Source: Microbacterium esteraromaticum (GTDB taxonomy: Bacteria > Actinomycetota > Actinomycetes > Actinomycetales > Microbacteriaceae). Taken from it: 64,000 nt of DNA. The notes under the pieces were generated by a model. That model was not told where the DNA came from and did not search any database. It was given only the letters and a program-made list of their open reading frames with translations. The position numbers and the translations under genes were made by a program. Where the stretch lies: NCBI RefSeq assembly GCF_014084045.1, contig NZ_CP043732.1, forward strand, positions 1,426,001 to 1,490,000, written 5' to 3'. Positions 1 through 64,000 of this stretch are shown piece by piece. Each line of letters starts with the position of its first letter. The first letter of the stretch is position 1.

Positions 1-71
1 GCCTCGGCGGCACGGTCGAGATCAGGGAGGCAGCCGAGTACGGCGAGGTCGAGGAGTTCATCGGCTCGTGA
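1..71 (+). CDS. C-terminal end of a small protein, possibly YCII-related (partial)
   Basis: Only the last 22 codons are inside the window. The reading frame starting at base 3 ends in TGA at 69-71 and gives a tail with GGTVEIREAAEYGEVEEF. A Gly-Gly-Thr-Val-Glu-Ile-Arg strand close to the C-terminus resembles the last strand of YCII-related (DGPF-like) proteins, which usually end in a GxxEVRP-type strand. The assignment rests on this short tail alone. The other two frames give Arg/Ser-rich nonsense, which supports this frame being coding. Confidence 0.4.
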   Translation, partial: LGGTVEIREAAEYGEVEEFIGS

Positions 72-108
72 TCTGAGGCCTCCGCCTTCTCGGAATAGGG
101 ATTCCTTC

Positions 109-152
109 CGATGCATCCGCTCCCCCTCAGCGAGGAGTGTAGGGATGCATCG
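109..152. promoter_or_regulatory. 10-bp inverted repeat just upstream of a ribosome binding site
   Basis: Perfect 10-base arms CGATGCATCC (109-118) and GGATGCATCG (143-152) enclose a 24-base loop that itself holds CTCC/GGAG complementarity. The right arm abuts the GAAAGAGGAG ribosome binding site of the next gene. It could be the terminator of the upstream gene, an operator, or a leader stem-loop; no T-run follows it. Confidence 0.4.
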
Positions 153-166
153 AAAGAGGAGATCCC

Positions 167-400
167 ATGTACGAGCACCCCTACCTCACCTACCAGGTCA
201 GCGCCGTCGAGATCGAGCGCATCGCGCAGGCGGCGGAGCGCCGCAGGATCGTCGCCGAGAACCCGTCCCGAATCGTGGCGCGCGAAGGCCTGCTGACCCG
301 GATGCTGCGCCGCGCGGCGCCTGCGAAGCAGAACCGCCCCGTCGCGCCGGCCGAGGCGCCCTGCGTGACGGGTGCCCGCTGCGTTCCGCTCGAAGCGTGA
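167..400 (+). CDS. small conserved hypothetical protein (77 aa)
   Basis: A 77-residue protein opening MYEHPYLTYQVSAVEIERIA, with an Arg/Glu-rich helix (residues about 15-45) and no signal peptide, membrane segment or Cys motif that would suggest a function. The ATG at 167 is preceded at good spacing by GAAAGAGGAG, which makes the start convincing. Short proteins with an N-terminal HPYLTYxV motif followed by an amphipathic Arg-rich helix are, from memory, common and uncharacterised in Microbacteriaceae. An inverted repeat sits directly before the ribosome binding site. It may be a separate transcript, since the large regulator gene starts 50 bp downstream. Confidence 0.7.
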   Translation: MYEHPYLTYQVSAVEIERIAQAAERRRIVAENPSRIVAREGLLTRMLRRAAPAKQNRPVAPAEAPCVTGARCVPLEA

Positions 401-450
401 CGCTCGCGGCGACCGTCCCCGACGTCGGCGGTCGGTGGCACGATGAGAGC

Positions 451-3311
451 ATGTCCCTCATCGCGTCGACCGCCGACATGGTGGGCCGAGACGCCGAGCT
501 CGAGCTGCTCGACGCCGCGCTGCGGCGTGCGGCGGCGGGTGAGGCCGCCTCGGTCCTCGTCGCCGGTGAGGCGGGCATCGGCAAGTCGCGGCTGCTGCGC
601 GAGTTCCGCGGGCGGATGGCTGAGTCTGCGCTCGTGCTGACCGGCTGGTGCCTCGACTACGGTTCGACGCCGGCCCCGTACGCGCCGCTGCCCTCGATCC
701 TGCGTGGGGCTCTCGCGGCGCTGGGCGCCGACGCGGCGGAGTCCGCGGGGCCCGCCCGCACGGCGCTGCGGCTGCTGCTGCCCGAGCTGGGGAGGGCCCG
801 GTCGACCGCACGGCGGGGCCGGAGGGTCTGCGCGAGGCGATCGCCAACGTGCTCGAGGCGGCGGCGGCACGGCATCCGCTCGTCGTCGTCGTCGAAGACC
901 TGCACTGGGCCGACGACGCCACTCTGTCGACCCTGTCGTTCCTGCAGCGCGCACTCGCAGGCAGTCGCATCCTGTTCGTGCTCACCTGCCGGGTCGACGA
1001 GGTGCGCCGCGGAGGGGCCGTGCGCACCTTCCTCGTCGAGTCAGAGCGGGCCAGGCTCATCGAGCGGATCACTCTCGAGCGCCTCGACGCCGTGCAGGTG
1101 CGGGCGATGCTCGAGGCTCTCAGCGGTCCGGCCGACGACGCCACCTTCGCACGACTGATGGAGCGGTCAGAGGGCGTGCCCTTCTTCATCGAAGAGCTCT
1201 CGTGCGGAGCTGCCGGCCCGCTGCCCGAGTCGCTGCGCGATGTGCTGCTGGTGCGCTTCGACGCGCTCGGCGACGACGCCCGCCGGGTGGTGCGCACCGT
1301 GTCGGCGTCCGACGCGGCGGTCGACCACGAACTCCTCAGCATCGTCGCGGGGCTCGCCGACGAGCGGCTCGACGCGGCTATCCGCGAGGCGCTCGGAGGG
1401 GCCGTGCTCTCGGTGCGCGACGACGGGTACGGCTTCCGTCACGCGCTGCTGCGCGAGGCCGTGCACGACGACCTGCTGCCCGGTGAGCGCGCCCGCCTGC
1501 ACCGCGCCTACGCCGAGGCGCTCGAGGAGCGCGGCGCCCGCTGCAACGAGGCGGCACTGGCCTTCCACTGGCATCAGGCGCACGACGCACGCCGAGCGCT
1601 GGTCGCCGCGATCGCCGCGATGGATCGAGCGAAGAGCAGCTTCGCCTTCTCGACCGCCGCACGGTACGGCGAACTGGCATCGGAGCTGTGGGAGCAGGTC
1701 GCCGATGCCGCCGAGGTGACCGGAATGAGCAGGATGGCCCTGCTGTCGCGGCTCGCATCGATCCTGCGCAACGCCGGTTACGACGAGCGTGCGCTGACCG
1801 TGGTCGACCTCGCGATGGCGGAGGTCGATGACCGCACGCCCACGGCCGTGCGGGTGCGGCTGCTGCGCGACCGGGCCCTGTATCTGCAGAACCTCGCGCG
1901 GCCGGGCGCCGTCGCCCTGCTGCGCGAGGCGCTCGAGCTGATGAACGGCGTCGACGACGAGGCTCTGCGGGCCATGCTGCTGAACTTCCTCGCCGGGCGC
2001 CTGATGGTCGAGGGCAGCCTCGACGAGGCGATCGGCGCTGCCGGCGAGGCGCTGCGCATCGGGCGCGAGCAGGGGCTCGACGACGTCATCTCCATCGCTG
2101 CGAACACCCTCGGCGGGTGCCACCTGCATGTCAGCGGCGCCGACGAGTCGATGCGGTTCTTCGCGGTCGCCCGCGAGCACGCCGCGCAGCACACCGCCAT
2201 GCTGCGCTATTCGGTGAACTACTCGGACTCGCTCAGCACGATCGGCCGCTTCCGCGACGCCGTGGCCGTCGCCGAGGCCGGCATCGCGCACGCCCGCGAG
2301 CTGGGGGTCGAGCGCACGAGCGGGTCGATCCTCACCCAGAACATGGTCGAGCCGCTCATCGAGCTCGGCGAGATCGACCGCGCCGAGGGGCTGCTCGCGA
2401 GAGACCTCGTGGTGCGCACCTTCCGCATCTTCCGCGTGTACACCACGGCCTCGCGCATCAGGGCCCTGGTCTGGCGAGGCCGGATCGCCGAGGCGACCGC
2501 GCTGCTCGACGAGTGGCGACCCGTCATGCAGCGCGCCGCAGTGATCGAGCGTCAGGTCTGGTACTCGCTGATCGACGCCGAGATGGCGCTCGCGATCGGG
2601 GCCGGGCGGATGGCGGATGCCGCCGACACGCTGCTGCGCATGATCGACGACGAAGGCCCGCGGCTCACGCACGAGGCGCGCCGTCTTCTCGACGGCGGGG
2701 TGGTCGTGGCCGGTCTGCGCGCGAGCGGAGAGTCCGCGCGGGCGTCGGCACTGGCCGGACGCATCGATGCGGCGTGGCAGCCCTATCGTGACCGGCTGCC
2801 CGAATGGTCGACCGTGCTGCGGGCCCTGCTCGACGGGTCGTCGGCGGCTCTCAGCACCGCACTTCCCGCGGCCGACCACCCGGATGGTCCCGCAGTGTTC
2901 GCGGGGGTGCTGCGATTCGAGCTCGCACGCGCACTCGTGGCGGAGCACGGCGACCGCGCGGCCGCCGCGTCCGCTCTCGCGGAGGCGACCGCGATCGCCG
3001 AGCGCATCGGTCATGCGCGCCTGCGCGGCGAGACCGCCGCGTTCGCCGACGCCACCAGGCTCGGCGCCGCACCGCCGCGCGGAGACGGCACCGCGCTGAC
3101 CGAGCGCGAACGACAGGTGCTCGACCTGCTCGCCGAGGGGCTCAGCAACCGCCAGATCGCCGATCGGCTCTTCATCAGCATCAAGACCGTGAGCGTGCAC
3201 GTCTCCGCTGTGCTGCGCAAGCTCGGCGTCTCGTCGCGCACGGAAGCCGCTGCCCGGTCGGCTCTGCGGCGGTCGGGCTCCGAAATGCATCACGACGCAC
3301 GCGGTCTCTGA
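451..3311 (+). CDS. large AAA-ATPase LuxR-family transcriptional regulator, frameshifted near base 792
   Basis: This is a LAL/MalT-type regulator: an N-terminal AAA ATPase (Walker A GEAGIGKS at residues 39-46, Walker [13 protein letters not shown] near residue 145), a long helical TPR-like middle, and a C-terminal LuxR/GerE helix-turn-helix ([20 protein letters not shown], then [14 protein letters not shown]). Residues 1 to about 114 are read from the ATG at 451, but everything after about 790 is in another frame. Adding one G to the G-run at 789-792 joins the halves seamlessly into about 953 residues, the usual family size. As written the gene is split: either a one-base sequencing error or a recent inactivating deletion. 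The inducer cannot be told. The copper operon follows, but its CsoR-like boxes argue against control by this protein. Confidence 0.8.
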
Positions 3312-3331
3312 GAACTCTTCTCCGGTCGGGA

Positions 3332-3385
3332 ATACCCTAGGGGGGTATCAGGTAGTACTCTGGTGACAGTACCCCGTGGGGGTAC
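3332..3385. promoter_or_regulatory. two CsoR-like copper operator palindromes upstream of the copper operon
   Basis: Two G/C-tract palindromes lie before the CopZ-type gene: ATACCCTAGGGGGGTAT at 3332-3348 and GTACCCCGTGGGGGTAC at 3369-3385. The second has perfect 7-base arms around GTG. Both match the ATACCCC...GGGGTAT form of CsoR (DUF156) Cu(I)-repressor sites. A third copy, ATACCCCCTATGGGTAT, precedes the CopB-type ATPase gene at 8205-8221. No csoR gene is in the window, so the repressor would act from elsewhere. Confidence 0.7.
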
Positions 3386-3403
3386 ACCGAAGAAGGAGAC
3401 ACC

Positions 3404-3613
3404 ATGAGCACCACCGAGTTCCAGGTCACCGGCATGACGTGCGGCCACTGCGAGATGTCCGTGCGTGAAGAGGTCGAGAAGATCGCCGGCGTCGACTCCA
3501 TCGACGTCAGCGCCCAGACGGGACGCCTCGTCGTCACCTCCGCCGCCCCCATCGACGTCGACGCCGTCATCGCGGCCGTCGACGAGGCCGGGTATCGGGC
3601 GGTGTCGGCCTGA
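3404..3613 (+). CDS. CopZ-like heavy-metal-associated (HMA) copper chaperone
   Basis: A 69-residue single-domain protein with the Cu(I)-binding loop MTCGHC at residues 11-16 and the beta-alpha-beta-beta-alpha-beta pattern of Atx1/CopZ chaperones, ending in an EAGYRAV strand typical of HMA domains. It would bind Cu(I) in the cytoplasm and hand it to the HMA domain of the CopA-type ATPase encoded two genes downstream. The ATG at 3404 has an AAGAAGGAGA ribosome binding site. The gene is first in a three-gene operon, overlaps the next gene by one base (TGATG) and follows two CsoR-like operators, so copper-induced expression is expected. Confidence 0.88.
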   Translation: MSTTEFQVTGMTCGHCEMSVREEVEKIAGVDSIDVSAQTGRLVVTSAAPIDVDAVIAAVDEAGYRAVSA

Positions 3614-4542
3614 TGAACACCGCGGCACGCCTGAGCCTGTACGGCCTCGGGCTGGTGGCGGTGTTCGGCGTCGCCGCAGCCCTGTCGGGCGCGCTCGCGC
3701 CCGAGGGCATCGCCACCGAATGGACCACCTCCCAGAAGGAGACCGACATGCAGCAGCACAGCACAGCAGGGGCCCACGCCGACGTGACGGACGACCCGGG
3801 CCACGGCGGGCACGCCTCTGCGGGGACCGCGCACCTCGGCGGCCTCACCATCTCCGATGGCGGGTACACGCTCGACGCCATCGCAGCGCCCGCCTCCACC
3901 GGCGAGCAGGGCGTGCTGACGTTCCGCATCGTCGACGAGCACGGCCGTGCGGTCACCTCCTACGAGACCGAGCACGACAAGGAGCTGCACCTCATCGTCG
4001 TGCGCACCGACGGCACGCAGTTCCGCCATGTGCATCCTGAACGCGATGCCGATGGAGTCTGGTCGATCGCGTGGTCGTGGGATGCCGCGGGCAGCTACCG
4101 CGTGTACGCCGACTTCACGGCATCCGGATCCGACGCCGTCACCCTCTCGCGCATCGTGCAGGTCGCGGGCGATCACGCCCCGGTCGACCCGCAGCCGTCG
4201 CGCCTCGCGCAGGCCGACGGGTACGAGGCCGCGCTGAGCGGCGACCTCGTCGCAGGCGAGGCGTCCGAGCTGACCGTCTCGGTGAGCCGCGACGGCGAAG
4301 AGGTGACCGGCCTCGAGCCGTACCTCGGCGCCTACGGCCACCTCGTCGCGCTGCGTCAGGGCGACCTCGGCTACGCGCACGTGCACCCCGAGGGCGACGC
4401 GCCGCAGGCCAGCGAGACGGCCGGCCCTGACGTGTCGTTCGCCGCGTCCGTGCCGACCCCAGGGCGCTATCTGCTGTACTTCGACTTCCAAGTCGAGGGC
4501 GTCGTGCACTCCGTGCCCTTCGTCGTCGACACCACCCGCTGA
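3613..4542 (+). CDS. membrane-anchored His-rich secreted protein of the copper operon
   Basis: A 309-residue protein with an uncleaved-looking N-terminal hydrophobic segment (residues about 8-28), then a His/Met-rich stretch (residues 46-74) and two beta-rich extracytoplasmic domains carrying paired-His motifs FRHVHPE (H139, H141) and YAHVHPE (H256, H258). These are plausible copper ligands. Such proteins sit in actinobacterial copper operons, but the biochemical role is unproven; periplasm-side copper binding or buffering is my inference from ligands and neighbours. Its start overlaps the chaperone stop. An in-frame ATG at 3748 has its own AAGGAG site and would skip the membrane anchor, so a second, soluble product is conceivable. 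Confidence 0.7.
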   Translation: MNTAARLSLYGLGLVAVFGVAAALSGALAPEGIATEWTTSQKETDMQQHSTAGAHADVTDDPGHGGHASAGTAHLGGLTISDGGYTLDAIAAPASTGEQGVLTFRIVDEHGRAVTSYETEHDKELHLIVVRTDGTQFRHVHPERDADGVWSIAWSWDAAGSYRVYADFTASGSDAVTLSRIVQVAGDHAPVDPQPSRLAQADGYEAALSGDLVAGEASELTVSVSRDGEEVTGLEPYLGAYGHLVALRQGDLGYAHVHPEGDAPQASETAGPDVSFAASVPTPGRYLLYFDFQVEGVVHSVPFVVDTTR

Positions 4543-4572
4543 GCCACCCGCCGATACGACAAGGAGCACATC

Positions 4573-6993
<2,421 letters not shown>

Positions 6994-7002
6994 ATCGAAC
7001 AG

Positions 7003-7036
7003 GAGGGGCGGATCGCCGAGCTGTGATCCGCCCCTC
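7003..7036. terminator. bidirectional hairpin terminator between copA and the DUF305 gene
   Basis: A perfect 12-base stem GAGGGGCGGATC (7003-7014) / GATCCGCCCCTC (7025-7036) with a 10-base loop lies between two convergent genes and can serve both strands. As is common at this G+C there is no long T-run. Confidence 0.75.
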
Positions 7037-7043
7037 TCGTGCG

Positions 7044-7640
7044 TCAGAGAGCGTCGAGCATCGAGCGCATCTCGTCGATCTCGGCGGTCTGGTCGTCGAT
7101 CATGCGCTGAGCGAGCTCGAGGGCATCGGCGTCCTTCCCGGCCGAGAGCTGCTGCTCGGCCATCTCGACGGCGCCCTCATGGTGCACGATCATCTGCTCG
7201 AGGAACAGCCGCGACGCGGCGGGGCCGTCGGCCTCCTGCAGGGCGGCCATGTCGTCGGCCGACATCATTCCGTCGCCGTGATGCATGCCCTCCATCTCGG
7301 GATCCTGCCCCCAGGCGGACAGCCATTCCCGCATGGTCTCGATCTCGGGCTGCTGCGCGGCCTTGATCCGCTCGGCGAGCTCAGCGACCTGCGCGATCGT
7401 GCCCTCTTTGGCCAGCAGCACGTCGGACATCTCGACGGCCTGCTGGTGGTGGGCGATCATGTTCATCGCGAAGTCGATGTCGGCCTGCGCGGTCGCGATC
7501 GCTTTCGCGCTCGCATCCGGTGCGGCGCTGGCCGATCCGTGGTCCATTCCCTCCATCTCTTCGCCGGGGTTCGTGCATCCGGCGAGGGTGAGGGCTGTCA
7601 CGACGGCGAGCGCGCCGACGGTGAGTGTGCGAATTCGCAT
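7044..7640 (-). CDS. DUF305 lipoprotein of the copper island
   Basis: A 198-residue exported lipoprotein. The signal peptide ends in the lipobox LAGC (Cys22), followed by a Met/His-rich linker and two repeats of the DUF305 four-helix (ferritin-like) fold, each with the IAHHQQAVEM or IVHHEGAVEM core, plus a His/Met-rich loop (MEGMHHGDGMM). DUF305 proteins are common next to copper export genes; the paired His and Met residues suggest copper binding on the outer face of the membrane, though no activity is established. The gene is convergent with copA and shares its terminator. The DUF6153 gene lies 91 bp upstream in the same direction, so the two may be co-transcribed. Confidence 0.85.
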   Translation of the reverse strand: MRIRTLTVGALAVVTALTLAGCTNPGEEMEGMDHGSASAAPDASAKAIATAQADIDFAMNMIAHHQQAVEMSDVLLAKEGTIAQVAELAERIKAAQQPEIETMREWLSAWGQDPEMEGMHHGDGMMSADDMAALQEADGPAASRLFLEQMIVHHEGAVEMAEQQLSAGKDADALELAQRMIDDQTAEIDEMRSMLDAL

Positions 7641-7731
7641 GGGATTCTCCTTTGTCTTCAGTCGTCATGGGTCGTCCGTGCACGCCATCGGTCGACGGCG
7701 TGCGACCGGCGAAGCGCCGGTCGACGACAGC

Positions 7732-8165
7732 TCACGTCCGGCTGATGCAGAGGGCGATGTGCGAGGGCGGTCGCGCGGGAGCCGCGCGGGAGGCGGATGC
7801 CCGGCCGCAGGGCATCCGCTGCAGGCTGCGTCCGATGATGACGGATGCCGAGGGGCGGACGACCAGCATGAGTGCGGCCAGCAGGGCGAGCACGCAGGTC
7901 ATGGCCATGGCCGCATGCGCCGGCGGACCAGGTGCATCGGCCACGGGTGCCTCGGCAGACCATGCCTCGGCAGACCGTGCCTCGCGGTGATCATCGGCGT
8001 GGTGCACGGTCGCGGCGGTGCCGGCGGCCGCGCTCATCGCGTGGTCGGGGTTCGTGCCGTGCCCCATCGCGTCGCCGCTGAAGGTGTGCATGCCAGAAGG
8101 CCGAGCATGAGCCCGAGCGCGAGGAGCACCAGCGGCGCAGCCGTGCGGGCTGACGGTGTCGGCAT
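7732..8165 (-). CDS. DUF6153-like small membrane protein, frameshifted near 8091
   Basis: The reverse strand from ATG 8165, with a strong GAAGGAGG site, reads a hydrophobic signal or anchor (APLVLLALGLMLGLLA). The rest of the protein, MHTFSGDAMGHG, a His/Ala-rich middle, the second hydrophobic stretch MTCVLALLAALMLVV and a C-terminal ISRT, is in another frame starting at 8091. Family members, as I recall them, run GLLAMHT continuously. Restoring one base between 8091 and 8092 gives exactly that, so the gene looks frameshifted (sequencing error or mutation). The protein has two membrane segments and a His-rich extracytoplasmic loop; the function is unknown. The setting between a DUF305 lipoprotein and a CopB-type ATPase suggests a copper role. 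Confidence 0.6.
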
Positions 8166-8204
8166 CCTCCGCCTCCTTCAGTCATCCGGGCAGCGTTGCT
8201 GGGA

Positions 8205-8221
8205 ATACCCCCTATGGGTAT
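8205..8221. promoter_or_regulatory. CsoR-like operator before the CopB-type ATPase gene
   Basis: ATACCCCCTATGGGTAT matches the two palindromes at 3332-3348 and 3369-3385. It lies between the divergent DUF6153 and ATPase genes, so it could control both. It would link this second copper unit to the same repressor as the copZ-copA operon. Confidence 0.65.
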
Positions 8222-8277
8222 CTTAGTTGAAGATCTCAGAAGCCGGTGACCCGGCGCCTGATGCTGAGGAGGAACCG

Positions 8278-10425
8278 ATGGCTGCGCACCCGCACCACGA
8301 GCACCCGCGCGACACTGCGTCGGCCCATGATGCGCACGCGCACGGTGCGCACGGAACGCAGGAGATCGCACGAAACGGAGGAGCATCCGGTTCAGAAGCT
8401 CCTCCGATTCGTGAGAACTCCTCCGATCCGGATGCCCAAGCCCACGCCCACGAGGGTCACGGCGTTCACGCCGGCCACGGCGACCACGTCGGGCAGTTCC
8501 GCCGCCTGTTCTGGATCAACCTGCTGATCGCGATCCCCGTCGTCGCGACGAGCGGCATGTTCGCGATGATCATCGGCTACGAGGTCCCCGGCTGGGCGCG
8601 CTGGATCGCGCCCCTGCTCGGCACGGTGATGTACGTCTGGGGAGGACGTCCCTTCCTCACCGGCGCGGTCGCCGAGCTCAGGAGCCGCAGGCCGGGAATG
8701 ATGCTGCTCATCGGCCTGGCCATCACCGTGGCCTTCCTCGCGTCGTGGGGCGCGAGCCTCGGCATCCTGCACCACGAACTGGAGTTCTGGTGGGAGCTGG
8801 CGCTGCTCATCGTGATCATGCTGCTCGGGCACTGGCTCGAAATGCGCTCCCTCGCCCAGACCACCTCCGCGCTCGACTCGCTGGCGGCCCTGCTCCCCGA
8901 CGAGGCCGAACGCGTCGACGGCGACCGGATCGAGAAGGTCAGCCCGGCCGACCTGCGCAGGGGCGATGTCGTCATCGTGCGGCCGGGCGGCAGCATCCCG
9001 GCAGACGGCGTGATCGTCGACGGACGCGCCGACGTCGACGAGTCGATGCTCACCGGCGAATCCCGCGCCATCAACCGCGGCCAGGGCGACCACGTGACGG
9101 CAGGCACGGTCGCCACCGACTCGGGGCTGCGCGTCGAGGTCACCGCGACCGGAGACGACACCGCGCTCGCCGGCATCCGCAAGCTCGTCGCCGACGCGCA
9201 GGCGTCGAGCTCGCGCGCGCAGCGGCTCGCCGACCGCGCGGCCGCGTGGCTGTTCTGGTTCGCTCTGGGTGCCGCCGTGCTCACGGCGCTGGTCTGGACC
9301 GTGTTCGGGATGCCAGATGAGGCCGTCATCCGCACCATCACCGTGCTCGTGATCGCGTGCCCCCATGCGCTGGGCCTGGCGATCCCGCTCGTCGTCTCGA
9401 TCGCGACCGAGCGCGCTGCGCGGGCGGGCGTCCTGGTGAAGGACCGCCTGGCCCTCGAGAGCATGCGCGACATCGATGCCGTGCTCTTCGACAAGACCGG
9501 AACGCTCACCAAGGGCGAGCCGACCGTCACCGCCACAGCGCCCGCAGAGGGCTGGAGCGAGGACGAGGTGCTGGCGCTCGCGGCATCCGCAGAGGCGGAC
9601 AGCGAGCACCCGCTCGCGAAGGCCATCGTGCGGGCGGCCCCGCAGCCGCTCGCGAAGGCGACCGGCTTCGCCTCATCGCCTGCCGTCGGGGTGACCGCGA
9701 CGGTCGAGGGGCACGAGATCCGCGTCGGGGGCCCGCGGCTGCTCGAGGAGATCGGCGCCGAGGAGATCCCGGATGCCGTCGACTGGCGCTCCGAGGGGGC
9801 GATCATCCTGCACGTCGTGCGCGACGGGGAGGTGATCGGCGGGCTGAAGCTCGCCGACGAGATCCGCGCGGAGTCGCGGCAGGCCGTCGAGGCGCTGCGC
9901 CGTCGCGATGTCGAGGTCGTGATGATCACGGGCGACGCCGAAGCCGTCGCGCAGGCGGTCGCCGGCGAGCTCGGCATCGAGCGGGTCTTCGCGGGCGTGC
10001 GACCCGAGGACAAGTCGGCCAAGGTCGCCGAGCTGCAGGGCGAGGGCAAGAAGGTCGCGATGGTGGGCGACGGGGTGAACGACGCCCCCGCGCTCGCGCA
10101 GGCCGACGTCGGCATCGCGATCGGCGCAGGCACCGATGTCGCGATCGCCTCGGCCGGGGTGATCCTGGCATCCGACGATCCCCGATCGGTCGTCTCGGTG
10201 ATCGAGCTGTCGCAGGTGAGCTACCGCAAGATGAAGCAGAACCTGTGGTGGGCGGCGGGGTACAACCTCTTGTCGGTGCCGCTGGCGGCAGGGGTGCTCG
10301 CGCCGCTCGGCTTCGTGCTGCCGATGTCGGTCGGCGCCGTGCTGATGAGCCTGTCGACGATCGTCGTCGCGCTCAACGCCCAGTCGCTGCGCCGCCTCGA
10401 CCTGCGCCCCGAGCGCATCTCCTGA
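8278..10425 (+). CDS. copper-translocating P1B-type ATPase, CopB type (CPH motif)
   Basis: A 715-residue heavy-metal ATPase without an HMA domain. Instead it has a His-rich N-terminus (many HxH and HGH within residues 1-75), as in CopB-type pumps. Key motifs: CPH in the ion path (C361-H363), DKTGT (D405), TGES, EHPLAKAIV and [12 protein letters not shown] pumps are linked to Cu(II) or Cu(I)/Ag export. I place the start at ATG 8278 because it is preceded by GAGGAGG at good spacing; an in-frame ATG at 8227 lies only a few bases from the operator and has no ribosome binding site. It is probably monocistronic, with a large palindrome following the stop. Confidence 0.9.
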   Translation: MAAHPHHEHPRDTASAHDAHAHGAHGTQEIARNGGASGSEAPPIRENSSDPDAQAHAHEGHGVHAGHGDHVGQFRRLFWINLLIAIPVVATSGMFAMIIGYEVPGWARWIAPLLGTVMYVWGGRPFLTGAVAELRSRRPGMMLLIGLAITVAFLASWGASLGILHHELEFWWELALLIVIMLLGHWLEMRSLAQTTSALDSLAALLPDEAERVDGDRIEKVSPADLRRGDVVIVRPGGSIPADGVIVDGRADVDESMLTGESRAINRGQGDHVTAGTVATDSGLRVEVTATGDDTALAGIRKLVADAQASSSRAQRLADRAAAWLFWFALGAAVLTALVWTVFGMPDEAVIRTITVLVIACPHALGLAIPLVVSIATERAARAGVLVKDRLALESMRDIDAVLFDKTGTLTKGEPTVTATAPAEGWSEDEVLALAASAEADSEHPLAKAIVRAAPQPLAKATGFASSPAVGVTATVEGHEIRVGGPRLLEEIGAEEIPDAVDWRSEGAIILHVVRDGEVIGGLKLADEIRAESRQAVEALRRRDVEVVMITGDAEAVAQAVAGELGIERVFAGVRPEDKSAKVAELQGEGKKVAMVGDGVNDAPALAQADVGIAIGAGTDVAIASAGVILASDDPRSVVSVIELSQVSYRKMKQNLWWAAGYNLLSVPLAAGVLAPLGFVLPMSVGAVLMSLSTIVVALNAQSLRRLDLRPERIS

Positions 10426-10456
10426 CCCCCGCCTCCTGCCCCTGACCCCCGCCCCC

Positions 10457-10545
10457 CTGCGTCGAGAGCACCCCATCTCGCTCGCGCACGGGTTCTTCAC
10501 GCGAAGAGCCCGTGCGCTCGGCGAGGTCCCGTGCTCTCGACGCAG
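10457..10545. repeat. long nested palindrome (double-arm element, copy 1)
   Basis: Outer arms CTGCGTCGAGAGCAC (10457-10471) and GTGCTCTCGACGCAG (10531-10545) are a perfect 15-base pair. Inside lies a second, near-perfect pair: GCACGGGTTCTTC against GAAGAGCCCGTGC (10486-10515). It separates convergent genes and could act as a terminator, but it is larger than needed for that and shares its architecture with similar elements near 18.0, 33.4, 34.5, 37.4, 50.3 and 63.8 kb. Confidence 0.8.
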
Positions 10546-10564
10546 AAATGGGCGAAGAGAGAGC

Positions 10565-11164
10565 TCAGTGCATGGTGTCGGGGTCGGAGTCGCCCATGTG
10601 GCCGGGCAGGGTGCTCGAGAGCACCCGCTCGACGAACGCGGCGTACTCGTCCATGTAATGGCCGAGGAACTTCGCGGTGCTCTCGTCGTTCACCTCGCCG
10701 TCGGCGCCGTACACGTCGGGTTTGAAGGTGATGTACGCCTCGGGGGCGTTCAGCTGCGGAGCATCGAGGAAGCTGAGAACGCTGCGCATCGACGACTGCA
10801 TGACCGCCGTGCCGATCGCGCCCGTCGAGGCGCCGATGATGCCGGTGGGCTTGCGGGCGAAAGAGTTCTGCCCCCACGGGCGCGAACCCCAGTCGATCGC
10901 GTTCTTCAGCGCGCCGGGGATCGAGCGGTTGTACTCGGGTGACACGATCAGCAGGCCGTCTGAGCCCTCGACCGCCTGCTTGAAAGCGGTGACTGCGGCG
11001 ACCGGCGTGTGCTCGTCGTCGCGGTTGTACAGGGGCAGCTCCCTGATGGGGATCTCGGTGAGCTCCAGACTCTCTGGCGCGAGGCGCACGAGTGCGCCGG
11101 CCAGCACGCGGTTGATGGAATCGCTCGCGAGGCTTCCGACGATGTAGCCGATGCGGTGGACCAT
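10565..11164 (-). CDS. NAD(P)H-dependent FMN reductase family protein
   Basis: A 199-residue flavodoxin-fold oxidoreductase of the NADPH-dependent FMN reductase family. The first strand and loop (IGYIVGSLASDSINRVLA) form the FMN-phosphate site and SPEYNRSIPGALKNAIDW is the hallmark motif of the family (ChrR/azoreductase-like proteins). It would use NAD(P)H and FMN to reduce quinones, azo dyes or metal ions; the physiological substrate is not evident. It starts at ATG 11164 and runs convergent with the CopB-type ATPase gene. Being next to a copper island could mean a redox-stress role, but the palindrome between them argues for separate units. Confidence 0.85.
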   Translation of the reverse strand: MVHRIGYIVGSLASDSINRVLAGALVRLAPESLELTEIPIRELPLYNRDDEHTPVAAVTAFKQAVEGSDGLLIVSPEYNRSIPGALKNAIDWGSRPWGQNSFARKPTGIIGASTGAIGTAVMQSSMRSVLSFLDAPQLNAPEAYITFKPDVYGADGEVNDESTAKFLGHYMDEYAAFVERVLSSTLPGHMGDSDPDTMH

Positions 11165-11257
11165 GTCATTCTCCGATCTTCTGGGGTGTTACAGGTCTAC
11201 CCGCCGAAGCCGGATGCGACAACAGAACGTCCCACCGCCGGATGCCCTGCCCCGCGG

Positions 11258-11848
11258 TCAGCGCCTGCCGGACCATTCCTCGGCCAGCAGGCCGTAGTTC
11301 ATCCCGTCCATCCACTCGCCCGATCGATGCAGAGCCGTCCCGCGGCTGTACTCCTCGCGACGCATGCCGAGGCGCTCCATCAGCCGCCAGGACGGCTCGT
11401 TGGCGGCGAAGCATCCGGCGTGCACCCGCCGCAGTCCGAGCGAGCCGAAGCACAGGTCGATCACCGCGCCGACCGCTTCGGCGGCGAGACCGCGGCCGGC
11501 GAACGCGGGCGCGAGCACCCATCCCAGCTCGGCCTCCGTGCCGGCCGCCTGCTCGGCGACCTCGGCCTGAGCCCAGCCGTCACCCTGCTTGACCATCAGG
11601 TCGCCGATGATCGCGGGGCGACCGTCATCGGCATCCGGATGCACGATCACGAGCGTCATCGCGAGTCGCGCCGGGTCGGAGTACGTCTCGCCGAAGGCCT
11701 CGCGCGTGGCCGGAGCGCGTCCGAGCCACCTGTTCACCTCGGGTAGTCGGCGGAACGCCCAGACGGCGTCGAGGTCGTCGATCGTGCATGGACGGATCTC
11801 GAGCCGCTCGGTGCGCAGGGGCCAGGCGACATCGCTCAGGGAGGACAT
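11258..11848 (-). CDS. GNAT-family N-acetyltransferase (RimJ/RimL-like)
   Basis: A 196-residue acetyltransferase: N-terminal LRTERLEIRPCTIDDLDAVW as in RimJ/RimL proteins, a mid-protein beta strand ELGWVLAPAFAGRGLAAEAV carrying the acetyl-CoA pyrophosphate loop (Arg/Gln-x-x-Gly-x-Gly/Ala type, here AGRGLA), and the C-terminal NEPSWRLMERLGM helix. It would transfer acetyl from acetyl-CoA to an N-terminal amine or small amine; the target is unknown. I start it at ATG 11848 (MSSLSDVAWPL). A longer reading reaches 11926, but that overlaps the divergent gene and has no domain sequence. The two genes share a 37-bp promoter region. Confidence 0.8.
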   Translation of the reverse strand: MSSLSDVAWPLRTERLEIRPCTIDDLDAVWAFRRLPEVNRWLGRAPATREAFGETYSDPARLAMTLVIVHPDADDGRPAIIGDLMVKQGDGWAQAEVAEQAAGTEAELGWVLAPAFAGRGLAAEAVGAVIDLCFGSLGLRRVHAGCFAANEPSWRLMERLGMRREEYSRGTALHRSGEWMDGMNYGLLAEEWSGRR

Positions 11849-11885
11849 CCGGTCAGCGTAGCGCCCGGCAATAGACTCGCTGACC

Positions 11886-12977
11886 GTGGGGGAACAGGTT
11901 CTGCTCGGTGCATTGGCCATCGGCATCGGCGTGCTCGCCGGTGTCGCGCTTTTCGTGCCGTTCGTGTCGATCAGCTATCGGCGGCGGGGTCGGCTGAGCC
12001 TGCCGCGGCTGCTGATGTGGTTCGCGGCGCTCGTGTACTTCTGGGCCATCTGGACGTACACGCTGCTGCCGCTGCCTGAACCCGACTCGATCCGGTGCGT
12101 CGGAATGATCACCGACCCGATGGAGATGGTGCGCGATGTGCAGAAGGCCATCGCCGCACCGGGCAGCGCGCTGTCGAATCCCGCGTTGCTGCAGCTGGTG
12201 TTCAACGTGCTGCTGTTCGTGCCGCTCGGCTTCTTCGTGCGGGTGCTGTTCGGCCGTGGCATCCTCACCGCCCTGCTCGTCGGCTCAGGCCTGTCGCTCT
12301 TCGTCGAGACCACCCAGCTGACCGGTGTGTGGGGCGTCTACCCCTGCGCGTACCGCTTCTTCGACGTTGGCGACCTGGTCACCAACACGAGCGGAGCGCT
12401 GCTGGGCGCCGTGTTCGGGCTGGTGGTGCCGCGGGCGAGACGTGGCCTGTCGAGGGCGGCGGATGCCCTGCAGCCGCGCCCTGTGACGCGCGGGCGCCGC
12501 GCGCTGGCGATGCTGTGCGACGGACTCGGGTTCTTCTTCACGTCGACCACGATCGCGATCGCCGTGCAGTTGTTCATCGGGTACGTGCTGCACGACAGGG
12601 TGCTGATGATCGAGGGCGTCGTCTCGGGGCTGGCCGGCACGGGCGGAGCAGCCGCGGTGTGGCTGGTGGTCACGCTGGTCACCGGGCAGTCGGTCGGGGA
12701 CGCCGCGGTGCAGCTGCGCTACGCGGGATCGGGGATGCCGCCGTTCGCTGCGCGCCTGCTGCGCTGGCTGGGCGGCGTGGCCGGACTCTCGGCCGTCGGG
12801 CTGATCGGCAGCGGCGTCGAGGCGCTGTCGAACCTGGCGATGCTCGCGGCGTGCGTGCTGTTCCTCTTCACATCGAAGGGGCGGGGGCTGCCCGGTATCC
12901 TCTCCGGTCAGCAGCTCGTCGATGCCCGCGAGGAGGGGTCGGGTCAGGATGCCTCGGCGCGGCCCTCTCGCCAGTAG
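11886..12977 (+). CDS. VanZ-like / RDD-domain fusion membrane protein
   Basis: A 363-residue integral membrane protein. The N-terminal half (residues about 1-185) is VanZ-like: several helices with FNVLLFVPLGFFVR and the ETTQLTGVWG-YRFFDVGDLVTNTSGALLG signature. The C-terminal half (residues about 200-335) is an RDD-like three-helix domain. VanZ-like domains are linked to glycopeptide tolerance and to unknown envelope functions; the VanZ-RDD pairing is seen in actinobacteria, with no known reaction. It starts at GTG 11886, divergent from the acetyltransferase. Its last 34 bp overlap the end of the convergent siderophore-interacting protein gene. Confidence 0.8.
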   Translation: MGEQVLLGALAIGIGVLAGVALFVPFVSISYRRRGRLSLPRLLMWFAALVYFWAIWTYTLLPLPEPDSIRCVGMITDPMEMVRDVQKAIAAPGSALSNPALLQLVFNVLLFVPLGFFVRVLFGRGILTALLVGSGLSLFVETTQLTGVWGVYPCAYRFFDVGDLVTNTSGALLGAVFGLVVPRARRGLSRAADALQPRPVTRGRRALAMLCDGLGFFFTSTTIAIAVQLFIGYVLHDRVLMIEGVVSGLAGTGGAAAVWLVVTLVTGQSVGDAAVQLRYAGSGMPPFAARLLRWLGGVAGLSAVGLIGSGVEALSNLAMLAACVLFLFTSKGRGLPGILSGQQLVDAREEGSGQDASARPSRQ

Positions 12978-13858
12978 CCCATGAACGCGACCGAGCGCCG
13001 GTCGATGCCGAGGTCGCGAACCAGGTGGCGCCGCAGCGCCGTGATGGTGCCGGCCTCGCCGGCGAGCCATGCGTACTCACCGCCGTCGACGGCATCCGGA
13101 ACCTCCCAGAGGATCTCGTCGCCTTCCGGCTCGGCGAGTGCAGCCTCCGACACCGCGGCGTCCCTGTGGGCTGCGGCGCGGCGAAGGCCCCACTCGTGCA
13201 CGGCGGCGCTCAGGCGCACGCCGTGGGCGCCGCTGCCGCGGGCGAGCCACCGCACGTTGACGCCGGAGGGCGCGGAGATCGCGAGGGCGTCGGCCTCGGT
13301 CGGCACCTCGATGCAGACCTCGCCCACCGCGTCGGCCGGGAGAGATTCGACGATCGAGCAGATGGCCGGGGTCGCCGTCTCGTCGCCGGCGATGAGCACC
13401 GATGTGGCCGCGCCTGGTCGCCACTCGATGCCGCCGCCCTGCTCCTCGGAGCGGGAGTCGGGTCCGACGACGAACAGCGGATCGCCAACGCGGGCCGCCG
13501 TGGCCCAGGCGGATGCAGGGCCCTCGGTGCCGTGCAGCACGAAGTCGACGTCGATCTCGCGTGCCTGGGGCCGAGGCGAGCGGATCGTGTAGGTGCGGAT
13601 CGGGTTGCGCTGCTCGTCGGGCAGTGCGCGCCACCGGCGGTACCACTCGGTCATGCTCTGCGACTCGTCGAACTGTCCGACATCGGTGATCGATCCGTCG
13701 GCGAACGGGATGATCAGCTTGATGCGCTGATCCAGGCCGTCGGTGCCGAAGTGCTCGAGGTCGTCGCCCTGCAGAGTGATGCGCGTGAAGTGCGGCGAGA
13801 GCGCGATGATGCGTGCGACGGTCGTGCGGAATGTTCGATAAGGGTGGTGGCTCACCAC
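12944..13858 (-). CDS. siderophore-interacting FAD-binding protein (ferric-siderophore reductase)
   Basis: A 304-residue SIP-family reductase. The FAD-binding motif is RTYTIR (residues 88-93), preceded by a beta-barrel with the LTxITLQGDDL-type strand, and followed by an NAD(P)H-binding lobe (AGDETATPAI) and the C-terminal MGYWREGR signature of SIPs. It would release iron from imported ferric siderophores by reduction in the cytoplasm. It starts at GTG 13858 and is divergent from the iron ABC transporter genes across a shared IdeR/DtxR-type box, so both sides should be derepressed when iron is low. Confidence 0.9.
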   Translation of the reverse strand: MVSHHPYRTFRTTVARIIALSPHFTRITLQGDDLEHFGTDGLDQRIKLIIPFADGSITDVGQFDESQSMTEWYRRWRALPDEQRNPIRTYTIRSPRPQAREIDVDFVLHGTEGPASAWATAARVGDPLFVVGPDSRSEEQGGGIEWRPGAATSVLIAGDETATPAICSIVESLPADAVGEVCIEVPTEADALAISAPSGVNVRWLARGSGAHGVRLSAAVHEWGLRRAAAHRDAAVSEAALAEPEGDEILWEVPDAVDGGEYAWLAGEAGTITALRRHLVRDLGIDRRSVAFMGYWREGRAEAS

Positions 13859-13865
13859 TTCAGCA

Positions 13866-13884
13866 TAGGTTAGGCTCTCCTAAC
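13866..13884. promoter_or_regulatory. IdeR/DtxR iron box
   Basis: TAGGTTAGGCTCTCCTAAC closely matches the consensus TTAGGTTAGGCTAACCTAA. It lies between the divergent SIP gene and the iron ABC operon and ends one base before the ATPase start codon, so a repressor bound here would cover the probable -10 region (TAGGTT). Confidence 0.85.
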
Positions 13885-14769
13885 GTGAACAACCCGATCG
13901 AGGAATCCGCCCTCCCGGCGGCCTCGCCGGCACCTCGCGCCGACGAGCTGCACGGCGACGCGCTGGCGCTGAGCTACGGTCGCACCCGCGTCGTGCACGA
14001 GGTCTCGCTGCACCTGCGCCCCGGCGTCGTCACCGCGCTCATCGGCCCCAACGGCAGCGGCAAGTCGACGGCGCTGCGCGCCCTCGCCCGCCTGCACCGG
14101 GTCGACGAGGGCATCGTGCGCGTCAGCGGTGCTCGGGGCGAGCGCGATGCGGCATCCCTCTCGGCGAAGGAGTTCGCCCGCACCGTCGCGATGCTGTCTC
14201 AGTCGAGGCCGCACCCGTCCGGACTCGAGGTGCGCGACGTCGTCGCCTACGGCCGTCATCCGCACCGCGGCCGCTTCGCCGGCATGACGGATGCCGACCG
14301 CTCGGTGATCGCGCACGCCCTGGAGCTGACCGACCTCGACGGCATGGCGCACCGCCCCGTCGACGAGCTGTCCGGCGGCGAGCTGCAGCGCGTGTGGCTC
14401 GCCACCGCGCTCGCGCAGGACACGGGCATCCTGCTGCTCGACGAGCCGACCAACCATCTCGACCTGCGCTACCAGGTCGAGACGCTCGATCTGGTCTGCG
14501 ACCTCGCAGATCGCGGCACCGCCGTCGGCGTCGTGCTGCACGACCTCAGCCATGCCGCCTCGGTCGCCGACGAGGTCGTGCTGATGCACCGCGGCCGCGT
14601 GCATGCGGCCGGCAGCCCCGCCGCCGTGCTCACCTCCGAGCACCTCACCGAGGTGTACGGCCTGCCCATCGACGCCGACCTCGACACCCGCACCGGACGC
14701 GTGCAGGTCACCCCGCGAGGCCGCCACCACGACCGCGCTCGCCGCGCGCTCTCCGCGCTCTCGGCCTGA
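13885..14769 (+). CDS. iron-siderophore ABC transporter ATP-binding protein
   Basis: A 294-residue FecE/FepC-type ATPase: Walker A GPNGSGKS (residues 54-61), signature LSGGELQR, Walker B ILLLDEPTNHLD and the switch His in VLHDLSH. It powers the FecCD permease encoded two genes on. The only sensible start is GTG 13885, directly after the iron box; longer readings cross the box. The mRNA is therefore probably leaderless or nearly so, as is common in actinobacteria. It is first in a three-gene operon, with a 17-bp tandem repeat in the gap to the next gene. Confidence 0.92.
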   Translation: MNNPIEESALPAASPAPRADELHGDALALSYGRTRVVHEVSLHLRPGVVTALIGPNGSGKSTALRALARLHRVDEGIVRVSGARGERDAASLSAKEFARTVAMLSQSRPHPSGLEVRDVVAYGRHPHRGRFAGMTDADRSVIAHALELTDLDGMAHRPVDELSGGELQRVWLATALAQDTGILLLDEPTNHLDLRYQVETLDLVCDLADRGTAVGVVLHDLSHAASVADEVVLMHRGRVHAAGSPAAVLTSEHLTEVYGLPIDADLDTRTGRVQVTPRGRHHDRARRALSALSA

Positions 14770-14771
14770 CT

Positions 14772-14822
14772 CCGCTTCTGCCCCCGAACCGCTTCTGCCC
14801 CCGAACCGCTTCTGCCCCCGAA
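14772..14822. repeat. 17-bp direct repeat, three exact copies
   Basis: CCGCTTCTGCCCCCGAA occurs three times head to tail (14772-14788, 14789-14805, 14806-14822) in the short gap between the ATPase and binding-protein genes, followed by a truncated CCGCC. It places a pyrimidine-rich spacer inside the operon and may vary in copy number between strains. Confidence 0.9.
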
Positions 14823-14856
14823 CCGCCAATCACCCGAATCCACGGAGCCTCCTCTG

Positions 14857-15888
14857 ATGAACAAGCCCCTCGCCGCCCTCGCGACCCTCGGCGCGCTCAC
14901 CTTCGCCCTCACCGCCTGCGGCACCACGCAGTCAGCCGAGAATCCCGCCGATGAGAAGACCGCTGCGGCGACCGGCGTCGGCTGCGCCGACGACAGCACC
15001 GCCACGGCGACCGGCCCTGTCGAGCTGACCGACGCCTTCGGCCGCACCGTGAAGCTCGACAAGCCTGCCGCCAAGGTCGCCGTGCTCGAGTGGCAGCAGA
15101 TCGAGGACGTGCTCTCGCTGTGCCTCACCCCCGTCGCCGTCGCGGACGCGGAGGGCTACAGCACCTGGGACACCGCCGAGAAGCTGCCCGAGGGCGTGAA
15201 GGACGTCGGAACCCGCCAGGAGCCCAACCTCGATGCGCTGTTCGCCACCGAGCCCGACCTCGTGATCGTCGAGGCGTACACGCGCGACGACGCGATCATC
15301 GCTCAGCTCGAGAAGTACGGCGTTCCCGTGCTCGCCACCCTCGGCGCGAACGCCGAGGACCCGATCGCGCAGATGCTCGACACCTTCGACCTGATCGCCG
15401 AGGCCACCGGCCGCACCGAGCGCGCCGACGTCGTGAAGGGCGAGTTCGAGCAGAAGCTCGACGACGCAAAGGCCGAGGTCGCCGACGCGTCGCTCGAAGG
15501 CGCGCCGTTCGTGTTCTTCGACGGCTGGGTCGACGGCGGCAACGTGTCGCTGCGTCCGTTCGGTCAGGGCTCGCTGATCGGCGAGATCGGCGAGGAGCTG
15601 GGCCTGACGAACGCCTGGACCGGCGAAGTCGACCCGGCGTACGGACTCGGTCAGACCGACATCGAGGGCATGACCACGATCGGCGACGCGATGCTGCTGC
15701 ACAGCGGCACCGCCGACCCCGACTCGGAGAGCTTCGTCGACGCAGCCCAGAAGAACCCCGCCTGGGCATCCATCCCCGCGGTGAAGAACGACGACGTGCA
15801 CGCGTTCCCCGCCGGCATCTGGACCTTCGGCGGCCCGCGCTCCGCCGAGCAGATCATCGACGCCTACGTCGACGTCATCACCAAGTGA
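14857..15888 (+). CDS. iron-siderophore ABC transporter substrate-binding lipoprotein
   Basis: A 343-residue class III (FhuD/FecB-like) binding protein. The signal peptide ends in the lipobox LTAC (Cys21); then a linker and two lobes, with the first strand VELTDAFGRTVKLDKPAAKVAVLEW typical of periplasmic-binding-protein domain 2 (Pfam Peripla_BP_2). It captures a ferric siderophore outside the membrane and delivers it to the permease. It starts at ATG 14857 and its stop overlaps the permease GTG (GTGA). The ATPase gene lies upstream, and the whole unit sits under the iron box. The exact siderophore cannot be read from the sequence. Confidence 0.9.
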   Translation: MNKPLAALATLGALTFALTACGTTQSAENPADEKTAAATGVGCADDSTATATGPVELTDAFGRTVKLDKPAAKVAVLEWQQIEDVLSLCLTPVAVADAEGYSTWDTAEKLPEGVKDVGTRQEPNLDALFATEPDLVIVEAYTRDDAIIAQLEKYGVPVLATLGANAEDPIAQMLDTFDLIAEATGRTERADVVKGEFEQKLDDAKAEVADASLEGAPFVFFDGWVDGGNVSLRPFGQGSLIGEIGEELGLTNAWTGEVDPAYGLGQTDIEGMTTIGDAMLLHSGTADPDSESFVDAAQKNPAWASIPAVKNDDVHAFPAGIWTFGGPRSAEQIIDAYVDVITK

Positions 15889-18005
15889 CCGTGAGCGGGC
15901 CGGGGGCCGGTTACGAGATGGAGGCCGGCACGCCAGATGCCGGACCGGATGCCCGGACCCGTCCGGCATCCGGAGCGTCGGCCGACGGATCGTCACCCGA
16001 GCAACCGCGCCCGCGCGGGCGCCTCACCGCCGCGGGGGCGCTGCTCGCCCTCGTGGCGGTGCTCGCGGCATCCGCCCTGTGGCACCTGACCCAGGGCACG
16101 AGCGGGCAGGTGCTCGCCGACCCTGAGATCCTGTACGGCTCACGCCTGCCGAGACTCGCCGCGGGCGTGGCCGTCGGCCTCGCGCTCGGGGTCGCGGGCT
16201 TGCTCATGCAGTCGCTCTCGCGCAATCCGCTCGCCTCGCCCGACACGCTCGGCGTCACCGGAGGCGCCTATTTCGCCGTCACGGCGGTCACCGCCTTCGG
16301 TCTCAGCATCCCGTTCTGGGCGTCGGGTCTGGTCGCCTTCGCGGGCGGCCTGGGGGCCGCAGCCCTCGTGCTCGGCCTCGCCGGCGGCGCGGCCTCGTCG
16401 ACCACCAGGCTGGTGCTCGCGGGCTCCGCGCTCGCCCTCGCTCTTCAGGCGGGAACCTCGGCGCTGCTCGTGCTGTTCGACGAGGAGACCAAGGGCCTCT
16501 TCGCCTGGGGCAGCGGCAGCCTGTCGCAGCTGGGCCTGGAGTCGTTCCTGCGCGCGGCGCCCGTGGTCGTCGTCGGAATCGCACTGGCGCTTGCGCTCAC
16601 TCGGCGGCTGGACGTGCTCGCCCTGGGCGACGACACCGCGTCGTCGCTGGGCGTCCCGATCCGCTCGACGCGCGTCATCGGCATCCTGCTGTCCGTGGTG
16701 CTCACCGCCGCCGCGGTCACCCTCGCCGGGCCCATCGGCTTCGTCGGCCTGTGCGCTCCCGTGCTCGCACGGCTGCTGTCGCGGCTCGTGCCCGCGCTCG
16801 GTCGTCACCTGCTGCTCATCCCCACGGCCGCCCTCATCGGCGCGATCGTCGTCGTCCTCGCGGATGCCGTGCTGCGCGCGCTCATCGGAGCCGAGGGCGC
16901 CATCGCGGTCCCCACCGGCGTCGCGACCACGCTGCTCGGAGCCGTCGTGCTGGTGACGATGGCGCGGCGCCTGCGCGACGCGGGCCCCACCCGCCGCCCG
17001 CCGAGCATCCGCTTCGGCGTGCGAAGCACCCGCCGCTTCGCGATCGTGCTGGTCGTCGGCGTCGCCGCGCTCGCCGCCGTGGTCGTGATCGGGATGCTCG
17101 TCGGCGCGACGCCCCTGCTCACCGGAGACATCGCGCTGTGGCTGCAGAACCAGGCTCCGCCGTTGGTCGCCTTCGCGCTCGACGAGCGCGCGCCGCGGGT
17201 GATCGCCGCGGTCGTCGCCGGCGGCGCCCTCGCCCTCGCGGGAACGGTGACGCAGGCCGTCAGTCGCAACCCGCTCGCCGAGCCGGGACTGCTCGGCATC
17301 ACGGGAGGCGCAGGACTCGGCGCCGTGCTGATCGTCACGAGCGCCGCCGCATCGACGTTCGGGATGCTCGTGGCAGCCGTCCTCGGTGCTCTGCTGGCCT
17401 TCGGGCTCGTGTACTCGCTCGCGTGGCGTGGCGGCCTGAGCGCCGACCGGCTCGTGCTCATCGGCATCGGCGTCTGGTACGGCAGCACGGCGCTGACGAC
17501 GTTCGTGCTGCTGCGCTCGAACCCGTGGGACACCCCGAAGATCTACACCTGGCTGTCGGGCACGACGTACGGGCGCATCTGGGAGCAGGTCGTGCCGCTG
17601 GCGATCGTGCTGCTGATCGCGCTGCCGTTCGTGATCGCGCAGCGTCGCGATCTCGACATCCTCGCCATGGACGAGGACACTCCCCGCTTGGTGGGCATCC
17701 GGCTGGAGCGCACGCGCCTGGCGCTTCTGGTGGCGGCGGCCCTGCTGGCGGCCTTCAGCGTGGCGGCGGTCGGCGTGGTGGGGTTCGTCGGCCTCGTCGC
17801 ACCGCATGCGGCGCGCGCGCTGGTGGGAGCACGCCACTCGCGGGTGATCCCCGTCGCGGTCGTGCTCGGTGCCGTGCTGGTCGGGGTGGCGGATGCCATC
17901 GGCCGCACCGTCCTCGCCCCCGCACAGCTTCCGGCCGGCCTCGTCGTCGCGATGCTCGGGGCCCCGTACTTCGTCTGGCTGCTCTGGCGCTCCCGCGACG
18001 CCTGA
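15885..18005 (+). CDS. iron-siderophore ABC permease, two FecCD domains fused
   Basis: About 706 residues holding two complete FecCD permease domains in one chain. The first has LPRLAAGVAVGLALGVAGLLMQ and LASPDTLGVTGG; the second has APRVIAAVVAGGALALAGTVTQ and LAEPGLLGITGG. Each ends in a GFVGL-type segment. Usually these are two proteins; a fused pair as in FhuB makes a single-chain channel. The start is chosen at GTG 15885, which overlaps the binding-protein stop; GTG 15891 and ATG 15918 are alternatives. Residues 1-45 are a Pro/Gly/Asp-rich non-membrane tail of low complexity. A nested palindrome follows the stop. Confidence 0.9.
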   Translation: MTVSGPGAGYEMEAGTPDAGPDARTRPASGASADGSSPEQPRPRGRLTAAGALLALVAVLAASALWHLTQGTSGQVLADPEILYGSRLPRLAAGVAVGLALGVAGLLMQSLSRNPLASPDTLGVTGGAYFAVTAVTAFGLSIPFWASGLVAFAGGLGAAALVLGLAGGAASSTTRLVLAGSALALALQAGTSALLVLFDEETKGLFAWGSGSLSQLGLESFLRAAPVVVVGIALALALTRRLDVLALGDDTASSLGVPIRSTRVIGILLSVVLTAAAVTLAGPIGFVGLCAPVLARLLSRLVPALGRHLLLIPTAALIGAIVVVLADAVLRALIGAEGAIAVPTGVATTLLGAVVLVTMARRLRDAGPTRRPPSIRFGVRSTRRFAIVLVVGVAALAAVVVIGMLVGATPLLTGDIALWLQNQAPPLVAFALDERAPRVIAAVVAGGALALAGTVTQAVSRNPLAEPGLLGITGGAGLGAVLIVTSAAASTFGMLVAAVLGALLAFGLVYSLAWRGGLSADRLVLIGIGVWYGSTALTTFVLLRSNPWDTPKIYTWLSGTTYGRIWEQVVPLAIVLLIALPFVIAQRRDLDILAMDEDTPRLVGIRLERTRLALLVAAALLAAFSVAAVGVVGFVGLVAPHAARALVGARHSRVIPVAVVLGAVLVGVADAIGRTVLAPAQLPAGLVVAMLGAPYFVWLLWRSRDA

Positions 18006-18018
18006 CGCCCTTCCCTTC

Positions 18019-18100
18019 GCCGACACCCCCAGTTGCCGCCGACACCCCCAGGTGCGGCCGTCCGCAGATAGGGGTGTCGGCATGAAGTGGGGGTCTCGGC
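18019..18100. repeat. long nested palindrome (double-arm element, copy 2)
   Basis: The word GCCGACACCCCCAG appears twice in direct orientation (from 18019 and from 18038) and is answered by two inverted copies, TAGGGGTGTCGGC (18069-18081) and AGTGGGGGTCTCGGC (18086-18100), around a short central region. It lies between the fused permease and the alarmone synthetase, both on the plus strand, so it can terminate the first. Confidence 0.8.
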
Positions 18101-18151
18101 AGGGGGCGGATGCCCAGCCGATTCCGAACGGGCGGGGCTAGGGTCGGGGGC

Positions 18152-18820
18152 ATGACGACTCTTCCCGTCGACGACGCCGCGATCGCCGAGGCGAAGCAGC
18201 TGCGCGACGCGTTCCAGCGCTTCCTGCGCGAGTACGAGTTCGGCATGCGCGAGGTCGAGACGAAGATCTCGATCCTGCGCGACGAGTTCACGCACATGCA
18301 CGCGTACAACCCGATCGAGCACGTGAAGAGCCGGCTCAAGTCGCCGGACAGCATCGTCGAGAAGGTCGCGCGCAAGGGCATCGACGCCGACTTCGAGGTG
18401 ATCCGCCGTGAGATCACCGACATCGCCGGGGTGCGCGTGACGTGCAGCTTCGTCAGCGACGTGTACCGTCTCTTCGACCTGCTCACCCAGCAGGACGACG
18501 TGACCGTGCGCGCCGTGAAGGACTACATCGCTCAGCCGAAGGAGAACGGCTACCGCAGCCTGCACGCGATCGTCGAGGTGCCGGTGTTCCTGTCGACGGG
18601 ACCGGTGCTGATCCCCGTCGAGGTGCAGTTCCGCACCATCGCGATGGACTTCTGGGCCAGCCTCGAGCACAAGATCCACTACAAGTTCGCCGGCCGTGTA
18701 CCAGGGCACCTCGTGCAGAGTCTCACCGACGCCGCCGAGGCAGCCGGTGAGCTCGACGTGCGCATGGAGCGCCTGCATCGCGAGGCGCACGAGAGCAATC
18801 AGAGGGTCATCGAGGCCTGA
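18152..18820 (+). CDS. small alarmone synthetase (GTP pyrophosphokinase, RelA/SpoT domain)
   Basis: A 222-residue single-domain (p)ppGpp synthetase. It contains the synthetase core: ITDIAGVRVTCSFVSDVYRL, then KDYIAQPKENGYRSLHAIV (the GxRSLH nucleotide-binding segment), and VEVQFRTIAMDFWASLEHKIHYK. It has no hydrolase (HD), TGS or ACT domain, which makes it a RelQ/YjbM-type enzyme that makes ppGpp/pppGpp or pGpp from GTP or GDP plus ATP, usually as a tetramer. It starts at ATG 18152. It stands alone between a palindromic element and a convergent gene. A long (p)ppGpp synthase/hydrolase should exist elsewhere. Confidence 0.9.
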   Translation: MTTLPVDDAAIAEAKQLRDAFQRFLREYEFGMREVETKISILRDEFTHMHAYNPIEHVKSRLKSPDSIVEKVARKGIDADFEVIRREITDIAGVRVTCSFVSDVYRLFDLLTQQDDVTVRAVKDYIAQPKENGYRSLHAIVEVPVFLSTGPVLIPVEVQFRTIAMDFWASLEHKIHYKFAGRVPGHLVQSLTDAAEAAGELDVRMERLHREAHESNQRVIEA

Positions 18821-18841
18821 TCAGCCCGCGCGGCGGCCCGA

Positions 18842-20056
18842 TCAGTCGAGGAACTCCCTGGCAGCGGTCGCCAGCGCGGTGACGCCGACCTCGATCGTCG
18901 GGTGGATCGCCGGGGCGAAGAACGGCGAGTGGTTCGTCGGGATGTCCTTGTCGACGGTGTCGTTCGCCACGGCATCCGCGAAGACCTTGGGATCGACCCC
19001 GCCCCAGAACCAGAACACCAGAGGCACGCCCGCATCGCGGGCGAACCACGACACGTCCTCGCTGCCCGTGAACAGGCCGGGGTCGATCACCGACTGCTCG
19101 CCGAAGACGCCCTGGAACGCCGAGACCACGCGGGCGCTCGCGTCGGCGTCGTTGATCGTGGCCGGCAGCGTGTGCAGGGTCGAGATCTCGGGCTCCCGCT
19201 CTGCTCCGGATGCCATGGCCTCGGCCCGGACGACGCGCTCGACCTTCTCGAGCACCTTCTCGCGCAGCTGCTCGTCGGGGTAGCGCAGGCTGAGCTGCAG
19301 CGTGGCGTCGGCGGGGATGATGTTGTTCTTGGTGCCGGCGTGGATCGCGCCGACGGTCACGACCGCGAGATCGTGCGGGTCGACCTCTCGCGAGACGACG
19401 GTCTGCAGCCGCATGATCGTCGACGCGGCCATGACGATCGGGTCGATCGTCGAGTGGGGGCGCGAGCCGTGCCCGCCGCGGCCGTACAGCACGACCTGGA
19501 TGCCGTCGGACGCCGACATCTGCGGGCCGGGGCGCACGCCGATCGTGCCGGCCGGCAGGGGCGTCACGTGCTGGCCGAGCACCACATCGGGGCGCGGGAA
19601 GCGATCGAGCGCGCCGTCATCGAGCATCGCCCTGGCACCGGCGCCGTACTCCTCGGCGGGCTGGATCACCACGACCACCGTGCCCGACCACTGATCGCGC
19701 TCGGCGACCAGGCGCTCGACGGCGCCGATCATGGCGGTCACGTGCATGTCGTGACCGCAGGCGTGCATCACGCCGACCGTGTTGCCGTCGGGATCGACCC
19801 CCGTCGCCGTCGACGCGTAGGCGAGGCCGGTCTCCTCGACGACGGGCAGCGCGTCCATGTCGGCCCGCAGCCAGACCACGGGGCCGTCGCCGTTCGTCAG
19901 CACCCCGACCACGCCGGTGATGCCGACGCCGTCGGTCACCTCGAGACCCAGATCGCGCAGGTGCGCCGCGGCGATGCCCGCCGTGCGCGTCTCCTGGAAC
20001 GACAGCTCGGGATGCTTGTGCAGATCGATGTAGAGGGCTTCGAGGTCGACGGTCAT
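18842..20056 (-). CDS. M20-family amidohydrolase (aminoacylase/hippurate-hydrolase type)
   Basis: A 404-residue metallopeptidase-fold hydrolase of the M20D group (IAA-amino acid hydrolase, hippuricase, N-acetyl-diaminopimelate deacetylase types). Seen: HKHPELSFQE near the N-terminus, metal motif HACGHDMH, PAEEYGAGA with the catalytic and bridging Glu, the dimerisation-domain GRGGHGSRPH, and FTGSEDVSWF. It probably removes an acyl group from an N-acyl amino acid; the substrate is unknown. I use ATG 20056 (MTVDLEALYID); a 13-residue longer reading lacks a good ribosome binding site. It is convergent with the alarmone synthetase gene, the two stops being 21 bp apart. Confidence 0.85.
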   Translation of the reverse strand: MTVDLEALYIDLHKHPELSFQETRTAGIAAAHLRDLGLEVTDGVGITGVVGVLTNGDGPVVWLRADMDALPVVEETGLAYASTATGVDPDGNTVGVMHACGHDMHVTAMIGAVERLVAERDQWSGTVVVVIQPAEEYGAGARAMLDDGALDRFPRPDVVLGQHVTPLPAGTIGVRPGPQMSASDGIQVVLYGRGGHGSRPHSTIDPIVMAASTIMRLQTVVSREVDPHDLAVVTVGAIHAGTKNNIIPADATLQLSLRYPDEQLREKVLEKVERVVRAEAMASGAEREPEISTLHTLPATINDADASARVVSAFQGVFGEQSVIDPGLFTGSEDVSWFARDAGVPLVFWFWGGVDPKVFADAVANDTVDKDIPTNHSPFFAPAIHPTIEVGVTALATAAREFLD

Positions 20057-20134
20057 GGCACCGACTCTAGCCAGTGGCATCCGGCATACCGGCATTCACC
20101 GCCCGCCCCGTTGACGCCCGAGCTGCCCCCGGAT

Positions 20135-21646
20135 TCAGTGGCCCGCGTTCAGACCACCGCTCAGGCGGTCGCGGAATGCCGCAGCCGTGTCGTTGAGCCC
20201 CGTGATCTCGACGGCTGTGCCGTGGGCGGCGTACTTCGTGATCACGGCGTCGAGCGCGGCGACCGTCGAGGCGTCCCAGATGTGCGAGCGCGACATGTCG
20301 ATGACCACTCGGCGGGGATCGGCCGCGTACTCGAACTGCGTCGTCAGGTCGTTGCTCGACGCGAAGAACAGCTCGCCGTCGACCCGGTAGCGGGCGGTGT
20401 CGCCGTCGACCTCGCGGGTCACCGTGACGAAGTGGGCGACACGGCGGGCGAACATCACCATGGCGGTGAGCACACCGAGCACGACGCCGATCGCGAGGTT
20501 GTGGGTGACGACCGTCGCGACGACGGTGATCAGCATCACGGCTGTCTCGCTCTTGGGCATCCGCCGCAGAGTGCCGAGACGGATGCTGTGCCAGTCGAAG
20601 GTCGCGACCGAGACGAAGATCATCACGGCGACGAGCGCGGCCATGGGGATGATCGCGACGAGATCGCCGAGCACCAGCACCAGCACCAGCAGGAACGCTC
20701 CGGCCAGGAAGGTCGAGATCCGGGTGCGGGCCCCCGAGGCCTTCACGTTGATCATGGTCTGCCCGATCATGGCGCACCCGCCCATGCCGCCGAACAGGCC
20801 GGACAGGATGTTCGCCCCGCCCTGGCCGAGAGCCTCCCGGGTCTTGCGGGAGTGCGTGTCGGTGATGTCGTCGACCAGCTTGGCCGTCATCAGCGACTCC
20901 ATCAGACCGACGAGCGCCATGGCGAGGGCGTACGGGCCGATGATGCCGAGCGTCTCGAGAGTGAACGGCACATTCGGTATGAAGAGGGCAGGCAGGCTGG
21001 TCGGCAGCTCGCCCTGGTCGCCGACGTTCGGGACGCGGATGCCCAGGGCGACCACGGCGACGGTGAGCACGACGATCGCGACGAGCGGCGCGGGCACGGC
21101 CTTCGTCGCCCGCGGGAGCAGGAACACGATCGCGAGGCCGATCGCGGTCAGCGGGTACACGGCCCACGGCACCCCGATCAGCTGCGGCACCTGCGCCGAG
21201 AAGATGAGGATGGCGAGGGCGTTCACGAACCCGACCATGACGGAGCGCGGGATGAAGCGCATGAGCTTCGCGACGCCGAGCGCGCCCAGCAGCAGCTGGA
21301 TGACTCCGGCGAGGATCACCGTGGCGATGAAGTACTCCATGCCGTGCTCGCGCACCACCGGCGCGATGACGAGGGCGACTGCGCCGGTGGCGGCCGAGAT
21401 CATCGCCGGGCGCCCACCGAGGAAGGAGATCGTGACCGCCATGATGAACGATGAGAACAGGCCGACGCGGGGGTCGACTCCCGCGATGATCGAGAAGGCG
21501 ATCGCCTCGGGGATCAGCGCCAGCGCGACGACCAGACCCGCGAGCACCTCACGGGTCAGCAGGCGAGGGCTGCGCAGCGCCTGCCGGACGGTCGGCTCGA
21601 TGCGGTACCGCGACCCGTGATCGCGGGCGGGGGTGACGGCGGTCAT
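20135..21646 (-). CDS. SulP-family anion transporter with STAS domain
   Basis: A 503-residue secondary transporter with the SulP core (EVLAGLVVALALIPEAIAFSIIAGVDP, the hallmark first helices, and SGLFGGMGGCAMIGQT in the middle) and a cytoplasmic STAS domain (residues about 395-495, with VVIDMSRSHIWDASTVAALD). Members carry sulfate, bicarbonate or other anions, often coupled to Na+ or H+; the substrate cannot be read here. The start at ATG 21646 is supported by GAGGAG upstream. It is divergent from a MerR-type regulator across 125 bp, which suggests that regulator controls it. Confidence 0.88.
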   Translation of the reverse strand: MTAVTPARDHGSRYRIEPTVRQALRSPRLLTREVLAGLVVALALIPEAIAFSIIAGVDPRVGLFSSFIMAVTISFLGGRPAMISAATGAVALVIAPVVREHGMEYFIATVILAGVIQLLLGALGVAKLMRFIPRSVMVGFVNALAILIFSAQVPQLIGVPWAVYPLTAIGLAIVFLLPRATKAVPAPLVAIVVLTVAVVALGIRVPNVGDQGELPTSLPALFIPNVPFTLETLGIIGPYALAMALVGLMESLMTAKLVDDITDTHSRKTREALGQGGANILSGLFGGMGGCAMIGQTMINVKASGARTRISTFLAGAFLLVLVLVLGDLVAIIPMAALVAVMIFVSVATFDWHSIRLGTLRRMPKSETAVMLITVVATVVTHNLAIGVVLGVLTAMVMFARRVAHFVTVTREVDGDTARYRVDGELFFASSNDLTTQFEYAADPRRVVIDMSRSHIWDASTVAALDAVITKYAAHGTAVEITGLNDTAAAFRDRLSGGLNAGH

Positions 21647-21729
21647 GATGCTCCTCGGATGAGGGTGCGCGCGGCGCAGCCGGGCGGGAGAGAATGGGGA
21701 GGGCGGAGACGAAGCCGCCCGACAGCAGA

Positions 21730-21746
21730 CTCTAACGTAACGTGAG
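21730..21746. promoter_or_regulatory. candidate MerR operator between SulP and MerR genes
   Basis: CTCTAACGTAACGTGAG is an imperfect dyad with a direct ACGTAACGT core in the divergent region. MerR regulators usually bind such dyads in the spacer of a promoter and often control a divergent neighbour. Assignment is by position and shape only. Confidence 0.35.
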
Positions 21747-21770
21747 GTTTGCGCGGAAACCGGAGGTCGC

Positions 21771-22139
21771 GTGGAACAGCTGAAGATGCGCATCGGCGAT
21801 GTCGCCGAGCGCACCTCGCTCTCCCTTCGCACGCTCCGGCACTACGACGAGATGGGGCTGGTCGAGCCGTCCGCGCGCACGCACGGGGGCTTCCGGCTCT
21901 ACACCGAAGACGATGTGAGCCGTCTCATGCTCGTGCGCCGCATGAAGCCGCTCGGCTACACCCTCGAGGAGATGCGCGAGCTTCTGCTCGTGGTCGACGC
22001 CGTTCGCGCTGATCCCGACGACATCTCGGCCGCTGCCCGTCTGGACGAGCTGCGGGTGGAGGCCAGCGACCGTCGCGCGCGCCTCGCCGCGCAGGTCGAG
22101 ATGGCCGACGAGTTCCTGGAGCAGCTCGACGGAGTCTGA
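21771..22139 (+). CDS. MerR-family transcriptional regulator
   Basis: A 122-residue regulator with an N-terminal winged helix (MRIGDVAERTSLSLRTLRHYDEMGL-type sequence, residues 6-30, then FRLYTEDDVSRL) and a dimerising coiled coil in residues about 75-115. No Cys or His cluster typical of metal-sensing MerR members is present, so the signal is unknown. It starts at GTG 21771 with GGAGG upstream. Divergence from the SulP gene makes that transporter its most likely target. Confidence 0.88.
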   Translation: MEQLKMRIGDVAERTSLSLRTLRHYDEMGLVEPSARTHGGFRLYTEDDVSRLMLVRRMKPLGYTLEEMRELLLVVDAVRADPDDISAAARLDELRVEASDRRARLAAQVEMADEFLEQLDGV

Positions 22140-22403
22140 GCCCCGCCCGTCGGGTTGCCGATGCCGGCGTGGTACCGTTGCGTGTCCCTCCGCCGGAGGG
22201 CCCACTCTCACAAGGCTCGCGAATCTCGCTGCAGCCCATCACCCCGATCCCTTCCCGCGTGTGAGTTCCGCGGACCCGGATCCCCGATCCCGTCGGATCG
22301 CGCATCGCGCCAGTCGATCGGCATCGTCTCTTCGTGCCCGCCGGACAGTTCAGCGGGGCATAGCGATCGCGACAGCGATCAGAACAACAGAAAGCAGAAG
22401 CAC

Positions 22404-22607
22404 ATGGCCACTGGCACTGTGAAATGGTTCAACTCCGAGAAGGGCTTCGGCTTCATCGCTCCCGATGACGGCTCGGACGACCTGTTCGCGCACTTCTCGG
22501 CGATCGAGGGCAACGGCTACAAGGAGCTCACCGAGAACCAGAAGGTCGAGTTCGAGCCCGAGCGCGGCCCCAAGGGCATGCAGGCGGCGAAGATCCGCGC
22601 GCTCTGA
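22404..22607 (+). CDS. cspA: cold-shock protein (CspA family)
   Basis: A 67-residue single cold-shock domain: [20 protein letters not shown] with RNP1 (KGFGFI) and RNP2 (DLFAHF), ending MQAAKIRAL. It binds single-stranded RNA and DNA and acts as an RNA chaperone. ATG 22404 fits the family exactly. The 264 bp between it and the preceding gene hold no gene, leaving room for a long 5' untranslated leader as typical of cold-shock mRNAs; a CCCTCCGCCGGAGGG dyad at 22187-22201 lies in it. A strong terminator hairpin follows the stop. Confidence 0.95.
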
Positions 22608-22619
22608 CCCGAGCATCAT

Positions 22620-22653
22620 GAACCGGCCGGGGCCTTCGGGCTCCGGCCGGTTC
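22620..22653. terminator. hairpin terminator after the cold-shock gene
   Basis: A perfect 11-base stem GAACCGGCCGG (22620-22630) / CCGGCCGGTTC (22643-22653) with a 12-base loop lies between the convergent cold-shock and nhaA genes and can serve both. Confidence 0.8.
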
Positions 22654-22664
22654 GTCGTTCTCGG

Positions 22665-23945
22665 TCAACTCGATTCGTATCTGCGGTAACGACGGTTACG
22701 CAGGCCGAGGAGGACGGATGCCAGCAGCGCCGCGCTCACCGACGCGGTGAGGATCGCCACCTTGGCCTGGTCGTGATGCGGGTCGTCGACGCTGAAGCTC
22801 AGCTCGGCGACCAGCAGCGAGACGGTGAAGCCAATGCCCGCGAGCAGCCCGACCCCGATGATGTCGATCCACTGCAGCGAGGGGTCGAGGTTGATCCGTC
22901 GCACACGGGTCACGATCCACGTCGCCGCGGCGATGCCGAGCGGCTTGCCGACGACGAGTCCGAGGATGATGCCCAGCACGACCGGGTCGCTGAGCGCCGA
23001 GACGAAGCCCTCGGCGCCGCCGATCGCCACACCGGCCGAGAAGAAGGCGAAGACGGGCACGGCGATTCCGCTGGAGATGGGCCGGAACCGGTGCTCGAAG
23101 ACCTCGGCGAGGCCGGGCCCCGCGTCATCTCGGCGGTCCTTGCGGCGGTGCAGTACCGGGATCGTGAAGCCCAGCAGCACGCCCGCGATCGTCGCATGGA
23201 TGCCGGACGCGTGCACCAGCGCCCAGGCGACGAAGCCGAGCGGAAGCAGGATGAGCCATGCCGCCGCCGGACGCAGGTGGAAGAACTGCCGGTATCGCTG
23301 GGCGATCGCGCCATACACGGCGATGGTCGCCAGAGCCAGCAGAAGCGGCACGATCTCGATGGTGTCGGTGTAGAAGATCGCGATGATCCCGATCGCGACG
23401 AGGTCGTCGACGACCGCGAGCGTGAGCAGGAAGATGCGCAGCGCGCTCGGCAGGTGGGATCCGATGATCGCCAGCACCGCGACGGCGAAGGCGATGTCGG
23501 TGGCGGTGGGGATGGCCCAGCCGTCGGCCGCGCCGGCTGTGCCCGAGGTGACCGCCACGTAGATCAGAGCGGGCACCGCGACGCCGCCGAGGGCGGCGAC
23601 CACCGGAACCACGGCCGTGCTGAACTGGCGCAGATCGCCCGCGACGAACTCGCGCTTGAGCTCGAGGCCGACGAGGAAGAAGAAGACCGCGAGTAGACCG
23701 TCGGCGGCCCATTGCCCCAGCGTCAGCCGCAGGTGCCAGGGCTCATAGCCGAACTCGATGTCGCGAAGGGCGAAGTACCCCTCCGCCCATGGCGAGTTGG
23801 CCCACAGCAGAGCCAGGGCAGCTGCGACGACCAGGAGCAGGCCGCCGACGGTCTCCTTGCGGAGGATCTGTCCGATGCGGACGGACTCGGCCTTCGAGGA
23901 GGACGGGAACAGGGTGCGGCGAAGCCGCGACGGGGAACGTGTCAT
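22665..23945 (-). CDS. nhaA: Na+/H+ antiporter NhaA
   Basis: A 426-residue antiporter. It shows [19 protein letters not shown] at the first helix, the [13 protein letters not shown] segment, [13 protein letters not shown], and the paired transport aspartates in [11 protein letters not shown], with [15 protein letters not shown] later; the overall length and helix pattern fit NhaA. It exchanges intracellular Na+ (or Li+) for external protons. I use ATG 23945 ([10 protein letters not shown]), since the longer reading adds a 59-residue Arg-rich stretch with no family match. It lies just downstream of the potassium uptake operon on the same strand, so Na+ export and K+ import genes are adjacent. 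Confidence 0.92.
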
Positions 23946-24022
23946 GGGGATCTTTCCGGTCGACCGACGATGACGTCGACCAGGCTTCCCGACACTCCTC
24001 ATCCAGCCTATCAAAGGGGTCG

Positions 24023-24718
24023 TCAGCGCAGTTGCGCGAAACGCTCCACGCGATTGATCGGACCCATCACGAGCATTGTGTCGCCCGGACCCAGCACCGT
24101 CTCGGGAGCGGCATTGGTCCACTCGCCGTGTTCATGCCGATACGCCGCGATGGTGATCCCGTAGGTTGCGCGCACCCCCGCCGTGGCGAGGGTCATCCCG
24201 TGCAGCAGCTGCGGTGCGACGGTCTTGACGACGGCGAAGCCCCGGTCGATCTCGAGGTAGTCGGCCGCGGCGCCGCGCACGAGGTGTGCGACCCGGCGCC
24301 CCATGTCCTTCTCGGGGTAGATCACCCGGTGCACGCCGAGCTGCTCGAGTACCGCTCCGTGCCTTTCGTCGACAGCCTTCGCCCAGATCACCGGCACTTC
24401 CAGGCGGAGCAGCAGCGAGGCGGTGAGGATCGACGCGGTGATGTCGTTGCCGATCGACACGACCACCCGGTCGAAGTCGCCGATGCCGAGCTGATCGAGG
24501 ACGTCGAGCTTGGTGGAGTCGGCGCGGACCACCTGGGTCAGCTCGCCGTTCAGCGACTGGACGATGTCTTCGTCGACGTCGACTCCCAGCACGTCGGTGC
24601 CGGATGCCATGAGCTCCAGCGCCAGCGAGATGCCGAAACGGCCGAGGCCGATCACGGCCACGGAGTCGGCTTCGGCGATGCGCCGCGGTGTGCGTCCGAA
24701 GGAGAGGAAGGACGACAT
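24023..24718 (-). CDS. ktrA: Trk/Ktr potassium uptake regulatory subunit (RCK protein)
   Basis: A 231-residue RCK protein: Rossmann fold starting [18 protein letters not shown] (the GxGxxG-type dinucleotide site), then [11 protein letters not shown] with the acidic residue for ribose binding, and a C-terminal TrkA-C domain (residues about 145-225). It forms the cytoplasmic gating ring that binds ATP/ADP or NAD(H), and through TrkA-C perhaps c-di-AMP, to control the KtrB channel. The start at ATG 24718 has AAAGGAAC upstream. It is the last gene of the kimA-kdpD-kdpE-ktrB-ktrA run, 32 bp after ktrB. Confidence 0.9.
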
Positions 24719-24750
24719 CTCGTTCCTTTCGTGTGTTGAGCGCCGGCGGA

Positions 24751-26091
24751 TCATCCGATCGCCGGACGCTCCTTGGGCAGTTCATAGGCGATCCGCCGCT
24801 CGCGCAGCGCGAGAGCCGAACCGAGGGTGAGGGGGCCGATACGGCCGAGGAACATGAGCAGCACGAGGATCATCTGCGCCGCGGGCGGCAGAGACGCGGT
24901 GATACCCGTCGACAGGCCCACGGTGCCGAAGGCCGACACGACTTCGAACAGCACGCGGTCGAGGTCGAGGTCAGTCATCGCGAGGATGGCGATCACCCCG
25001 GCCATGACGGCGGCGAGCGCGACGAGCACCACGGTGATCGCCTCGCGGTGCACGGCGCGCGAGAGCCGCTTGCCGAACACGTTCACGGCGGCGCCGCCAC
25101 GCAGCTCGGTCCACAGGATGAAGAACAGCACGGCGAACGTCGTCACCTTGATGCCGCCAGCGGTGCCGGCGGGGCCGCCGCCGATGAACATCAGCACGTC
25201 GGTGATCAGCCAGGTCTCGTCGTTCATCGCACCGACGTCGACGCTGTTGAACCCGGCTGTGCGGGCCTGGGTCGAATAGACGAATCCGGCCAGCACCCGC
25301 GACCACGGGTCGAGCGACCCGAAGGTGCGCGGGTTGCCCCACTCGATCACCGTCACACTCAGGGCGCCCACCGTGAGCAGGGCGACGGTCGCGGTGAGCA
25401 CGATGCGCGTGTTCATGGTCCAGTGCAGCGGCCGGCGCAGCTCGCGGCGCAGCTGGCGCAGAACGGGGAAGCCCAGCCCGCCGAGGATGATCGCGGCGCA
25501 GATCGGCAGGGTGATCCAGGGATCGGAGACGAAGCCCATGAGGCTGTCGGTGTAGAGCGCGAAGCCGGCGTTGTTGAACGACGAGACGGCGTGGAACACG
25601 GCGTGCCGCGCTGCGCGACCGACGTCGTAGCCATGGCCGGTCAGGAAGCGCACGAACAGAATCACCGCGACGATGGCCTCGATGGTGAGGGTGGTGAGCA
25701 GGATGCCCGTCGCCAGGCGCCGAACATCGCCCGCGCCGGGCGACTTCGTCTCGGTCGTCGTGATCATGCGCGAGCGCACCGACAGCCGTCGGGCGAGCGC
25801 GAGCCCGATCAACGCGGCGAACAGCATGATCCCCAGCCCGCCGAGCTGGATGAGCAGCATGATGACGACCTTGCCGAATGCGCTCCAGTGCACCGCGGTG
25901 TCGACCACGATGAGACCGGTCACGCACACCGCCGAAGTGGACGTGAAGAGCGCTTCGAGAGGGCCGGTCCACTGCCCGTCGGCCGATGAGATGGGCAGCA
26001 TGAGCACCAGGGCGCCGAGCAGAATGGCCGCGGCGAATCCTGTCACGATCACCTGGGCGGGTGCGAGGTGTCGTGCGAGCCTCGCTCTCAC
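24751..26091 (-). CDS. ktrB: Trk/Ktr potassium channel subunit (TrkH/KtrB family)
   Basis: A 446-residue K+ translocating subunit with four repeated M1-P-M2 units. Selectivity-filter-like segments are visible as TSTSAVCVTGL, FNNAGFAL, ARTAGFN and SAFGTVGLS, each supplying the filter Gly of the family. It conducts K+ (often Na+-coupled) under control of the RCK ring. I place the start at GTG 26091, overlapping the stop of the response-regulator gene (GTGA); a longer reading adds 70 residues that simply shadow that gene. Strong translational coupling to its regulators is therefore expected. Confidence 0.92.
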   Translation of the reverse strand: MRARLARHLAPAQVIVTGFAAAILLGALVLMLPISSADGQWTGPLEALFTSTSAVCVTGLIVVDTAVHWSAFGKVVIMLLIQLGGLGIMLFAALIGLALARRLSVRSRMITTTETKSPGAGDVRRLATGILLTTLTIEAIVAVILFVRFLTGHGYDVGRAARHAVFHAVSSFNNAGFALYTDSLMGFVSDPWITLPICAAIILGGLGFPVLRQLRRELRRPLHWTMNTRIVLTATVALLTVGALSVTVIEWGNPRTFGSLDPWSRVLAGFVYSTQARTAGFNSVDVGAMNDETWLITDVLMFIGGGPAGTAGGIKVTTFAVLFFILWTELRGGAAVNVFGKRLSRAVHREAITVVLVALAAVMAGVIAILAMTDLDLDRVLFEVVSAFGTVGLSTGITASLPPAAQMILVLLMFLGRIGPLTLGSALALRERRIAYELPKERPAIG

Positions 26092-26768
26092 GCGAGCACC
26101 AGCCGGTAGCCCATCCCCGCTTCGGTGAGGAGGTGCTCCGGTCGGCCCGGTTCGCGTTCGAGCTTCTTGCGCAGCTGCGACATGTACAGCCGCAGATACC
26201 CCGAGTCGGTCACCTGGTCGCTGCCCCAGATCTCGCGCAGCAGCTCGTGACGGGTGACGAGGGCGCCGGGATGCCGGCACAGGTGCTCCAGCATCCGCCA
26301 CTCGGTCGGCGTGAGATGCACCGGCGCGCCGGCGCGGGTGACGAGGGTGGCGGCGAGGTCGACGACCACGTCGCCGAACCGCACCACCGACTCCGCCGTC
26401 TCGCCGATCGGCGCGGCGCGGCGCGCGAGGGCGCGCAGGCGCGCAAGCAGCTCGTCGACCTGGAACGGCTTGGTCACGAAGTCGTCGGCCCCGGCATCCA
26501 GCGCATCGACCTTGTCGGCCGAGCCGGTGCGGCCGGAGACGACGATGATCGGTGCCCGGGTCCAGCCGCGCAGCGCGTGGATCACCTCCATGCCGTCCAG
26601 CCGCGGCATCCCGAGGTCGAGCAGGATGATGTCGGGATGCGACTGAGCTGCGAGCGTGATCGCCTCGGCGCCGTCGGATGCGGCGATCACGTCGTAGCCG
26701 TGCGCGGCGAGCGTGATGCGCAGGGCCCGCACGAGCTGCGGATCGTCGTCGGCGATAAGAAGCTTCAC
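26088..26768 (-). CDS. kdpE: OmpR-family response regulator, KdpE-like
   Basis: A 226-residue regulator: receiver domain with acidic pocket DDD (residues 7-9), phospho-acceptor D51 in LLDLGMP and conserved Lys in VTKPF, then an OmpR-type winged helix (LTPTEWRMLEHLCRHPGALV). Its partner is the kinase encoded just upstream with a GTGA overlap. KdpE normally activates kdpFABC, but no kdpFABC genes are here; instead it is embedded between kimA and ktrBA, which points to control of this operon. It starts at GTG 26768. Confidence 0.88.
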   Translation of the reverse strand: MKLLIADDDPQLVRALRITLAAHGYDVIAASDGAEAITLAAQSHPDIILLDLGMPRLDGMEVIHALRGWTRAPIIVVSGRTGSADKVDALDAGADDFVTKPFQVDELLARLRALARRAAPIGETAESVVRFGDVVVDLAATLVTRAGAPVHLTPTEWRMLEHLCRHPGALVTRHELLREIWGSDQVTDSGYLRLYMSQLRKKLEREPGRPEHLLTEAGMGYRLVLA

Positions 26769-28243
26769 TCCGTCTCCTCCCCAGGGGAAGCCGGATGGGA
26801 TCCGGACGGAGGGGCGAGGGGAAGCGAGACGATCATGGTCAGCCCGCCGCCGGGGGTGTCCTCGGGGATGAGCGTGCCGCCCATGCCCTCGGTGAAGCCC
26901 TTCGACAGGGCGAGCCCCAGCCCCAGGCCGGTGGTGTTGTCGGTGTCGCCCAGGCGCTGGAAGGGTGCGAACATGCTCTCCTGTCGTGCCGCGGGGACGC
27001 CGACGCCGCGGTCGATGACCCGGATCTCGCCGTAGCCTCCGCGCCGCGCGGTCGAGACCAGCACGGGCTCGCCCGCCGGCGCGTGCCGATGCGCGTTGGC
27101 GAGCAGATTGACGACCACGCGCTGCAGCAGCACCGCATCGGCGAGCAGCGGCGCGAGTCCTGGGTCGAGTCGCAGCTCGACCTCCGAGGGCGGAAGGCTC
27201 AGCTCGTCGAGAGCGGCGAGCACGGTGTTCTCGGCATCGGTCGGTGCCAGCGACACGGCCAGCACGCCTGCCTGCACGCGGCTCACGTCGAGCAGGTCGG
27301 TGACCAGCGTCGACAGTGTCGCGAGGCTCTCGTCGGCTGTCGCCAGCAGCTCCTCGCGGTCGGCGGGAGAGAGGTCGTGCGCACCGCGGAGTCCGCCGAC
27401 CGCAGCCATGGCGGAGGCGAGCGGGCGACGTACGTCGTGACTCAGAGCGGAGAGCAGGGCGCTGCGCACCTGGTCGGTCTCGGCCAGTGCCTCGGCCCGC
27501 TGCGCGGTGGCGCTGAGGTCGGTGTGCTCCATCGCCGCCCCGAGCTGGGCGACGATCACCTCCAGTAGACGTCGTGCCGGAGCATCCAGTGGTCCGCCGT
27601 GCAGTTCGAGCACGGCCTCCGGAGCGCCGTCGGCGTCACGGCCGACCTCGACGGTGGTGGACCGTCCGTCGCGCACCGGCTCGCCGTCGACGGCGAGCAC
27701 CTCTCCCGAGCGCGACAGCAGGCGCACGCCGCTGAGCCCGAACGCCTCGCGAGCGCGCGAGATCAGCGCCTGCACCGCGTGCTCGCCGCGCAGCACGTTG
27801 CCCGCGACTGACACGAGCAGCTCCGCCTCGGCTGTCGCACGCACGGCCGCGCGCCCGCGTCGGGCAGCGACGCTGACGATCAGACCGACCAGCACGGCGA
27901 TCACCACGTAGAGCGCCAGCGCGATGGCGTGCAGCGGGTGCGCGACGGTGATCGAGAACTGCGGGGCGACGAACAGCAGATCGAGCGTGAGCCCTGAGAG
28001 CACGGCGGCGAAGACCGCGGGGAACAGGCCGCCGATCAGGGCCACCACGACCACGAGCAGCTGATACCAGAGCACCTCGGCGGTGATCGACTCGGGGCTC
28101 CGCAGCGTGAACAGGGTCCAGGTCAGCAGCGGGCCGAAGATCAGCGCGACCGCGAACCCGGCGACCTGGCGCCGCCATCCGAGCGCCACTCCGGTGACGC
28201 GGGGCAGGACGCCCCGCACGCCCGCCGCGCTCTCGCCGCTCAT
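26765..28243 (-). CDS. kdpD: sensor histidine kinase, KdpD-like without the N-terminal KdpD/USP module
   Basis: A 492-residue kinase. It begins with the DUF4118 four-helix membrane segment of KdpD (residues about 25-130), then a GAF-like domain (about 140-240), a HisKA helix with the phospho-acceptor H269 in LSALSHDVRRPL, and a HATPase domain (NLLANAHRHAP, DRGVGVP, GLGLGLALSKG). Classical KdpD is about 900 residues; the cytoplasmic KdpD and USP domains that sense K+ and bind c-di-AMP are absent here, so sensing must rely on the membrane and GAF-like parts or on a partner. It overlaps kimA (ATGA) and the regulator gene (GTGA). Confidence 0.87.
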   Translation of the reverse strand: MSGESAAGVRGVLPRVTGVALGWRRQVAGFAVALIFGPLLTWTLFTLRSPESITAEVLWYQLLVVVVALIGGLFPAVFAAVLSGLTLDLLFVAPQFSITVAHPLHAIALALYVVIAVLVGLIVSVAARRGRAAVRATAEAELLVSVAGNVLRGEHAVQALISRAREAFGLSGVRLLSRSGEVLAVDGEPVRDGRSTTVEVGRDADGAPEAVLELHGGPLDAPARRLLEVIVAQLGAAMEHTDLSATAQRAEALAETDQVRSALLSALSHDVRRPLASAMAAVGGLRGAHDLSPADREELLATADESLATLSTLVTDLLDVSRVQAGVLAVSLAPTDAENTVLAALDELSLPPSEVELRLDPGLAPLLADAVLLQRVVVNLLANAHRHAPAGEPVLVSTARRGGYGEIRVIDRGVGVPAARQESMFAPFQRLGDTDNTTGLGLGLALSKGFTEGMGGTLIPEDTPGGGLTMIVSLPLAPPSGSHPASPGEETE

Positions 28244-30399
28244 CGCTGCCCTCCCGTTCGCATCCTAGACGCGGGCCCCGCTCCGATGCGCGCGTCGTCG
28301 GCTCGCGAATCCGGGTGCCAGGCATCCGCTGCGGCGCCCGTCGATCCGGCATCCGGGGGTCCGGCCGGACGCTGCGCCCGGCGACCGGAGGCCGCCAGCG
28401 GTCGACCTGCGCGCTCCTGACCGGGTACGGGACGCGAGCGGCGGCCGTAGATGAGCTCGGACGAGTCGAGCAGCCATGGCACGAGCGTGATCGACACCCC
28501 GTGCACGAGCATCAGCTGGTTCGCGATCCGCCTGGCTCGGCGGTTGTGCAGCAGCGCCTCCCACCAGTGGCCGACGATGTACTGCGGCAGGTACACCGTG
28601 ACGACGCTCGAGCCGTGCTTCTCTCGGTACCGGTCGATGAACTCTGCCACCGGCTGCGCGTACGAGCGATACGGCGAATCGAGGATCACCAGGGGCACGG
28701 GCATCCGCCGTGCGGCCCACTCGCGTTGCAGCTGCTTTCCGTCTTCGGCGCTGAGGGCCACGTGCACGGCCAGGGTCTTGTCATGCTGGGCGGCGATGGC
28801 GTAGTCGATCGCCTTCAGCACCGGCTTCTGCAGCCGGTTCACCAAGATCAGCGCCACGTCGCCGCTCGAACCGAAGTGGTCGGAGTCGTCGACCGCGATC
28901 TCGTGCTCGACGTCGCGGTAGTAGCGCTTCACGCCCATCATCAGCAGCGCCAGCAGCGGTATGGCGAAGAACACCAGATAGGCGCCGTGCGTGAACTTGG
29001 TGATGGTCACGATCACGAGCACCAGGACGGTCAGCGTCGCCCCCGCCGAGTTGATCACGAGTCCGGTGTGCGCCGAACGACGGATGGTCGCGGCATCCGC
29101 CCCCTCGGTGCGGGCTGTCTCGCGCAGCAGCCGGCGCCAGTGCCGCACCATGCCGATCTGCCCCAGCGAGAACGACACGAACACACCGATGATGTACAGC
29201 TGGATGAGGGTGGTCAGCTGCGCACGGAAGACGATGAGCACCGCCATCGCCCCGATGCCGAGCAGGATCATGCCGTTCGAGAACACCAGTCGGTCGCCGC
29301 GGGTGTTGAGCGCCTTCGACGCGTAGCCATCGCGGGCGAGCACCGCTCCGAGCAGCGGGAACCCGTTGAACGCGGTGTTCGCCGCCAGCAGCAGCACACA
29401 GGCGGTCGCGGCCTGGATCAGGTAGAACGGGATGCTGCCGCCGCCGAAGGTCGCGGCCGCGACCTGAGCCATCAGGCTCGGCTGCGGAGAGGTGCAGTCG
29501 AAGCCGATGAGCTCGCACGGGTTCTCGGCGTAATGCACCCCCGAGATGAGAGCAAGGGCGGTGAGACCTGCGAACAGGCAGATCGCTATCGTGCCCATCA
29601 GCGTGAGCGTCGTCTGGGCGTTGCGCACCTTCGGTGCGCGGAACGCGGGCACTCCGTTCGACACGGCCTCGACGCCGGTGAGCGCCGAGCAGCCGCTCGA
29701 GAAGGCGCGCAGCACGAGCAGGATCACGGCAGCCTGGCTGAGGTCCTCGGCGTGCACTCCGAACTCCGCGCTCGAGGCGACCGGCGGGTCGCCGAGCAGG
29801 GTGCGGATCAGCCCGGTGACGATCATCAGCCCCACCGAGCCGATGAAGACGTAGGTGGGGATCGCGAAGACGAGGGATGCCTCGCGAACGCCGCGCAGGT
29901 TGATCACCACGATCAGCACGACGAAGCCGACCGCCAGCTCGACGCGCGCGGGGTCGAGCTCGGGGACGGCGGAGATGATGTTGTCGACCCCCGATGCCAC
30001 CGACACGGCGACGGTGAGCACGTAGTCCACGAGCAGCGCGGCTGCGACGGTCACCCCGGGGATCTCGCCGAGGTTCTTCGACGCCACCTCGTAGTCGCCG
30101 CCGCCGGAGGGGTAGGCCTTGATCAGCTGCCGGTAGCTGGGCACGACAACCGCGAGCAGCAGGATGACCGCACCGGCGACCCACGGCGTGAAGCTCAGGA
30201 ACGCCAGACCCCCGAGGGCGAGGATCATCAGCAGCTCCTGCGGGGCGTACGCCACCGAGCTCAGTGCGTCGGAGGCGAAGATCGGCAGGGCCATGCGCTT
30301 GGGCAGCAGCTGCTCGTCGACCTGCTCGCTGGTGAGCGGGTCGCCGATGATCAGGCGCTTCGCGATCTGCGGCGCCTCGGAGAGGTCTTTTCCATCCAC
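28240..30399 (-). CDS. kimA: KimA-like potassium uptake permease (APC superfamily)
   Basis: A 719-residue transporter: twelve-helix APC core beginning FASDALSSVAYAPQELLMIL (the helix-1 signature of KimA/YdaO-like permeases), then a cytoplasmic domain (residues about 505-665) as in KimA, and a low-complexity Arg/Pro/Ala-rich tail of about 55 residues. KimA proteins import K+ with protons and are shut off by c-di-AMP. The match is by family pattern; a generic amino-acid permease is less likely given the cytoplasmic domain and the K+ genes downstream. It starts at GTG 30399 and is first in a five-gene potassium operon with overlapping junctions. Confidence 0.85.
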   Translation of the reverse strand: MDGKDLSEAPQIAKRLIIGDPLTSEQVDEQLLPKRMALPIFASDALSSVAYAPQELLMILALGGLAFLSFTPWVAGAVILLLAVVVPSYRQLIKAYPSGGGDYEVASKNLGEIPGVTVAAALLVDYVLTVAVSVASGVDNIISAVPELDPARVELAVGFVVLIVVINLRGVREASLVFAIPTYVFIGSVGLMIVTGLIRTLLGDPPVASSAEFGVHAEDLSQAAVILLVLRAFSSGCSALTGVEAVSNGVPAFRAPKVRNAQTTLTLMGTIAICLFAGLTALALISGVHYAENPCELIGFDCTSPQPSLMAQVAAATFGGGSIPFYLIQAATACVLLLAANTAFNGFPLLGAVLARDGYASKALNTRGDRLVFSNGMILLGIGAMAVLIVFRAQLTTLIQLYIIGVFVSFSLGQIGMVRHWRRLLRETARTEGADAATIRRSAHTGLVINSAGATLTVLVLVIVTITKFTHGAYLVFFAIPLLALLMMGVKRYYRDVEHEIAVDDSDHFGSSGDVALILVNRLQKPVLKAIDYAIAAQHDKTLAVHVALSAEDGKQLQREWAARRMPVPLVILDSPYRSYAQPVAEFIDRYREKHGSSVVTVYLPQYIVGHWWEALLHNRRARRIANQLMLVHGVSITLVPWLLDSSELIYGRRSRPVPGQERAGRPLAASGRRAQRPAGPPDAGSTGAAADAWHPDSRADDARIGAGPASRMRTGGQR

Positions 30400-30480
30400 G
30401 GCTGGAGACGCTACGCGCGTCGCCGCAGCCCATCACCGATCCTCACGCAATCCCTACGGATGCGACGCGCGTCCTCACAC

Positions 30481-30532
30481 GATCCTCACGGCCGGGTGGC
30501 TCACGGCCGGGCGGCTCCCGGCCGTGAGGATC
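30481..30532. terminator. long hairpin terminator after the alanine symporter gene
   Basis: A perfect 16-base stem GATCCTCACGGCCGGG (30481-30496) / CCCGGCCGTGAGGATC (30517-30532) lies directly past the symporter stop and upstream of kimA. The motif CGATCCTCAC recurs at about 30435, so part of this region might instead belong to kimA control. Confidence 0.7.
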
Positions 30533-30545
30533 GCGCGGCGGTTCG

Positions 30546-32012
30546 TCAACGGCGCGAGCTGCGCTCCGCGACCGGTACGGGCCCTGTGACGCTCAGCTCG
30601 TCCTCCCAGCACTGGATGCCCGTGACCTCCGGCATCCGAGCGCGGGTGAACACAGGGTCGAGACCCGCTCGGCGCTGGTCGAGGTAGTCGCGCAGCAGCT
30701 TGAACGCGACGCCCGACAGCAAGCCGATGGCCACGAGGTTGATGAGGGCCATGATGCCCATGATGCCGTCGGCGGTGTTCCAGATGAGATCGGCCGAGGC
30801 GATCGAGCCGAGGAAGACCACCATGACCACGACGATGCGGAACACGGTCAGCACCACGGGCTTCGCGTTGATGAACTCGATGTTCGACTCGCCGTAGTAG
30901 TAGTTGCCGAGAATCGAGCTGAAGGCGAGCAGAAAGATGATGACGCTCAACAGGACGTTCGACCAGGAGCCGAGGGAACTGACCAGTGCGTTCTGCGTGA
31001 GCACGATGCCCCGCTCTGCACTCGCCAGATCGGGGGTCGCGACCAGAACGATGAAGGCCGTGATCGAGCAGACGAGGAACGTGTCGAAGTACACCCCGAG
31101 GGTCTGCACCAGACCCTGCTTGACGGGGTGGGTCACGGCCGCGCTCGCTCCGGCGTTCGGCGCCGAGCCGAGACCGGCCTCATTGGAGAACATGCCGCGC
31201 TGAGCGCCGACCATGATGATCGCGCCGATCGTTCCGCCGACCACCTCCTGGGTGCCCCACGCCTGCGTGTAGATCGAGAGGAAGACGTCAGGGAGTCGAT
31301 CGATGTGGATGCCGACGATCACCAGCCCCAGGATGAGATAGATCAGCGCCATCAGGGGCACGACCGCCTGCGACACGGAGGCGATGCGGCGGACGCCGCC
31401 GAAGATCACGAGGGAGGTCAGCACAGCGAGCACGCCGCCCACCACCCACGGGACCCACGTCACCGTGCCGCCGAAGCTGCCGGAGATCGTGGCGCTGATC
31501 GTGTTCGCTTGAAGGGAGTTGAACGACAGCGGGAAGCAGAGGATCAGCACGCAGGCGAAGACGATGCCCATCCATCGGGCCTTGAGGCCGTGCTGCATGT
31601 AATACGCCGGGCCGCCGCGGAAGCCCTCGGAGTCGCGGACCTTGAAGGCCTGCCCGAGGGTCGACTCGATGAAGCTCGAGGCCCCGCCGATGAACGCCAT
31701 CGTCCACATCCAGAACACCGCGCCCGGCCCGCCGATCGCGATCGCGGTGCCGACGCCGGCGATGTTGCCGACGCCGACGCGGGATGCCGCAGAGATCGTG
31801 AACGCCTGGAAGGCCGATACCGACTGGGGTCGGCCCTCGGCGTCCGTCGGGGTGCGATCCGTGAGGGTGCGGAACATCTCGGGGATGAGCCGGAATTGCA
31901 CGACGCCCGAACGGAACGTGAAGTACAGGCCCAGCAAGAGGAGCACGGGCAGCACCGCCCAGCTCCACAGTGTGCCGCCGGCGGTGGTGACGAAATCGTT
32001 GAGCGCGTCCAT
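30546..32012 (-). CDS. sodium:alanine (AGCS-family) amino-acid symporter
   Basis: A 488-residue transporter of the alanine/glycine:cation symporter family. Family features visible are FQAFTISAASRVGVGNIAGVGTAIAIGGPGAVFWMW (the longest AGCS signature), ESTLGQAFKVRD, and MVGAQRGMFSNEAGLGSAPNA. It takes up alanine or glycine with Na+. Its start at ATG 32012 is divergent from the MFS exporter gene across about 70 bp, and a strong hairpin ends it. A charged C-terminal tail of about 45 residues is not membrane-spanning. Confidence 0.92.
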   Translation of the reverse strand: MDALNDFVTTAGGTLWSWAVLPVLLLLGLYFTFRSGVVQFRLIPEMFRTLTDRTPTDAEGRPQSVSAFQAFTISAASRVGVGNIAGVGTAIAIGGPGAVFWMWTMAFIGGASSFIESTLGQAFKVRDSEGFRGGPAYYMQHGLKARWMGIVFACVLILCFPLSFNSLQANTISATISGSFGGTVTWVPWVVGGVLAVLTSLVIFGGVRRIASVSQAVVPLMALIYLILGLVIVGIHIDRLPDVFLSIYTQAWGTQEVVGGTIGAIIMVGAQRGMFSNEAGLGSAPNAGASAAVTHPVKQGLVQTLGVYFDTFLVCSITAFIVLVATPDLASAERGIVLTQNALVSSLGSWSNVLLSVIIFLLAFSSILGNYYYGESNIEFINAKPVVLTVFRIVVVMVVFLGSIASADLIWNTADGIMGIMALINLVAIGLLSGVAFKLLRDYLDQRRAGLDPVFTRARMPEVTGIQCWEDELSVTGPVPVAERSSRR

Positions 32013-32083
32013 GTCGACAAGTATTCAGTGGAGTAGGGGGAATTGAACAGCGCCGGGCGGAACCGGGCATCCGGGACTTCTGG

Positions 32084-33283
32084 TTGGATGTTTTTGTGAA
32101 GACGACTGACGAAACCCGCCCGGCCGGGTTCGGAGCCCTGCTGTGGCTGGCGCTGGCGACGTTCTCGATGGGCATCGACGGCTATGTGCTGGCGGGCCTG
32201 CTGCCGCAGATCGCCGACGACCTCGACGTCTCCGAGGCGGCCGCGGGCCAGCTCGTCGCCGTGTTCGCCCTCACCGCGGCCCTCGCCGGTCCCGTGCTCT
32301 CGTCGTTCACCGGACGGTGGGAGCGCAAGCTCGTCATCTCGCTGTCGCTGGGCGTGTTCGTGCTCGGCAACCTGCTCATCGCCCTGTCGGCGAACTACGC
32401 GATGGCCATGACCGGACGCGTCGTCTCCGCCCTCGGCGGATCGCTGCTGAGCGCCGTGGTGAGCGCCTATGTGCTCGCGAAGACCGCTCCCGAGCGGCGC
32501 GGCCGCGCTCTGTCGTTCGTGCTCGGCGGATTCCTCGCCGCGACAGCGCTCGGCGTTCCGATCGGCCTCGTGATCGGCCAGGACGACTGGCGCCTGCCTC
32601 TCTTCCTCGTCACCGGCGTCGGGGCGGTCGCCCTGGTCGGCATCCTGATCAACGTCCCCCGCCTGCACCTGCCCTCTCTCACGCTGCGCCAGACGCTGCG
32701 CCCTCTCGCGCGTCCGGCGGTGATCGGGGCGATCTTCGTCGCCACGGGGATCATGTGCGCGAGCTACCTCTGCTTCACGTACGCGACGCTCATCTTCGAG
32801 CCGCGCGTGGGAGCGGGAGCACCGATCATCGCGGCCATGTTCGGCTACGGCATCGTCAGCCTCGGCGGCAACATCCTCTCGGGCCGCATCACCGATCGCA
32901 TCGACCCGAAGACCGTGATCGCCCTGATCATCGGCATCCTCATCGTGGTGGCGCTGCTCGGCACGGCCGGCCTGCTGCTCCCCGGCGCCGCCGGCGCGGT
33001 GGCGGCGTTCGCCTGGTTCTTCGGATGCGCGTTCTTCAACGGCGGATCGGGTGTGGCCCTCCAGTCGCGCCTCGGAGACATCGCCCCCGACTCGATGTCG
33101 CTCGTGCTCGCGCTGAACGGCAGCGGCATGCAGCTCGGCTCCGCCCTCGGCGGCATACTGGGCGGCGCGCTGCTGACATCCGGGATCGACGCCGACGGGC
33201 TGCTGCCCGCCTCGGCCGTCGTGCTCGCCGTGACGATGGGCCTGCACCTGCTGGTCTCGCGCGCAGCGCCCCGCACCGCCTGA
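32084..33283 (+). CDS. major facilitator superfamily exporter (12-helix, DHA1 type)
   Basis: A 399-residue MFS protein of the AraJ/multidrug type. It shows MGIDGYVLAGLLPQIADDLDVSEAAAGQLV at helix 1, a motif A-like loop FTGRWERK, motif C-like GGFLAATALGVPIGLVIG, and a second-half GNILSGRITDRIDPK. It likely exports drugs or sugars by proton antiport; the substrate is unknown. The start is either ATG 32084 or GTG 32096 (VKTTDETRP), the latter slightly better spaced from a weak TTGGA site. It is convergent with a LacI-family gene across a palindrome. Confidence 0.87.
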   Translation: MDVFVKTTDETRPAGFGALLWLALATFSMGIDGYVLAGLLPQIADDLDVSEAAAGQLVAVFALTAALAGPVLSSFTGRWERKLVISLSLGVFVLGNLLIALSANYAMAMTGRVVSALGGSLLSAVVSAYVLAKTAPERRGRALSFVLGGFLAATALGVPIGLVIGQDDWRLPLFLVTGVGAVALVGILINVPRLHLPSLTLRQTLRPLARPAVIGAIFVATGIMCASYLCFTYATLIFEPRVGAGAPIIAAMFGYGIVSLGGNILSGRITDRIDPKTVIALIIGILIVVALLGTAGLLLPGAAGAVAAFAWFFGCAFFNGGSGVALQSRLGDIAPDSMSLVLALNGSGMQLGSALGGILGGALLTSGIDADGLLPASAVVLAVTMGLHLLVSRAAPRTA

Positions 33284-33332
33284 CGCGTCGCATCGCCGCG
33301 TCGCATCGACGCGTCGGATCGCGACGTCGGAT

Positions 33333-33403
33333 CGCGAGACGTGCGTTGCAGCACGAGACAGGGCCGCGGAGCGGCGGTCTCGTGCTGAAGACCAGGTCTC
33401 GCG
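33333..33403. repeat. long nested palindrome (double-arm element, copy 3)
   Basis: Outer arms CGCGAGAC (33333-33340) / GTCTCGCG (33396-33403) and inner arms CAGCACGAGAC (33349-33359) / GTCTCGTGCTG (33377-33387), all perfect, around a 17-base centre. The GAGAC word is used twice per side. The 50 bp before it (33284-33336) are short degenerate repeats of CGTCGCATCG/CGTCGGATCG. It lies between convergent genes. Confidence 0.85.
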
Positions 33404-33445
33404 GACCGGGTCCGACGAAGAACGACGGATGCCGGGGATGCGCGG

Positions 33446-34450
33446 CTACGCGCGGGCGGTCGTGCCGCGCACGATGAGCTCGTAGGGCAGGTCGGCGGCG
33501 ACCGCGGCATCCGGATCGTCCTCGAGCTGCGCGAGGATCGCGCGCGCCGCCCGCTCGCCCTGCGCGAGCGGGAACTGGTCGACGGTCGTCAGCTGGAAGA
33601 ACTCGCCGAGCTCATGGCCGTCGATGCCGACGATCGAGAGGTCCTGCGGCACGCGGAACCCGAGATCGCGAGCGGCGAGCAGCGCGCCGACCGCCATCTC
33701 GTCGGAGGCCGCGAAGATCGCGGTCGGGCGCGGGCCCGGCCTTCCCAGCAGCTGCTTGGCGGCGCGGAACCCGCCGTCGACGGTGAAGTCCGCGGGCTCG
33801 AGGAAGGTGTGCTTCGCGGTGATGCCTGCGTCGGCCAGAGCCCGCTCGAAGCCGAGGCGCCGTCGGGTCGGCACGTGGAAGTCGATGTCGAACTCGGGGT
33901 TCGCTCCGATGTGCGCGATGTCGCGGTGCCCGAGGCCGATCAGGTGCTCGGTGGCGAGGCGAGCCAGCGCCGTGTCGTCCACGGTCAGGGTGTTCAGCCG
34001 CGGGTTCGGGCCGCCGATCCCGATCACCGGAAGCCCCAGGTCGAGCAGCTGCGCGGTCTCATCGTCGTCGAGTTCGATGGCCACGGCGATCACGGCATCC
34101 ACCCGCTGGCGACGCAGGAACGTCGAGAAGACCTCCCGGCGCACGGCGGCGTCGGCCGTGATGTTGTACAGGGTCACGTCGTAGCCGGCGCGCATCAGCG
34201 CGCTGGTCGCCCCCGACAGCACGGTGCTGAAGAACCAGCGGTCGAGGAAGGGCACGATCACGCCGATGTTCTGCGTGCGTCCGGATGCCAGGCTCGACGC
34301 GCGCGACGAGACGACGTAGCCGAGCGACTCGGCCGCCGACCGCACGCGCTCGCGCGCCCCGTCCGACACGTGCCCGCGCCCGCTGAGGGCACGCGACACG
34401 GTGGCCGTCGAGACGCCCGCGAGCTTCGCGACCTCGTCGATGCTCACCAT
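33446..34450 (-). CDS. LacI-family transcriptional regulator (probable alpha-glucoside regulator)
   Basis: A 334-residue LacI/GalR repressor: N-terminal helix-turn-helix and hinge (VSIDEVAKLAGVSTATVSRALS, then SLASGRTQNIGVIVP), followed by a periplasmic-binding-like sugar domain ending SIVGIDGHELGEFFQLTTVDQ. It lies directly downstream of, and in the same direction as, the GH13 alpha-glucosidase gene, whose promoter contains a typical LacI-type operator (36254-36267). It is therefore the likely repressor of that gene, with an alpha-glucoside or glucose derivative as inducer. A nested palindrome separates the two genes and may partly uncouple them. Confidence 0.88.
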   Translation of the reverse strand: MVSIDEVAKLAGVSTATVSRALSGRGHVSDGARERVRSAAESLGYVVSSRASSLASGRTQNIGVIVPFLDRWFFSTVLSGATSALMRAGYDVTLYNITADAAVRREVFSTFLRRQRVDAVIAVAIELDDDETAQLLDLGLPVIGIGGPNPRLNTLTVDDTALARLATEHLIGLGHRDIAHIGANPEFDIDFHVPTRRRLGFERALADAGITAKHTFLEPADFTVDGGFRAAKQLLGRPGPRPTAIFAASDEMAVGALLAARDLGFRVPQDLSIVGIDGHELGEFFQLTTVDQFPLAQGERAARAILAQLEDDPDAAVAADLPYELIVRGTTARA

Positions 34451-34493
34451 GTCGTGGCTCCTTCTCTCAGCGATCCGCGAGCCCCATCGGCCC

Positions 34494-34564
34494 CGCGAGA
34501 CTTGCCTTCGAGCATGAGACAGAGCTCCGGAAGCCCGGTCTCATGCTGCAAGGCAAGTCTCGCG
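34494..34564. repeat. long nested palindrome (double-arm element, copy 4)
   Basis: Outer arms CGCGAGACTTGCCTT (34494-34508) / AAGGCAAGTCTCGCG (34550-34564), perfect over 15 bases; inner arms AGCATGAGAC (34511-34520) / GTCTCATGCT (34538-34547), perfect over 10, around a 17-base centre. With only a two-base bulge on each side the whole folds as one long hairpin. It shares the CGCGAGAC end and GAGAC inner word with copy 3, just over 1 kb away. Confidence 0.88.
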
Positions 34565-34578
34565 TATTGATGCCGCGC

Positions 34579-36240
34579 TCAGGCGCGGGTGAACCAGGCG
34601 GCGGTGTTCGGCGGCAGGGCGGTGCCGGCGAACGGCTCGCTCTGCACCACGAAGGTCACGTCGTCGCCGAGCTCGATCGGCGTCTCGCCGAGGTTCGCGA
34701 CCACGTGCAGCTCGCCTCGGTGGAAGGCCACGGCAGAGGCATCCACGTCATCCCAGACGAGCGAGCCGCCGCCCAGGCCGCGCTCGCGGCGCTCGGCCAG
34801 CAGACGCCTGTACAGGTTGAGCGTCGAGTCGGCGTCGCCCTCCTCGGCGTCGCGGGCGAAGGCCGCCCATTCGGCCGGCTGCGGCAGCCACGACGCGCCC
34901 GTGTCGTTGAAGCCGAAAGCGGGTCCCGAAGCCGTCCACGGCAGCGGCACGCGGCAGCCGTCGCGGCCGTAGCGCTCGCCGTTCGTGCGGAACCAGGTCG
35001 GATCCTGACGGAACTCGTCAGGGATCTCCATCGCCTCCGGAAGACCCAGCTCCTCGCCCTGGTAGACGTAGGCCGAGCCGGGGAGCGACAGCATGACGGT
35101 CGTCGCCGCGCGCCCACGCGAGAGCCCGACGGCGGCATCGGGCTTGCCCTTCGAGTTCGGGCCGATGCCGTCGCCCTGCGGGCTGTCGGCGGTCAGGGCG
35201 AGACGCGAGGCGTGGCGGATCACGTCGTGGTTCGAGAGCACCCAGGTGCTCGGTGCGCCCACCTCGCCGAAGGCGTCGAGGGAGTCGCGGATGACTCCGC
35301 GCAGCGCCTCGGCGTCCCACGGCGTCATCAGGTAGGGGAAGTTGAAGGTCTGGTGCATCTCGTCCGGACGCACCCACAATGCGGTCTTCTTGAGCGTCGG
35401 CAGCCAGGCCTCGCCGCACAGCGCGCGGTCGCCGTCGTACTCGGCGAGCACCTTGTGCCAGTCGCGGTAGATGTCGTGCACCTCGTCCTGACCCCAGTAC
35501 GGCACGTTCTCCTCGCCGCCGCCCATCGAATCCGCGTCGGCGACGGGGGCGTAATCGGGAAGGCCGGCCTCCTTCACCATGCCGTGCGCCACATCGACGC
35601 GGAAGCCGTCGACGCCGCGGTCGAGCCAGAAGCGCAGGATGCTGCGGAACTCCTCGCGCACCTCTTCGTTGGTCCAGTCGAAGTCGGGCTGGGTGGCGTC
35701 GAAGATGTGCAGGTACCACTGGCCGGGGGTGCCGTCGGCCTCGGTCACGCGGTCCCACATGCGGCCGCCGAACACGCTCTCCCAGTTGTTCGGGGGCAGC
35801 TCGCCGTTCTCGCCGCGGCCGTCGCGGAAGACGTAGCGGGCGCGCTCGCGGCTGCCTGGTGCCGCCTTCAGCGCCTCCTGGAACCAGACGTGCTGGTCGG
35901 AGGAGTGGTTGGGCACGAGATCGACGATGACCCGGATGCCGCGGGCGTGCGCCTCGTTGAGCATGACGTCGAAGTCGGCGAGCGTGCCGAACAGCGGGTC
36001 GACATCGCGGTAGTCGGCCACGTCGTAGCCGGCATCCTTCTGCGGGCTCGTCATGAACGGGCTCAGCCAGATGGCGTCGATGCCCAGGCTCTTCAGATCG
36101 TCGAGTCTGCTGGTGATGCCGGGGAGGTCGCCGATGCCGTCGCCCGAGGCGTCGGCGAAGGACCGGGGGTAGATCTGGTAGATGACGGCGGTGCGCCACC
36201 ACTCGGAACCGGGGGCTGCCATCTGCTCACGCTGTGCCAT
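34579..36240 (-). CDS. GH13 alpha-glucosidase / oligo-1,6-glucosidase-type enzyme
   Basis: A 553-residue GH13 enzyme with the (beta/alpha)8 barrel regions in order: DLVPNHSSDQ (region I), GFRVDVAHG with nucleophile D216 (region II), LCGEAW with acid/base E277 (region III), and LSNHD with H339 and D340 (region IV). Start IYQIYPRSFADASGDGIGDLPGI is typical of oligo-1,6-glucosidase, trehalose synthase and alpha-glucosidase subfamilies. There is no signal peptide, so it acts on imported malto- or isomalto-oligosaccharides, trehalose or sucrose-like sugars. It starts at ATG 36240 behind a LacI-type operator, with the probable repressor gene downstream. Sugar transport genes are not next to it. Confidence 0.9.
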   Translation of the reverse strand: MAQREQMAAPGSEWWRTAVIYQIYPRSFADASGDGIGDLPGITSRLDDLKSLGIDAIWLSPFMTSPQKDAGYDVADYRDVDPLFGTLADFDVMLNEAHARGIRVIVDLVPNHSSDQHVWFQEALKAAPGSRERARYVFRDGRGENGELPPNNWESVFGGRMWDRVTEADGTPGQWYLHIFDATQPDFDWTNEEVREEFRSILRFWLDRGVDGFRVDVAHGMVKEAGLPDYAPVADADSMGGGEENVPYWGQDEVHDIYRDWHKVLAEYDGDRALCGEAWLPTLKKTALWVRPDEMHQTFNFPYLMTPWDAEALRGVIRDSLDAFGEVGAPSTWVLSNHDVIRHASRLALTADSPQGDGIGPNSKGKPDAAVGLSRGRAATTVMLSLPGSAYVYQGEELGLPEAMEIPDEFRQDPTWFRTNGERYGRDGCRVPLPWTASGPAFGFNDTGASWLPQPAEWAAFARDAEEGDADSTLNLYRRLLAERRERGLGGGSLVWDDVDASAVAFHRGELHVVANLGETPIELGDDVTFVVQSEPFAGTALPPNTAAWFTRA

Positions 36241-36253
36241 CTGCTCAGGCTAG

Positions 36254-36267
36254 TGCAAGCGCTTACA
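36254..36267. promoter_or_regulatory. LacI-family operator before the GH13 gene
   Basis: TGCAAGCGCTTACA is a near-perfect palindrome centred on CG (arms TGCAAGC/GCTTACA, one mismatch), the standard form for LacI/GalR binding. It sits 14-27 bp before the alpha-glucosidase start and probably overlaps its promoter. Confidence 0.75.
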
Positions 36268-36309
36268 GTTTTGAAAGGCGACCCCGTCAGCACCGCTGAA
36301 CGGCGCCGC

Positions 36310-37245
36310 TCACGAACCGGGGATGACGATGTTCAACGGCGGCTCGCCTGCGAGCATCCGGTCGATCTGGCGACGGATGAGTCGCGCGATGCGCGGATTC
36401 ATCGCGGTCGACGCGCCGCCGTTGTGCGGGGTGATGAGCAGGCCGGGTGCGCTCCACAGCGGGTGGCCGGCGGGCAGAGGCTCTTCTTCGAAGACGTCGG
36501 ATGCCACGCGGATCGCATTCGAGTTCAGCGCGGCGATCAGGGCATCCGTCTCGACCAGGGGCCCGCGCCCGACGTTCACCAGCAGCGCTCCACGCGCCAT
36601 GCGGCCGATCCTGGCGGCGTCGAACAGGTGGTGCGTCTCGGCGGTCGCGGGCAGACTCAGCACGACGATCTCGGCATCGGGCAGAAGCGTGTCCAGCTCA
36701 TCCATGCCGTGCACGGCGAGCTCGCCGACCCCGTCGACCTGCTCGGTGCGAGGGGTGCGGGCCACCGCGGTCAGCTCGACCTCGAAGGGGGCCAGGCGCC
36801 GGGCGATCGCCGTTCCGACTCCGCCGAATCCGACCAGCAGCACGCGCCGATCTGCGAGGCTCTCGGCGAAGACGGGCGCCCATTCGCCGCGTTCCTGCGC
36901 GCGCACGAATCGAGGCAGCTGCCGCTGCGCCGCGATCATCATCCCCACGGCGAGCTCGGCGGTCGACGCCTCGTGAACGCTGGCGGCATTGGCGAACGGG
37001 ATGCCAGGGGGCAGCACCTCGGCGACGCCGTCGTAGCCGATCGACTCGCCCTGCACGAGCCGCACGTCGAGTCCGTCGAGCGCGGCGAGCACTCCGGTGC
37101 CGTCCATGTACGGCGGCACGACGATGTCGAGGCGATCGGCCGGGGCGGGGGAGCGCAGATCCCAGAGGAGCAGTTCGACGCCGGGCGGCAGCGCGCCGAG
37201 GTCGTGGACGAGGCGGTCTGTGGGGACGGTGACGATGAGGCTCAC
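36310..37245 (-). CDS. D-isomer-specific 2-hydroxyacid dehydrogenase
   Basis: A 311-residue NAD(P)-dependent dehydrogenase: Rossmann motif GFGGVG (residues 139-144), then catalytic R227 in VNVGRGPLV, E255 in DVFEEEPLP and H274 in ITPHNGG, the full Arg-Glu-His triad. It interconverts a 2-keto acid and a D-2-hydroxy acid (glyoxylate/hydroxypyruvate reductase or phosphoglycerate dehydrogenase-like); the substrate is not evident. It begins at GTG 37245. The 396 bp upstream of it hold only repeats and one palindrome. It lies 69 bp upstream of the GH13 gene in the same direction, but the operator between them suggests separate promoters. Confidence 0.9.
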   Translation of the reverse strand: MSLIVTVPTDRLVHDLGALPPGVELLLWDLRSPAPADRLDIVVPPYMDGTGVLAALDGLDVRLVQGESIGYDGVAEVLPPGIPFANAASVHEASTAELAVGMMIAAQRQLPRFVRAQERGEWAPVFAESLADRRVLLVGFGGVGTAIARRLAPFEVELTAVARTPRTEQVDGVGELAVHGMDELDTLLPDAEIVVLSLPATAETHHLFDAARIGRMARGALLVNVGRGPLVETDALIAALNSNAIRVASDVFEEEPLPAGHPLWSAPGLLITPHNGGASTAMNPRIARLIRRQIDRMLAGEPPLNIVIPGS

Positions 37246-37267
37246 GGCTCGACCTTAGCGCCGGGTC

Positions 37268-37349
37268 GCGCGGGCCGGCCGCGCCCGGGCCGGCTGCGCG
37301 TGGGCCGGCTGCGCCCGGGCCGGCCGCGCCCGGGCCGGCTGCGCCCGGC
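37268..37349. repeat. 15-bp GC-rich minisatellite
   Basis: About five and a half copies of a GCGCCCGGGCCGGCT unit (clear copies at 37281-37295, 37296-37310, 37311-37325 and 37326-37340). They occupy the start of the 396-bp gap between the dehydrogenase and the 153-residue hypothetical gene. No gene is visible in this gap. Confidence 0.85.
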
Positions 37350-37417
37350 GGTGGGGCGGATGCCGTTCAGCCGCCCGCATCATGCTGAGGCCCGCCCTGA
37401 CCGGGCATCCGCCTCAC

Positions 37418-37492
37418 CGAGAACAGGGGATCTCGCGAGCACAGGAGATTCCAGCGCGGATCGTCCTGTTCCGGTCGAATCCCCTGTTCTCG
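37418..37492. repeat. long nested palindrome (double-arm element, copy 5)
   Basis: Perfect 14-base outer arms CGAGAACAGGGGAT (37418-37431) / ATCCCCTGTTCTCG (37479-37492). Inside, a shorter ACAGGA...TCCTGTT pair repeats the same AACAGG word, around a 17-base centre. It lies between the two minisatellites. Confidence 0.82.
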
Positions 37493-37500
37493 CGCACTCG

Positions 37501-37593
37501 GCTGCGAGGCTGCGAGGCTGCGAGGCTGCGAGGCTGCGAGGCGGCGAGGCTGCGAGGGCGCGAGGTACGAGGCTGCGAGGCTGCGAGGCTGCG
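37501..37593. repeat. 8-bp microsatellite GCTGCGAG
   Basis: About eleven tandem copies of GCTGCGAG with a few variants (GCGGCGAG, GGCGCGAG and one 7-base unit). The period is not a multiple of three and no plausible gene covers it. Slippage-prone; it ends about 50 bp before the stop of the next minus-strand gene. Confidence 0.88.
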
Positions 37594-37641
37594 TGCGGCG
37601 GGCGGGCGTCGAACCGTCGCGATCGGGCCGGCCTCCGCGCA

Positions 37642-38103
37642 TCACGCGCCGCGGAGCTCCACCACGCTCGTGCGCGTGCCCGCGGCCTCGAAGCGGACCG
37701 GCATGCCCGGATGGGCGAGCGCGAACCAGAACACGGCCGCCGGCTCGTCGTCGGTCGCCGCGGTGTCGTAGCGCAGGCAGTCCAGCCGGCCGAGGGGCGA
37801 GTCGAGCACCTCGGCGCGTACGGTCGTCGTGGCCGAGGGAAAGGCTGCATGTCGCTGCAGCTCGAGCCAGCTCACCCGGCGGGCGGTGATGTCATCAGGG
37901 GCATCCGCCCGCCACTGCTCCAGCGTCGCCCCCTCGTCGTCGCCGTCGCGGAACCGGTTGAACCGCTCGAAGCCGGTGCCGTCGGGCAGGTCGACCCGCA
38001 GCCGGATCAGCTTGCCAGCCCGACTGGCCTCGCGGATCTCGGCCGCGGTGAAGGGCGTGGGGAGCAGGTCCGAGCCGAGCACGCGGGGGTCGGATGCGGT
38101 CAT
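37642..38103 (-). CDS. conserved hypothetical protein (153 aa)
   Basis: A 153-residue soluble protein with balanced composition, no membrane segment and no motif I recognise. It has a C-terminal beta-rich half (RAEVLDSPLGRLDCLRY, then AVFWFALAHPGMPVRFE) and an N-terminal helical half with FTAAEIREASRAGKLIRLRVDLPDG. I take ATG 38103 (MTASDPRVLG) as the start because it lacks the Cys-containing junk of the longer reading. It is divergent from the DUF1761 gene by 56 bp. The coding character is supported by codon-position GC bias and a clean end before the microsatellite. The function is unknown. Confidence 0.7.
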   Translation of the reverse strand: MTASDPRVLGSDLLPTPFTAAEIREASRAGKLIRLRVDLPDGTGFERFNRFRDGDDEGATLEQWRADAPDDITARRVSWLELQRHAAFPSATTTVRAEVLDSPLGRLDCLRYDTAATDDEPAAVFWFALAHPGMPVRFEAAGTRTSVVELRGA

Positions 38104-38159
38104 GCCATCATTCTGCGCGCACCGGGCGTATCCTGACCGCAACCGAGCGAGGAGACGTC

Positions 38160-38588
38160 ATGGTTCCCGAGATCAACTACTGGGCCGTGCTGGTCGCGAC
38201 CGCGTCGAGCATGGTGGTCGGAGCGATCTGGTACGCGAGGGGTGTGATGGGCGAGCGCTGGGCTCGGCTCGCCGGCGTCGATCTCGATCATCCGGCCCGC
38301 GGGCCGCTGTGGCCGATGATCACGACCGTGCTGGTCAGCTTCGTGACCGCGTGGGTGCTCGCAGGCGCCGCCACGATCGCCTGGCACTTCTACGAGGGGT
38401 CGTACCTCTGGGCATCCGTCGTCACCTCCGTGACCCTCTGGGCGGGGTTCACGGCCGCACGATTCATCACCCACGACGCGTTCGAGGGCCGCTCGACCCG
38501 CCTCACCACGCTCAACATCGGCCATGAACTCGTGACGGTCGTCGTGATGGCGCTGATCATCGGCGCCTGGCCTCCGGCCGGCCTCTGA
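38160..38588 (+). CDS. DUF1761 membrane protein
   Basis: A 142-residue protein with four predicted membrane helices: INYWAVLVATASSMVVGAIWY at the N-terminus (with the WYxxG-type motif of DUF1761), then MITTVLVSFVTAWVLAG, a third helix around VVTSVTLWAGFTAARF, and a last one at LVTVVVMALIIGAW. The family has no known biochemical function. The start at ATG 38160 has GAGGAG upstream. It is convergent with purQ and divergent from the 153-residue hypothetical gene. Confidence 0.85.
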   Translation: MVPEINYWAVLVATASSMVVGAIWYARGVMGERWARLAGVDLDHPARGPLWPMITTVLVSFVTAWVLAGAATIAWHFYEGSYLWASVVTSVTLWAGFTAARFITHDAFEGRSTRLTTLNIGHELVTVVVMALIIGAWPPAGL

Positions 38589-38679
38589 GCGGTGCGCAGT
38601 TCCAAGAACGGCGCACAGTCGCGAAAGGCATCACGCGGGAAGGCGTGAGGGCGGTGACGCGGGATGCGGGTGAGAGGCG

Positions 38680-39387
38680 CTACGCGGCGATGCGCGCGAC
38701 GGCGGCGATCGCGCTCTCGAAGAAGCCGAGCCCGTCGACGCCGGAGCGCATCGCGGCGCTCGTGTCCGGGCCGAAACCGGCCTCTGTCGCGTGCTCCGGG
38801 TGCGGCATGAGGCCGACCACGTTGCCGCGCTCGTTGGTGATTCCTGCGATGTCCCGCAGCGATCCGTTGGGATTCACCCCGGCGTAGCGGAAGGCGACGA
38901 GGCCCTCGCCTTCGAGCCGGTCGAGGGTGTCGTCGGCTGCGATGTAGCCGCCCTCGCCGTTCTTCAGCGGGATGACGATCTCCTGGCCCTTCGAGAACGC
39001 ACTGGTCCATGCGGTGTCGGCGTTCTCGACGGTCAGGCGCTGGTCGCGCCGGACGAAGTGCTGGTGGTCGTTGCGGATCAGGCCGCCCGGCAGCAGGTGC
39101 GCCTCGACGAGCATCTGGAAGCCGTTGCAGATGCCCAGCACGGGCATGCCCTTCGCCGCGGCGTCCGTGACCTCGGCCATGATCGGAGAGAGGGCCGCGA
39201 TCGCACCCGAGCGGAGGTAGTCGCCGTAGCTGAAACCGCCTGGCAGCACCAGCGCATCGACGCCCTCGAGGTCGTGCGAGCCGTGCCACAGGGCGACGGG
39301 CTCGGCGCCGGCGATGCGCACTGCGCGCTGAGCATCGCGGTCGTCGAGAGAACCCGGGAAGGTGATGACGCCGATGCGCACGCTCAC
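38680..39387 (-). CDS. purQ: phosphoribosylformylglycinamidine synthase glutaminase subunit PurQ
   Basis: A 235-residue class I glutamine amidotransferase: nucleophile C87 in LGICNGFQ and the His/Glu of the triad in PHPEHA (H196, E198). It releases ammonia from glutamine for the FGAM synthase reaction of purine synthesis, in complex with PurL and PurS. It starts at GTG 39387, overlapping the purS stop by four bases (GTGA), so the subunits are translationally coupled. purL is not in the window and is expected elsewhere, since convergent DUF1761 follows directly. Confidence 0.95.
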
Positions 39388-39632
39388 TGCGCGACCTCGA
39401 CTCCCACGACATCCTCGATGACGGAGTTCGACAGCACGTCCTCGGCGAGGCGGCGGGCCTCGGCCAGCACCTCGTCGGTGACCTCGCCGTCGACGGTCAG
39501 CTCGAAGCGCTTCCCGATGCGGACCTGGCTGAAGCTCTCGACGCCCAGGCGGGCGAAGGCGCCGGAGACGGCCTTCCCCTGCGGGTCGAGCAGTTCGGCC
39601 TTGGGCATGACGTCGACGACGATGGTGGGCAT
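39384..39632 (-). CDS. purS: phosphoribosylformylglycinamidine synthase subunit PurS
   Basis: An 82-residue protein matching PurS in size and sequence pattern: [22 protein letters not shown] at the start, [17 protein letters not shown] in the middle and the [14 protein letters not shown] end. PurS dimers bridge PurQ and PurL in the three-part FGAM synthase found in Gram-positive bacteria and archaea. ATG 39632 fits the family start. It precedes purQ with a four-base overlap. Upstream are 374 bp of repeats and a hairpin before the divergent MerR-like gene. Confidence 0.94.
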
Positions 39633-39680
39633 ACCCCTGATTCTAGGCGATCACGGGGCGAGCCGACGCACGGGTGATCC

Positions 39681-39777
39681 GCTCGAACGGCGTGGTTCGG
39701 AGGAGGCTCGAGCGGCGTCGTCGGGAGACGCGCGAGCGGCGTCGTCCGGAGACGCGCGAGCGGCGGGGTCCGGAGGA
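39681..39777. repeat. 24-bp tandem repeat upstream of purS
   Basis: Four degenerate copies of about 24 bp with core GCGCGAGCGGCGTCGTCCGG and variants (39681-39704, 39705-39729, 39730-39753, 39754-39777). This fills much of the 374-bp gap between purS and the MerR-like gene; no gene is seen in the gap. Confidence 0.75.
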
Positions 39778-39786
39778 GGTCGAGAC

Positions 39787-39832
39787 GGCCCGGTCGAAAC
39801 GACGCACCCCCCGATGATGCTTCGACCGGGCC
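39787..39832. repeat. 12-bp inverted repeat upstream of purS
   Basis: A perfect stem GGCCCGGTCGAA (39787-39798) / TTCGACCGGGCC (39821-39832) with a 22-base loop, in the divergent region between purS and the MerR-like gene. It is too far from either end of a gene to be an obvious terminator; an operator is possible. Confidence 0.6.
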
Positions 39833-40006
39833 TGTCGATGAGTCCCCACTCAACGACCCCTGCGATCAGTAGCCCCCAGACGCAGGATGAGTCCCGTGCC
39901 TCTCAGGCTAGAGTCGTCGCAGCAGATGCGCATCGTGGAGAGCGTCGACGTCGATTGCTCTCCAATACGGCGGTGCACCCGCAGTGACCTCGGGGGAGGA
40001 GAGGGC

Positions 40007-40675
40007 ATGAAGCTCAGCGCGCTCGCAGCGCAGAGCGGCGTCAGCACGACGACGCTGAAGCACTGGATCAAGGTGGGCGTGATGCCGGCCGGATCCCTGA
40101 AGAACCGCACCACGGCGGTATACGAGCAGCGGCACGTCGACCGGGCCAGGCTGATCCTGGTGCTGCGCGACATGTACGGCGCCTCGACCGCGGCGATCCT
40201 GGCGCTCACAGGGTTCATCGACACCCCCGGCGTCACGACCCTCGAGGTGATGAACGCCTGTCAGGCCTTCGCGCTCGGTGTGCCCGACGACATCGCCACG
40301 GATCCCGGTTACGACGAGTTCCGCGAGCGCACCCATGAGCTCATGCGGCGACGTGACTGGCGCGGCTATCCCGGAGCCGCGGAGCGAGGACTCACGTTCG
40401 CACTCGCCCAGGCCTCGCAGGTCGGTCTCGACTACGACGTCGAGACCCTCATGCAGTACGCCGACGCACTGGAACCGCTGGCGAGCGGCAACGTCGCGGC
40501 GCTGCAGCCGGACGGATCGGCCGACGAGGTGGCGAGGCGCATGCTGCTCGCGGTGAACGCCCGCGCCCGACAGCTCGTGGCTGTCAGCAGCCTCGCCCAT
40601 GCCGCCGCATCCGTCCGCTCCGCGATCGAGCGCGGCGCGGCCCCGGCTGACATCGCCCGGCCGCCCGCCCCCTGA
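40007..40675 (+). CDS. MerR-like transcriptional regulator (222 aa)
   Basis: A 222-residue protein whose N-terminus is a MerR-type winged helix: MKLSALAAQSGVSTTTLKHW, then the wing with YEQRHVDRARLILVLRDMYG. The long helical C-terminal part (residues about 75-222) has no Cys/His cluster or GyrI-like motif that I recognise, so its ligand is unknown. The start at ATG 40007 is well supported by GGGGGAGGAGAGGG upstream. It is divergent from purS across 374 bp and is followed by a dispersed palindromic element, so it is probably monocistronic. Confidence 0.8.
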   Translation: MKLSALAAQSGVSTTTLKHWIKVGVMPAGSLKNRTTAVYEQRHVDRARLILVLRDMYGASTAAILALTGFIDTPGVTTLEVMNACQAFALGVPDDIATDPGYDEFRERTHELMRRRDWRGYPGAAERGLTFALAQASQVGLDYDVETLMQYADALEPLASGNVAALQPDGSADEVARRMLLAVNARARQLVAVSSLAHAAASVRSAIERGAAPADIARPPAP

Positions 40676-40704
40676 CGTCGGGCCGTCGCCGGGTGCCTGT
40701 CGCA

Positions 40705-40792
40705 TGTCGGAGATCTCGGACGATTCGAGCCCTGGCCGGAGTGGCGGCGTGCGCCACGCCGGCGCTGGATCGGATGGTCTGGTGGTTCCGAC
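40705..40792. repeat. dispersed palindromic repeat, TGTCGG family, intergenic copy 1
   Basis: Begins TGTCGGAGATCTCGGACGAT and ends GGTCTGGTGGTTCCGAC, so its ends form an imperfect inverted repeat. The right end (40771-40792) matches the repeats inside pxpBC (45478-45499) base for base over 22 bp; the left end matches a stretch inside the CopA-type gene (6129-6150). It fills the gap between two convergent genes. Confidence 0.8.
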
Positions 40793-40797
40793 CTGGC

Positions 40798-41316
40798 TCA
40801 GGTCGAGCGGAAGACGGTGTGCAGGTCGCCGATGACGTCGCGGCCGCCGAGGCCGTCGATCTCGAACAGCACGCTGATCCCTGCGACGGTGTAACCGAGC
40901 CTCTCGACGATCTCCCGTCCGGCGGCGAGCGTGCCGCCGGTGGCGAGCACATCGTCGATGAGCAGGATGCGGGCTCCTGCCGGCAAATCGTCGTGCATCT
41001 CCACGGTCGCGGTGCCGTACTCGAGCGCGTAGTCGACGGAGGCCGCCGGGCGGGGCAGCTTGCCCGCCTTGCGGATCGGGACGAAGCCGACGCCGGCGCT
41101 GATCGCGGCGGCCCCGGCGAGGATGAACCCGCGCGCCTCGATTCCGGCGACGACGTCGAAGGTGCCGGCGAAGGGCTCGACGAGCGCCGCCGTCGTGGCG
41201 TGCAGCGCCTCGGCATCCGCGAGAAGCGGCGTGATGTCGCGGAACAGGATGCCGGGCTGCGGATAGTCGGGGATCGAGGCGATCAGGGACTCGGCGCGCG
41301 CCAGTTCTGAGTTCAC
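40798..41316 (-). CDS. apt: adenine phosphoribosyltransferase
   Basis: A 172-residue type I phosphoribosyltransferase: PRPP-binding loop ILLIDDVLATGGTL, the flexible RKAGKLPRP loop, VVAGIEARGFILAGA, and FRDITPLLAD near the N-terminus, all as in APRT. It makes AMP from adenine and PRPP, salvaging adenine. It starts at GTG 41316, divergent from the beta-glucosidase gene. Purine salvage here complements the nucleoside hydrolase cluster at 53-58 kb, though the two are not linked in an operon. Confidence 0.94.
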   Translation of the reverse strand: MNSELARAESLIASIPDYPQPGILFRDITPLLADAEALHATTAALVEPFAGTFDVVAGIEARGFILAGAAAISAGVGFVPIRKAGKLPRPAASVDYALEYGTATVEMHDDLPAGARILLIDDVLATGGTLAAGREIVERLGYTVAGISVLFEIDGLGGRDVIGDLHTVFRST

Positions 41317-41352
41317 CCGGCAAGGGTACCGAACCCCAGTCGGTCGAAATCA

Positions 41353-41366
41353 TGGGAGCGCTCCCA
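41353..41366. promoter_or_regulatory. CebR/CelR-type operator
   Basis: TGGGAGCGCTCCCA is a perfect 14-base palindrome, identical to the site known for the cellobiose repressors CebR (Streptomyces) and CelR (Thermobifida). It lies 25 bp before the beta-glucosidase start, and a LacI-family gene of the CebR type follows that gene. The divergent apt gene starts 37 bp on the other side. Confidence 0.92.
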
Positions 41367-41390
41367 GCCCAGTCGTGGCATCATGTTCCC

Positions 41391-42809
41391 ATGACCCGAT
41401 CCTTGCCAGAGGGCTTCCTCTTCGGCGCCGCGACCGCCGCCTACCAGATCGAGGGCGCAGCATTCGAAGACGGCCGCACGGCGTCCATCTGGGATGCCTT
41501 CGCGCGTGTTCCCGGTGCCGTCGTCGGCGCCGAGAACGGCGACGTCGCCTGCGATCACTACCACCGCTACGCCGACGACGTGGCGCTGATGAGACAGCTC
41601 GGGCTGCAGACCTACCGCTTCTCGACCTCGTGGTCGCGAGTGCGCCCTGACGGAGGCCCGGTCAACGCGGCAGGGCTCGACTTCTACAGCCGGCTCGTCG
41701 ACGAGCTGCTCGCGGCCGGCATCGTGCCGTGGCTCACGCTGCACCACTGGGACATGCCGCAGGCCCTCGAAGAGCAGGGCGGCTGGACGAACCGCGACAT
41801 CGCCGACCGGTTCACCGACTATGCGCTGAGCGTGCACGATGCGCTCGGCGATCGCGTGCAGCACTGGACGACCATGAACGAGCCGTGGTGCTCGTCGTTC
41901 CTCTCGTACACGGCCGGCGTGCATGCGCCGGGTCGCACGAGCATCCGCGACGGGCTGCTCGCCTCGCATCACCTGCTGCTCTCGCACGGACGCGCGGTGC
42001 AGGCGCTGCGCGAGCGCGACGCGTCGCTCGACCTCGGCATCACCCTGAACCTCACGGTCGCCGACCCTGCCGACGTAGCCGACCCCGTCGACATCGACGC
42101 CGCCCGCCGCATCGACGGGCAGTTCAACGGCTGGTTCCTCGCACCGATCTTCCACGGCGAGTACCCGGCCGACATCGTGCGCGACATCCGAGAGGTCGAC
42201 CCCGCGGCGATCGCCGAGTGGCAGGATGCCGTGCGGCCGGGCGACCTCGAGATCATCTCGACCCCGCTCGACGCGCTCGGGGTGAACTACTACCACGGGG
42301 AGCTGCTCTCCGGGCATCCGCAGCCCGGCGGTGGCGATCCGCACCAGACCGAGGGGCAGCAGCGCGAGACCCGCTCGCCGTTCCCGTCGCATGAGGGCAT
42401 CCACTGGGTCGAGCGCGGCCTGCCGCGCACCGGAATGGACTGGGAGGTGCAGCCCGACGGCCTCACCAGGCTGCTCGTCCGGGTCGCGAACGACTACTCG
42501 GGCGATGTGCCGCTGTACGTCACCGAGAACGGTGCCGCCTACGACGATGAGGTCGGCCCCGACGGGCAGGTGGACGACGCCGAGCGGACGGACTTCCTGC
42601 GGGCGCACGTCGAGGCGACACGGGATGCCATCGAGCAGGGCGTCGACGTGCGGGGCTACTTCTACTGGTCGCTGATGGACAACTACGAGTGGGCGTGGGG
42701 GTACGCCAAGCGCTTCGGCATCGTGCGCGTCGACTACGAGACGCAGCGGCGGACGATCAAGCAGAGCGGCCGGGAGTACGCTCGGATCATCGCGGCCCGC
42801 GCGATCTGA
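41391..42809 (+). CDS. GH1 beta-glucosidase
   Basis: A 472-residue GH1 enzyme: N-terminal GFLFGAATAAYQIEGA, acid/base E164 in TMNEPW and nucleophile E379 in YVTENG. It has no signal peptide, so it cleaves imported cellobiose or short beta-glucosides in the cytoplasm to glucose. I use ATG 41391; an earlier in-frame ATG at 41352 would start inside the operator. A CebR-type box lies directly upstream and a CebR-like repressor gene 37 bp downstream. No cellobiose ABC transporter is in the window. Confidence 0.95.
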   Translation: MTRSLPEGFLFGAATAAYQIEGAAFEDGRTASIWDAFARVPGAVVGAENGDVACDHYHRYADDVALMRQLGLQTYRFSTSWSRVRPDGGPVNAAGLDFYSRLVDELLAAGIVPWLTLHHWDMPQALEEQGGWTNRDIADRFTDYALSVHDALGDRVQHWTTMNEPWCSSFLSYTAGVHAPGRTSIRDGLLASHHLLLSHGRAVQALRERDASLDLGITLNLTVADPADVADPVDIDAARRIDGQFNGWFLAPIFHGEYPADIVRDIREVDPAAIAEWQDAVRPGDLEIISTPLDALGVNYYHGELLSGHPQPGGGDPHQTEGQQRETRSPFPSHEGIHWVERGLPRTGMDWEVQPDGLTRLLVRVANDYSGDVPLYVTENGAAYDDEVGPDGQVDDAERTDFLRAHVEATRDAIEQGVDVRGYFYWSLMDNYEWAWGYAKRFGIVRVDYETQRRTIKQSGREYARIIAARAI

Positions 42810-42846
42810 CACACCGGCCCCCCAGGCCATCCCGCAAGGACACCCG

Positions 42847-43845
42847 ATGCCCCGACCCACCATCGAAGAGGTCGCCGCCCTCGCAGGCGTCTCCCGCTCC
42901 ACGGTGTCGCGAGTCGTCAACGGCTCGAGCTCGGTGAGCGCCGAGGCCCTCGCCGCCGTGCAGGACGCCATCGCCCAGCTCCGCTACGCCCCCAACCGCG
43001 CCGCGCGCTCGCTCGCGAGCCGGCAGACCCACGCGATCGGGCTGGTGGTCCCCGAGGACACCACGCGCTTCTTCGGCGACCCGTTCCTGGCATCCGTCGT
43101 CGCGGGCATCAGCGCCCGCCTGGCCGAGTCGGAGTACATCCTCAACCTGCTCATCGCCAGTGACGACCCCGACGGCAAGATGACGCGCTTCGTGCGCAAC
43201 GGCGGTGTCGATGCCGCCATCATCGTCTCGCACCACGCCAGCGACTCGTTCGTCGAGCGCATCGCCGAGGCTGTGCCGGTGGTCTTCGGCGGCCGGCCCG
43301 CGACGGTGCGTGAGAACGACATCATCGTCGACGTCGACAACGTCACCGCCGCCCGCGATGCCGTCGCCCATCTGATCGCCATGGGCCGGCGGCGGATCGC
43401 GACCATCACGGGAACCATGTCGATGTCGGTGAGCGTGGATCGCCGCGACGGCTTCCTCTCCGCCCTGGCGGATGCCGGGCTGCGGCCGGCAGGCGAGATC
43501 GACGGCGACTTCAGCGAGCAGGGCGGTGCCGAGGCGGCCCGGCTCCTCCTGCAGCGCGACGAGCGCCCGGACGCGATCTTCGTCGCGAGCGACCTGATGG
43601 CCCGCGGCGCCGTCGGAGTGCTGCGCTCGGCGGGACTGCGCGTGCCGGACGACGTGGCGATCATCGGCTTCGACGACTCGCCGCTCGCCGAGGCCTCCGA
43701 CCTCACGAGTGTGCGTCAGCCGATGTTCACACAGGGCGAGATGCTCGCCGGGATGGTGATCGACCTGCTCGCGGGGCGGCGGCCGGACGCGCTCACGATC
43801 CTGCCGACCGAGTTGATCGTTCGGGGCTCAGCGCCCGCAGTGTGA
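42847..43845 (+). CDS. LacI-family repressor, CebR/BglR type
   Basis: A 332-residue LacI/GalR protein: helix-turn-helix and hinge (TIEEVAALAGVSRSTVSRVVNG, then SLASRQTHAIGLVVPE), and a sugar-binding domain with FFGDPFLASVVAGISARLAE, characteristic of CebR-like cellobiose repressors. With the perfect TGGGAGCGCTCCCA box before the preceding beta-glucosidase gene, it most likely represses that gene and, being 37 bp downstream in the same direction, itself; cellobiose or a related beta-glucoside would be the inducer. The start is ATG 42847 with a weak AAGGA site. Confidence 0.9.
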   Translation: MPRPTIEEVAALAGVSRSTVSRVVNGSSSVSAEALAAVQDAIAQLRYAPNRAARSLASRQTHAIGLVVPEDTTRFFGDPFLASVVAGISARLAESEYILNLLIASDDPDGKMTRFVRNGGVDAAIIVSHHASDSFVERIAEAVPVVFGGRPATVRENDIIVDVDNVTAARDAVAHLIAMGRRRIATITGTMSMSVSVDRRDGFLSALADAGLRPAGEIDGDFSEQGGAEAARLLLQRDERPDAIFVASDLMARGAVGVLRSAGLRVPDDVAIIGFDDSPLAEASDLTSVRQPMFTQGEMLAGMVIDLLAGRRPDALTILPTELIVRGSAPAV

Positions 43846-43884
43846 GGTGCAGGGCTGCCGGGTGGGAGTCGTGCGGCATCCGCC

Positions 43885-43973
43885 TGTCGGAAACCTCGGA
43901 CCGTTCGCTCCGCAGGCGGTGTGTCGTGCCCCGACACGCCGCGCGACGGGCATCCGGTCTGAGAACCCCGACA
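43885..43973. repeat. dispersed palindromic repeat, TGTCGG family, intergenic copy 2
   Basis: Begins TGTCGGAAACCTCGGACCG and ends GGTCTGAGAACCCCGACA, an imperfect inverted repeat of about 18 bases per arm with a CACGCCGC core. It closely matches the copy at 47108-47196 in both ends and core. It fills the gap between the CebR-type gene and pxpA. Confidence 0.8.
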
Positions 43974-44020
43974 CGACCGCCCGGATGGACAGCCGCCGAT
44001 CTGTTGGGTAGACAGGCGGC

Positions 44021-44785
44021 ATGGCATCCATCGATCTGAACTCCGACCTCGGCGAGAACTCCGCCGAGCGCGTCGTGAGCGATGACATCGCGATGCTTCA
44101 GATCGTGACGAGCGCGAACGTGTCGTGCGGTTTCCACGCGGGCAGCGCCGAGGGCATCCGCGACACGCTCGCCTCCGCCGTGGCGAAGGGGGTCGTGATC
44201 GGCGCGCACCCGTCGTACCTCGACCGCGAGAACTTCGGTCGCACCCCGCGCAACCCCGACCCGCGGGTGCTCCAGGCGGAGACCGAGTACCAACTGGGCG
44301 CGCTCATCGCGCTCGCCGGTGCGGTCGGCGCGCGTGTCAGCTACGTCAAGCCGCATGGCGCGCTCTACAACACGATCGCGCGCGACGAGAGTCAGGCTCG
44401 GGCGGTGGTCGCGGGCATCCGCTGCGTCGACCCCGGCCTTGTCTTGCTGGGGCTCGCAGGCGGAGTCGCGCTGGAGGTCGCCGCGCGCGCGGGCCTGCAG
44501 GTCGCGGCCGAGGCGTTCGCCGACCGCGGCTACCTGGCCGACGGATCACTGGTGCCGCGTTCGCAGCCCGGCGCCGTGCTGCACGATGCCGGAGCGGTGG
44601 CGCAGCGGATGGTGCGATTCGTCGAGACCGGGCTGATCGAGGCGGTCGACGGCAGCGACGTGCGCGTCGAGGCCCGGTCGATCTGCGTGCACGGCGACAG
44701 TCCTGGTGCGGTGGAGATGGCGGCGGAGACGAGGCGGATGCTGGTGGATGCCGGCATAGAGATCGCCCCGTTCGTCGCGGGCTGA
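44021..44785 (+). CDS. pxpA: 5-oxoprolinase subunit PxpA (LamB/YcsF family)
   Basis: A 254-residue protein with all LamB/YcsF hallmarks: [13 protein letters not shown] at the N-terminus, [43 protein letters not shown], and [15 protein letters not shown]. With PxpB and PxpC it forms the ATP-dependent 5-oxoprolinase that opens 5-oxoproline (pyroglutamate) to glutamate. The next gene, 13 bp on, encodes fused PxpB-PxpC, so the complete enzyme is encoded here. The start is ATG 44021. Confidence 0.93.
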
Positions 44786-44798
44786 GCGGGCTGATCGC

Positions 44799-46571
44799 GT
44801 GCGCGTGCTGACCGCCTCCGACCGCGCCCTGCTCGTCGAGTGCGCCGACCTCGACGAGGCCATGCGGATGCATCGCGCCTGGGCCGATGTGCCCGGTGTT
44901 CTCGAGCGGGTGCCGGGTGCGCGCACGGTGCTCGTGCGGTTCGACCCGCTGCGGACGTCGGCTGACGAGCTCGCGCTCGAGCTGACCGCGGTCGTCGCAG
45001 GCGGCTCGGCGCAGGCATCCGGAGTCGAGGTGACCGTGCCGGTGCGCTATGAGGGAGAGGATCTCGGCGACGTGGGCGAGATGCTCGGCGTCTCGACTGC
45101 GGAGCTGATCCGAAGGCACAGCGCAGCACGCTGGACGGTCGCGTTCACCGGCTTCGCGCCGGGATTCGGCTATCTCGTGGGCGATGATCCGCTGTTCGAC
45201 GTTCCGCGCCGCACGTCGCCCCGCACACGTGTGCCCGCCGGATCGGTGGCGCTCGCCGGACGGTTCAGCGGCGTGTACCCGCGCGAGAGCCCTGGCGGAT
45301 GGCAGCTGATCGGAACCGCGGATGCCGTGATGTGGGACGTGCATCGAGACCCTCCGGCCCTGCTCGCACCCGGCACGGTCGTGCGTTTCGTGGACGCGGA
45401 GCGGGCTGCTGTGTCGGGGGTCTCGGATGCTTCGGTCGCGGAGCGGCGTGTCGAGTCGCGGCGCGCGGGTGGTGGGCCGGATGGTCTGGTGGTTCCGACG
45501 GGCGCGGGTGCGCGTGCTGCTGTGTCGGGGGTTTCGGATGCTTCGGCCGCGGAGCGGCGTGTCGAGTCGCGGCGCGCGGGTGGTGGGCCGGATGGTCTGG
45601 TGGTTCCGGCGGGCGCGGATGAGCGTGCCGTCGAGGTCATCGATCCGGGGCTGCAGCTTCTCGTGCAGGATCTCGGCCGGCCCGGCCACGCCGAGCTCGG
45701 GGTTCCGGCATCCGGAGCCGCCGACCGCGTCGCTCTCCGCGACGCGAACCGCGCCGTCGGCAACGCCCCTTCCGCGGCCGTGTTGGAGGGCGTCGGCGCG
45801 ATCGCACTGGGATTCCGCGGAGCCGGGGTCGCGGCCGTCGCGGGCGCCGATGCCGAGCTCGCGGTGATCCGTGCCGACGGGAGGGCCGTCAGCATCCCTC
45901 ATGGCGCCCCGTTCGCCGTGGCCGACGGCGACCGGCTCGAGATCGGTCCGCCGATGCGAGGGCTGCGGGTCTCGATCGCGGTGCGCGGCGGCATCCGGAT
46001 GCCCGATCAGCTGGGCAGCCGATCGACAGACACCCTCTCTGGGATCGGCCCCGCGCCCCTGCGGGCCGGCGACCTCATCGCGATCGGCGACGCCCCGACG
46101 ACCGCGGTCGAGTCGGCGTCGCCGCCCCGCGAGCTGCCGGCACCCGGTGACCTCACCGTGCTCGACATCACACGTGGTCCCCGCGACGACTGGTTCGTGC
46201 GCGATTCGGTCGGGCTGCTGACCGAGCAGGAATGGCTGGTCACTCCGCGCTCCGACAGAGTCGGCATCCGCCTGCACGGCGAGCGTGCTCTGCAACGCGC
46301 GATCCCCGACGAACTGCCCAGCGAAGGAGCGGTCGCCGGTGCCATCCAGGTGCCTTCCGACGGGCAGCCCGTGCTGTTCGGTCCCGACCATCCGACGACG
46401 GGTGGCTATCCGATCATCGGCGCGCTGACCGACCGTGCCCGCGACCTGGCGGGCCAGCTGCCGCCCGGAGCGCGCATCCGGTTCCGCCTCGCGTCGGGAA
46501 TCTCAGACGATTCAGCGGGCACACGGCGCGTCGACCCTCGACACGCCTGGTCGCGGCCATTCGGTCAGTGA
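44799..46571 (+). CDS. pxpBC: 5-oxoprolinase subunits PxpB and PxpC fused, with repeat-derived linker
   Basis: A 590-residue fusion. Residues 1-200 are PxpB/KipI-like (VAFTGFAPGFGYL, then GRFSGVYPRESPGGWQLIG); residues about 278-565 are PxpC/KipA-like (VIDPGLQLLVQDLGRPGHAELGVPASGA, ending DHPTTGGYPIIGAL). The linker is odd: two tandem 37-residue copies (204-240 and 241-277), each reading AVSGVSDAS, ERRVESRRAGGGPDGLVVP, encoded by 111-bp repeats that match a dispersed intergenic palindromic element. The C-terminal tail GISDDSAGTRRVD comes from the same repeat family. It starts at GTG 44799 and its end overlaps the convergent cinA-like gene by 7 bp. Confidence 0.9.
   Translation: MRVLTASDRALLVECADLDEAMRMHRAWADVPGVLERVPGARTVLVRFDPLRTSADELALELTAVVAGGSAQASGVEVTVPVRYEGEDLGDVGEMLGVSTAELIRRHSAARWTVAFTGFAPGFGYLVGDDPLFDVPRRTSPRTRVPAGSVALAGRFSGVYPRESPGGWQLIGTADAVMWDVHRDPPALLAPGTVVRFVDAERAAVSGVSDASVAERRVESRRAGGGPDGLVVPTGAGARAAVSGVSDASAAERRVESRRAGGGPDGLVVPAGADERAVEVIDPGLQLLVQDLGRPGHAELGVPASGAADRVALRDANRAVGNAPSAAVLEGVGAIALGFRGAGVAAVAGADAELAVIRADGRAVSIPHGAPFAVADGDRLEIGPPMRGLRVSIAVRGGIRMPDQLGSRSTDTLSGIGPAPLRAGDLIAIGDAPTTAVESASPPRELPAPGDLTVLDITRGPRDDWFVRDSVGLLTEQEWLVTPRSDRVGIRLHGERALQRAIPDELPSEGAVAGAIQVPSDGQPVLFGPDHPTTGGYPIIGALTDRARDLAGQLPPGARIRFRLASGISDDSAGTRRVDPRHAWSRPFGQ
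45408..45629. repeat. two tandem in-frame copies of the TGTCGG-family repeat inside pxpBC
   Basis: Copies at 45408-45518 and 45519-45629, each 111 bp (37 codons), differ at only a few bases. Each contains TGTCGGGGGTCTCGGATG-like left ends and the CGGATGGTCTGGTGGTTCCG right end shared with the intergenic copy at 40705-40792. The length is a multiple of three, so the reading frame is kept. Confidence 0.9.
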
Positions 46572-47041
46572 TCCCCCGCACCGTCCACCCGGCCGGCGTG
46601 GAAGGTCAGCAGCTGCACCGCCGCCTCTACCGTGGCCTCGAGCACCTCGTCGGGCTCCCCGTCGAGGGCAAGGCGCCGGTGACCGGCGCCGTCGCGTGTC
46701 GCCCACCCGAGGAACACGGTTCCCGCGGGGTGCCCGTCCTCGGCATCCGGACCCCCTACGCCCGTCGTCGAGACGCACAGGTCCGCATCGAGCAGCTCGC
46801 GCGCGCCGCGAGCGAGCTGCTCGGCGCACTCCGCCGAGGTCGGGTCGCGATCGGCGGGAAAGCCGAGCACCCACTCCTTCACCTCGGGAAGGTACGCCAC
46901 GACGCCCCCGCTGAACCAGGTGCTCGCCTCGGCGCCGGCGCCGACGGCGCTGGCCAGCGCTCCCGAGGTGAGCGATTCGGCTACCGCCACATGCAGGTGA
47001 CGGCTTCGGGCGAGATCGGAGAGAGCGGTGACGTCGACCAT
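46565..47041 (-). CDS. CinA-family nicotinamide-nucleotide amidohydrolase (PncC type)
   Basis: A 158-residue stand-alone CinA C-terminal domain: VAVAESLTSGALASAV with the catalytic Ser-Thr region, TWFSGGVVAYLPEVKEWVLG, and the C-terminal CVSTTGVGGPDAEDGHPAGTVFLGWA. PncC-type enzymes deamidate NMN to nicotinate mononucleotide, recycling NAD from, for example, DNA ligase. There is no CinA N-terminal domain, so it is not the full competence protein. It starts at ATG 47041 and overlaps the pxpBC end by 7 bp. Confidence 0.92.
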   Translation of the reverse strand: MVDVTALSDLARSRHLHVAVAESLTSGALASAVGAGAEASTWFSGGVVAYLPEVKEWVLGFPADRDPTSAECAEQLARGARELLDADLCVSTTGVGGPDAEDGHPAGTVFLGWATRDGAGHRRLALDGEPDEVLEATVEAAVQLLTFHAGRVDGAGDH

Positions 47042-47107
47042 GTGCCGACGCTACCGCCCGCCCGGGATGCCGCGGCGGGGCCTTGACAGCCGTCCCGACC
47101 CGGGTCG

Positions 47108-47196
47108 TGTCGGAGGCCTCGGACGGTCGGGCGCATGCACGGCGAGTCGTACCGCGACACGCCGCCCTGCGGACGTCTGGTCTGAGATTCCCGACA
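47108..47196. repeat. dispersed palindromic repeat, TGTCGG family, intergenic copy 3
   Basis: Begins TGTCGGAGGCCTCGGACGG and ends GGTCTGAGATTCCCGACA, with a CACGCCGC core; near twin of the copy at 43885-43973. It lies in the 258-bp gap between the cinA-like gene and the metalloprotease gene. Confidence 0.8.
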
Positions 47197-47299
47197 TCCG
47201 CCCGCCGCAATCTGGATGTCGACACCGGATGCCCGCGCAAGCCCCCGGACGGACGCAGGGCCCGGTATCGCGACCGGGCCCTGCATGAGGAGAAGGTGA

Positions 47300-48118
47300 T
47301 CAGCTGCCGTAGAGCGCCACGACGCCGGCGCGGTCGGAGCTGGTCATCGACAGGTCGTCGGACGAGCCGTTGCACTGCGGGTAGTGCATGATCGACGACG
47401 AGTCGTACGGGGTCAGCGGACGCCAGTTGTTGTCCTCGAAGCAGGTGCCCGACTCGGGGCGGGTGTGCTCGTGGCGGAAGCCCAGCGTGTGGCCGAGCTC
47501 GTGGCCGATGATGTTCGTGGGGGTCCACGAACCCGACGTCCAGATGGAGTCGTCGATCAGCACGTTCATCTGACGGTCGGGGCTGCTCGGGAAGAACGCC
47601 CGTGCGATGTACTGCGAGGTCTGCACCGGCTCGACCGAGAACAGCACCGACTTGTTGCGGGTGGTGCAGCTGCTGTCGGCGCTGCTCACGTAGACGAAGT
47701 CCACCTTCGACGACGCCGACTCCCACAGTGCCGCGCCGCTGGCCATCGCCGCGACCACGTCGGCGTGACGAGCACCGAACTTGGTGCTGACGCAGTAGGT
47801 CAGGTTGCCGACCTGCGACGCCGACCACTTGTCGTCGACGCCGTTCACCGTGTTCACGATCAGACCGTCGGTCATCGAGTCGGGGCCGAGGAGGCTGTCG
47901 TAGAAGCTCCTCAGGTCGCCCTGGGTCGAGACGAGCTCGTCACCGTTGACGACGTAGCCGCCGTCGACGTCGCGATAGGTCGACGCCGCGAACTCCTGGT
48001 AGGTCGGGGTGTCTCCGCTGCTCGCCGCAGGGGCGGCGCTGGCGGCCGGCGCCATGGCGCCGATGCCGAGCGCGACGACCGCGGTCGCTGCGAGGGCGAA
48101 GGTTCTGGTGATGCGCAT
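47300..48118 (-). CDS. secreted zinc metalloprotease (matrixin-like)
   Basis: A 272-residue exported protein. The signal peptide (MRITRTFALA to about residue 29) ends in an APAASAAPAA region; a pro-region follows, then the zinc site HELGHTLGFRH (residues 206-216: H206, E207, H210, H216) and the Met-turn SSIMHYP. The HExxHxxGxxH motif with a Met-turn marks a metzincin. It has several Cys residues (151, 224, 248 area) for disulfides. It likely digests external protein; the substrate is unknown. It is divergent from a sensor kinase gene across 243 bp, and a regulatory link is possible. Confidence 0.88.
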   Translation of the reverse strand: MRITRTFALAATAVVALGIGAMAPAASAAPAASSGDTPTYQEFAASTYRDVDGGYVVNGDELVSTQGDLRSFYDSLLGPDSMTDGLIVNTVNGVDDKWSASQVGNLTYCVSTKFGARHADVVAAMASGAALWESASSKVDFVYVSSADSSCTTRNKSVLFSVEPVQTSQYIARAFFPSSPDRQMNVLIDDSIWTSGSWTPTNIIGHELGHTLGFRHEHTRPESGTCFEDNNWRPLTPYDSSSIMHYPQCNGSSDDLSMTSSDRAGVVALYGS

Positions 48119-48360
48119 TCAGTGCTCCTTTTGAACTGAACGATGACGCCCGCCCGGTCGGCGAGCGCACCTCGACGTCGAGTGCCGGGCATCTTCGCAC
48201 CGTCTCTCCCGCCGAAGCCCGCTCAACGTACCCAGGCGATTTCTCGCATGTCAAGGCTTGCCATTCGGCCGATATTCTGCTGGCATCCGGTGGGATCGCT
48301 CCCAGGATCACAGCCGATCGGATGATTCCCGCAGGACCCTCCGATCCGTAGGCTGTGCCC

Positions 48361-49602
48361 ATGACATCCGCGCTCGACGCCCCTGAGACAGGCGTCCGCG
48401 GCATCCTCGCGCCGGTGCGCTTCGCCCGGATGCTGCAGGTCGTCCTGCTGGTGCTCCTCGCCGTCTGCGCCGTGCGATACGTGCTGCGGCACGAGTGGGA
48501 TGCCACGGCCGCGATGATCCTCGGCGGAGCCGTCGTGCTCGCCGTGATCGCGATGATGCAGGGGATCGTCCCGCGCCACGGCGCATGGCCGGCGGCATGG
48601 ACGCTGATCGTCTGCGTGCTCTGGGTCGGGCTCACCCTGACGGCCCCCTCGTTCGCGTGGTGCGCGGTGCCGCTGGCCTTCCAGGTGCTGCAGATCCTGC
48701 CGTTCTGGCCGGCGTCTGCTGTCGTGTCGGTGATGACGGCCGTGGTGATCGCGGCCGAGCTGCGGCTGAACCCCGAGCTCGACCCGACGATCTTCGCCGG
48801 GCCTGTCGGCATCGCCGTGGCCACGGTCGTCGCGTACCGTGCGCTCGATCGTGAGGCCACCGCGCGGCAGCGACTGGTCGACGAGCTCACCGAGGCGCAG
48901 GCCGAGCTCGTCGCGGCCGAGCACCGCGCCGGCGGTCTCGCCGAACGCGCCCGCCTCTCGCGCGAGATCCACGACTCCGTGGGGCAGAACCTCACGAGCA
49001 TCAACCTGCTGTTGCAGGCCGCGGAGCAGGGCTGGGAGCGCCGGCCGGATGCGGCGCGCGACCAGGTCCGCACGGCTGCCGACTCGGCGCGAGCGGGGCT
49101 CGACGAGGTGCGGCGGGTGGTGCGTGATCTCGCACCGGCCGAGCTCGACGGCACGGCCGCGTCGCTGTCGGCCGCGGTGCAGCGGGCGGTGACGGATGCC
49201 GCGCAGGGCGACCTCACGGTGGACTTCCGCAGCCACGGCGAGATCGGCCGGGTGCCCCTGCCGGTGGCATCCGCCGTCATCCGCACCGTGCGCGGGGCCC
49301 TCGCCAACGTCGCCGAGCACGCCCGCGCGACCCGCGCGGTGGTCAGCCTGACCGCGCAGCCGGGTGAGCTGCGCCTCGACATCCGCGACGACGGCGTCGG
49401 CTTCGACGCCAGGCCCGCGGCCCGCCGACAGGCTGCCGCCCATCGCCGAGCGCAGGGGCGCGGCTACGGGCTGGACGGCATCGCCGAGCGCATCGCCGCT
49501 GTCGGCGGTCACCTCGACGTGGAGAGCGCGCCCGGTGAGGGCACGACGCTATCGGCGGTGTTCCCCGTCGCGGCGACCGGCACCGGAAGGGGCGGAGCAT
49601 GA
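48361..49602 (+). CDS. NarL/DesK-type sensor histidine kinase
   Basis: A 413-residue kinase with about five membrane helices in residues 20-160, then a HisKA_3 dimerisation domain with phospho-acceptor H204 in LSREIHDSVGQNLTSINLLL, and a HATPase domain (NVAEHARATRAVV, then DDGVGFD and GYGLDGIAERI). Signal and target are unknown. It starts at ATG 48361 and overlaps its response regulator by four bases (ATGA). The divergent metalloprotease gene is a candidate target by position alone. Confidence 0.9.
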   Translation: MTSALDAPETGVRGILAPVRFARMLQVVLLVLLAVCAVRYVLRHEWDATAAMILGGAVVLAVIAMMQGIVPRHGAWPAAWTLIVCVLWVGLTLTAPSFAWCAVPLAFQVLQILPFWPASAVVSVMTAVVIAAELRLNPELDPTIFAGPVGIAVATVVAYRALDREATARQRLVDELTEAQAELVAAEHRAGGLAERARLSREIHDSVGQNLTSINLLLQAAEQGWERRPDAARDQVRTAADSARAGLDEVRRVVRDLAPAELDGTAASLSAAVQRAVTDAAQGDLTVDFRSHGEIGRVPLPVASAVIRTVRGALANVAEHARATRAVVSLTAQPGELRLDIRDDGVGFDARPAARRQAAAHRRAQGRGYGLDGIAERIAAVGGHLDVESAPGEGTTLSAVFPVAATGTGRGGA

Positions 49603-50225
49603 CGCTGAGACTCGTGCTGGTCGACGACCACCCGGTCGTGCGCGCCGGGGTGCGCGCGCTGATCGAGTCGAGCGACGACCTGATCGTCGTCGGCGAGGCG
49701 TCGAGCGCGGCCGAGGCGATCACGGTCGTCGAGCGCGAGCGGCCGGACGTCGTGCTGATGGACCTCAGCCTCGGCGACGGCGTGGGCGGCATCGAGGCCA
49801 CCGCCGGACTGCGTGCGCTGAGCGAAGCGCCGGCGGTGCTGGTGCTGACGACCTATGACAGCGAGTCCGACATCCTGAGGGCGCTGGATGCCGGCGCCGG
49901 GGGCTACCTGCTGAAGGATGCGCCTCCCGAGCAGCTCTTCGCGGGCATCCGGTCTGTCGCCGAGGGATCGCCGGCGCTCGCGCCCTCGGTCGCGGCCATG
50001 CTGATGCGACGGGCGTCGTCGCCCGAGCCGCGCGTGACCGAGCGGGAGGTCGAGGTGCTCGAGCTGCTCGCCGACGGACTCGGCAACCGCGAGCTCGCCA
50101 AGGCGCTGTTCGTGTCGGAGGCGACGGTCAAGTCGCACCTCTCGCACATCTACGCCAAGCTCGGCGTCGACACGAGGGCAGGGGCGGTCGCGGCGGCGAT
50201 AGAGCAGCGGATCATCCGCCGCTGA
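49599..50225 (+). CDS. LuxR/NarL-family response regulator
   Basis: A 208-residue regulator: receiver domain with D9/D10, phospho-acceptor D55 in VVLMDLSLGDG and Lys in LLKDAPP, then a LuxR-type helix-turn-helix (TEREVEVLELLADGLGNRELAKALFVSEATVKSHLSHIYAKLGV). It partners the kinase encoded immediately upstream through an ATGA overlap. Its regulon is not evident; no ABC transporter or other typical target follows, since the next gene is convergent. A large perfect hairpin comes after the stop. Confidence 0.92.
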   Translation: MTLRLVLVDDHPVVRAGVRALIESSDDLIVVGEASSAAEAITVVERERPDVVLMDLSLGDGVGGIEATAGLRALSEAPAVLVLTTYDSESDILRALDAGAGGYLLKDAPPEQLFAGIRSVAEGSPALAPSVAAMLMRRASSPEPRVTEREVEVLELLADGLGNRELAKALFVSEATVKSHLSHIYAKLGVDTRAGAVAAAIEQRIIRR

Positions 50226-50235
50226 GGCGCGCCCA

Positions 50236-50294
50236 GGGCATCCGGATGCCCGGCAGCAGGCCCGGATGAGTGCGCCACCAGGCATCCGGATGCC
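50236..50294. repeat. paired GGCATCCGGATGCC palindromes
   Basis: GGGCATCCGGATGCCC (50236-50251, perfect 16-base palindrome) and GGCATCCGGATGCC (50281-50294) flank a short spacer after the response regulator. The same word, joined arm to arm here, is split around a loop in the tandem array at 61867-62510. Confidence 0.8.
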
Positions 50295-50300
50295 CGGGAA

Positions 50301-50364
50301 CAGGAGAACACGCGAGCGCAGGACGGATTCGGTGGAATCCAGCCTGCGCTCGCGTGTTCTCCTG
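50301..50364. repeat. long palindrome (double-arm element, copy 6)
   Basis: A perfect 22-base stem starting CAGGAGAACACGCGAGCGCA (50301-50322 with 50343-50364) around a 20-base centre that has its own GGATT/AATCC pair. It lies between convergent genes and probably terminates both. Confidence 0.88.
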
Positions 50365-50374
50365 CGCCGGGGCG

Positions 50375-51703
50375 TCAGGCCGGGTCGCCTCCGGGTGCGC
50401 CCACGCCGGCCAGCGGCTTCGGGTCGTCGGCGCCCGTGCCGCGGAGGCGCGCGACGAGGTTGCCGAGGTGGTAGATGAGGATCGCGCCGACCGTGGCGAG
50501 CACGATGCCGCCGAGCTCGAAGCCCGACTCCGGGTCCTTGATCATGAAGCCGCCGACGGCGACGATCAGACCGACCGCGGCGGTGTACTGGTTCACCGGG
50601 CGCGAAAAGTCCACGCGGTTGTCGACCCAGATCTTGATGCCGATGACGCCGATGAGGCCGTACAGCGCGGTCGTGACGCCACCGAGCACTCCCGCGGGGA
50701 CCGAGTTGATCACGGCGCCGAACTTCGGTGACATGCTCAGCAGGATGGCGGTGATGCCGGCGACCCAGTACGCCGCGGTCGAGTAGACGCGGGTGGATGC
50801 CATGACGCCGATGTTCTCGCCATAGGTCGTGGTTCCCGAGCCGCCGAAGAAGCCCGCGAGCGAGGTCGAGATGCCGTCGGCGATGAGCGCCTTGCCCGTC
50901 TGCTGGTTGATCGCGGGGTCTTCGACCATGGTCGCGACTCCGCGCACGTGGCCGACGTTCTCGGCGATCAGCACGAGCACCACGGGCAGGAACATCGCCA
51001 TCGCAGACCAGGTGCCGGGGTCGACGAAGTTCGGCGCGTGGAAGGTGGGCAGGCCCACCCAGTCGGCCTGCTCGACCGAGGTGAAGTCGAGCTCGCCCCT
51101 GACGCCGGCGAAGATGTAGCCGGCGATGACGCCGAGGAAGATCGAGATGCGGCCGAGGAAGCCGCGGAACACCACGGCGAACAGGATCGTCACGGCGAGC
51201 GTGAAGGTCGCGGTGATCGGCGCCTGCTCGTAGTTGCCGCGTGCGGCGCCGGCGAGGTTGAACCCGATGAGCGCGACGATCGTGCCGGCCAGCACGGGCG
51301 GCAGGAAGCGGTCGACCCAGTGCACTCCGACGGTGTGCACGACGACGCCGATGATCGCCAGCAGCACGCCGACCGCGACGATGCCCGCGAGTGCCGAGCC
51401 GATCTCGTTCGTCGCGGTGGCGGCCGTGACAGGGGCGATGAACGCGAACGACGAACCGAGATAGCTGGGCAGCTTGTTGCGGGTGACCAGCAGGAACAGG
51501 ATGGTGCCGACGCCGCTGAACAGCAGCGTGGTCGGCACGGGGAATCCGGTGAGGATCGGCACGAGGAACGTCGCGCCGAACATGGCGATGACGTGCTGCA
51601 CGCCGATCGCGATGGTCGCCGGCCAGTTCAGGCGCTCTTCGGGGCGGACGACGGCGCCGGGCGCGACGGTGCGACCGTCGCCGTGGATCTTCCACAGCGG
51701 CAT
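50375..51703 (-). CDS. NCS2-family nucleobase permease (uracil/xanthine type)
   Basis: A 442-residue transporter of the UraA/RutG side of NCS2: GVQHVIAMFGATFLVPILTG at the start, YLGSSFAFIAPV, the signature ENVGHVRGVATM with the substrate-binding Glu, and FGGSGTTTYGENIGVMASTRVYS. It imports uracil, or another nucleobase, with protons. It starts at ATG 51703. A LacI-type regulator gene lies upstream in the same direction, and the nucleoside scavenging operon begins 1.2 kb away on the other strand, which fits a nucleobase role. Confidence 0.9.
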   Translation of the reverse strand: MPLWKIHGDGRTVAPGAVVRPEERLNWPATIAIGVQHVIAMFGATFLVPILTGFPVPTTLLFSGVGTILFLLVTRNKLPSYLGSSFAFIAPVTAATATNEIGSALAGIVAVGVLLAIIGVVVHTVGVHWVDRFLPPVLAGTIVALIGFNLAGAARGNYEQAPITATFTLAVTILFAVVFRGFLGRISIFLGVIAGYIFAGVRGELDFTSVEQADWVGLPTFHAPNFVDPGTWSAMAMFLPVVLVLIAENVGHVRGVATMVEDPAINQQTGKALIADGISTSLAGFFGGSGTTTYGENIGVMASTRVYSTAAYWVAGITAILLSMSPKFGAVINSVPAGVLGGVTTALYGLIGVIGIKIWVDNRVDFSRPVNQYTAAVGLIVAVGGFMIKDPESGFELGGIVLATVGAILIYHLGNLVARLRGTGADDPKPLAGVGAPGGDPA

Positions 51704-51750
51704 GAGGGCTCCTCGGGAGTCTGGGATCAGGGCCGAGGAAACACTATCGG

Positions 51751-52776
51751 CTACCGGCCGTCTGGCTCATCGGACCGTGGCGCCGAGAGCCGCGCCGTGG
51801 ATGCGCGCGGGATCACCCTGGGCGACGGGGACGGTGCGGTGTGCACGCCATCCGTGTCGAGCGCGGCGAAGACCAGGCCCGCGATCTCGCGGCCGAGGGC
51901 GGGGAAATCGAGGTCGAGTGCGGTGATCGGCGGCTCGGATGCGGTGGCGCGGCGCCCGTCGTAGTTCGTGGCGACCATCACGCGGTCGGGCACGGCGATC
52001 CCCAGCTCGTCCGCGGCGCGGATGGCGCCGGCGGCGAAGGCGTCAAGCGGGGCGTAGATGGCGTCCAGGGTGGGGTCGGCCCTGAGGGTGTCCAGCGCTG
52101 CACGGTGACCGGCGGACTCTCCTTCGGACGCGTGGGCGCGCAGCACGGTGCATCGCACCGGGGCGGCTCCGGACTCGATGAACTCGAGCACGGTCGATGT
52201 CACGCTGTAGTCCTCCACGCTGAGCATGACCCCGACGTGTCGGGCGCCCTGCGCGGCCAGATGAGCGAGCATGACGTCGGCGCCGGCACTCCCGCGATCG
52301 AGGTAGCCGTCCGCGTGCGCGGCCCGTCCGAGCGTGACGACCTTCACGCCCCGCGAGCGCAGCCGCGAGGTGATCGGGTCTTCGCCACTGGCGTCCATCA
52401 CGACTGCTCCGTCGACGTCGAGCGCGTCCAATTGGGCCACGTCCGACACGGGTGGCACGATCGTGAGGGTGTAGCCGCGGTTCAGGCACTCCTTCGCGAT
52501 CGGCATCGACAGTTCGAGCATGAACCCGAGCTCCGACACCTCGTTCACGACCTGCTCCGGCAGGGCGGTCACCAGCGCGATGCTCTGGGAACGGCCGGTG
52601 CGGAGCCTCTGGGCGCGAACGTTCGGGCGGTAGTCGAGTTCGGCGGCGACACCTCGCACGAGCAGACGCGTCCTCTCGTCCACGCGGTCGCGGTCGTTGA
52701 GTGCGCGAGAAGCGGTCGACACGGACACGCGGGCTGCTCTGGCGACGTCGACGATGGTCGTGCGGCGGTTCTCCAC
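51751..52776 (-). CDS. LacI-family regulator of the nucleoside cluster
   Basis: A 341-residue LacI/GalR protein: TIVDVARAARVSVSTASRALNDRDRVD (helix-turn-helix), the hinge RAQRLRTGRSQSIALVTALP, and a ligand-binding domain. The start GTG 52776 is supported by GGAGG nine bases upstream; a longer reading has no domain sequence. It is divergent from the nucleoside hydrolase gene; two near-identical sites with AACG-TTCGAC cores lie in the shared region. It likely represses the nucleoside operon and itself, with a nucleoside or derived sugar as inducer (inference). Confidence 0.87.
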   Translation of the reverse strand: MENRRTTIVDVARAARVSVSTASRALNDRDRVDERTRLLVRGVAAELDYRPNVRAQRLRTGRSQSIALVTALPEQVVNEVSELGFMLELSMPIAKECLNRGYTLTIVPPVSDVAQLDALDVDGAVVMDASGEDPITSRLRSRGVKVVTLGRAAHADGYLDRGSAGADVMLAHLAAQGARHVGVMLSVEDYSVTSTVLEFIESGAAPVRCTVLRAHASEGESAGHRAALDTLRADPTLDAIYAPLDAFAAGAIRAADELGIAVPDRVMVATNYDGRRATASEPPITALDLDFPALGREIAGLVFAALDTDGVHTAPSPSPRVIPRASTARLSAPRSDEPDGR

Positions 52777-52829
52777 GGCCCTCACCCTCCATCGTGCCTG
52801 TCTTCGTCGCAAGCCTATCCTGAAATTCT

Positions 52830-52902
52830 GCGGTAACGTTTCGACAACCCTCTTCCCCACGCACCACAGGCGTCTTATATTGATGTGCGGAAACGATTCG
52901 AC
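52830..52902. promoter_or_regulatory. twin LacI-type operators in the divergent region
   Basis: GCGGTAACGTTTCGAC (52830-52845) and GCGGAAACGATTCGAC (52887-52902) differ at two positions and lie 57 bp apart in the same orientation. Their cores (AACGTTTCG/AACGATTCG) resemble the AAACG-TTT dyads bound by LacI-family proteins. Spacing is close to five or six helical turns, which would suit looping. Confidence 0.65.
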
Positions 52903-52936
52903 ATCGTTCTGCACTGGCCGACGGCATCACTGACGA

Positions 52937-53854
52937 ATGGACCCCCGGATGTTCCTCATCGACACCGATCCCGGCATCGACGACGCGCACGCGCTCGCCA
53001 TGGCGTTCAGCGGCCTGCCTCCCGAGCAGCTGATCATCACCACGGTGGCAGGAAACGTGGGCATCGACGTGGTCACCGAGAACGCTCGCCGGCTGGTCGG
53101 CGCTCTCGCTCCTGGAGTCGCTGTGCACCGCGGCGCAGCCGGCCCCATCCTGGGAGCATCCGTCGAAGCCCCGCACATCCACGGCGACGACGGCATGGGC
53201 GGCTTCGCCTGGCCCGATGCCCCGCTCGCGCCCGAGGCCGCCACCGGTGCCGTGCGGGCGATCCTCGACGCAGCCGACCGCTATGGCGAACAGCTCACCA
53301 TCGTGGCGCTCGGGCCGCTCACCAACGTCGCGCTGGCGATCAGAATCGACCCGAGTCTGCCCGAGCGCATCGGCCGAGTCGTCTCGATGGGGGGAACACC
53401 GGCCGGATGGGGCAACGCCAGCATCAACGCCGAGTTCAACGTCTTCGCAGATCCGATCGCCGCCGAGATCGTCTACTCGACCGTCCCGCTGACGCTGATC
53501 ACCTGGGACCTCACTCAGCAGGTGCGCTTCAGCCCAGCCGAGCTCGATTCATTCTGGGCCGGCGACTCCGACGCCGCCGGGATCCTCCGCGGGATCCATG
53601 AGCACCGCAAGGCAAGCGACCCCGCCATCGCGCGCATGCCCGACTTCGGCCGCGTCGACCCGCTGGCGATGGCCATCGCGCTCGATGAGACCGTCCTGGT
53701 CGACGCAGTCCGGCATCCGGTCGTCGTCGGCTACGGCGGCCTCGGCCACGGCGTCACCGCGGTCGACTGGAAGGACGAACGATCCCTCCGCCCCCGGCTG
53801 ACCATCCCGACCCGGATCGACCGCAAACGCGCGATCGAGCTCTTCACCGTCTGA
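52937..53854 (+). CDS. inosine/uridine-preferring nucleoside hydrolase
   Basis: A 305-residue nucleoside hydrolase: the Ca2+ and ribose-binding motif DTDPGIDDA (residues 9-17), then a conserved N-side GALGPLTNVALAI-type segment (VALGPLTNVALAI), GNASINAEFNVFADP, and a C-terminal catalytic-region His/Asp. It hydrolyses the N-glycosidic bond of a (possibly modified) nucleoside, releasing ribose and base. It starts at ATG 52937, or possibly 52949. It is the first gene of an operon with an ABC importer and a deaminase-like enzyme, behind twin LacI-type operators. Confidence 0.92.
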   Translation: MDPRMFLIDTDPGIDDAHALAMAFSGLPPEQLIITTVAGNVGIDVVTENARRLVGALAPGVAVHRGAAGPILGASVEAPHIHGDDGMGGFAWPDAPLAPEAATGAVRAILDAADRYGEQLTIVALGPLTNVALAIRIDPSLPERIGRVVSMGGTPAGWGNASINAEFNVFADPIAAEIVYSTVPLTLITWDLTQQVRFSPAELDSFWAGDSDAAGILRGIHEHRKASDPAIARMPDFGRVDPLAMAIALDETVLVDAVRHPVVVGYGGLGHGVTAVDWKDERSLRPRLTIPTRIDRKRAIELFTV

Positions 53855-53900
53855 TCGCTCCCTGATCACCTGAACCCGAACGGTACGAAAGGAAACAACG

Positions 53901-54941
53901 ATGTCCCACCTCTCCGCGCCCGCGCGCGTCGGCCGCAGCGTCGCCGCCGTCGCCGGCATCGCCGCCCTCGCTCTGCTCACCGCCTGCAGCGGCGGCTCCG
54001 AGACGCCGGCGTCCGACGGCGCCGATGTGAAGCCGCTGGAATCGGCCGCCTTCCAGCTCGGCTGGATCCCCAACGTCGAGTCGATGGCGCCGATCGTCGC
54101 CTCCGCCAGAGGCTATTTCGAGGACGAGGGCGTCGATGTCGAGCTCCTCCCCGGTGGTCCCGAAGTGACCACGGATGCTCAGATCGTCAGCGGCAACGCC
54201 CTGGTCGGCAGCCTCTCGAGCGAGGGTCTCGCCAACAGCGTCCGAGCCGGCGCGCCGCTGGTCGCCATCGGAGCGATCTACCAGACCTCGTCGTCGGCGA
54301 TCATCACGACCGAGGCCAGTGGCATTTCCGAGCCGAAGGACCTGGAGGGAAGGCGCTTCGGCATCTCGCAGACCGACGCGCGCGTGTACACGCCCTTCTT
54401 CTCATTGAACGGCGTCGATGAGACGAAGATCGACGAGGTCTCCACGGGTTCCGACCCGGCATCGCTGATCTCGGGCGAGGTGGATGCGATGAGCGGAACG
54501 CTGGCCAACCAGCCCATCGCCCTCGAGGCAGCCGGAGTCAAGACGAAGACGATCCGGCTGGCGGACTACGGCTACAACCGCTGGAGCCAGCTGCTGGTGG
54601 TGCGCAAGGACTCGCTCGAGGACCCGCAGAAGCGCGCCACCGTCGAGGCGATGCTGAAGGCGATCACGAAGGGTCTCGAGGAGTCGGTGGCCGACCCGGA
54701 TGCCGCAGCGCAGACCGTCTACGACGTGTATGGAGAGCAGCTCGGCCTCGAGCTCGACCAGCAGAAGGCCTCCGCCGCCGTCTGGGCGGAGCTCGCCGCC
54801 AATCCGACGACCGACCAGGGTCTGGTGCAGATCACCGAGGAGGGCATCCAGAGCCAGCAGGAGTTCTTCGACACCATCGGCATCGAGGTCGACGCCGCCG
54901 ATCTCTTCGACCTCAGTGTGCAGGAGGAGGGTTCTCGATGA
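53901..54941 (+). CDS. ABC substrate-binding lipoprotein (NMT1/SsuA-like)
   Basis: A 346-residue binding protein with lipobox LTAC (Cys29) and the SsuA/NMT1/THI5-like fold: [36 protein letters not shown] at the start of the mature part, then [11 protein letters not shown]. This family binds sulfonates, thiamine-precursor pyrimidines, riboflavin or similar small rings. Given a nucleoside hydrolase upstream and a deaminase-like enzyme downstream, a nucleoside or nucleobase ligand is the best inference. Its ribosome binding site AAAGGAAA is good; the stop overlaps the ATPase start (ATGA). Confidence 0.88.
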
Positions 54942-55717
54942 CGGGCTTCGTCGCGGAGCACGTCTCGAAGACGTTCGCCGACGGCAGGCGCGCCGTGCAG
55001 GCGCTCGACGACGTCTCCCTCGACGCGCCGGTGGGTTCGTTCATCGCGTTGATCGGCCCCTCCGGATGCGGCAAGTCGACGCTGCTGCGGATGTTCGCGG
55101 GGCTCGACGATCCCACCTCGGGATCGGTCGCGGTGCTGGGCGACACCCCCGCTGCCGTGCAGGGCGGTCACTCGGTCGGTGTGGCGTTTCAGGATGCCGC
55201 GCTGCTGCCCTGGCGCAGCGTCGAGACCAACATCGCCCTGCCCCTGCAGGTCGCCGGCAAGAAGGTCGATCGCAAGGCGATCGCCGACCTGATCGCTCTC
55301 ACCGGGCTCACCGGGTTCGAGAAGGCTCGGCCGGCGCAGCTGTCCGGCGGTATGCGCCAGCGCGTCGCCATCGCGCGTTCTCTCGTGCTCGAGCCGAAGG
55401 TGCTGCTGCTCGACGAGCCCTTCGGCGCCCTCGACGACATGACCCGCCAGCAGATGAACGTCGAACTGCAGCGGATCTGGACGGAGCGGCCCACCACCAC
55501 TCTGCTGGTCACGCACTCGCTCGACGAGGCGGTGTTCCTCAGCGACCGCGTCTACGTGATGGCGGCTCGCCCCGGCCGCATCGTCGCGGAGGTCGAGATC
55601 CCGCTCGGACGCCCCCGCACACCCGAGGTGCAGCAGTCGGCCGCGTTCCACGCCCTCACCGACGAGCTCTCGCGTCTGCTCTTCCAGGCGAAGACCGAGC
55701 CGGGGCGGGCCGCGTGA
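54938..55717 (+). CDS. ABC transporter ATP-binding protein (SsuB/TauB-like)
   Basis: A 259-residue importer ATPase: Walker A GPSGCGKS (residues 40-47), Q-loop [12 protein letters not shown] (the FQDxxLLPW form of the SsuB/TauB/nitrate group), signature LSGGMRQR, Walker [14 protein letters not shown], and switch His in VTHSLDEA. It drives the fused permease encoded next. ATG 54938 overlaps the binding-protein stop and has GAGGAGGG upstream; its own stop overlaps the permease GTG. Confidence 0.93.
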
Positions 55718-57339
55718 CGACCGCGAGCACCTCGAGCACAAGAGCGGTGCGGCGGCCCGGTGCATCGCGTCAGGAGAGACGCTGGCCGCTCCCGGTCGCG
55801 ATGGTCGTCGGCTTGCTCGCGCTGTGGATGCTGTCGGCAGCCCTGCTCTCGGGCACGCACCTCGTGCCATATCCCTGGGAGCTGGCGGGTCGCATCGTGC
55901 AGGACGCGCCCCTGCTGGGGGCGAACATCGGCCCGACCCTCCGGGTGGCGGCACTCGGATTCCTGTTCGGGGCGCTGGCCGTGCTGCCGCTCGCCGCGGT
56001 GGGCGTGGTGTGGGCTCCCGTCGAGCCGATCGTGATGCGAGTGGCTGTGGTCGTGCACGTGATCCCCTTCGTCGCGATCGCGCCCATCATCGTGGTCACG
56101 ATGCCAGGCGAACCGGCGCGTGTGACGATCGCCGCTCTGCAGGTGTACTTCCCGCTGCTGATCGGCGTGCTCCTCGGGCTGAAGTCGACCGACGAACGTG
56201 CAGTCGACGTGGTCACCACATCAGGCGGCGGACGCTGGGCGGTGCTGCGCTACGTACGACTGCCCTCGGCGGTGCCGAACCTGCTCGGCGCGCTGCAGAT
56301 CGCGGTGCCGGCGGCGGTGCTCGGCGCGCTGATCGCCGAGTTCTTCGGGGCAGACCGAGGCCTCGGCGCGATCCTGGTCAATGCGCAGGACTCCCTGCTC
56401 ACCGAGCGGGTGTGGGCGATCGCGCTCACGATCGGGGCCATCGCCACCCTCGGCTACGGTCTCGTCACGCTGATCGGCAGGCTCGTCTTCCCCTGGGCGG
56501 GCAGGGGAGCCTCGGTCGGCACGACGGTCGCCGGCGCGGAACAGGCAACCGTGGCGCGGTGGCAGCTCATCCTCGGCTCGGTCGTCTCGGCGGCGCTGCT
56601 GCTCGGGCTGTGGTGGTCGCTGCGTCCGGCGTTCCAACTGGATGCGTTCTTCGTGAAGGACCCGATCGATGTCCTCCGCTTCCTCACCGAGGGCAACATG
56701 CTCACCTCCGAGCCCGCATCGGTGTTCTGGAGCAGGTTCGCCGTCGCGACTGCCGAGACGGGTGTGCATGCGGGTATCGGCTTCGTAGTGGGGACGGCCG
56801 TCGCGGTCCTCGGCGCGATCGCCCTGGTGGCCGTGCCGGGACTGGAGCGAGCGGCGATGCCCTTCGCCATCGTGCTGCGGTCCATGCCGCTGGTCGCCCT
56901 CACCCCGCTCATCGTGCTGCTGTTCGGCCGCGGGCTGTTCGGTGTGACGGTGCTGATCACGCTGGTCACCTTCTTCCCGACGCTGGTCACGGTCATCCTC
57001 GGTCTGCGGGCGGCGCCCGAGGGCGCGATCGACGTGATCCGCGCGTCCGGCGGCTCGCCGCTGTCGGCGGCCCTTCGGGTGCGCCTGCTGTACGCGGTGC
57101 CGGCGATCACGGCATCCGCCCGGATCGCCATCCCTGCGGCGGTGAGCGGCGCGATGCTGGCCGAATGGCTGGCCACCGGCGACGGCCTCGGCGACATGAT
57201 CACGCTGGCCGCGGTCAACGCCGACTATTTCACGCTGTGGAGCGCTGGTGCCCTCGTCGTCGTCCTGGTGCTCGCGCTGTACGGCCTCGTCAACGTCGTC
57301 GACCGCGCGGTGTCGCGTCGTCTCGGCGTGGCGTTCTGA
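55714..57339 (+). CDS. ABC permease, two SsuC-type domains fused in one chain
   Basis: A 541-residue protein with two complete binding-protein-dependent permease domains. The coupling (EAA) loops are visible as [24 protein letters not shown] in the first half and [24 protein letters not shown] in the second. Normally one SsuC protein forms a homodimer; here a duplicated gene has fused, so each transporter would use one chain with two different halves. GTG 55714 overlaps the ATPase stop (GTGA). It sits between the ATPase and amidohydrolase genes in the nucleoside operon. Confidence 0.9.
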
Positions 57340-57383
57340 CGCAGGCATCCGCTCAACAATCCCCACTCATACCCGGAAGAACC

Positions 57384-58760
57384 ATGGTGAACCAGACCGC
57401 TGACACGATCCTCCGCAACGTCCACCTCGTGACCTTCGACCGCGATGACACGATCATCGCCGACGGCGCGCTGGCCATCCGGGACGGAGTGATCGTGGAT
57501 CGCGGCACCACGGGCGAGATAACCGGCAGATGGGATGCCGCCCAGCGGATCGACGGCAGGGGCATGATCGCGATACCCGGCCTGACGGATGCCCATTTCC
57601 ACACCGCTCAGACCCTCATGCGGGGAATGATCACGACCCTGGGTCGCACCCGCAAGCTGAGGGTGCCGACCTGGCGAGAGTACTATCTGCCGTTCGAGGC
57701 GCAGCTGACGCCCGAAGACGTCGAGCTCTCCGGCGACCTTGCCTACGCCACGATGCTGCGCAGCGGCACCACCCAGATGCTCGAGGCGGGCGGGCCGCAT
57801 CCGGAGGCGATGGCCAGAGCGGCTGAGCGCACGGGCATCCGCGCGACGGTCGCGGTGTCGACCATGGACGGCGGCTCGCGCATCCCGGCATCGATGATCA
57901 TGACGACCGAGCAGGCCATCGCGCGCAACGTCGAGGTGGCCGACGCCCTGCCTCGAATCGTCGACGGACGGCTTGCCCGCGTGCACGGCGGCATGTCGCT
58001 GCGACAGGTGATCACCTGCAGCACCGAGTTGGTCACCGCGGTGCACGCGGAGGCGAGAGCGCGCGGGGTGAAGGTGCACACGCACCTGCTGGAAGGCACC
58101 TATGAGATCGACTTCTGCCTCGAGCAGTTCGGACGGCGCCCGATCGAACACCTCGTGGACATCGGAGTCTTCGACAGCACCCTGCACGGCGCGCACTCCG
58201 TGCTGACGAGCGACGTCGAGATCGACCTCTACGCCCGGCACGCCGCGTCGGCGTGCCACTGCGCGAAAGGCAATTACGCCATCGGGTCGGCGCCCGCCTT
58301 GCGGATGTGGCGCCGGGGCGTCGACATCGGCATCGGCAGCGACGGCGTGGCGAACCTCGGCACGTTGGACATCTTCCGCATCGCGATGCTCGCGCGAGTC
58401 GGTCAGCAGCTGATCGAGGGAACCCCGAATCACAACCGCAATGCGGTCTCGGCCGAGGAGCCGCTGGCGATGGCTGTCACCGGCGGTGCCAGGGCAGCCG
58501 GGTTCGGCCATGATCTCGGCGCGCTCGAGACCGGACGCCGCGCGGACGTGGTGCTGGTGAGCATGGACGGACCCGATGCCGCTGGGTACACGTCGCCCGA
58601 GGCATTCCTCTACGAGTGCGCCTCGGGGCGCGATGTGACCACGGTGCTGGTCGACGGCGACGTGGTCGTGAAGGACGGCGAGGTCGTCGGCGTCGACTTC
58701 GATGAGGTCCGAGCGCGAGCGGCGGCCCGGCAGCAGCAGCTGGTGGACGCCATAGCCTGA
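57384..58760 (+). CDS. amidohydrolase-family deaminase (cytosine/guanine deaminase-like)
   Basis: A 458-residue metal-dependent hydrolase of the chlorohydrolase/cytosine deaminase branch: metal ligands HFH in LTDAHFHTAQ, later His in VKVHTHLLEG and LHGAHSV, and Asp in IGIGSDGVANLG. It opens with a TILRNVHLVTFD strand typical of SsnA/AtzA-like enzymes. Related members deaminate guanine, cytosine, 8-oxoguanine, adenosine derivatives or triazines; the substrate here is unknown but is presumably the base freed by the nucleoside hydrolase. ATG 57384 follows ACCCGGAAGA; it is the last gene of the operon. Confidence 0.88.
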   Translation: MVNQTADTILRNVHLVTFDRDDTIIADGALAIRDGVIVDRGTTGEITGRWDAAQRIDGRGMIAIPGLTDAHFHTAQTLMRGMITTLGRTRKLRVPTWREYYLPFEAQLTPEDVELSGDLAYATMLRSGTTQMLEAGGPHPEAMARAAERTGIRATVAVSTMDGGSRIPASMIMTTEQAIARNVEVADALPRIVDGRLARVHGGMSLRQVITCSTELVTAVHAEARARGVKVHTHLLEGTYEIDFCLEQFGRRPIEHLVDIGVFDSTLHGAHSVLTSDVEIDLYARHAASACHCAKGNYAIGSAPALRMWRRGVDIGIGSDGVANLGTLDIFRIAMLARVGQQLIEGTPNHNRNAVSAEEPLAMAVTGGARAAGFGHDLGALETGRRADVVLVSMDGPDAAGYTSPEAFLYECASGRDVTTVLVDGDVVVKDGEVVGVDFDEVRARAAARQQQLVDAIA

Positions 58761-58784
58761 GCCGGGGTGCGGGTGCCCGCGGAC

Positions 58785-58800
58785 GCCGGCGAACGCCGGC
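58785..58800. terminator. short hairpin between convergent deaminase-like and purC genes
   Basis: GCCGGCGAACGCCGGC is a seven-base dyad around AA in the 45-bp gap between two convergent stops. The loop is small, so the inner pairs would open; it is the only terminator-like structure there. Confidence 0.45.
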
Positions 58801-58805
58801 CGGGC

Positions 58806-59669
58806 TCAGCCCTTCAGGCGTCCGATGAGCTCGCGGTAGCGGGCGGCGGTCTGCTCGACCACCTCGTCGGGCAGCGCGGGCGGCTCGCCCTGCTTGTCCC
58901 AGTTGGCTGCGAGCCAGTCGCGCACGATCTGCTTGTCGAAGCTCGCCATCCGCTCCTCCGGCGTCGTGCCGGACGCCCAGGCCTCGGCATCCCAGTAGCG
59001 GGACGAGTCGCTGGTGAGCACTTCGTCGGCCAGGCGGAGGGTGCCCTCTGAGTCGACGCCGAACTCGAACTTCGTGTCGGCGAGGATCAGGCCCTTCTGC
59101 TCGGCGATCTCCGAGGCGCGGCGGTACAGCGAGAGCGAGGCGTCACGCAGCTGAGCCGCGCGCTCGGCGCCCACCAGCTCGACCACGCGCTCGAAGGTGA
59201 TGTTCTCGTCGTGCTCGCCCAGGGGTGCCTTGTAGGCGGGAGTGAAGAGCGGCTCGGGCAGGCGGTCGCCGTTCGAGAGCCCGGCGGGCAGAGCGATGCC
59301 GCACACGGTGCCGTGCTCGACGTACTCCGCCCAGCCGGTGCCGGTGATGTACCCGCGCACCACGCACTCGATGGGCAGGATCTCGAGGGCCATCGCGAGC
59401 ATGGCTCGGCCGGCCACGGCATCCGGGATCTCACCCTCGGCGAGGTGATTCGGCACATCGGAGAGCTGCTCGAACCACCAGTCGCTCAGCTGCGTCAGCA
59501 GTTCGCCCTTCTGCGGGATGCCGGGGCTGAGCACGAAGTCGAAGGCGCTCACCCTGTCGCTGGCCACGACGAGGATGCGCGTGTCGGCCGGGTCCTCCGA
59601 GGCGTACAGGTCGCGGACCTTGCCCGAGTACAGGTGCCGCCAGCCGGGGATGCTCTGTGCTTCGCTCAC
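58806..59669 (-). CDS. purC: phosphoribosylaminoimidazole-succinocarboxamide synthase (SAICAR synthase)
   Basis: A 287-residue SAICAR synthase: LYSGKVRDLYASE at the N-terminus, VVASDRVSAFDFVL, ECVVRGYITGTGWAEY, GLILADTKFEFG and DEVLTSDSSRYW, all hallmarks of the family. It joins aspartate to CAIR in the eighth step of purine synthesis. GTG 59669 fits the family start. It is not linked to purQS (20 kb away) and is convergent with the nucleoside operon. The upstream gene on the other strand encodes an acetyltransferase. Confidence 0.95.
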   Translation of the reverse strand: MSEAQSIPGWRHLYSGKVRDLYASEDPADTRILVVASDRVSAFDFVLSPGIPQKGELLTQLSDWWFEQLSDVPNHLAEGEIPDAVAGRAMLAMALEILPIECVVRGYITGTGWAEYVEHGTVCGIALPAGLSNGDRLPEPLFTPAYKAPLGEHDENITFERVVELVGAERAAQLRDASLSLYRRASEIAEQKGLILADTKFEFGVDSEGTLRLADEVLTSDSSRYWDAEAWASGTTPEERMASFDKQIVRDWLAANWDKQGEPPALPDEVVEQTAARYRELIGRLKG

Positions 59670-59728
59670 GCTCCCATCTTCCCATCCGGTGGGAGCGGGT
59701 GTCGGCGGTGCGTCGTACCCTCGTGGCG

Positions 59729-60289
59729 ATGGATGACGAGACCCTCACCGACCGCCTGCGCCTGCGGCGCCCCACGGATGCCGATTTCGAGGCGATCCAC
59801 GAGATCCATGCCGACCCCAGGGTGTGGCTGCACTACCCGACGCTGCGGCATGCCGACAGGGCGCCCACCGAGCGGATGTTCGCACGGTGGGCGGCGGCAT
59901 GGGACGAGATGGGGCTCGGCTCGTGGGTCGTGCGGCTGCGCGACACCGGCGAGGTGATCGGCGCGGGCGGGTGCACGATGCTGCCCGGTGAGCCGGGAGA
60001 GCGGGTGTGGAACCTCGGCTACCGCATCTCGGCCGACCATCACGGCCACGGCTATGCGACCGAGCTCGCGCGCGCCGCGCTCGCCGCCGCTCGCTCCGTC
60101 TCACCCGACACCCCGGTCATCGCCTATCTCGTCGAGCACAACCGGGCGTCAGCCGCGGTGGCCGAGAAGGTCGGGCTGCGTCTGGTGCATCGTGCTCCGG
60201 ATGCCGGGAACCCCGACCCCGAGGTGATCCGTCTCGTCTACGCCGACCGCGAGCTCGCCGACGCTCAGCTCGCCACGGCGCTGCGCTGA
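59729..60289 (+). CDS. GNAT-family N-acetyltransferase
   Basis: A 186-residue acetyltransferase of the RimJ/RimL type: LTDRLRLRRPTDADFEAIHEIHADP at the start, then WNLGYRISADHHGHGYATELARAAL with the acetyl-CoA loop (H-x-G-H-G-Y/A type), and AYLVEHNRASAAVAEKVGLRLV at the end. The target amine is unknown. I use ATG 59729 (MDDETLTDRL); upstream residues in the same frame are Arg-rich and unlike the family. It is divergent from purC and precedes the DHA2 exporter gene by 41 bp, so the two may be co-transcribed; some such pairs serve drug resistance. Confidence 0.82.
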   Translation: MDDETLTDRLRLRRPTDADFEAIHEIHADPRVWLHYPTLRHADRAPTERMFARWAAAWDEMGLGSWVVRLRDTGEVIGAGGCTMLPGEPGERVWNLGYRISADHHGHGYATELARAALAAARSVSPDTPVIAYLVEHNRASAAVAEKVGLRLVHRAPDAGNPDPEVIRLVYADRELADAQLATALR

Positions 60290-60330
60290 CAGTGCGTCCC
60301 GGTGTCGGCGGGGAGGAGTAGCGTTGCCGG

Positions 60331-61821
60331 GTGACTTCGACGCAGGCGACCCGCACGCAGACCCGCAGCCCCTGGCCCGCACTGTGGGCGCTCGTCATCG
60401 GCTTCTTCATGCTGCTGGTCGACACGACCATCGTCTCGGTGGCGAACCCGGCGATCAAGGCCGCGCTCGACCCCGACACGAACAACCTCGACAACGTGGT
60501 GTGGGTGACCAGTGCGTACCTGCTCGCCTATGCGGTGCCGCTGCTGATCACCGGGCGCCTCGGCGACCGGTTCGGGCCGAAGAACATCTACCTGATCGGC
60601 CTGGCGATCTTCACCCTGGCATCCCTCTGGTGCGGACTGTCGACCACGCTGGAGGGCCTCATCGCCGCCCGAGCGGCGCAGGGCCTCGGCGCGGCCTTCA
60701 TGACGCCGCAGACGATGGCCGTGATCACGCGCACCTTCCCGCCGCAGCGCCGGGGTGCCGCGATGGGGCTGTGGGGTGCGACCGCGGGCGTCGCCACACT
60801 CGTCGGCCCGCTGCTGGGCGGTGTGCTCGTCGACGCATTCGGCTGGGAGGCGATCTTCTTCGTCAACATCCCCGTCGGCGTCGTCGGGTTCGTGCTCGCC
60901 TGGATCCTCGTGCCCACGCTCGAGACCCATCCGCACCGTTTCGATCTCGTCGGCGTGGTGCTCAGCGCCGTCGCGCTGTTCCTCATCGTGTTCGGCCTGC
61001 AGGAGGGTGAGGCCTACGACTGGGGCACCATCGCGGGCCCCGTGTCGGTGTGGGGCCTGATCATCGCCGGTGTGGTCGTGCTGGCGCTGTTCATCGTGCA
61101 GCAGGCGCTGACCAAGAGCGAGCCCCTCGTGCCGCTGGCGCTGTTCCGCGACCGGAACTTCTCGGGTGCGAACGCGGCGATCGCGGTGGTCGGGTTCGCT
61201 GTGACGGGCATGTCGCTGCCCTTCATGTTCTTCCTGCAGCTCGCTCGCGGGCTGACACCCACCGAGGCGGCGCTGCTGATGATCCCGATGGCCGTGCTCT
61301 CGGGTGTTCTCGCCCCCGGTGCGGGCAAGCTGCTCGACCGCATCGACCCGCGGTGGATCCTCATCCCCGGCCTGCTGTGCGTCGCCGGCGGCCAGCTGTG
61401 GAACGCCGCGCTGATGAACATGGACACCCCGACCTGGATGTTCCTGCTGCCCTCCGCCGTGCTCGGCATCGGCAACGCGGGCATGTGGGGACCGCTGGCG
61501 ACCACGGCGACGCGCAACCTCCCGCCGCGTCAGGCGGGCGCAGGTGCCGGCATCTACAACACCACTCGCACGATCGGCTCGGTGGTCGGTTCGGCCGCCA
61601 TCGCGGCGTTCATGCAGTCGAGGCTCGAAGCGAACCTGCCCGGGCTCTCCGAGGCTCCGGCCGGTCTCGCCGGCGGCGGGCAGATGCCGCCGCAGGTCGC
61701 CGAGGGCTTCTCGGCCGGTATGGCGCAGGCGATGATGCTGCCGGCCTGCGTGCTGGGCATCGCCCTGATCGCCGCGCTGTTCCTCGGACGGAACCGTGCC
61801 GAGCGGTCACAGTCGCACTGA
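60331..61821 (+). CDS. DHA2-family MFS multidrug exporter (14-helix, EmrB/QacA type)
   Basis: A 496-residue drug:proton antiporter with 14 helices: first-helix DxTIV motif (LLVDTTIVSVANPAI), ITGRLGDRFGPKN (motif A), motif C-like GATAGVATLVGPLLGGVLVDAFGWEAIFFVNIPVG, and further helices to LGIALIAALFLG. It likely exports cationic or hydrophobic toxic compounds. It starts at GTG 60331. A large tandem-repeat array begins 46 bp after its stop. No regulator gene is next to it. Confidence 0.92.
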   Translation: MTSTQATRTQTRSPWPALWALVIGFFMLLVDTTIVSVANPAIKAALDPDTNNLDNVVWVTSAYLLAYAVPLLITGRLGDRFGPKNIYLIGLAIFTLASLWCGLSTTLEGLIAARAAQGLGAAFMTPQTMAVITRTFPPQRRGAAMGLWGATAGVATLVGPLLGGVLVDAFGWEAIFFVNIPVGVVGFVLAWILVPTLETHPHRFDLVGVVLSAVALFLIVFGLQEGEAYDWGTIAGPVSVWGLIIAGVVVLALFIVQQALTKSEPLVPLALFRDRNFSGANAAIAVVGFAVTGMSLPFMFFLQLARGLTPTEAALLMIPMAVLSGVLAPGAGKLLDRIDPRWILIPGLLCVAGGQLWNAALMNMDTPTWMFLLPSAVLGIGNAGMWGPLATTATRNLPPRQAGAGAGIYNTTRTIGSVVGSAAIAAFMQSRLEANLPGLSEAPAGLAGGGQMPPQVAEGFSAGMAQAMMLPACVLGIALIAALFLGRNRAERSQSH

Positions 61822-61866
61822 CCGCCGCCGCGAGGCGCCCTGCTGCGCGCCCGGGAACCGGCAATT

Positions 61867-62510
61867 GGCCTGAGTTCCGGATGCCCGGTGCTGTGGCATC
61901 CGGGTTTGGGGCGGTATGCCGGATCTGGGGAGTGGCGTCTGAGATCCGGACGTGGGCCTGAGTTCCGGATGCCCGGTGCTGTGGCATCCGGATCTGGGGC
62001 GGTGTGCCGGGTCTGGGGTGTGGGGTCTGGGGTCCGGACGTGGGCCTGAGTTCCGGATGCCCGGTGCTGTGGCATCCGGGTCTGGGGAGAAACGCCGGGG
62101 CTTGGGGAGTGGCGCCCGGGATCCGGAAGTCGGCCTGAGTTCCGGATGCCCGGTGCTGTGGCATCCGGATCTGGGGCGAAAGGCCGGTGTGTGGGCCCGC
62201 CGGCTGGGGCGTGGCGCCTGGGATCCGGAAGTCGGCCTGAGATCCGGATGCCTGGGCCGCAGGCGTCCGGATGTGGAGCAGGTTGCCGGTGTCGGGGCGG
62301 CGCCTGGGACGCGGGGGTTCGGCCTGAGATCCGGATGCCCGGGCCGCTGGCATCCGGATCCGGGTCGGGTTGCCGGTGTCTGGGCCGCTCTGCTGGGGCG
62401 CCCGAGGTGCGGACGTCGGCCTGAGATCCGGATGCCTGGGCCGCAGGCATCCGGATCTGGGTCGGGTTGCCGGATCTGGGCGAACGCCCCCGGGGTCGAG
62501 CCCGGCTGGA
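61867..62510. repeat. tandem array of seven 87-102 bp units with GGATGCC hairpins
   Basis: Units begin GGCCTGAGTTCCGGATGCC or GGCCTGAGATCCGGATGCC at 61867, 61955, 62043, 62132, 62234, 62321 and 62418 (periods 88, 88, 89, 102, 87, 97). Each contains a hairpin CCGGATGCC...GGCATCCGG with a 9-11 base loop, then a G-rich tail with repeated CTGGGG. The first four units carry the loop CGGTGCTGT, the last three TGGGCCGCA/CGGGCCGCT-like loops, showing two sub-lineages. It fills the 697-bp gap; no believable gene runs through it, although both strands stay open for long stretches because of the repetition. Confidence 0.93.
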
Positions 62511-62518
62511 GCCAGGCC

Positions 62519-63004
62519 TCAGCGGAAGAGGGCTATGCCGGCCTGGCCGATGAGGGCGAAGACGATGGCCCAGACGATGATCGAGATGACCTGCCAGAAG
62601 ATCACGACGTTGCGGTTGGCTCCGAACGACACCATCATCCCCGAGGTGATCTGACTGGGCAGCACGGTCTGGCCGAGCAGGCTGACGCCGGGAACGCCGA
62701 AGCGGTCGAACATGCGCTTCACCTTCACGCGACGAGGCGAGGGGGCATCCGTCTCCGCATCTGCCCCGCGACGCGCGAGAACCTTACGACGGCCGGCATC
62801 GGCGAGGAAGACGAAGACCAGCATCGAGATGACATTGCCGACGACGGCGGCGAGCACGGCGATCGGCAGCGGCACGCCCGCGATGGCGCCGATCAGCGTG
62901 CCGAAGTACGACTCGATGAACGGGATCGCGGCTGCGAGCATCACCCCCGCCCACTGCAGCCAGAGGGGGAGGGACTGGGTGAAGTCGACGAGTGCGTCCT
63001 GCAT
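62519..63004 (-). CDS. small multi-spanning membrane protein of unknown function
   Basis: A 161-residue protein with about four membrane helices: LWLQWAGVMLAAAIPFIESYFGTLIG, LPIAVLAAVVGNVISMLVFVFLADAG, a cytoplasmic Arg/Lys-rich loop (RRKVLARRGAD...PRRVKVKRMFDRF), then a re-entrant VPGVSLLGQTVLPSQITSGMM and a last helix VIFWQVISIIVWAIVFALI. The layout recalls DedA/SNARE-associated or small efflux proteins, but I cannot assign one. The start ATG 63004 has GGAGG upstream. It is divergent from the XRE regulator gene across a dyad-rich region, so that regulator probably controls it. Confidence 0.75.
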   Translation of the reverse strand: MQDALVDFTQSLPLWLQWAGVMLAAAIPFIESYFGTLIGAIAGVPLPIAVLAAVVGNVISMLVFVFLADAGRRKVLARRGADAETDAPSPRRVKVKRMFDRFGVPGVSLLGQTVLPSQITSGMMVSFGANRNVVIFWQVISIIVWAIVFALIGQAGIALFR

Positions 63005-63017
63005 GATGGCCTCCGAT

Positions 63018-63084
63018 GTGTAAAGCACGTTTGACATGACAAGCATGCTTGACATATCTCCACGATGTCAAGTCGGCTTTACAC
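63018..63084. promoter_or_regulatory. dyad-rich operator region between membrane protein and XRE regulator
   Basis: Perfect nine-base outer arms GTGTAAAGC (63018-63026) / GCTTTACAC (63076-63084) enclose two direct TTGACAT words (63031-63037, 63049-63055) and an inverted ATGTCAA (63065-63071). TTGACAT can be the -35 of promoters on either strand, so the region likely combines divergent promoters with repressor sites. Confidence 0.7.
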
Positions 63085-63113
63085 GCGGTCGCCCGTCGCC
63101 TACGTTGGGAGTC

Positions 63114-63308
63114 GTGCAGAGCAGGGTCAAAGAGCTGAGGACCGAACGCGGTCTCTCGCAGCAGGCGCTCGCGACCGCGCTCGGGGTGTCTCGCCAGACC
63201 ATCAACGCGATCGAGACCGGCCGCTACGATCCCTCTCTCACGCTCGCCGTGCATCTGGCGAGGCACTTCGGCTCGACCGTTGAGGAGGTCTTCGATGTCG
63301 ATGCATGA
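63114..63308 (+). CDS. small XRE-family (HTH_3) transcriptional regulator
   Basis: A 64-residue protein that is almost entirely a Cro/C1-type helix-turn-helix: SRVKELRTERGLSQQALATALGVSRQTINAIETGRYDPSLTLAVHLA, ending FGSTVEEVFDVD. Stand-alone regulators of this size commonly pair with a downstream small membrane protein gene, as here (overlap of 14 bp). It starts at GTG 63114. It likely binds the dyads at 63018-63084 and controls itself and the divergent membrane protein gene. Confidence 0.88.
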   Translation: MQSRVKELRTERGLSQQALATALGVSRQTINAIETGRYDPSLTLAVHLARHFGSTVEEVFDVDA

Positions 63309-63726
63309 CGATGCCGCCGGGTCCGCTCGCCGCCCCTGGCCCATGTCGCGCACCAACGCCGCACTCGTCGCGATGTGTGCTGCAGGGGCGCTGATCTGCT
63401 TCGTGTTCGGCCAGACCGTGGCCGCTGTCGCCCTGCTGATCGGTGCGGTGGGCGGAGGGCTCGGCGCCGTGCTCGCCCGTCGGGGCAGTGCAGGCGACCT
63501 CGAGCGCGTGAACGCCCTGGAGTACGCCGACGAACGCGATCGGGTGGCAGGGACGAAGGGTCTTGCTGCAGTCGGGGTCGTCGCGCTGGTGCTCGGCACG
63601 GTGCAGCTGGTGGTGCACGCGGTCGTCGACACCGACCCGGTCTCCCGCTGGACGGCCATCGTGTTCTACTTCGCGCTGGTGATCAGCTGGTTCGTCGCGA
63701 ACTGGTACTTCGTGCGACGCGGCTGA
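63295..63726 (+). CDS. small membrane protein paired with the XRE regulator
   Basis: A 143-residue protein with four predicted helices in two pairs: NAALVAMCAAGALICFVFG and VAAVALLIGAVGGGLGAVLA, a cytoplasmic acidic/basic loop (LERVNALEYADERDRVAGTKG), then AAVGVVALVLGTVQLVVHAV and WTAIVFYFALVISWFVANWY. The two-pair layout and the DERD loop resemble the membrane partners (DUF2178-like) that sit behind small XRE regulators; the function is unknown. The start ATG 63295 has TGAGGAGG upstream and overlaps the regulator gene by 14 bp. Confidence 0.8.
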   Translation: MSMHDDAAGSARRPWPMSRTNAALVAMCAAGALICFVFGQTVAAVALLIGAVGGGLGAVLARRGSAGDLERVNALEYADERDRVAGTKGLAAVGVVALVLGTVQLVVHAVVDTDPVSRWTAIVFYFALVISWFVANWYFVRRG

Positions 63727-63734
63727 CACCGGGT

Positions 63735-64000
63735 GCCGACCGCACAGATGTCGGCGCAATGGACGGATGTCGGCGCAGATCGCTGGTCTGAGCCGACATG
63801 TGTGCGTTCTGCCGACATGTGTGCAGGCGGAGGGGCCGGATGCCATCCGCGCGGGTGCCGCAGACGCCGGGTGCCGGGTGCCGGTCGCCGGGTGCCCCGG
63901 ATGCCGGGTGCCCTGGTCGCCGACTGCCGACCGCACGGATGTCGGCGCGATAGACGGATGTCGGCGGAGATCGCTGGTCTGAGCCGACATGTGTGCGTTC
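63735..64000. repeat. duplicated palindromic element at the window end (double-arm copies 7 and 8)
   Basis: A unit of about 75 bp starting GCCGACCGCAC occurs at 63735 and again at 63926, the second cut by the window end. Each holds GATGTCGGC twice and the inverse GCCGACAT once or twice, around the centre GCAGATCGCTGGTCTGA (GGAGATC in copy 8). Between them (63865-63912) lies a degenerate GCCGGGTGC minisatellite. No gene is visible in these 274 bp. Confidence 0.85.

Follow-up and report, generated by a model that had tools for sequence, protein, structure and literature searches.

The pxpBC locus and the repeat unit

The window analyzed here is a 64,000-nt stretch (positions 1,426,001 to 1,490,000) of the 3,367,524-bp single-contig genome of Microbacterium esteraromaticum (G000). 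It contains a gene, pxpBC, in which the PxpB and PxpC halves are joined through a linker that contains two tandem repeat copies. Unaided repeat finding detected these copies as 111-bp units at 45401–45511 and 45512–45622 that are 95% identical and revealed a weaker third copy at 40694–40804 (62%). A preceding sequence-only reading had described the same two tandem 111-bp copies. While they are indeed found at 45401–45622, the true unit is an 89-bp element, with the two linker copies lying 22 bp apart, and 111 bp corresponds to one element plus a 22-bp spacer. The unit length is thus not, as had been stated, a multiple of three. Coordinates are collected in Table 1.

Table 1. Genes and element copies in the window. 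R1 is a covariance model built from 13 aligned copies.
Feature	Coordinates	Strand	Basis
CopA-like copper ATPase gene	4573–6993	+	Pfam and alignment to 3rfu
Element in frame within the copper P-type ATPase gene (about 30 residues)	6131–6219	+	
Element between convergent genes	40705–40793	+	
Element between two plus-strand genes, 40 bp after the first gene	43885–43973	+	
pxpBC: CT_C_D (residues 1–189) fused to CT_A_B (300–563), two linker elements between	44799–46571	+	Pfam
Element, first linker copy, in frame in pxpBC (VSGVSDASVAERRVESRRAGGGPDGLVVPT)	45412–45500	+	R1
Element, second linker copy, frame as in first	45523–45611	+	R1
Full 89-bp element across the pxpBC 3′ end	46492–46580	+	R1, E 1.3e-9 genome-wide
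Element, top-scoring genome copy	47108–47196	+	

The sequence-only reading had correctly placed two of the related copies (43885–43973 and 47108–47196), and the longest exact match between the first linker copy and the copy at 40705 is 22 bp, as it reported. It missed the copy inside the copper ATPase gene. What it took for a 55-bp fragment supplying the PxpBC C terminus (46496–46550) is part of a full 89-bp copy, which encodes the C-terminal tail and contains the TGA stop codon (46569–46571). The convergent gene at 46565–47041 on the minus strand, which we take to be CinA-like, also terminates within this copy.

Thirteen copies could be aligned without gaps, and their alignment has dyad symmetry centered on column 45. 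Its conserved boxes occupy columns 2–17 (GTCGGAnnTCTCGGAC-like) and, as their mirror image, columns 73–88, so that the element has 16-bp terminal inverted repeats, as miniature inverted-repeat transposable elements (MITEs) do. An inner palindrome with 10-bp arms spans columns 33–42 (CGGCGTGTCG) and 48–57. The remaining columns (18–32, 43–47, and 58–72) are variable spacers.

Copies across the genome and the constancy of their geometry

When the genome was searched with R1, at least 37 distinct places were found at a best E ≤ 1e-4, and the next new place appeared only at E 0.2; the count is a lower bound, with 150 of 13172 first-look candidates scored. Nearly all copies are exactly 89 bp long (one is 88 and one 99 bp), and seven lie in the window. 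The first linker copy is up to 0.75 identical to other copies in its own genome, compared to a mean of 0.43 and a maximum of 0.48 for 200 single-letter shuffles. The similarity is thus above chance, and the repeat is dispersed, as the sequence-only reading proposed.

As judged with a simple custom gene caller (GC by codon position), 33 of the 37 copies are intergenic, two of them overlapping the end of a gene, and 4 lie inside genes. Among the intergenic copies, 24 separate genes of the same direction and 9 separate convergent genes. None of the 33 lies between divergent genes, although 35% of intergenic bases in the G000 stretches fetched are located there. The copies are also clustered: 14 of 25 sites have a neighbor within 5 kb (null mean of 1.76 and maximum of 8 in 5000 randomizations).

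Conservation differs sharply between the parts of the element. Within G000, boxes are 0.76 and spacers 0.44 identical (22 dispersed copies, one per site or array; 0.30 is expected at random), and within G094 the values are 0.84 and 0.39 (11 copies). Between G000 copies and their counterparts in G092, boxes are 0.83 and spacers 0.72 identical (16 pairs; Fisher p 1.5e-6, with positions that are not independent and array partners picked by the analyst); one of the counterpart pairs is shifted out of register, with a score of 0.52. In G094, 19 of the 21 exact end motifs fall inside elements found by the model, 1 belongs to another pair of equal spacing, and 1 is solitary. When nearly exact motifs are included, ten end pairs are found in this genome, all 69 bp apart (30 matches, compared to 3 for the reversed motif). 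Variants of 99 bp with a longer center occur at matching places of G000 and G092 (L191 4120–4218 and L219 8196–8294).

Such constancy raises the possibility that intergenic copies are putative host-maintained sites, recognized by a DNA-binding protein or forming an mRNA 3′-end structure that needs boxes at exact distances and is selected site by site. The excess of box over spacer identity, both within genomes and between counterparts, the uniform 69-bp spacing, and the avoidance of divergent intervals all point in this direction. So does the nature of imperfect box pairs, which on the transcribed strand are G·T in 95 cases and A·C in 33 (24 copies); this excess is, however, driven by a few arrays, and by site the tally, made by hand, is 9 to 7 with 2 ties. 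Imperfect box pairs are almost exclusively G·T in the 339-kb array (17:0), the 855-kb array (26:1), and the window at 45412–45611 (17:0). The scarcity of covariation speaks against such selection. Among the 96 copies of exactly 89 bp, out of 108 collected from several genomes, 2378 of 4224 mirror pairs are Watson-Crick, with 2332 expected from column composition, so that little remains beyond composition; a clear excess, of 11 to 16, is seen at pairs 10/80, 42/48, and 44/46. In the 13 aligned copies, none of the 18 pairs predicted showed a change on both sides. The absence of a match at E ≤ 1e-4 from 238 of 295 genomes of the genus is a further difficulty. We give a host-maintained site an appreciable, though less than even, probability, and it is compatible with the explanation preferred below. 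A full RNA hairpin or structured RNA family finds little support, covariation being nearly absent, and no Rfam family matched within the window at the gathering score.

The sequence-only reading also recommended searching for a co-occurring RAYT, the Y1 transposase that would move the element if it were of the REP or REPIN type. The element is palindromic, mostly extragenic, and clustered, as this reading would have it. However, PF01797 was detected in none of nine element-bearing genomes examined, while the control gave hits in 6 of 14, which makes movement by a RAYT very unlikely.

In the genus, at least 57 of 295 genomes, including G000, match R1 at E ≤ 1e-4, a lower bound given strict filters and 14 candidates scored per genome. 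A broader model, R2, matched 8 of 396 genomes of the order, including G000 (11 candidates scored per genome), all from this genus and a second genus of its family. Two weak R1 matches, in G052 (E 4.6e-5) and G051 (E 7.7e-4), which belong to other families of the order, would speak against a strict family limit.

Among 198 genomes searched, G092 is the closest to G000 by PxpBC (82%), while in the MenD tree G099 and G059 are nearer. By our reading of the comparison, 20 of 25 G000 sites are shared with G092. Of the other five, the site at 1044470 seems empty in G092, that at 2197324 is replaced, and no place could be assigned to those at 889179, 959989, and 2786031. Since most sites are common to both genomes, no recent movement was caught. 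Copy number within arrays does differ, with 3 versus 1 copies at 339 kb and 5 versus 2 at 855 kb in G000 and G092, respectively. Copies of the 855-kb array are 0.92 identical within G000 (four of five copies) and 0.97 within G092, but 0.77 between the genomes. No consistent target-site duplication was seen in the flanks inspected, the apparently empty site at 1044470 being ambiguous in this respect, and an end-motif search of one genome, G094, revealed no evident autonomous partner sharing the ends.

In-frame copies in PxpBC, MenD, and CopA

The element is read in one common frame in PxpBC, CopA, and MenD (ASEFSDETDAGRRVTDGHADGGPDDPTVPT; Pfam names), yielding related peptides. MenD is the clearest case of what appears to be in-frame insertion. 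Among 30 genomes, six carry the element in menD (G000, G092, G099, G281, G094, and G152, the last with two copies), G059 shows a short insert, possibly a remnant, other repetitive sequence is present in G309 and G207, and 21 have no insert. The G000 genome has one MenD match. The insert amounts to 31 residues, or 93 bp, in G000, G092, G099, and G281 (counted by hand) and is located where the solved MenD sequences 9dqi and 5erx have gaps. In the MenD tree, the nine insert-bearing genomes form one clade (support 0.992), which adjoins the insert-free G204. The element of G000 and G092, however, is shifted ~9 bp to the left relative to that of G099, G281, and G094. Because of this offset a single insertion is not proven, and there may have been one event or several.

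In CopA, the insert falls in a region that solved 3rfu lacks, residues 500–556 being unmatched when the two are aligned. Among 30 genomes, 5 carry the element at this place, 2 a second repeat family, 3 other long inserts, and 20 a short loop, some of the latter perhaps being paralogues. As in Rickettsia palindromic elements (RPEs), then, the element is found in frame in unrelated conserved genes of which some orthologues are without it. The earlier proposal that it may enter coding sequence in frame is thus supported by relatives without the insert in both MenD and CopA. Related peptides were also seen inside an MFS-like transporter (G029) and a methyltransferase-like protein (G207) and as the tail of two further proteins, a membrane protein (G309) and an ABC-ATPase-like one (G001), names that we read from the sequences by eye.

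An automatic frame call placed 12 of 124 element positions, some places being entered more than once, inside a gene, and 10 of the 12 in the common frame. These ten are not independent (three in CopA, two in MenD, four in PxpBC, and one in the methyltransferase-like gene). The two others are an antisense open reading frame opposite pxpBC in G092 and the MFS-like gene of G029, whose element is 86 bp long and whose peptide fits the pattern. Ten positions fell into a weak right-side class (frames 0, 1, and 2 in 4, 3, and 3 cases) and seven into a C-terminal class (3, 1, and 3), with no call for 95. All these counts are rough, the caller having placed the two linker copies of the window on the antisense strand. 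Elements over gene ends use other frames as well.

The pxpB-pxpC fusion itself is widespread. A motif search found the genes fused at 27 of 30 loci of the genus, two loci having no motif match and one lying at a contig end, and fused genes with other linkers are also present in Brachybacterium, Enemella, and Propionicimonas. The Propionicimonas linker (L078) reads PEPVEG...PFDKLRDR, which, judging by its pattern, is presumably another palindromic repeat translated in frame. The sequence-only reading held that the element helps fuse genes, and its presence in the linker at 11 of 23 loci scanned with the model (of 30 fetched; the seven more distant ones were left out), as well as in G281 and G307, could be taken to mean that it created the fusion by bridging pxpB and pxpC. 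But 12 of the 23 linkers are without it and other genera have the fusion with other linkers. Creation of the fusion by the element is accordingly improbable, and the distribution leans toward a fusion older than the element.

Could the linker be an ordinary low-complexity protein linker whose DNA resembles the repeat by composition? The linkers show no conservation and have a high content of Ala, Arg, and Gly, as would be expected. Yet the E values of the two linker copies (1.1e-16 and 2.1e-15 with R1), the fixed 89-bp length, the intergenic copies of equal length and pattern, and the genomes with insert-free MenD refute this explanation, which is almost certainly wrong. Nor is the linker conserved throughout the orthologues, which the sequence-only reading had named as refuting its model: linkers vary in length and carry different repeats.

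The G000 linker copies are 0.97 identical to each other. They are closest to the linker copies of G092 (0.88–0.93) and then G099 (0.80), while copies elsewhere in their own genome reach 0.75 at best. Since linker copies are nearer to their counterparts than to non-linker copies at home, the linker element looks inherited, with the tandem pair probably homogenized. The same comparison (0.92 for the G092 counterpart against 0.75 at home) makes it less likely that the linker was converted by intergenic copies, one of the routes of spread that had been suggested.

A second repeat family, with the motif GGTCGTTGAGCGAG, occupies some of the same places. The motif is counted 326 times in G207, 91 in G204, 56 in G122, 12 in G000, 3 in G092, and 1 to 21 times in the other eight genomes counted (reversed motif, 0 or 1 per strand). 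G207 has this family in both its MenD and its CopA loop, G204 in the CopA loop and the pxpBC linker, and G122 in the pxpBC linker. The pxpBC linker of G147 contains it too, yet only 1 copy was counted in that genome, and abundance is therefore an incomplete explanation. The repeat in MenD of G309 differs from GGTCGTTGAGCGAG. Outside the window, seven GGTCGTTGAGCGAG copies lie on one strand within 1.4 kb (G000:C1:1170163-1171517).

Nature of the family and relation to known repeats

The element probably represents a Microbacterium family of miniature dyad-symmetric interspersed elements, with 16-bp inverted ends and an inner palindrome at fixed distances, that survive in frame in protein loops. 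This explanation builds on the observed architecture, clustering, tandem arrays, positions between tandem or convergent genes, insert-free relatives, and common frame in PxpBC, CopA, and MenD; the mobility of the element we infer from its distribution. Copies would have spread locally in the past and would now be mostly static. A copy that inserts into a surface loop or linker would survive only if the frame is kept and this hydrophilic frame of the element is read, with a net addition of 31 codons in the case of MenD, and would then be inherited as part of the protein. Against this explanation stand the conserved boxes with near-random spacers, which plain copying of the whole element would not predict, as well as the lack of a consistent target-site duplication, of an autonomous partner in G094, and of recent movement, the offset in MenD, and the other frames used over gene ends. 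A tentative and rather unlikely extension is that a putative host-kept DNA site of exact geometry, its boxes selected place by place and its spacers free, doubles as a portable peptide cassette of ~30 residues; the MenD and CopA loops and the PxpB-PxpC linker would then be permanent docking sites at which unrelated repeat families succeed each other in evolution.

Mycobacterial MIRUs are likewise actinobacterial intergenic repeats of variable tandem number but are not known to be dyad-symmetric. In the sources reached, the family is not described for Microbacterium; with preprints and most subscription papers outside their scope, this is weak evidence. Palindromic repeats that sit in frame have been described from Rickettsia and Wolbachia and among some other MITE families (PMC2229807). 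The resemblance to RPEs noted in the sequence-only reading holds by analogy: RPEs are small palindromic elements with inverted ends, present between genes and in frame in conserved protein genes (PMC10969869 and PMC2229807), and here too some relatives lack the in-gene copies. RPEs are, however, 105–146 bp long (PMC2229807) compared to 89 bp, and the present element differs in its GC-rich actinobacterial host, boxes with near-random spacers of fixed length, and the occurrence of other repeats at the same loops. Likened by description rather than by sequence, it may be regarded as an analogue of RPEs, not a member. Enterobacterial RU-1, RU-2, and RU-3 are also MITE-like repeats with reading frames and intragenic copies (PMC2759123), but they have other hosts and lengths of 127, 168, and 103 bp. 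GTAG and CGTC REPs, as characterized in PMC3733652, share a location between tandem or convergent genes, a possible supply of stop codons, and G-T pairing, whereas the element described here is longer and composite and no RAYT was found in nine genomes bearing it.

The family would thus be an actinobacterial analogue of RPEs with an unusual fixed-geometry build, and copying in the manner of a mini-transposon, as usually pictured, does not account for fixed geometry combined with free spacers. Inside a gene, a copy would encode ~30 additional amino acids, as a loop or linker. With many sequenced species, filled and unfilled loops, and other repeats at the same places, the question of selfish DNA versus protein innovation, and the spread of such elements, would be directly testable in this genus.
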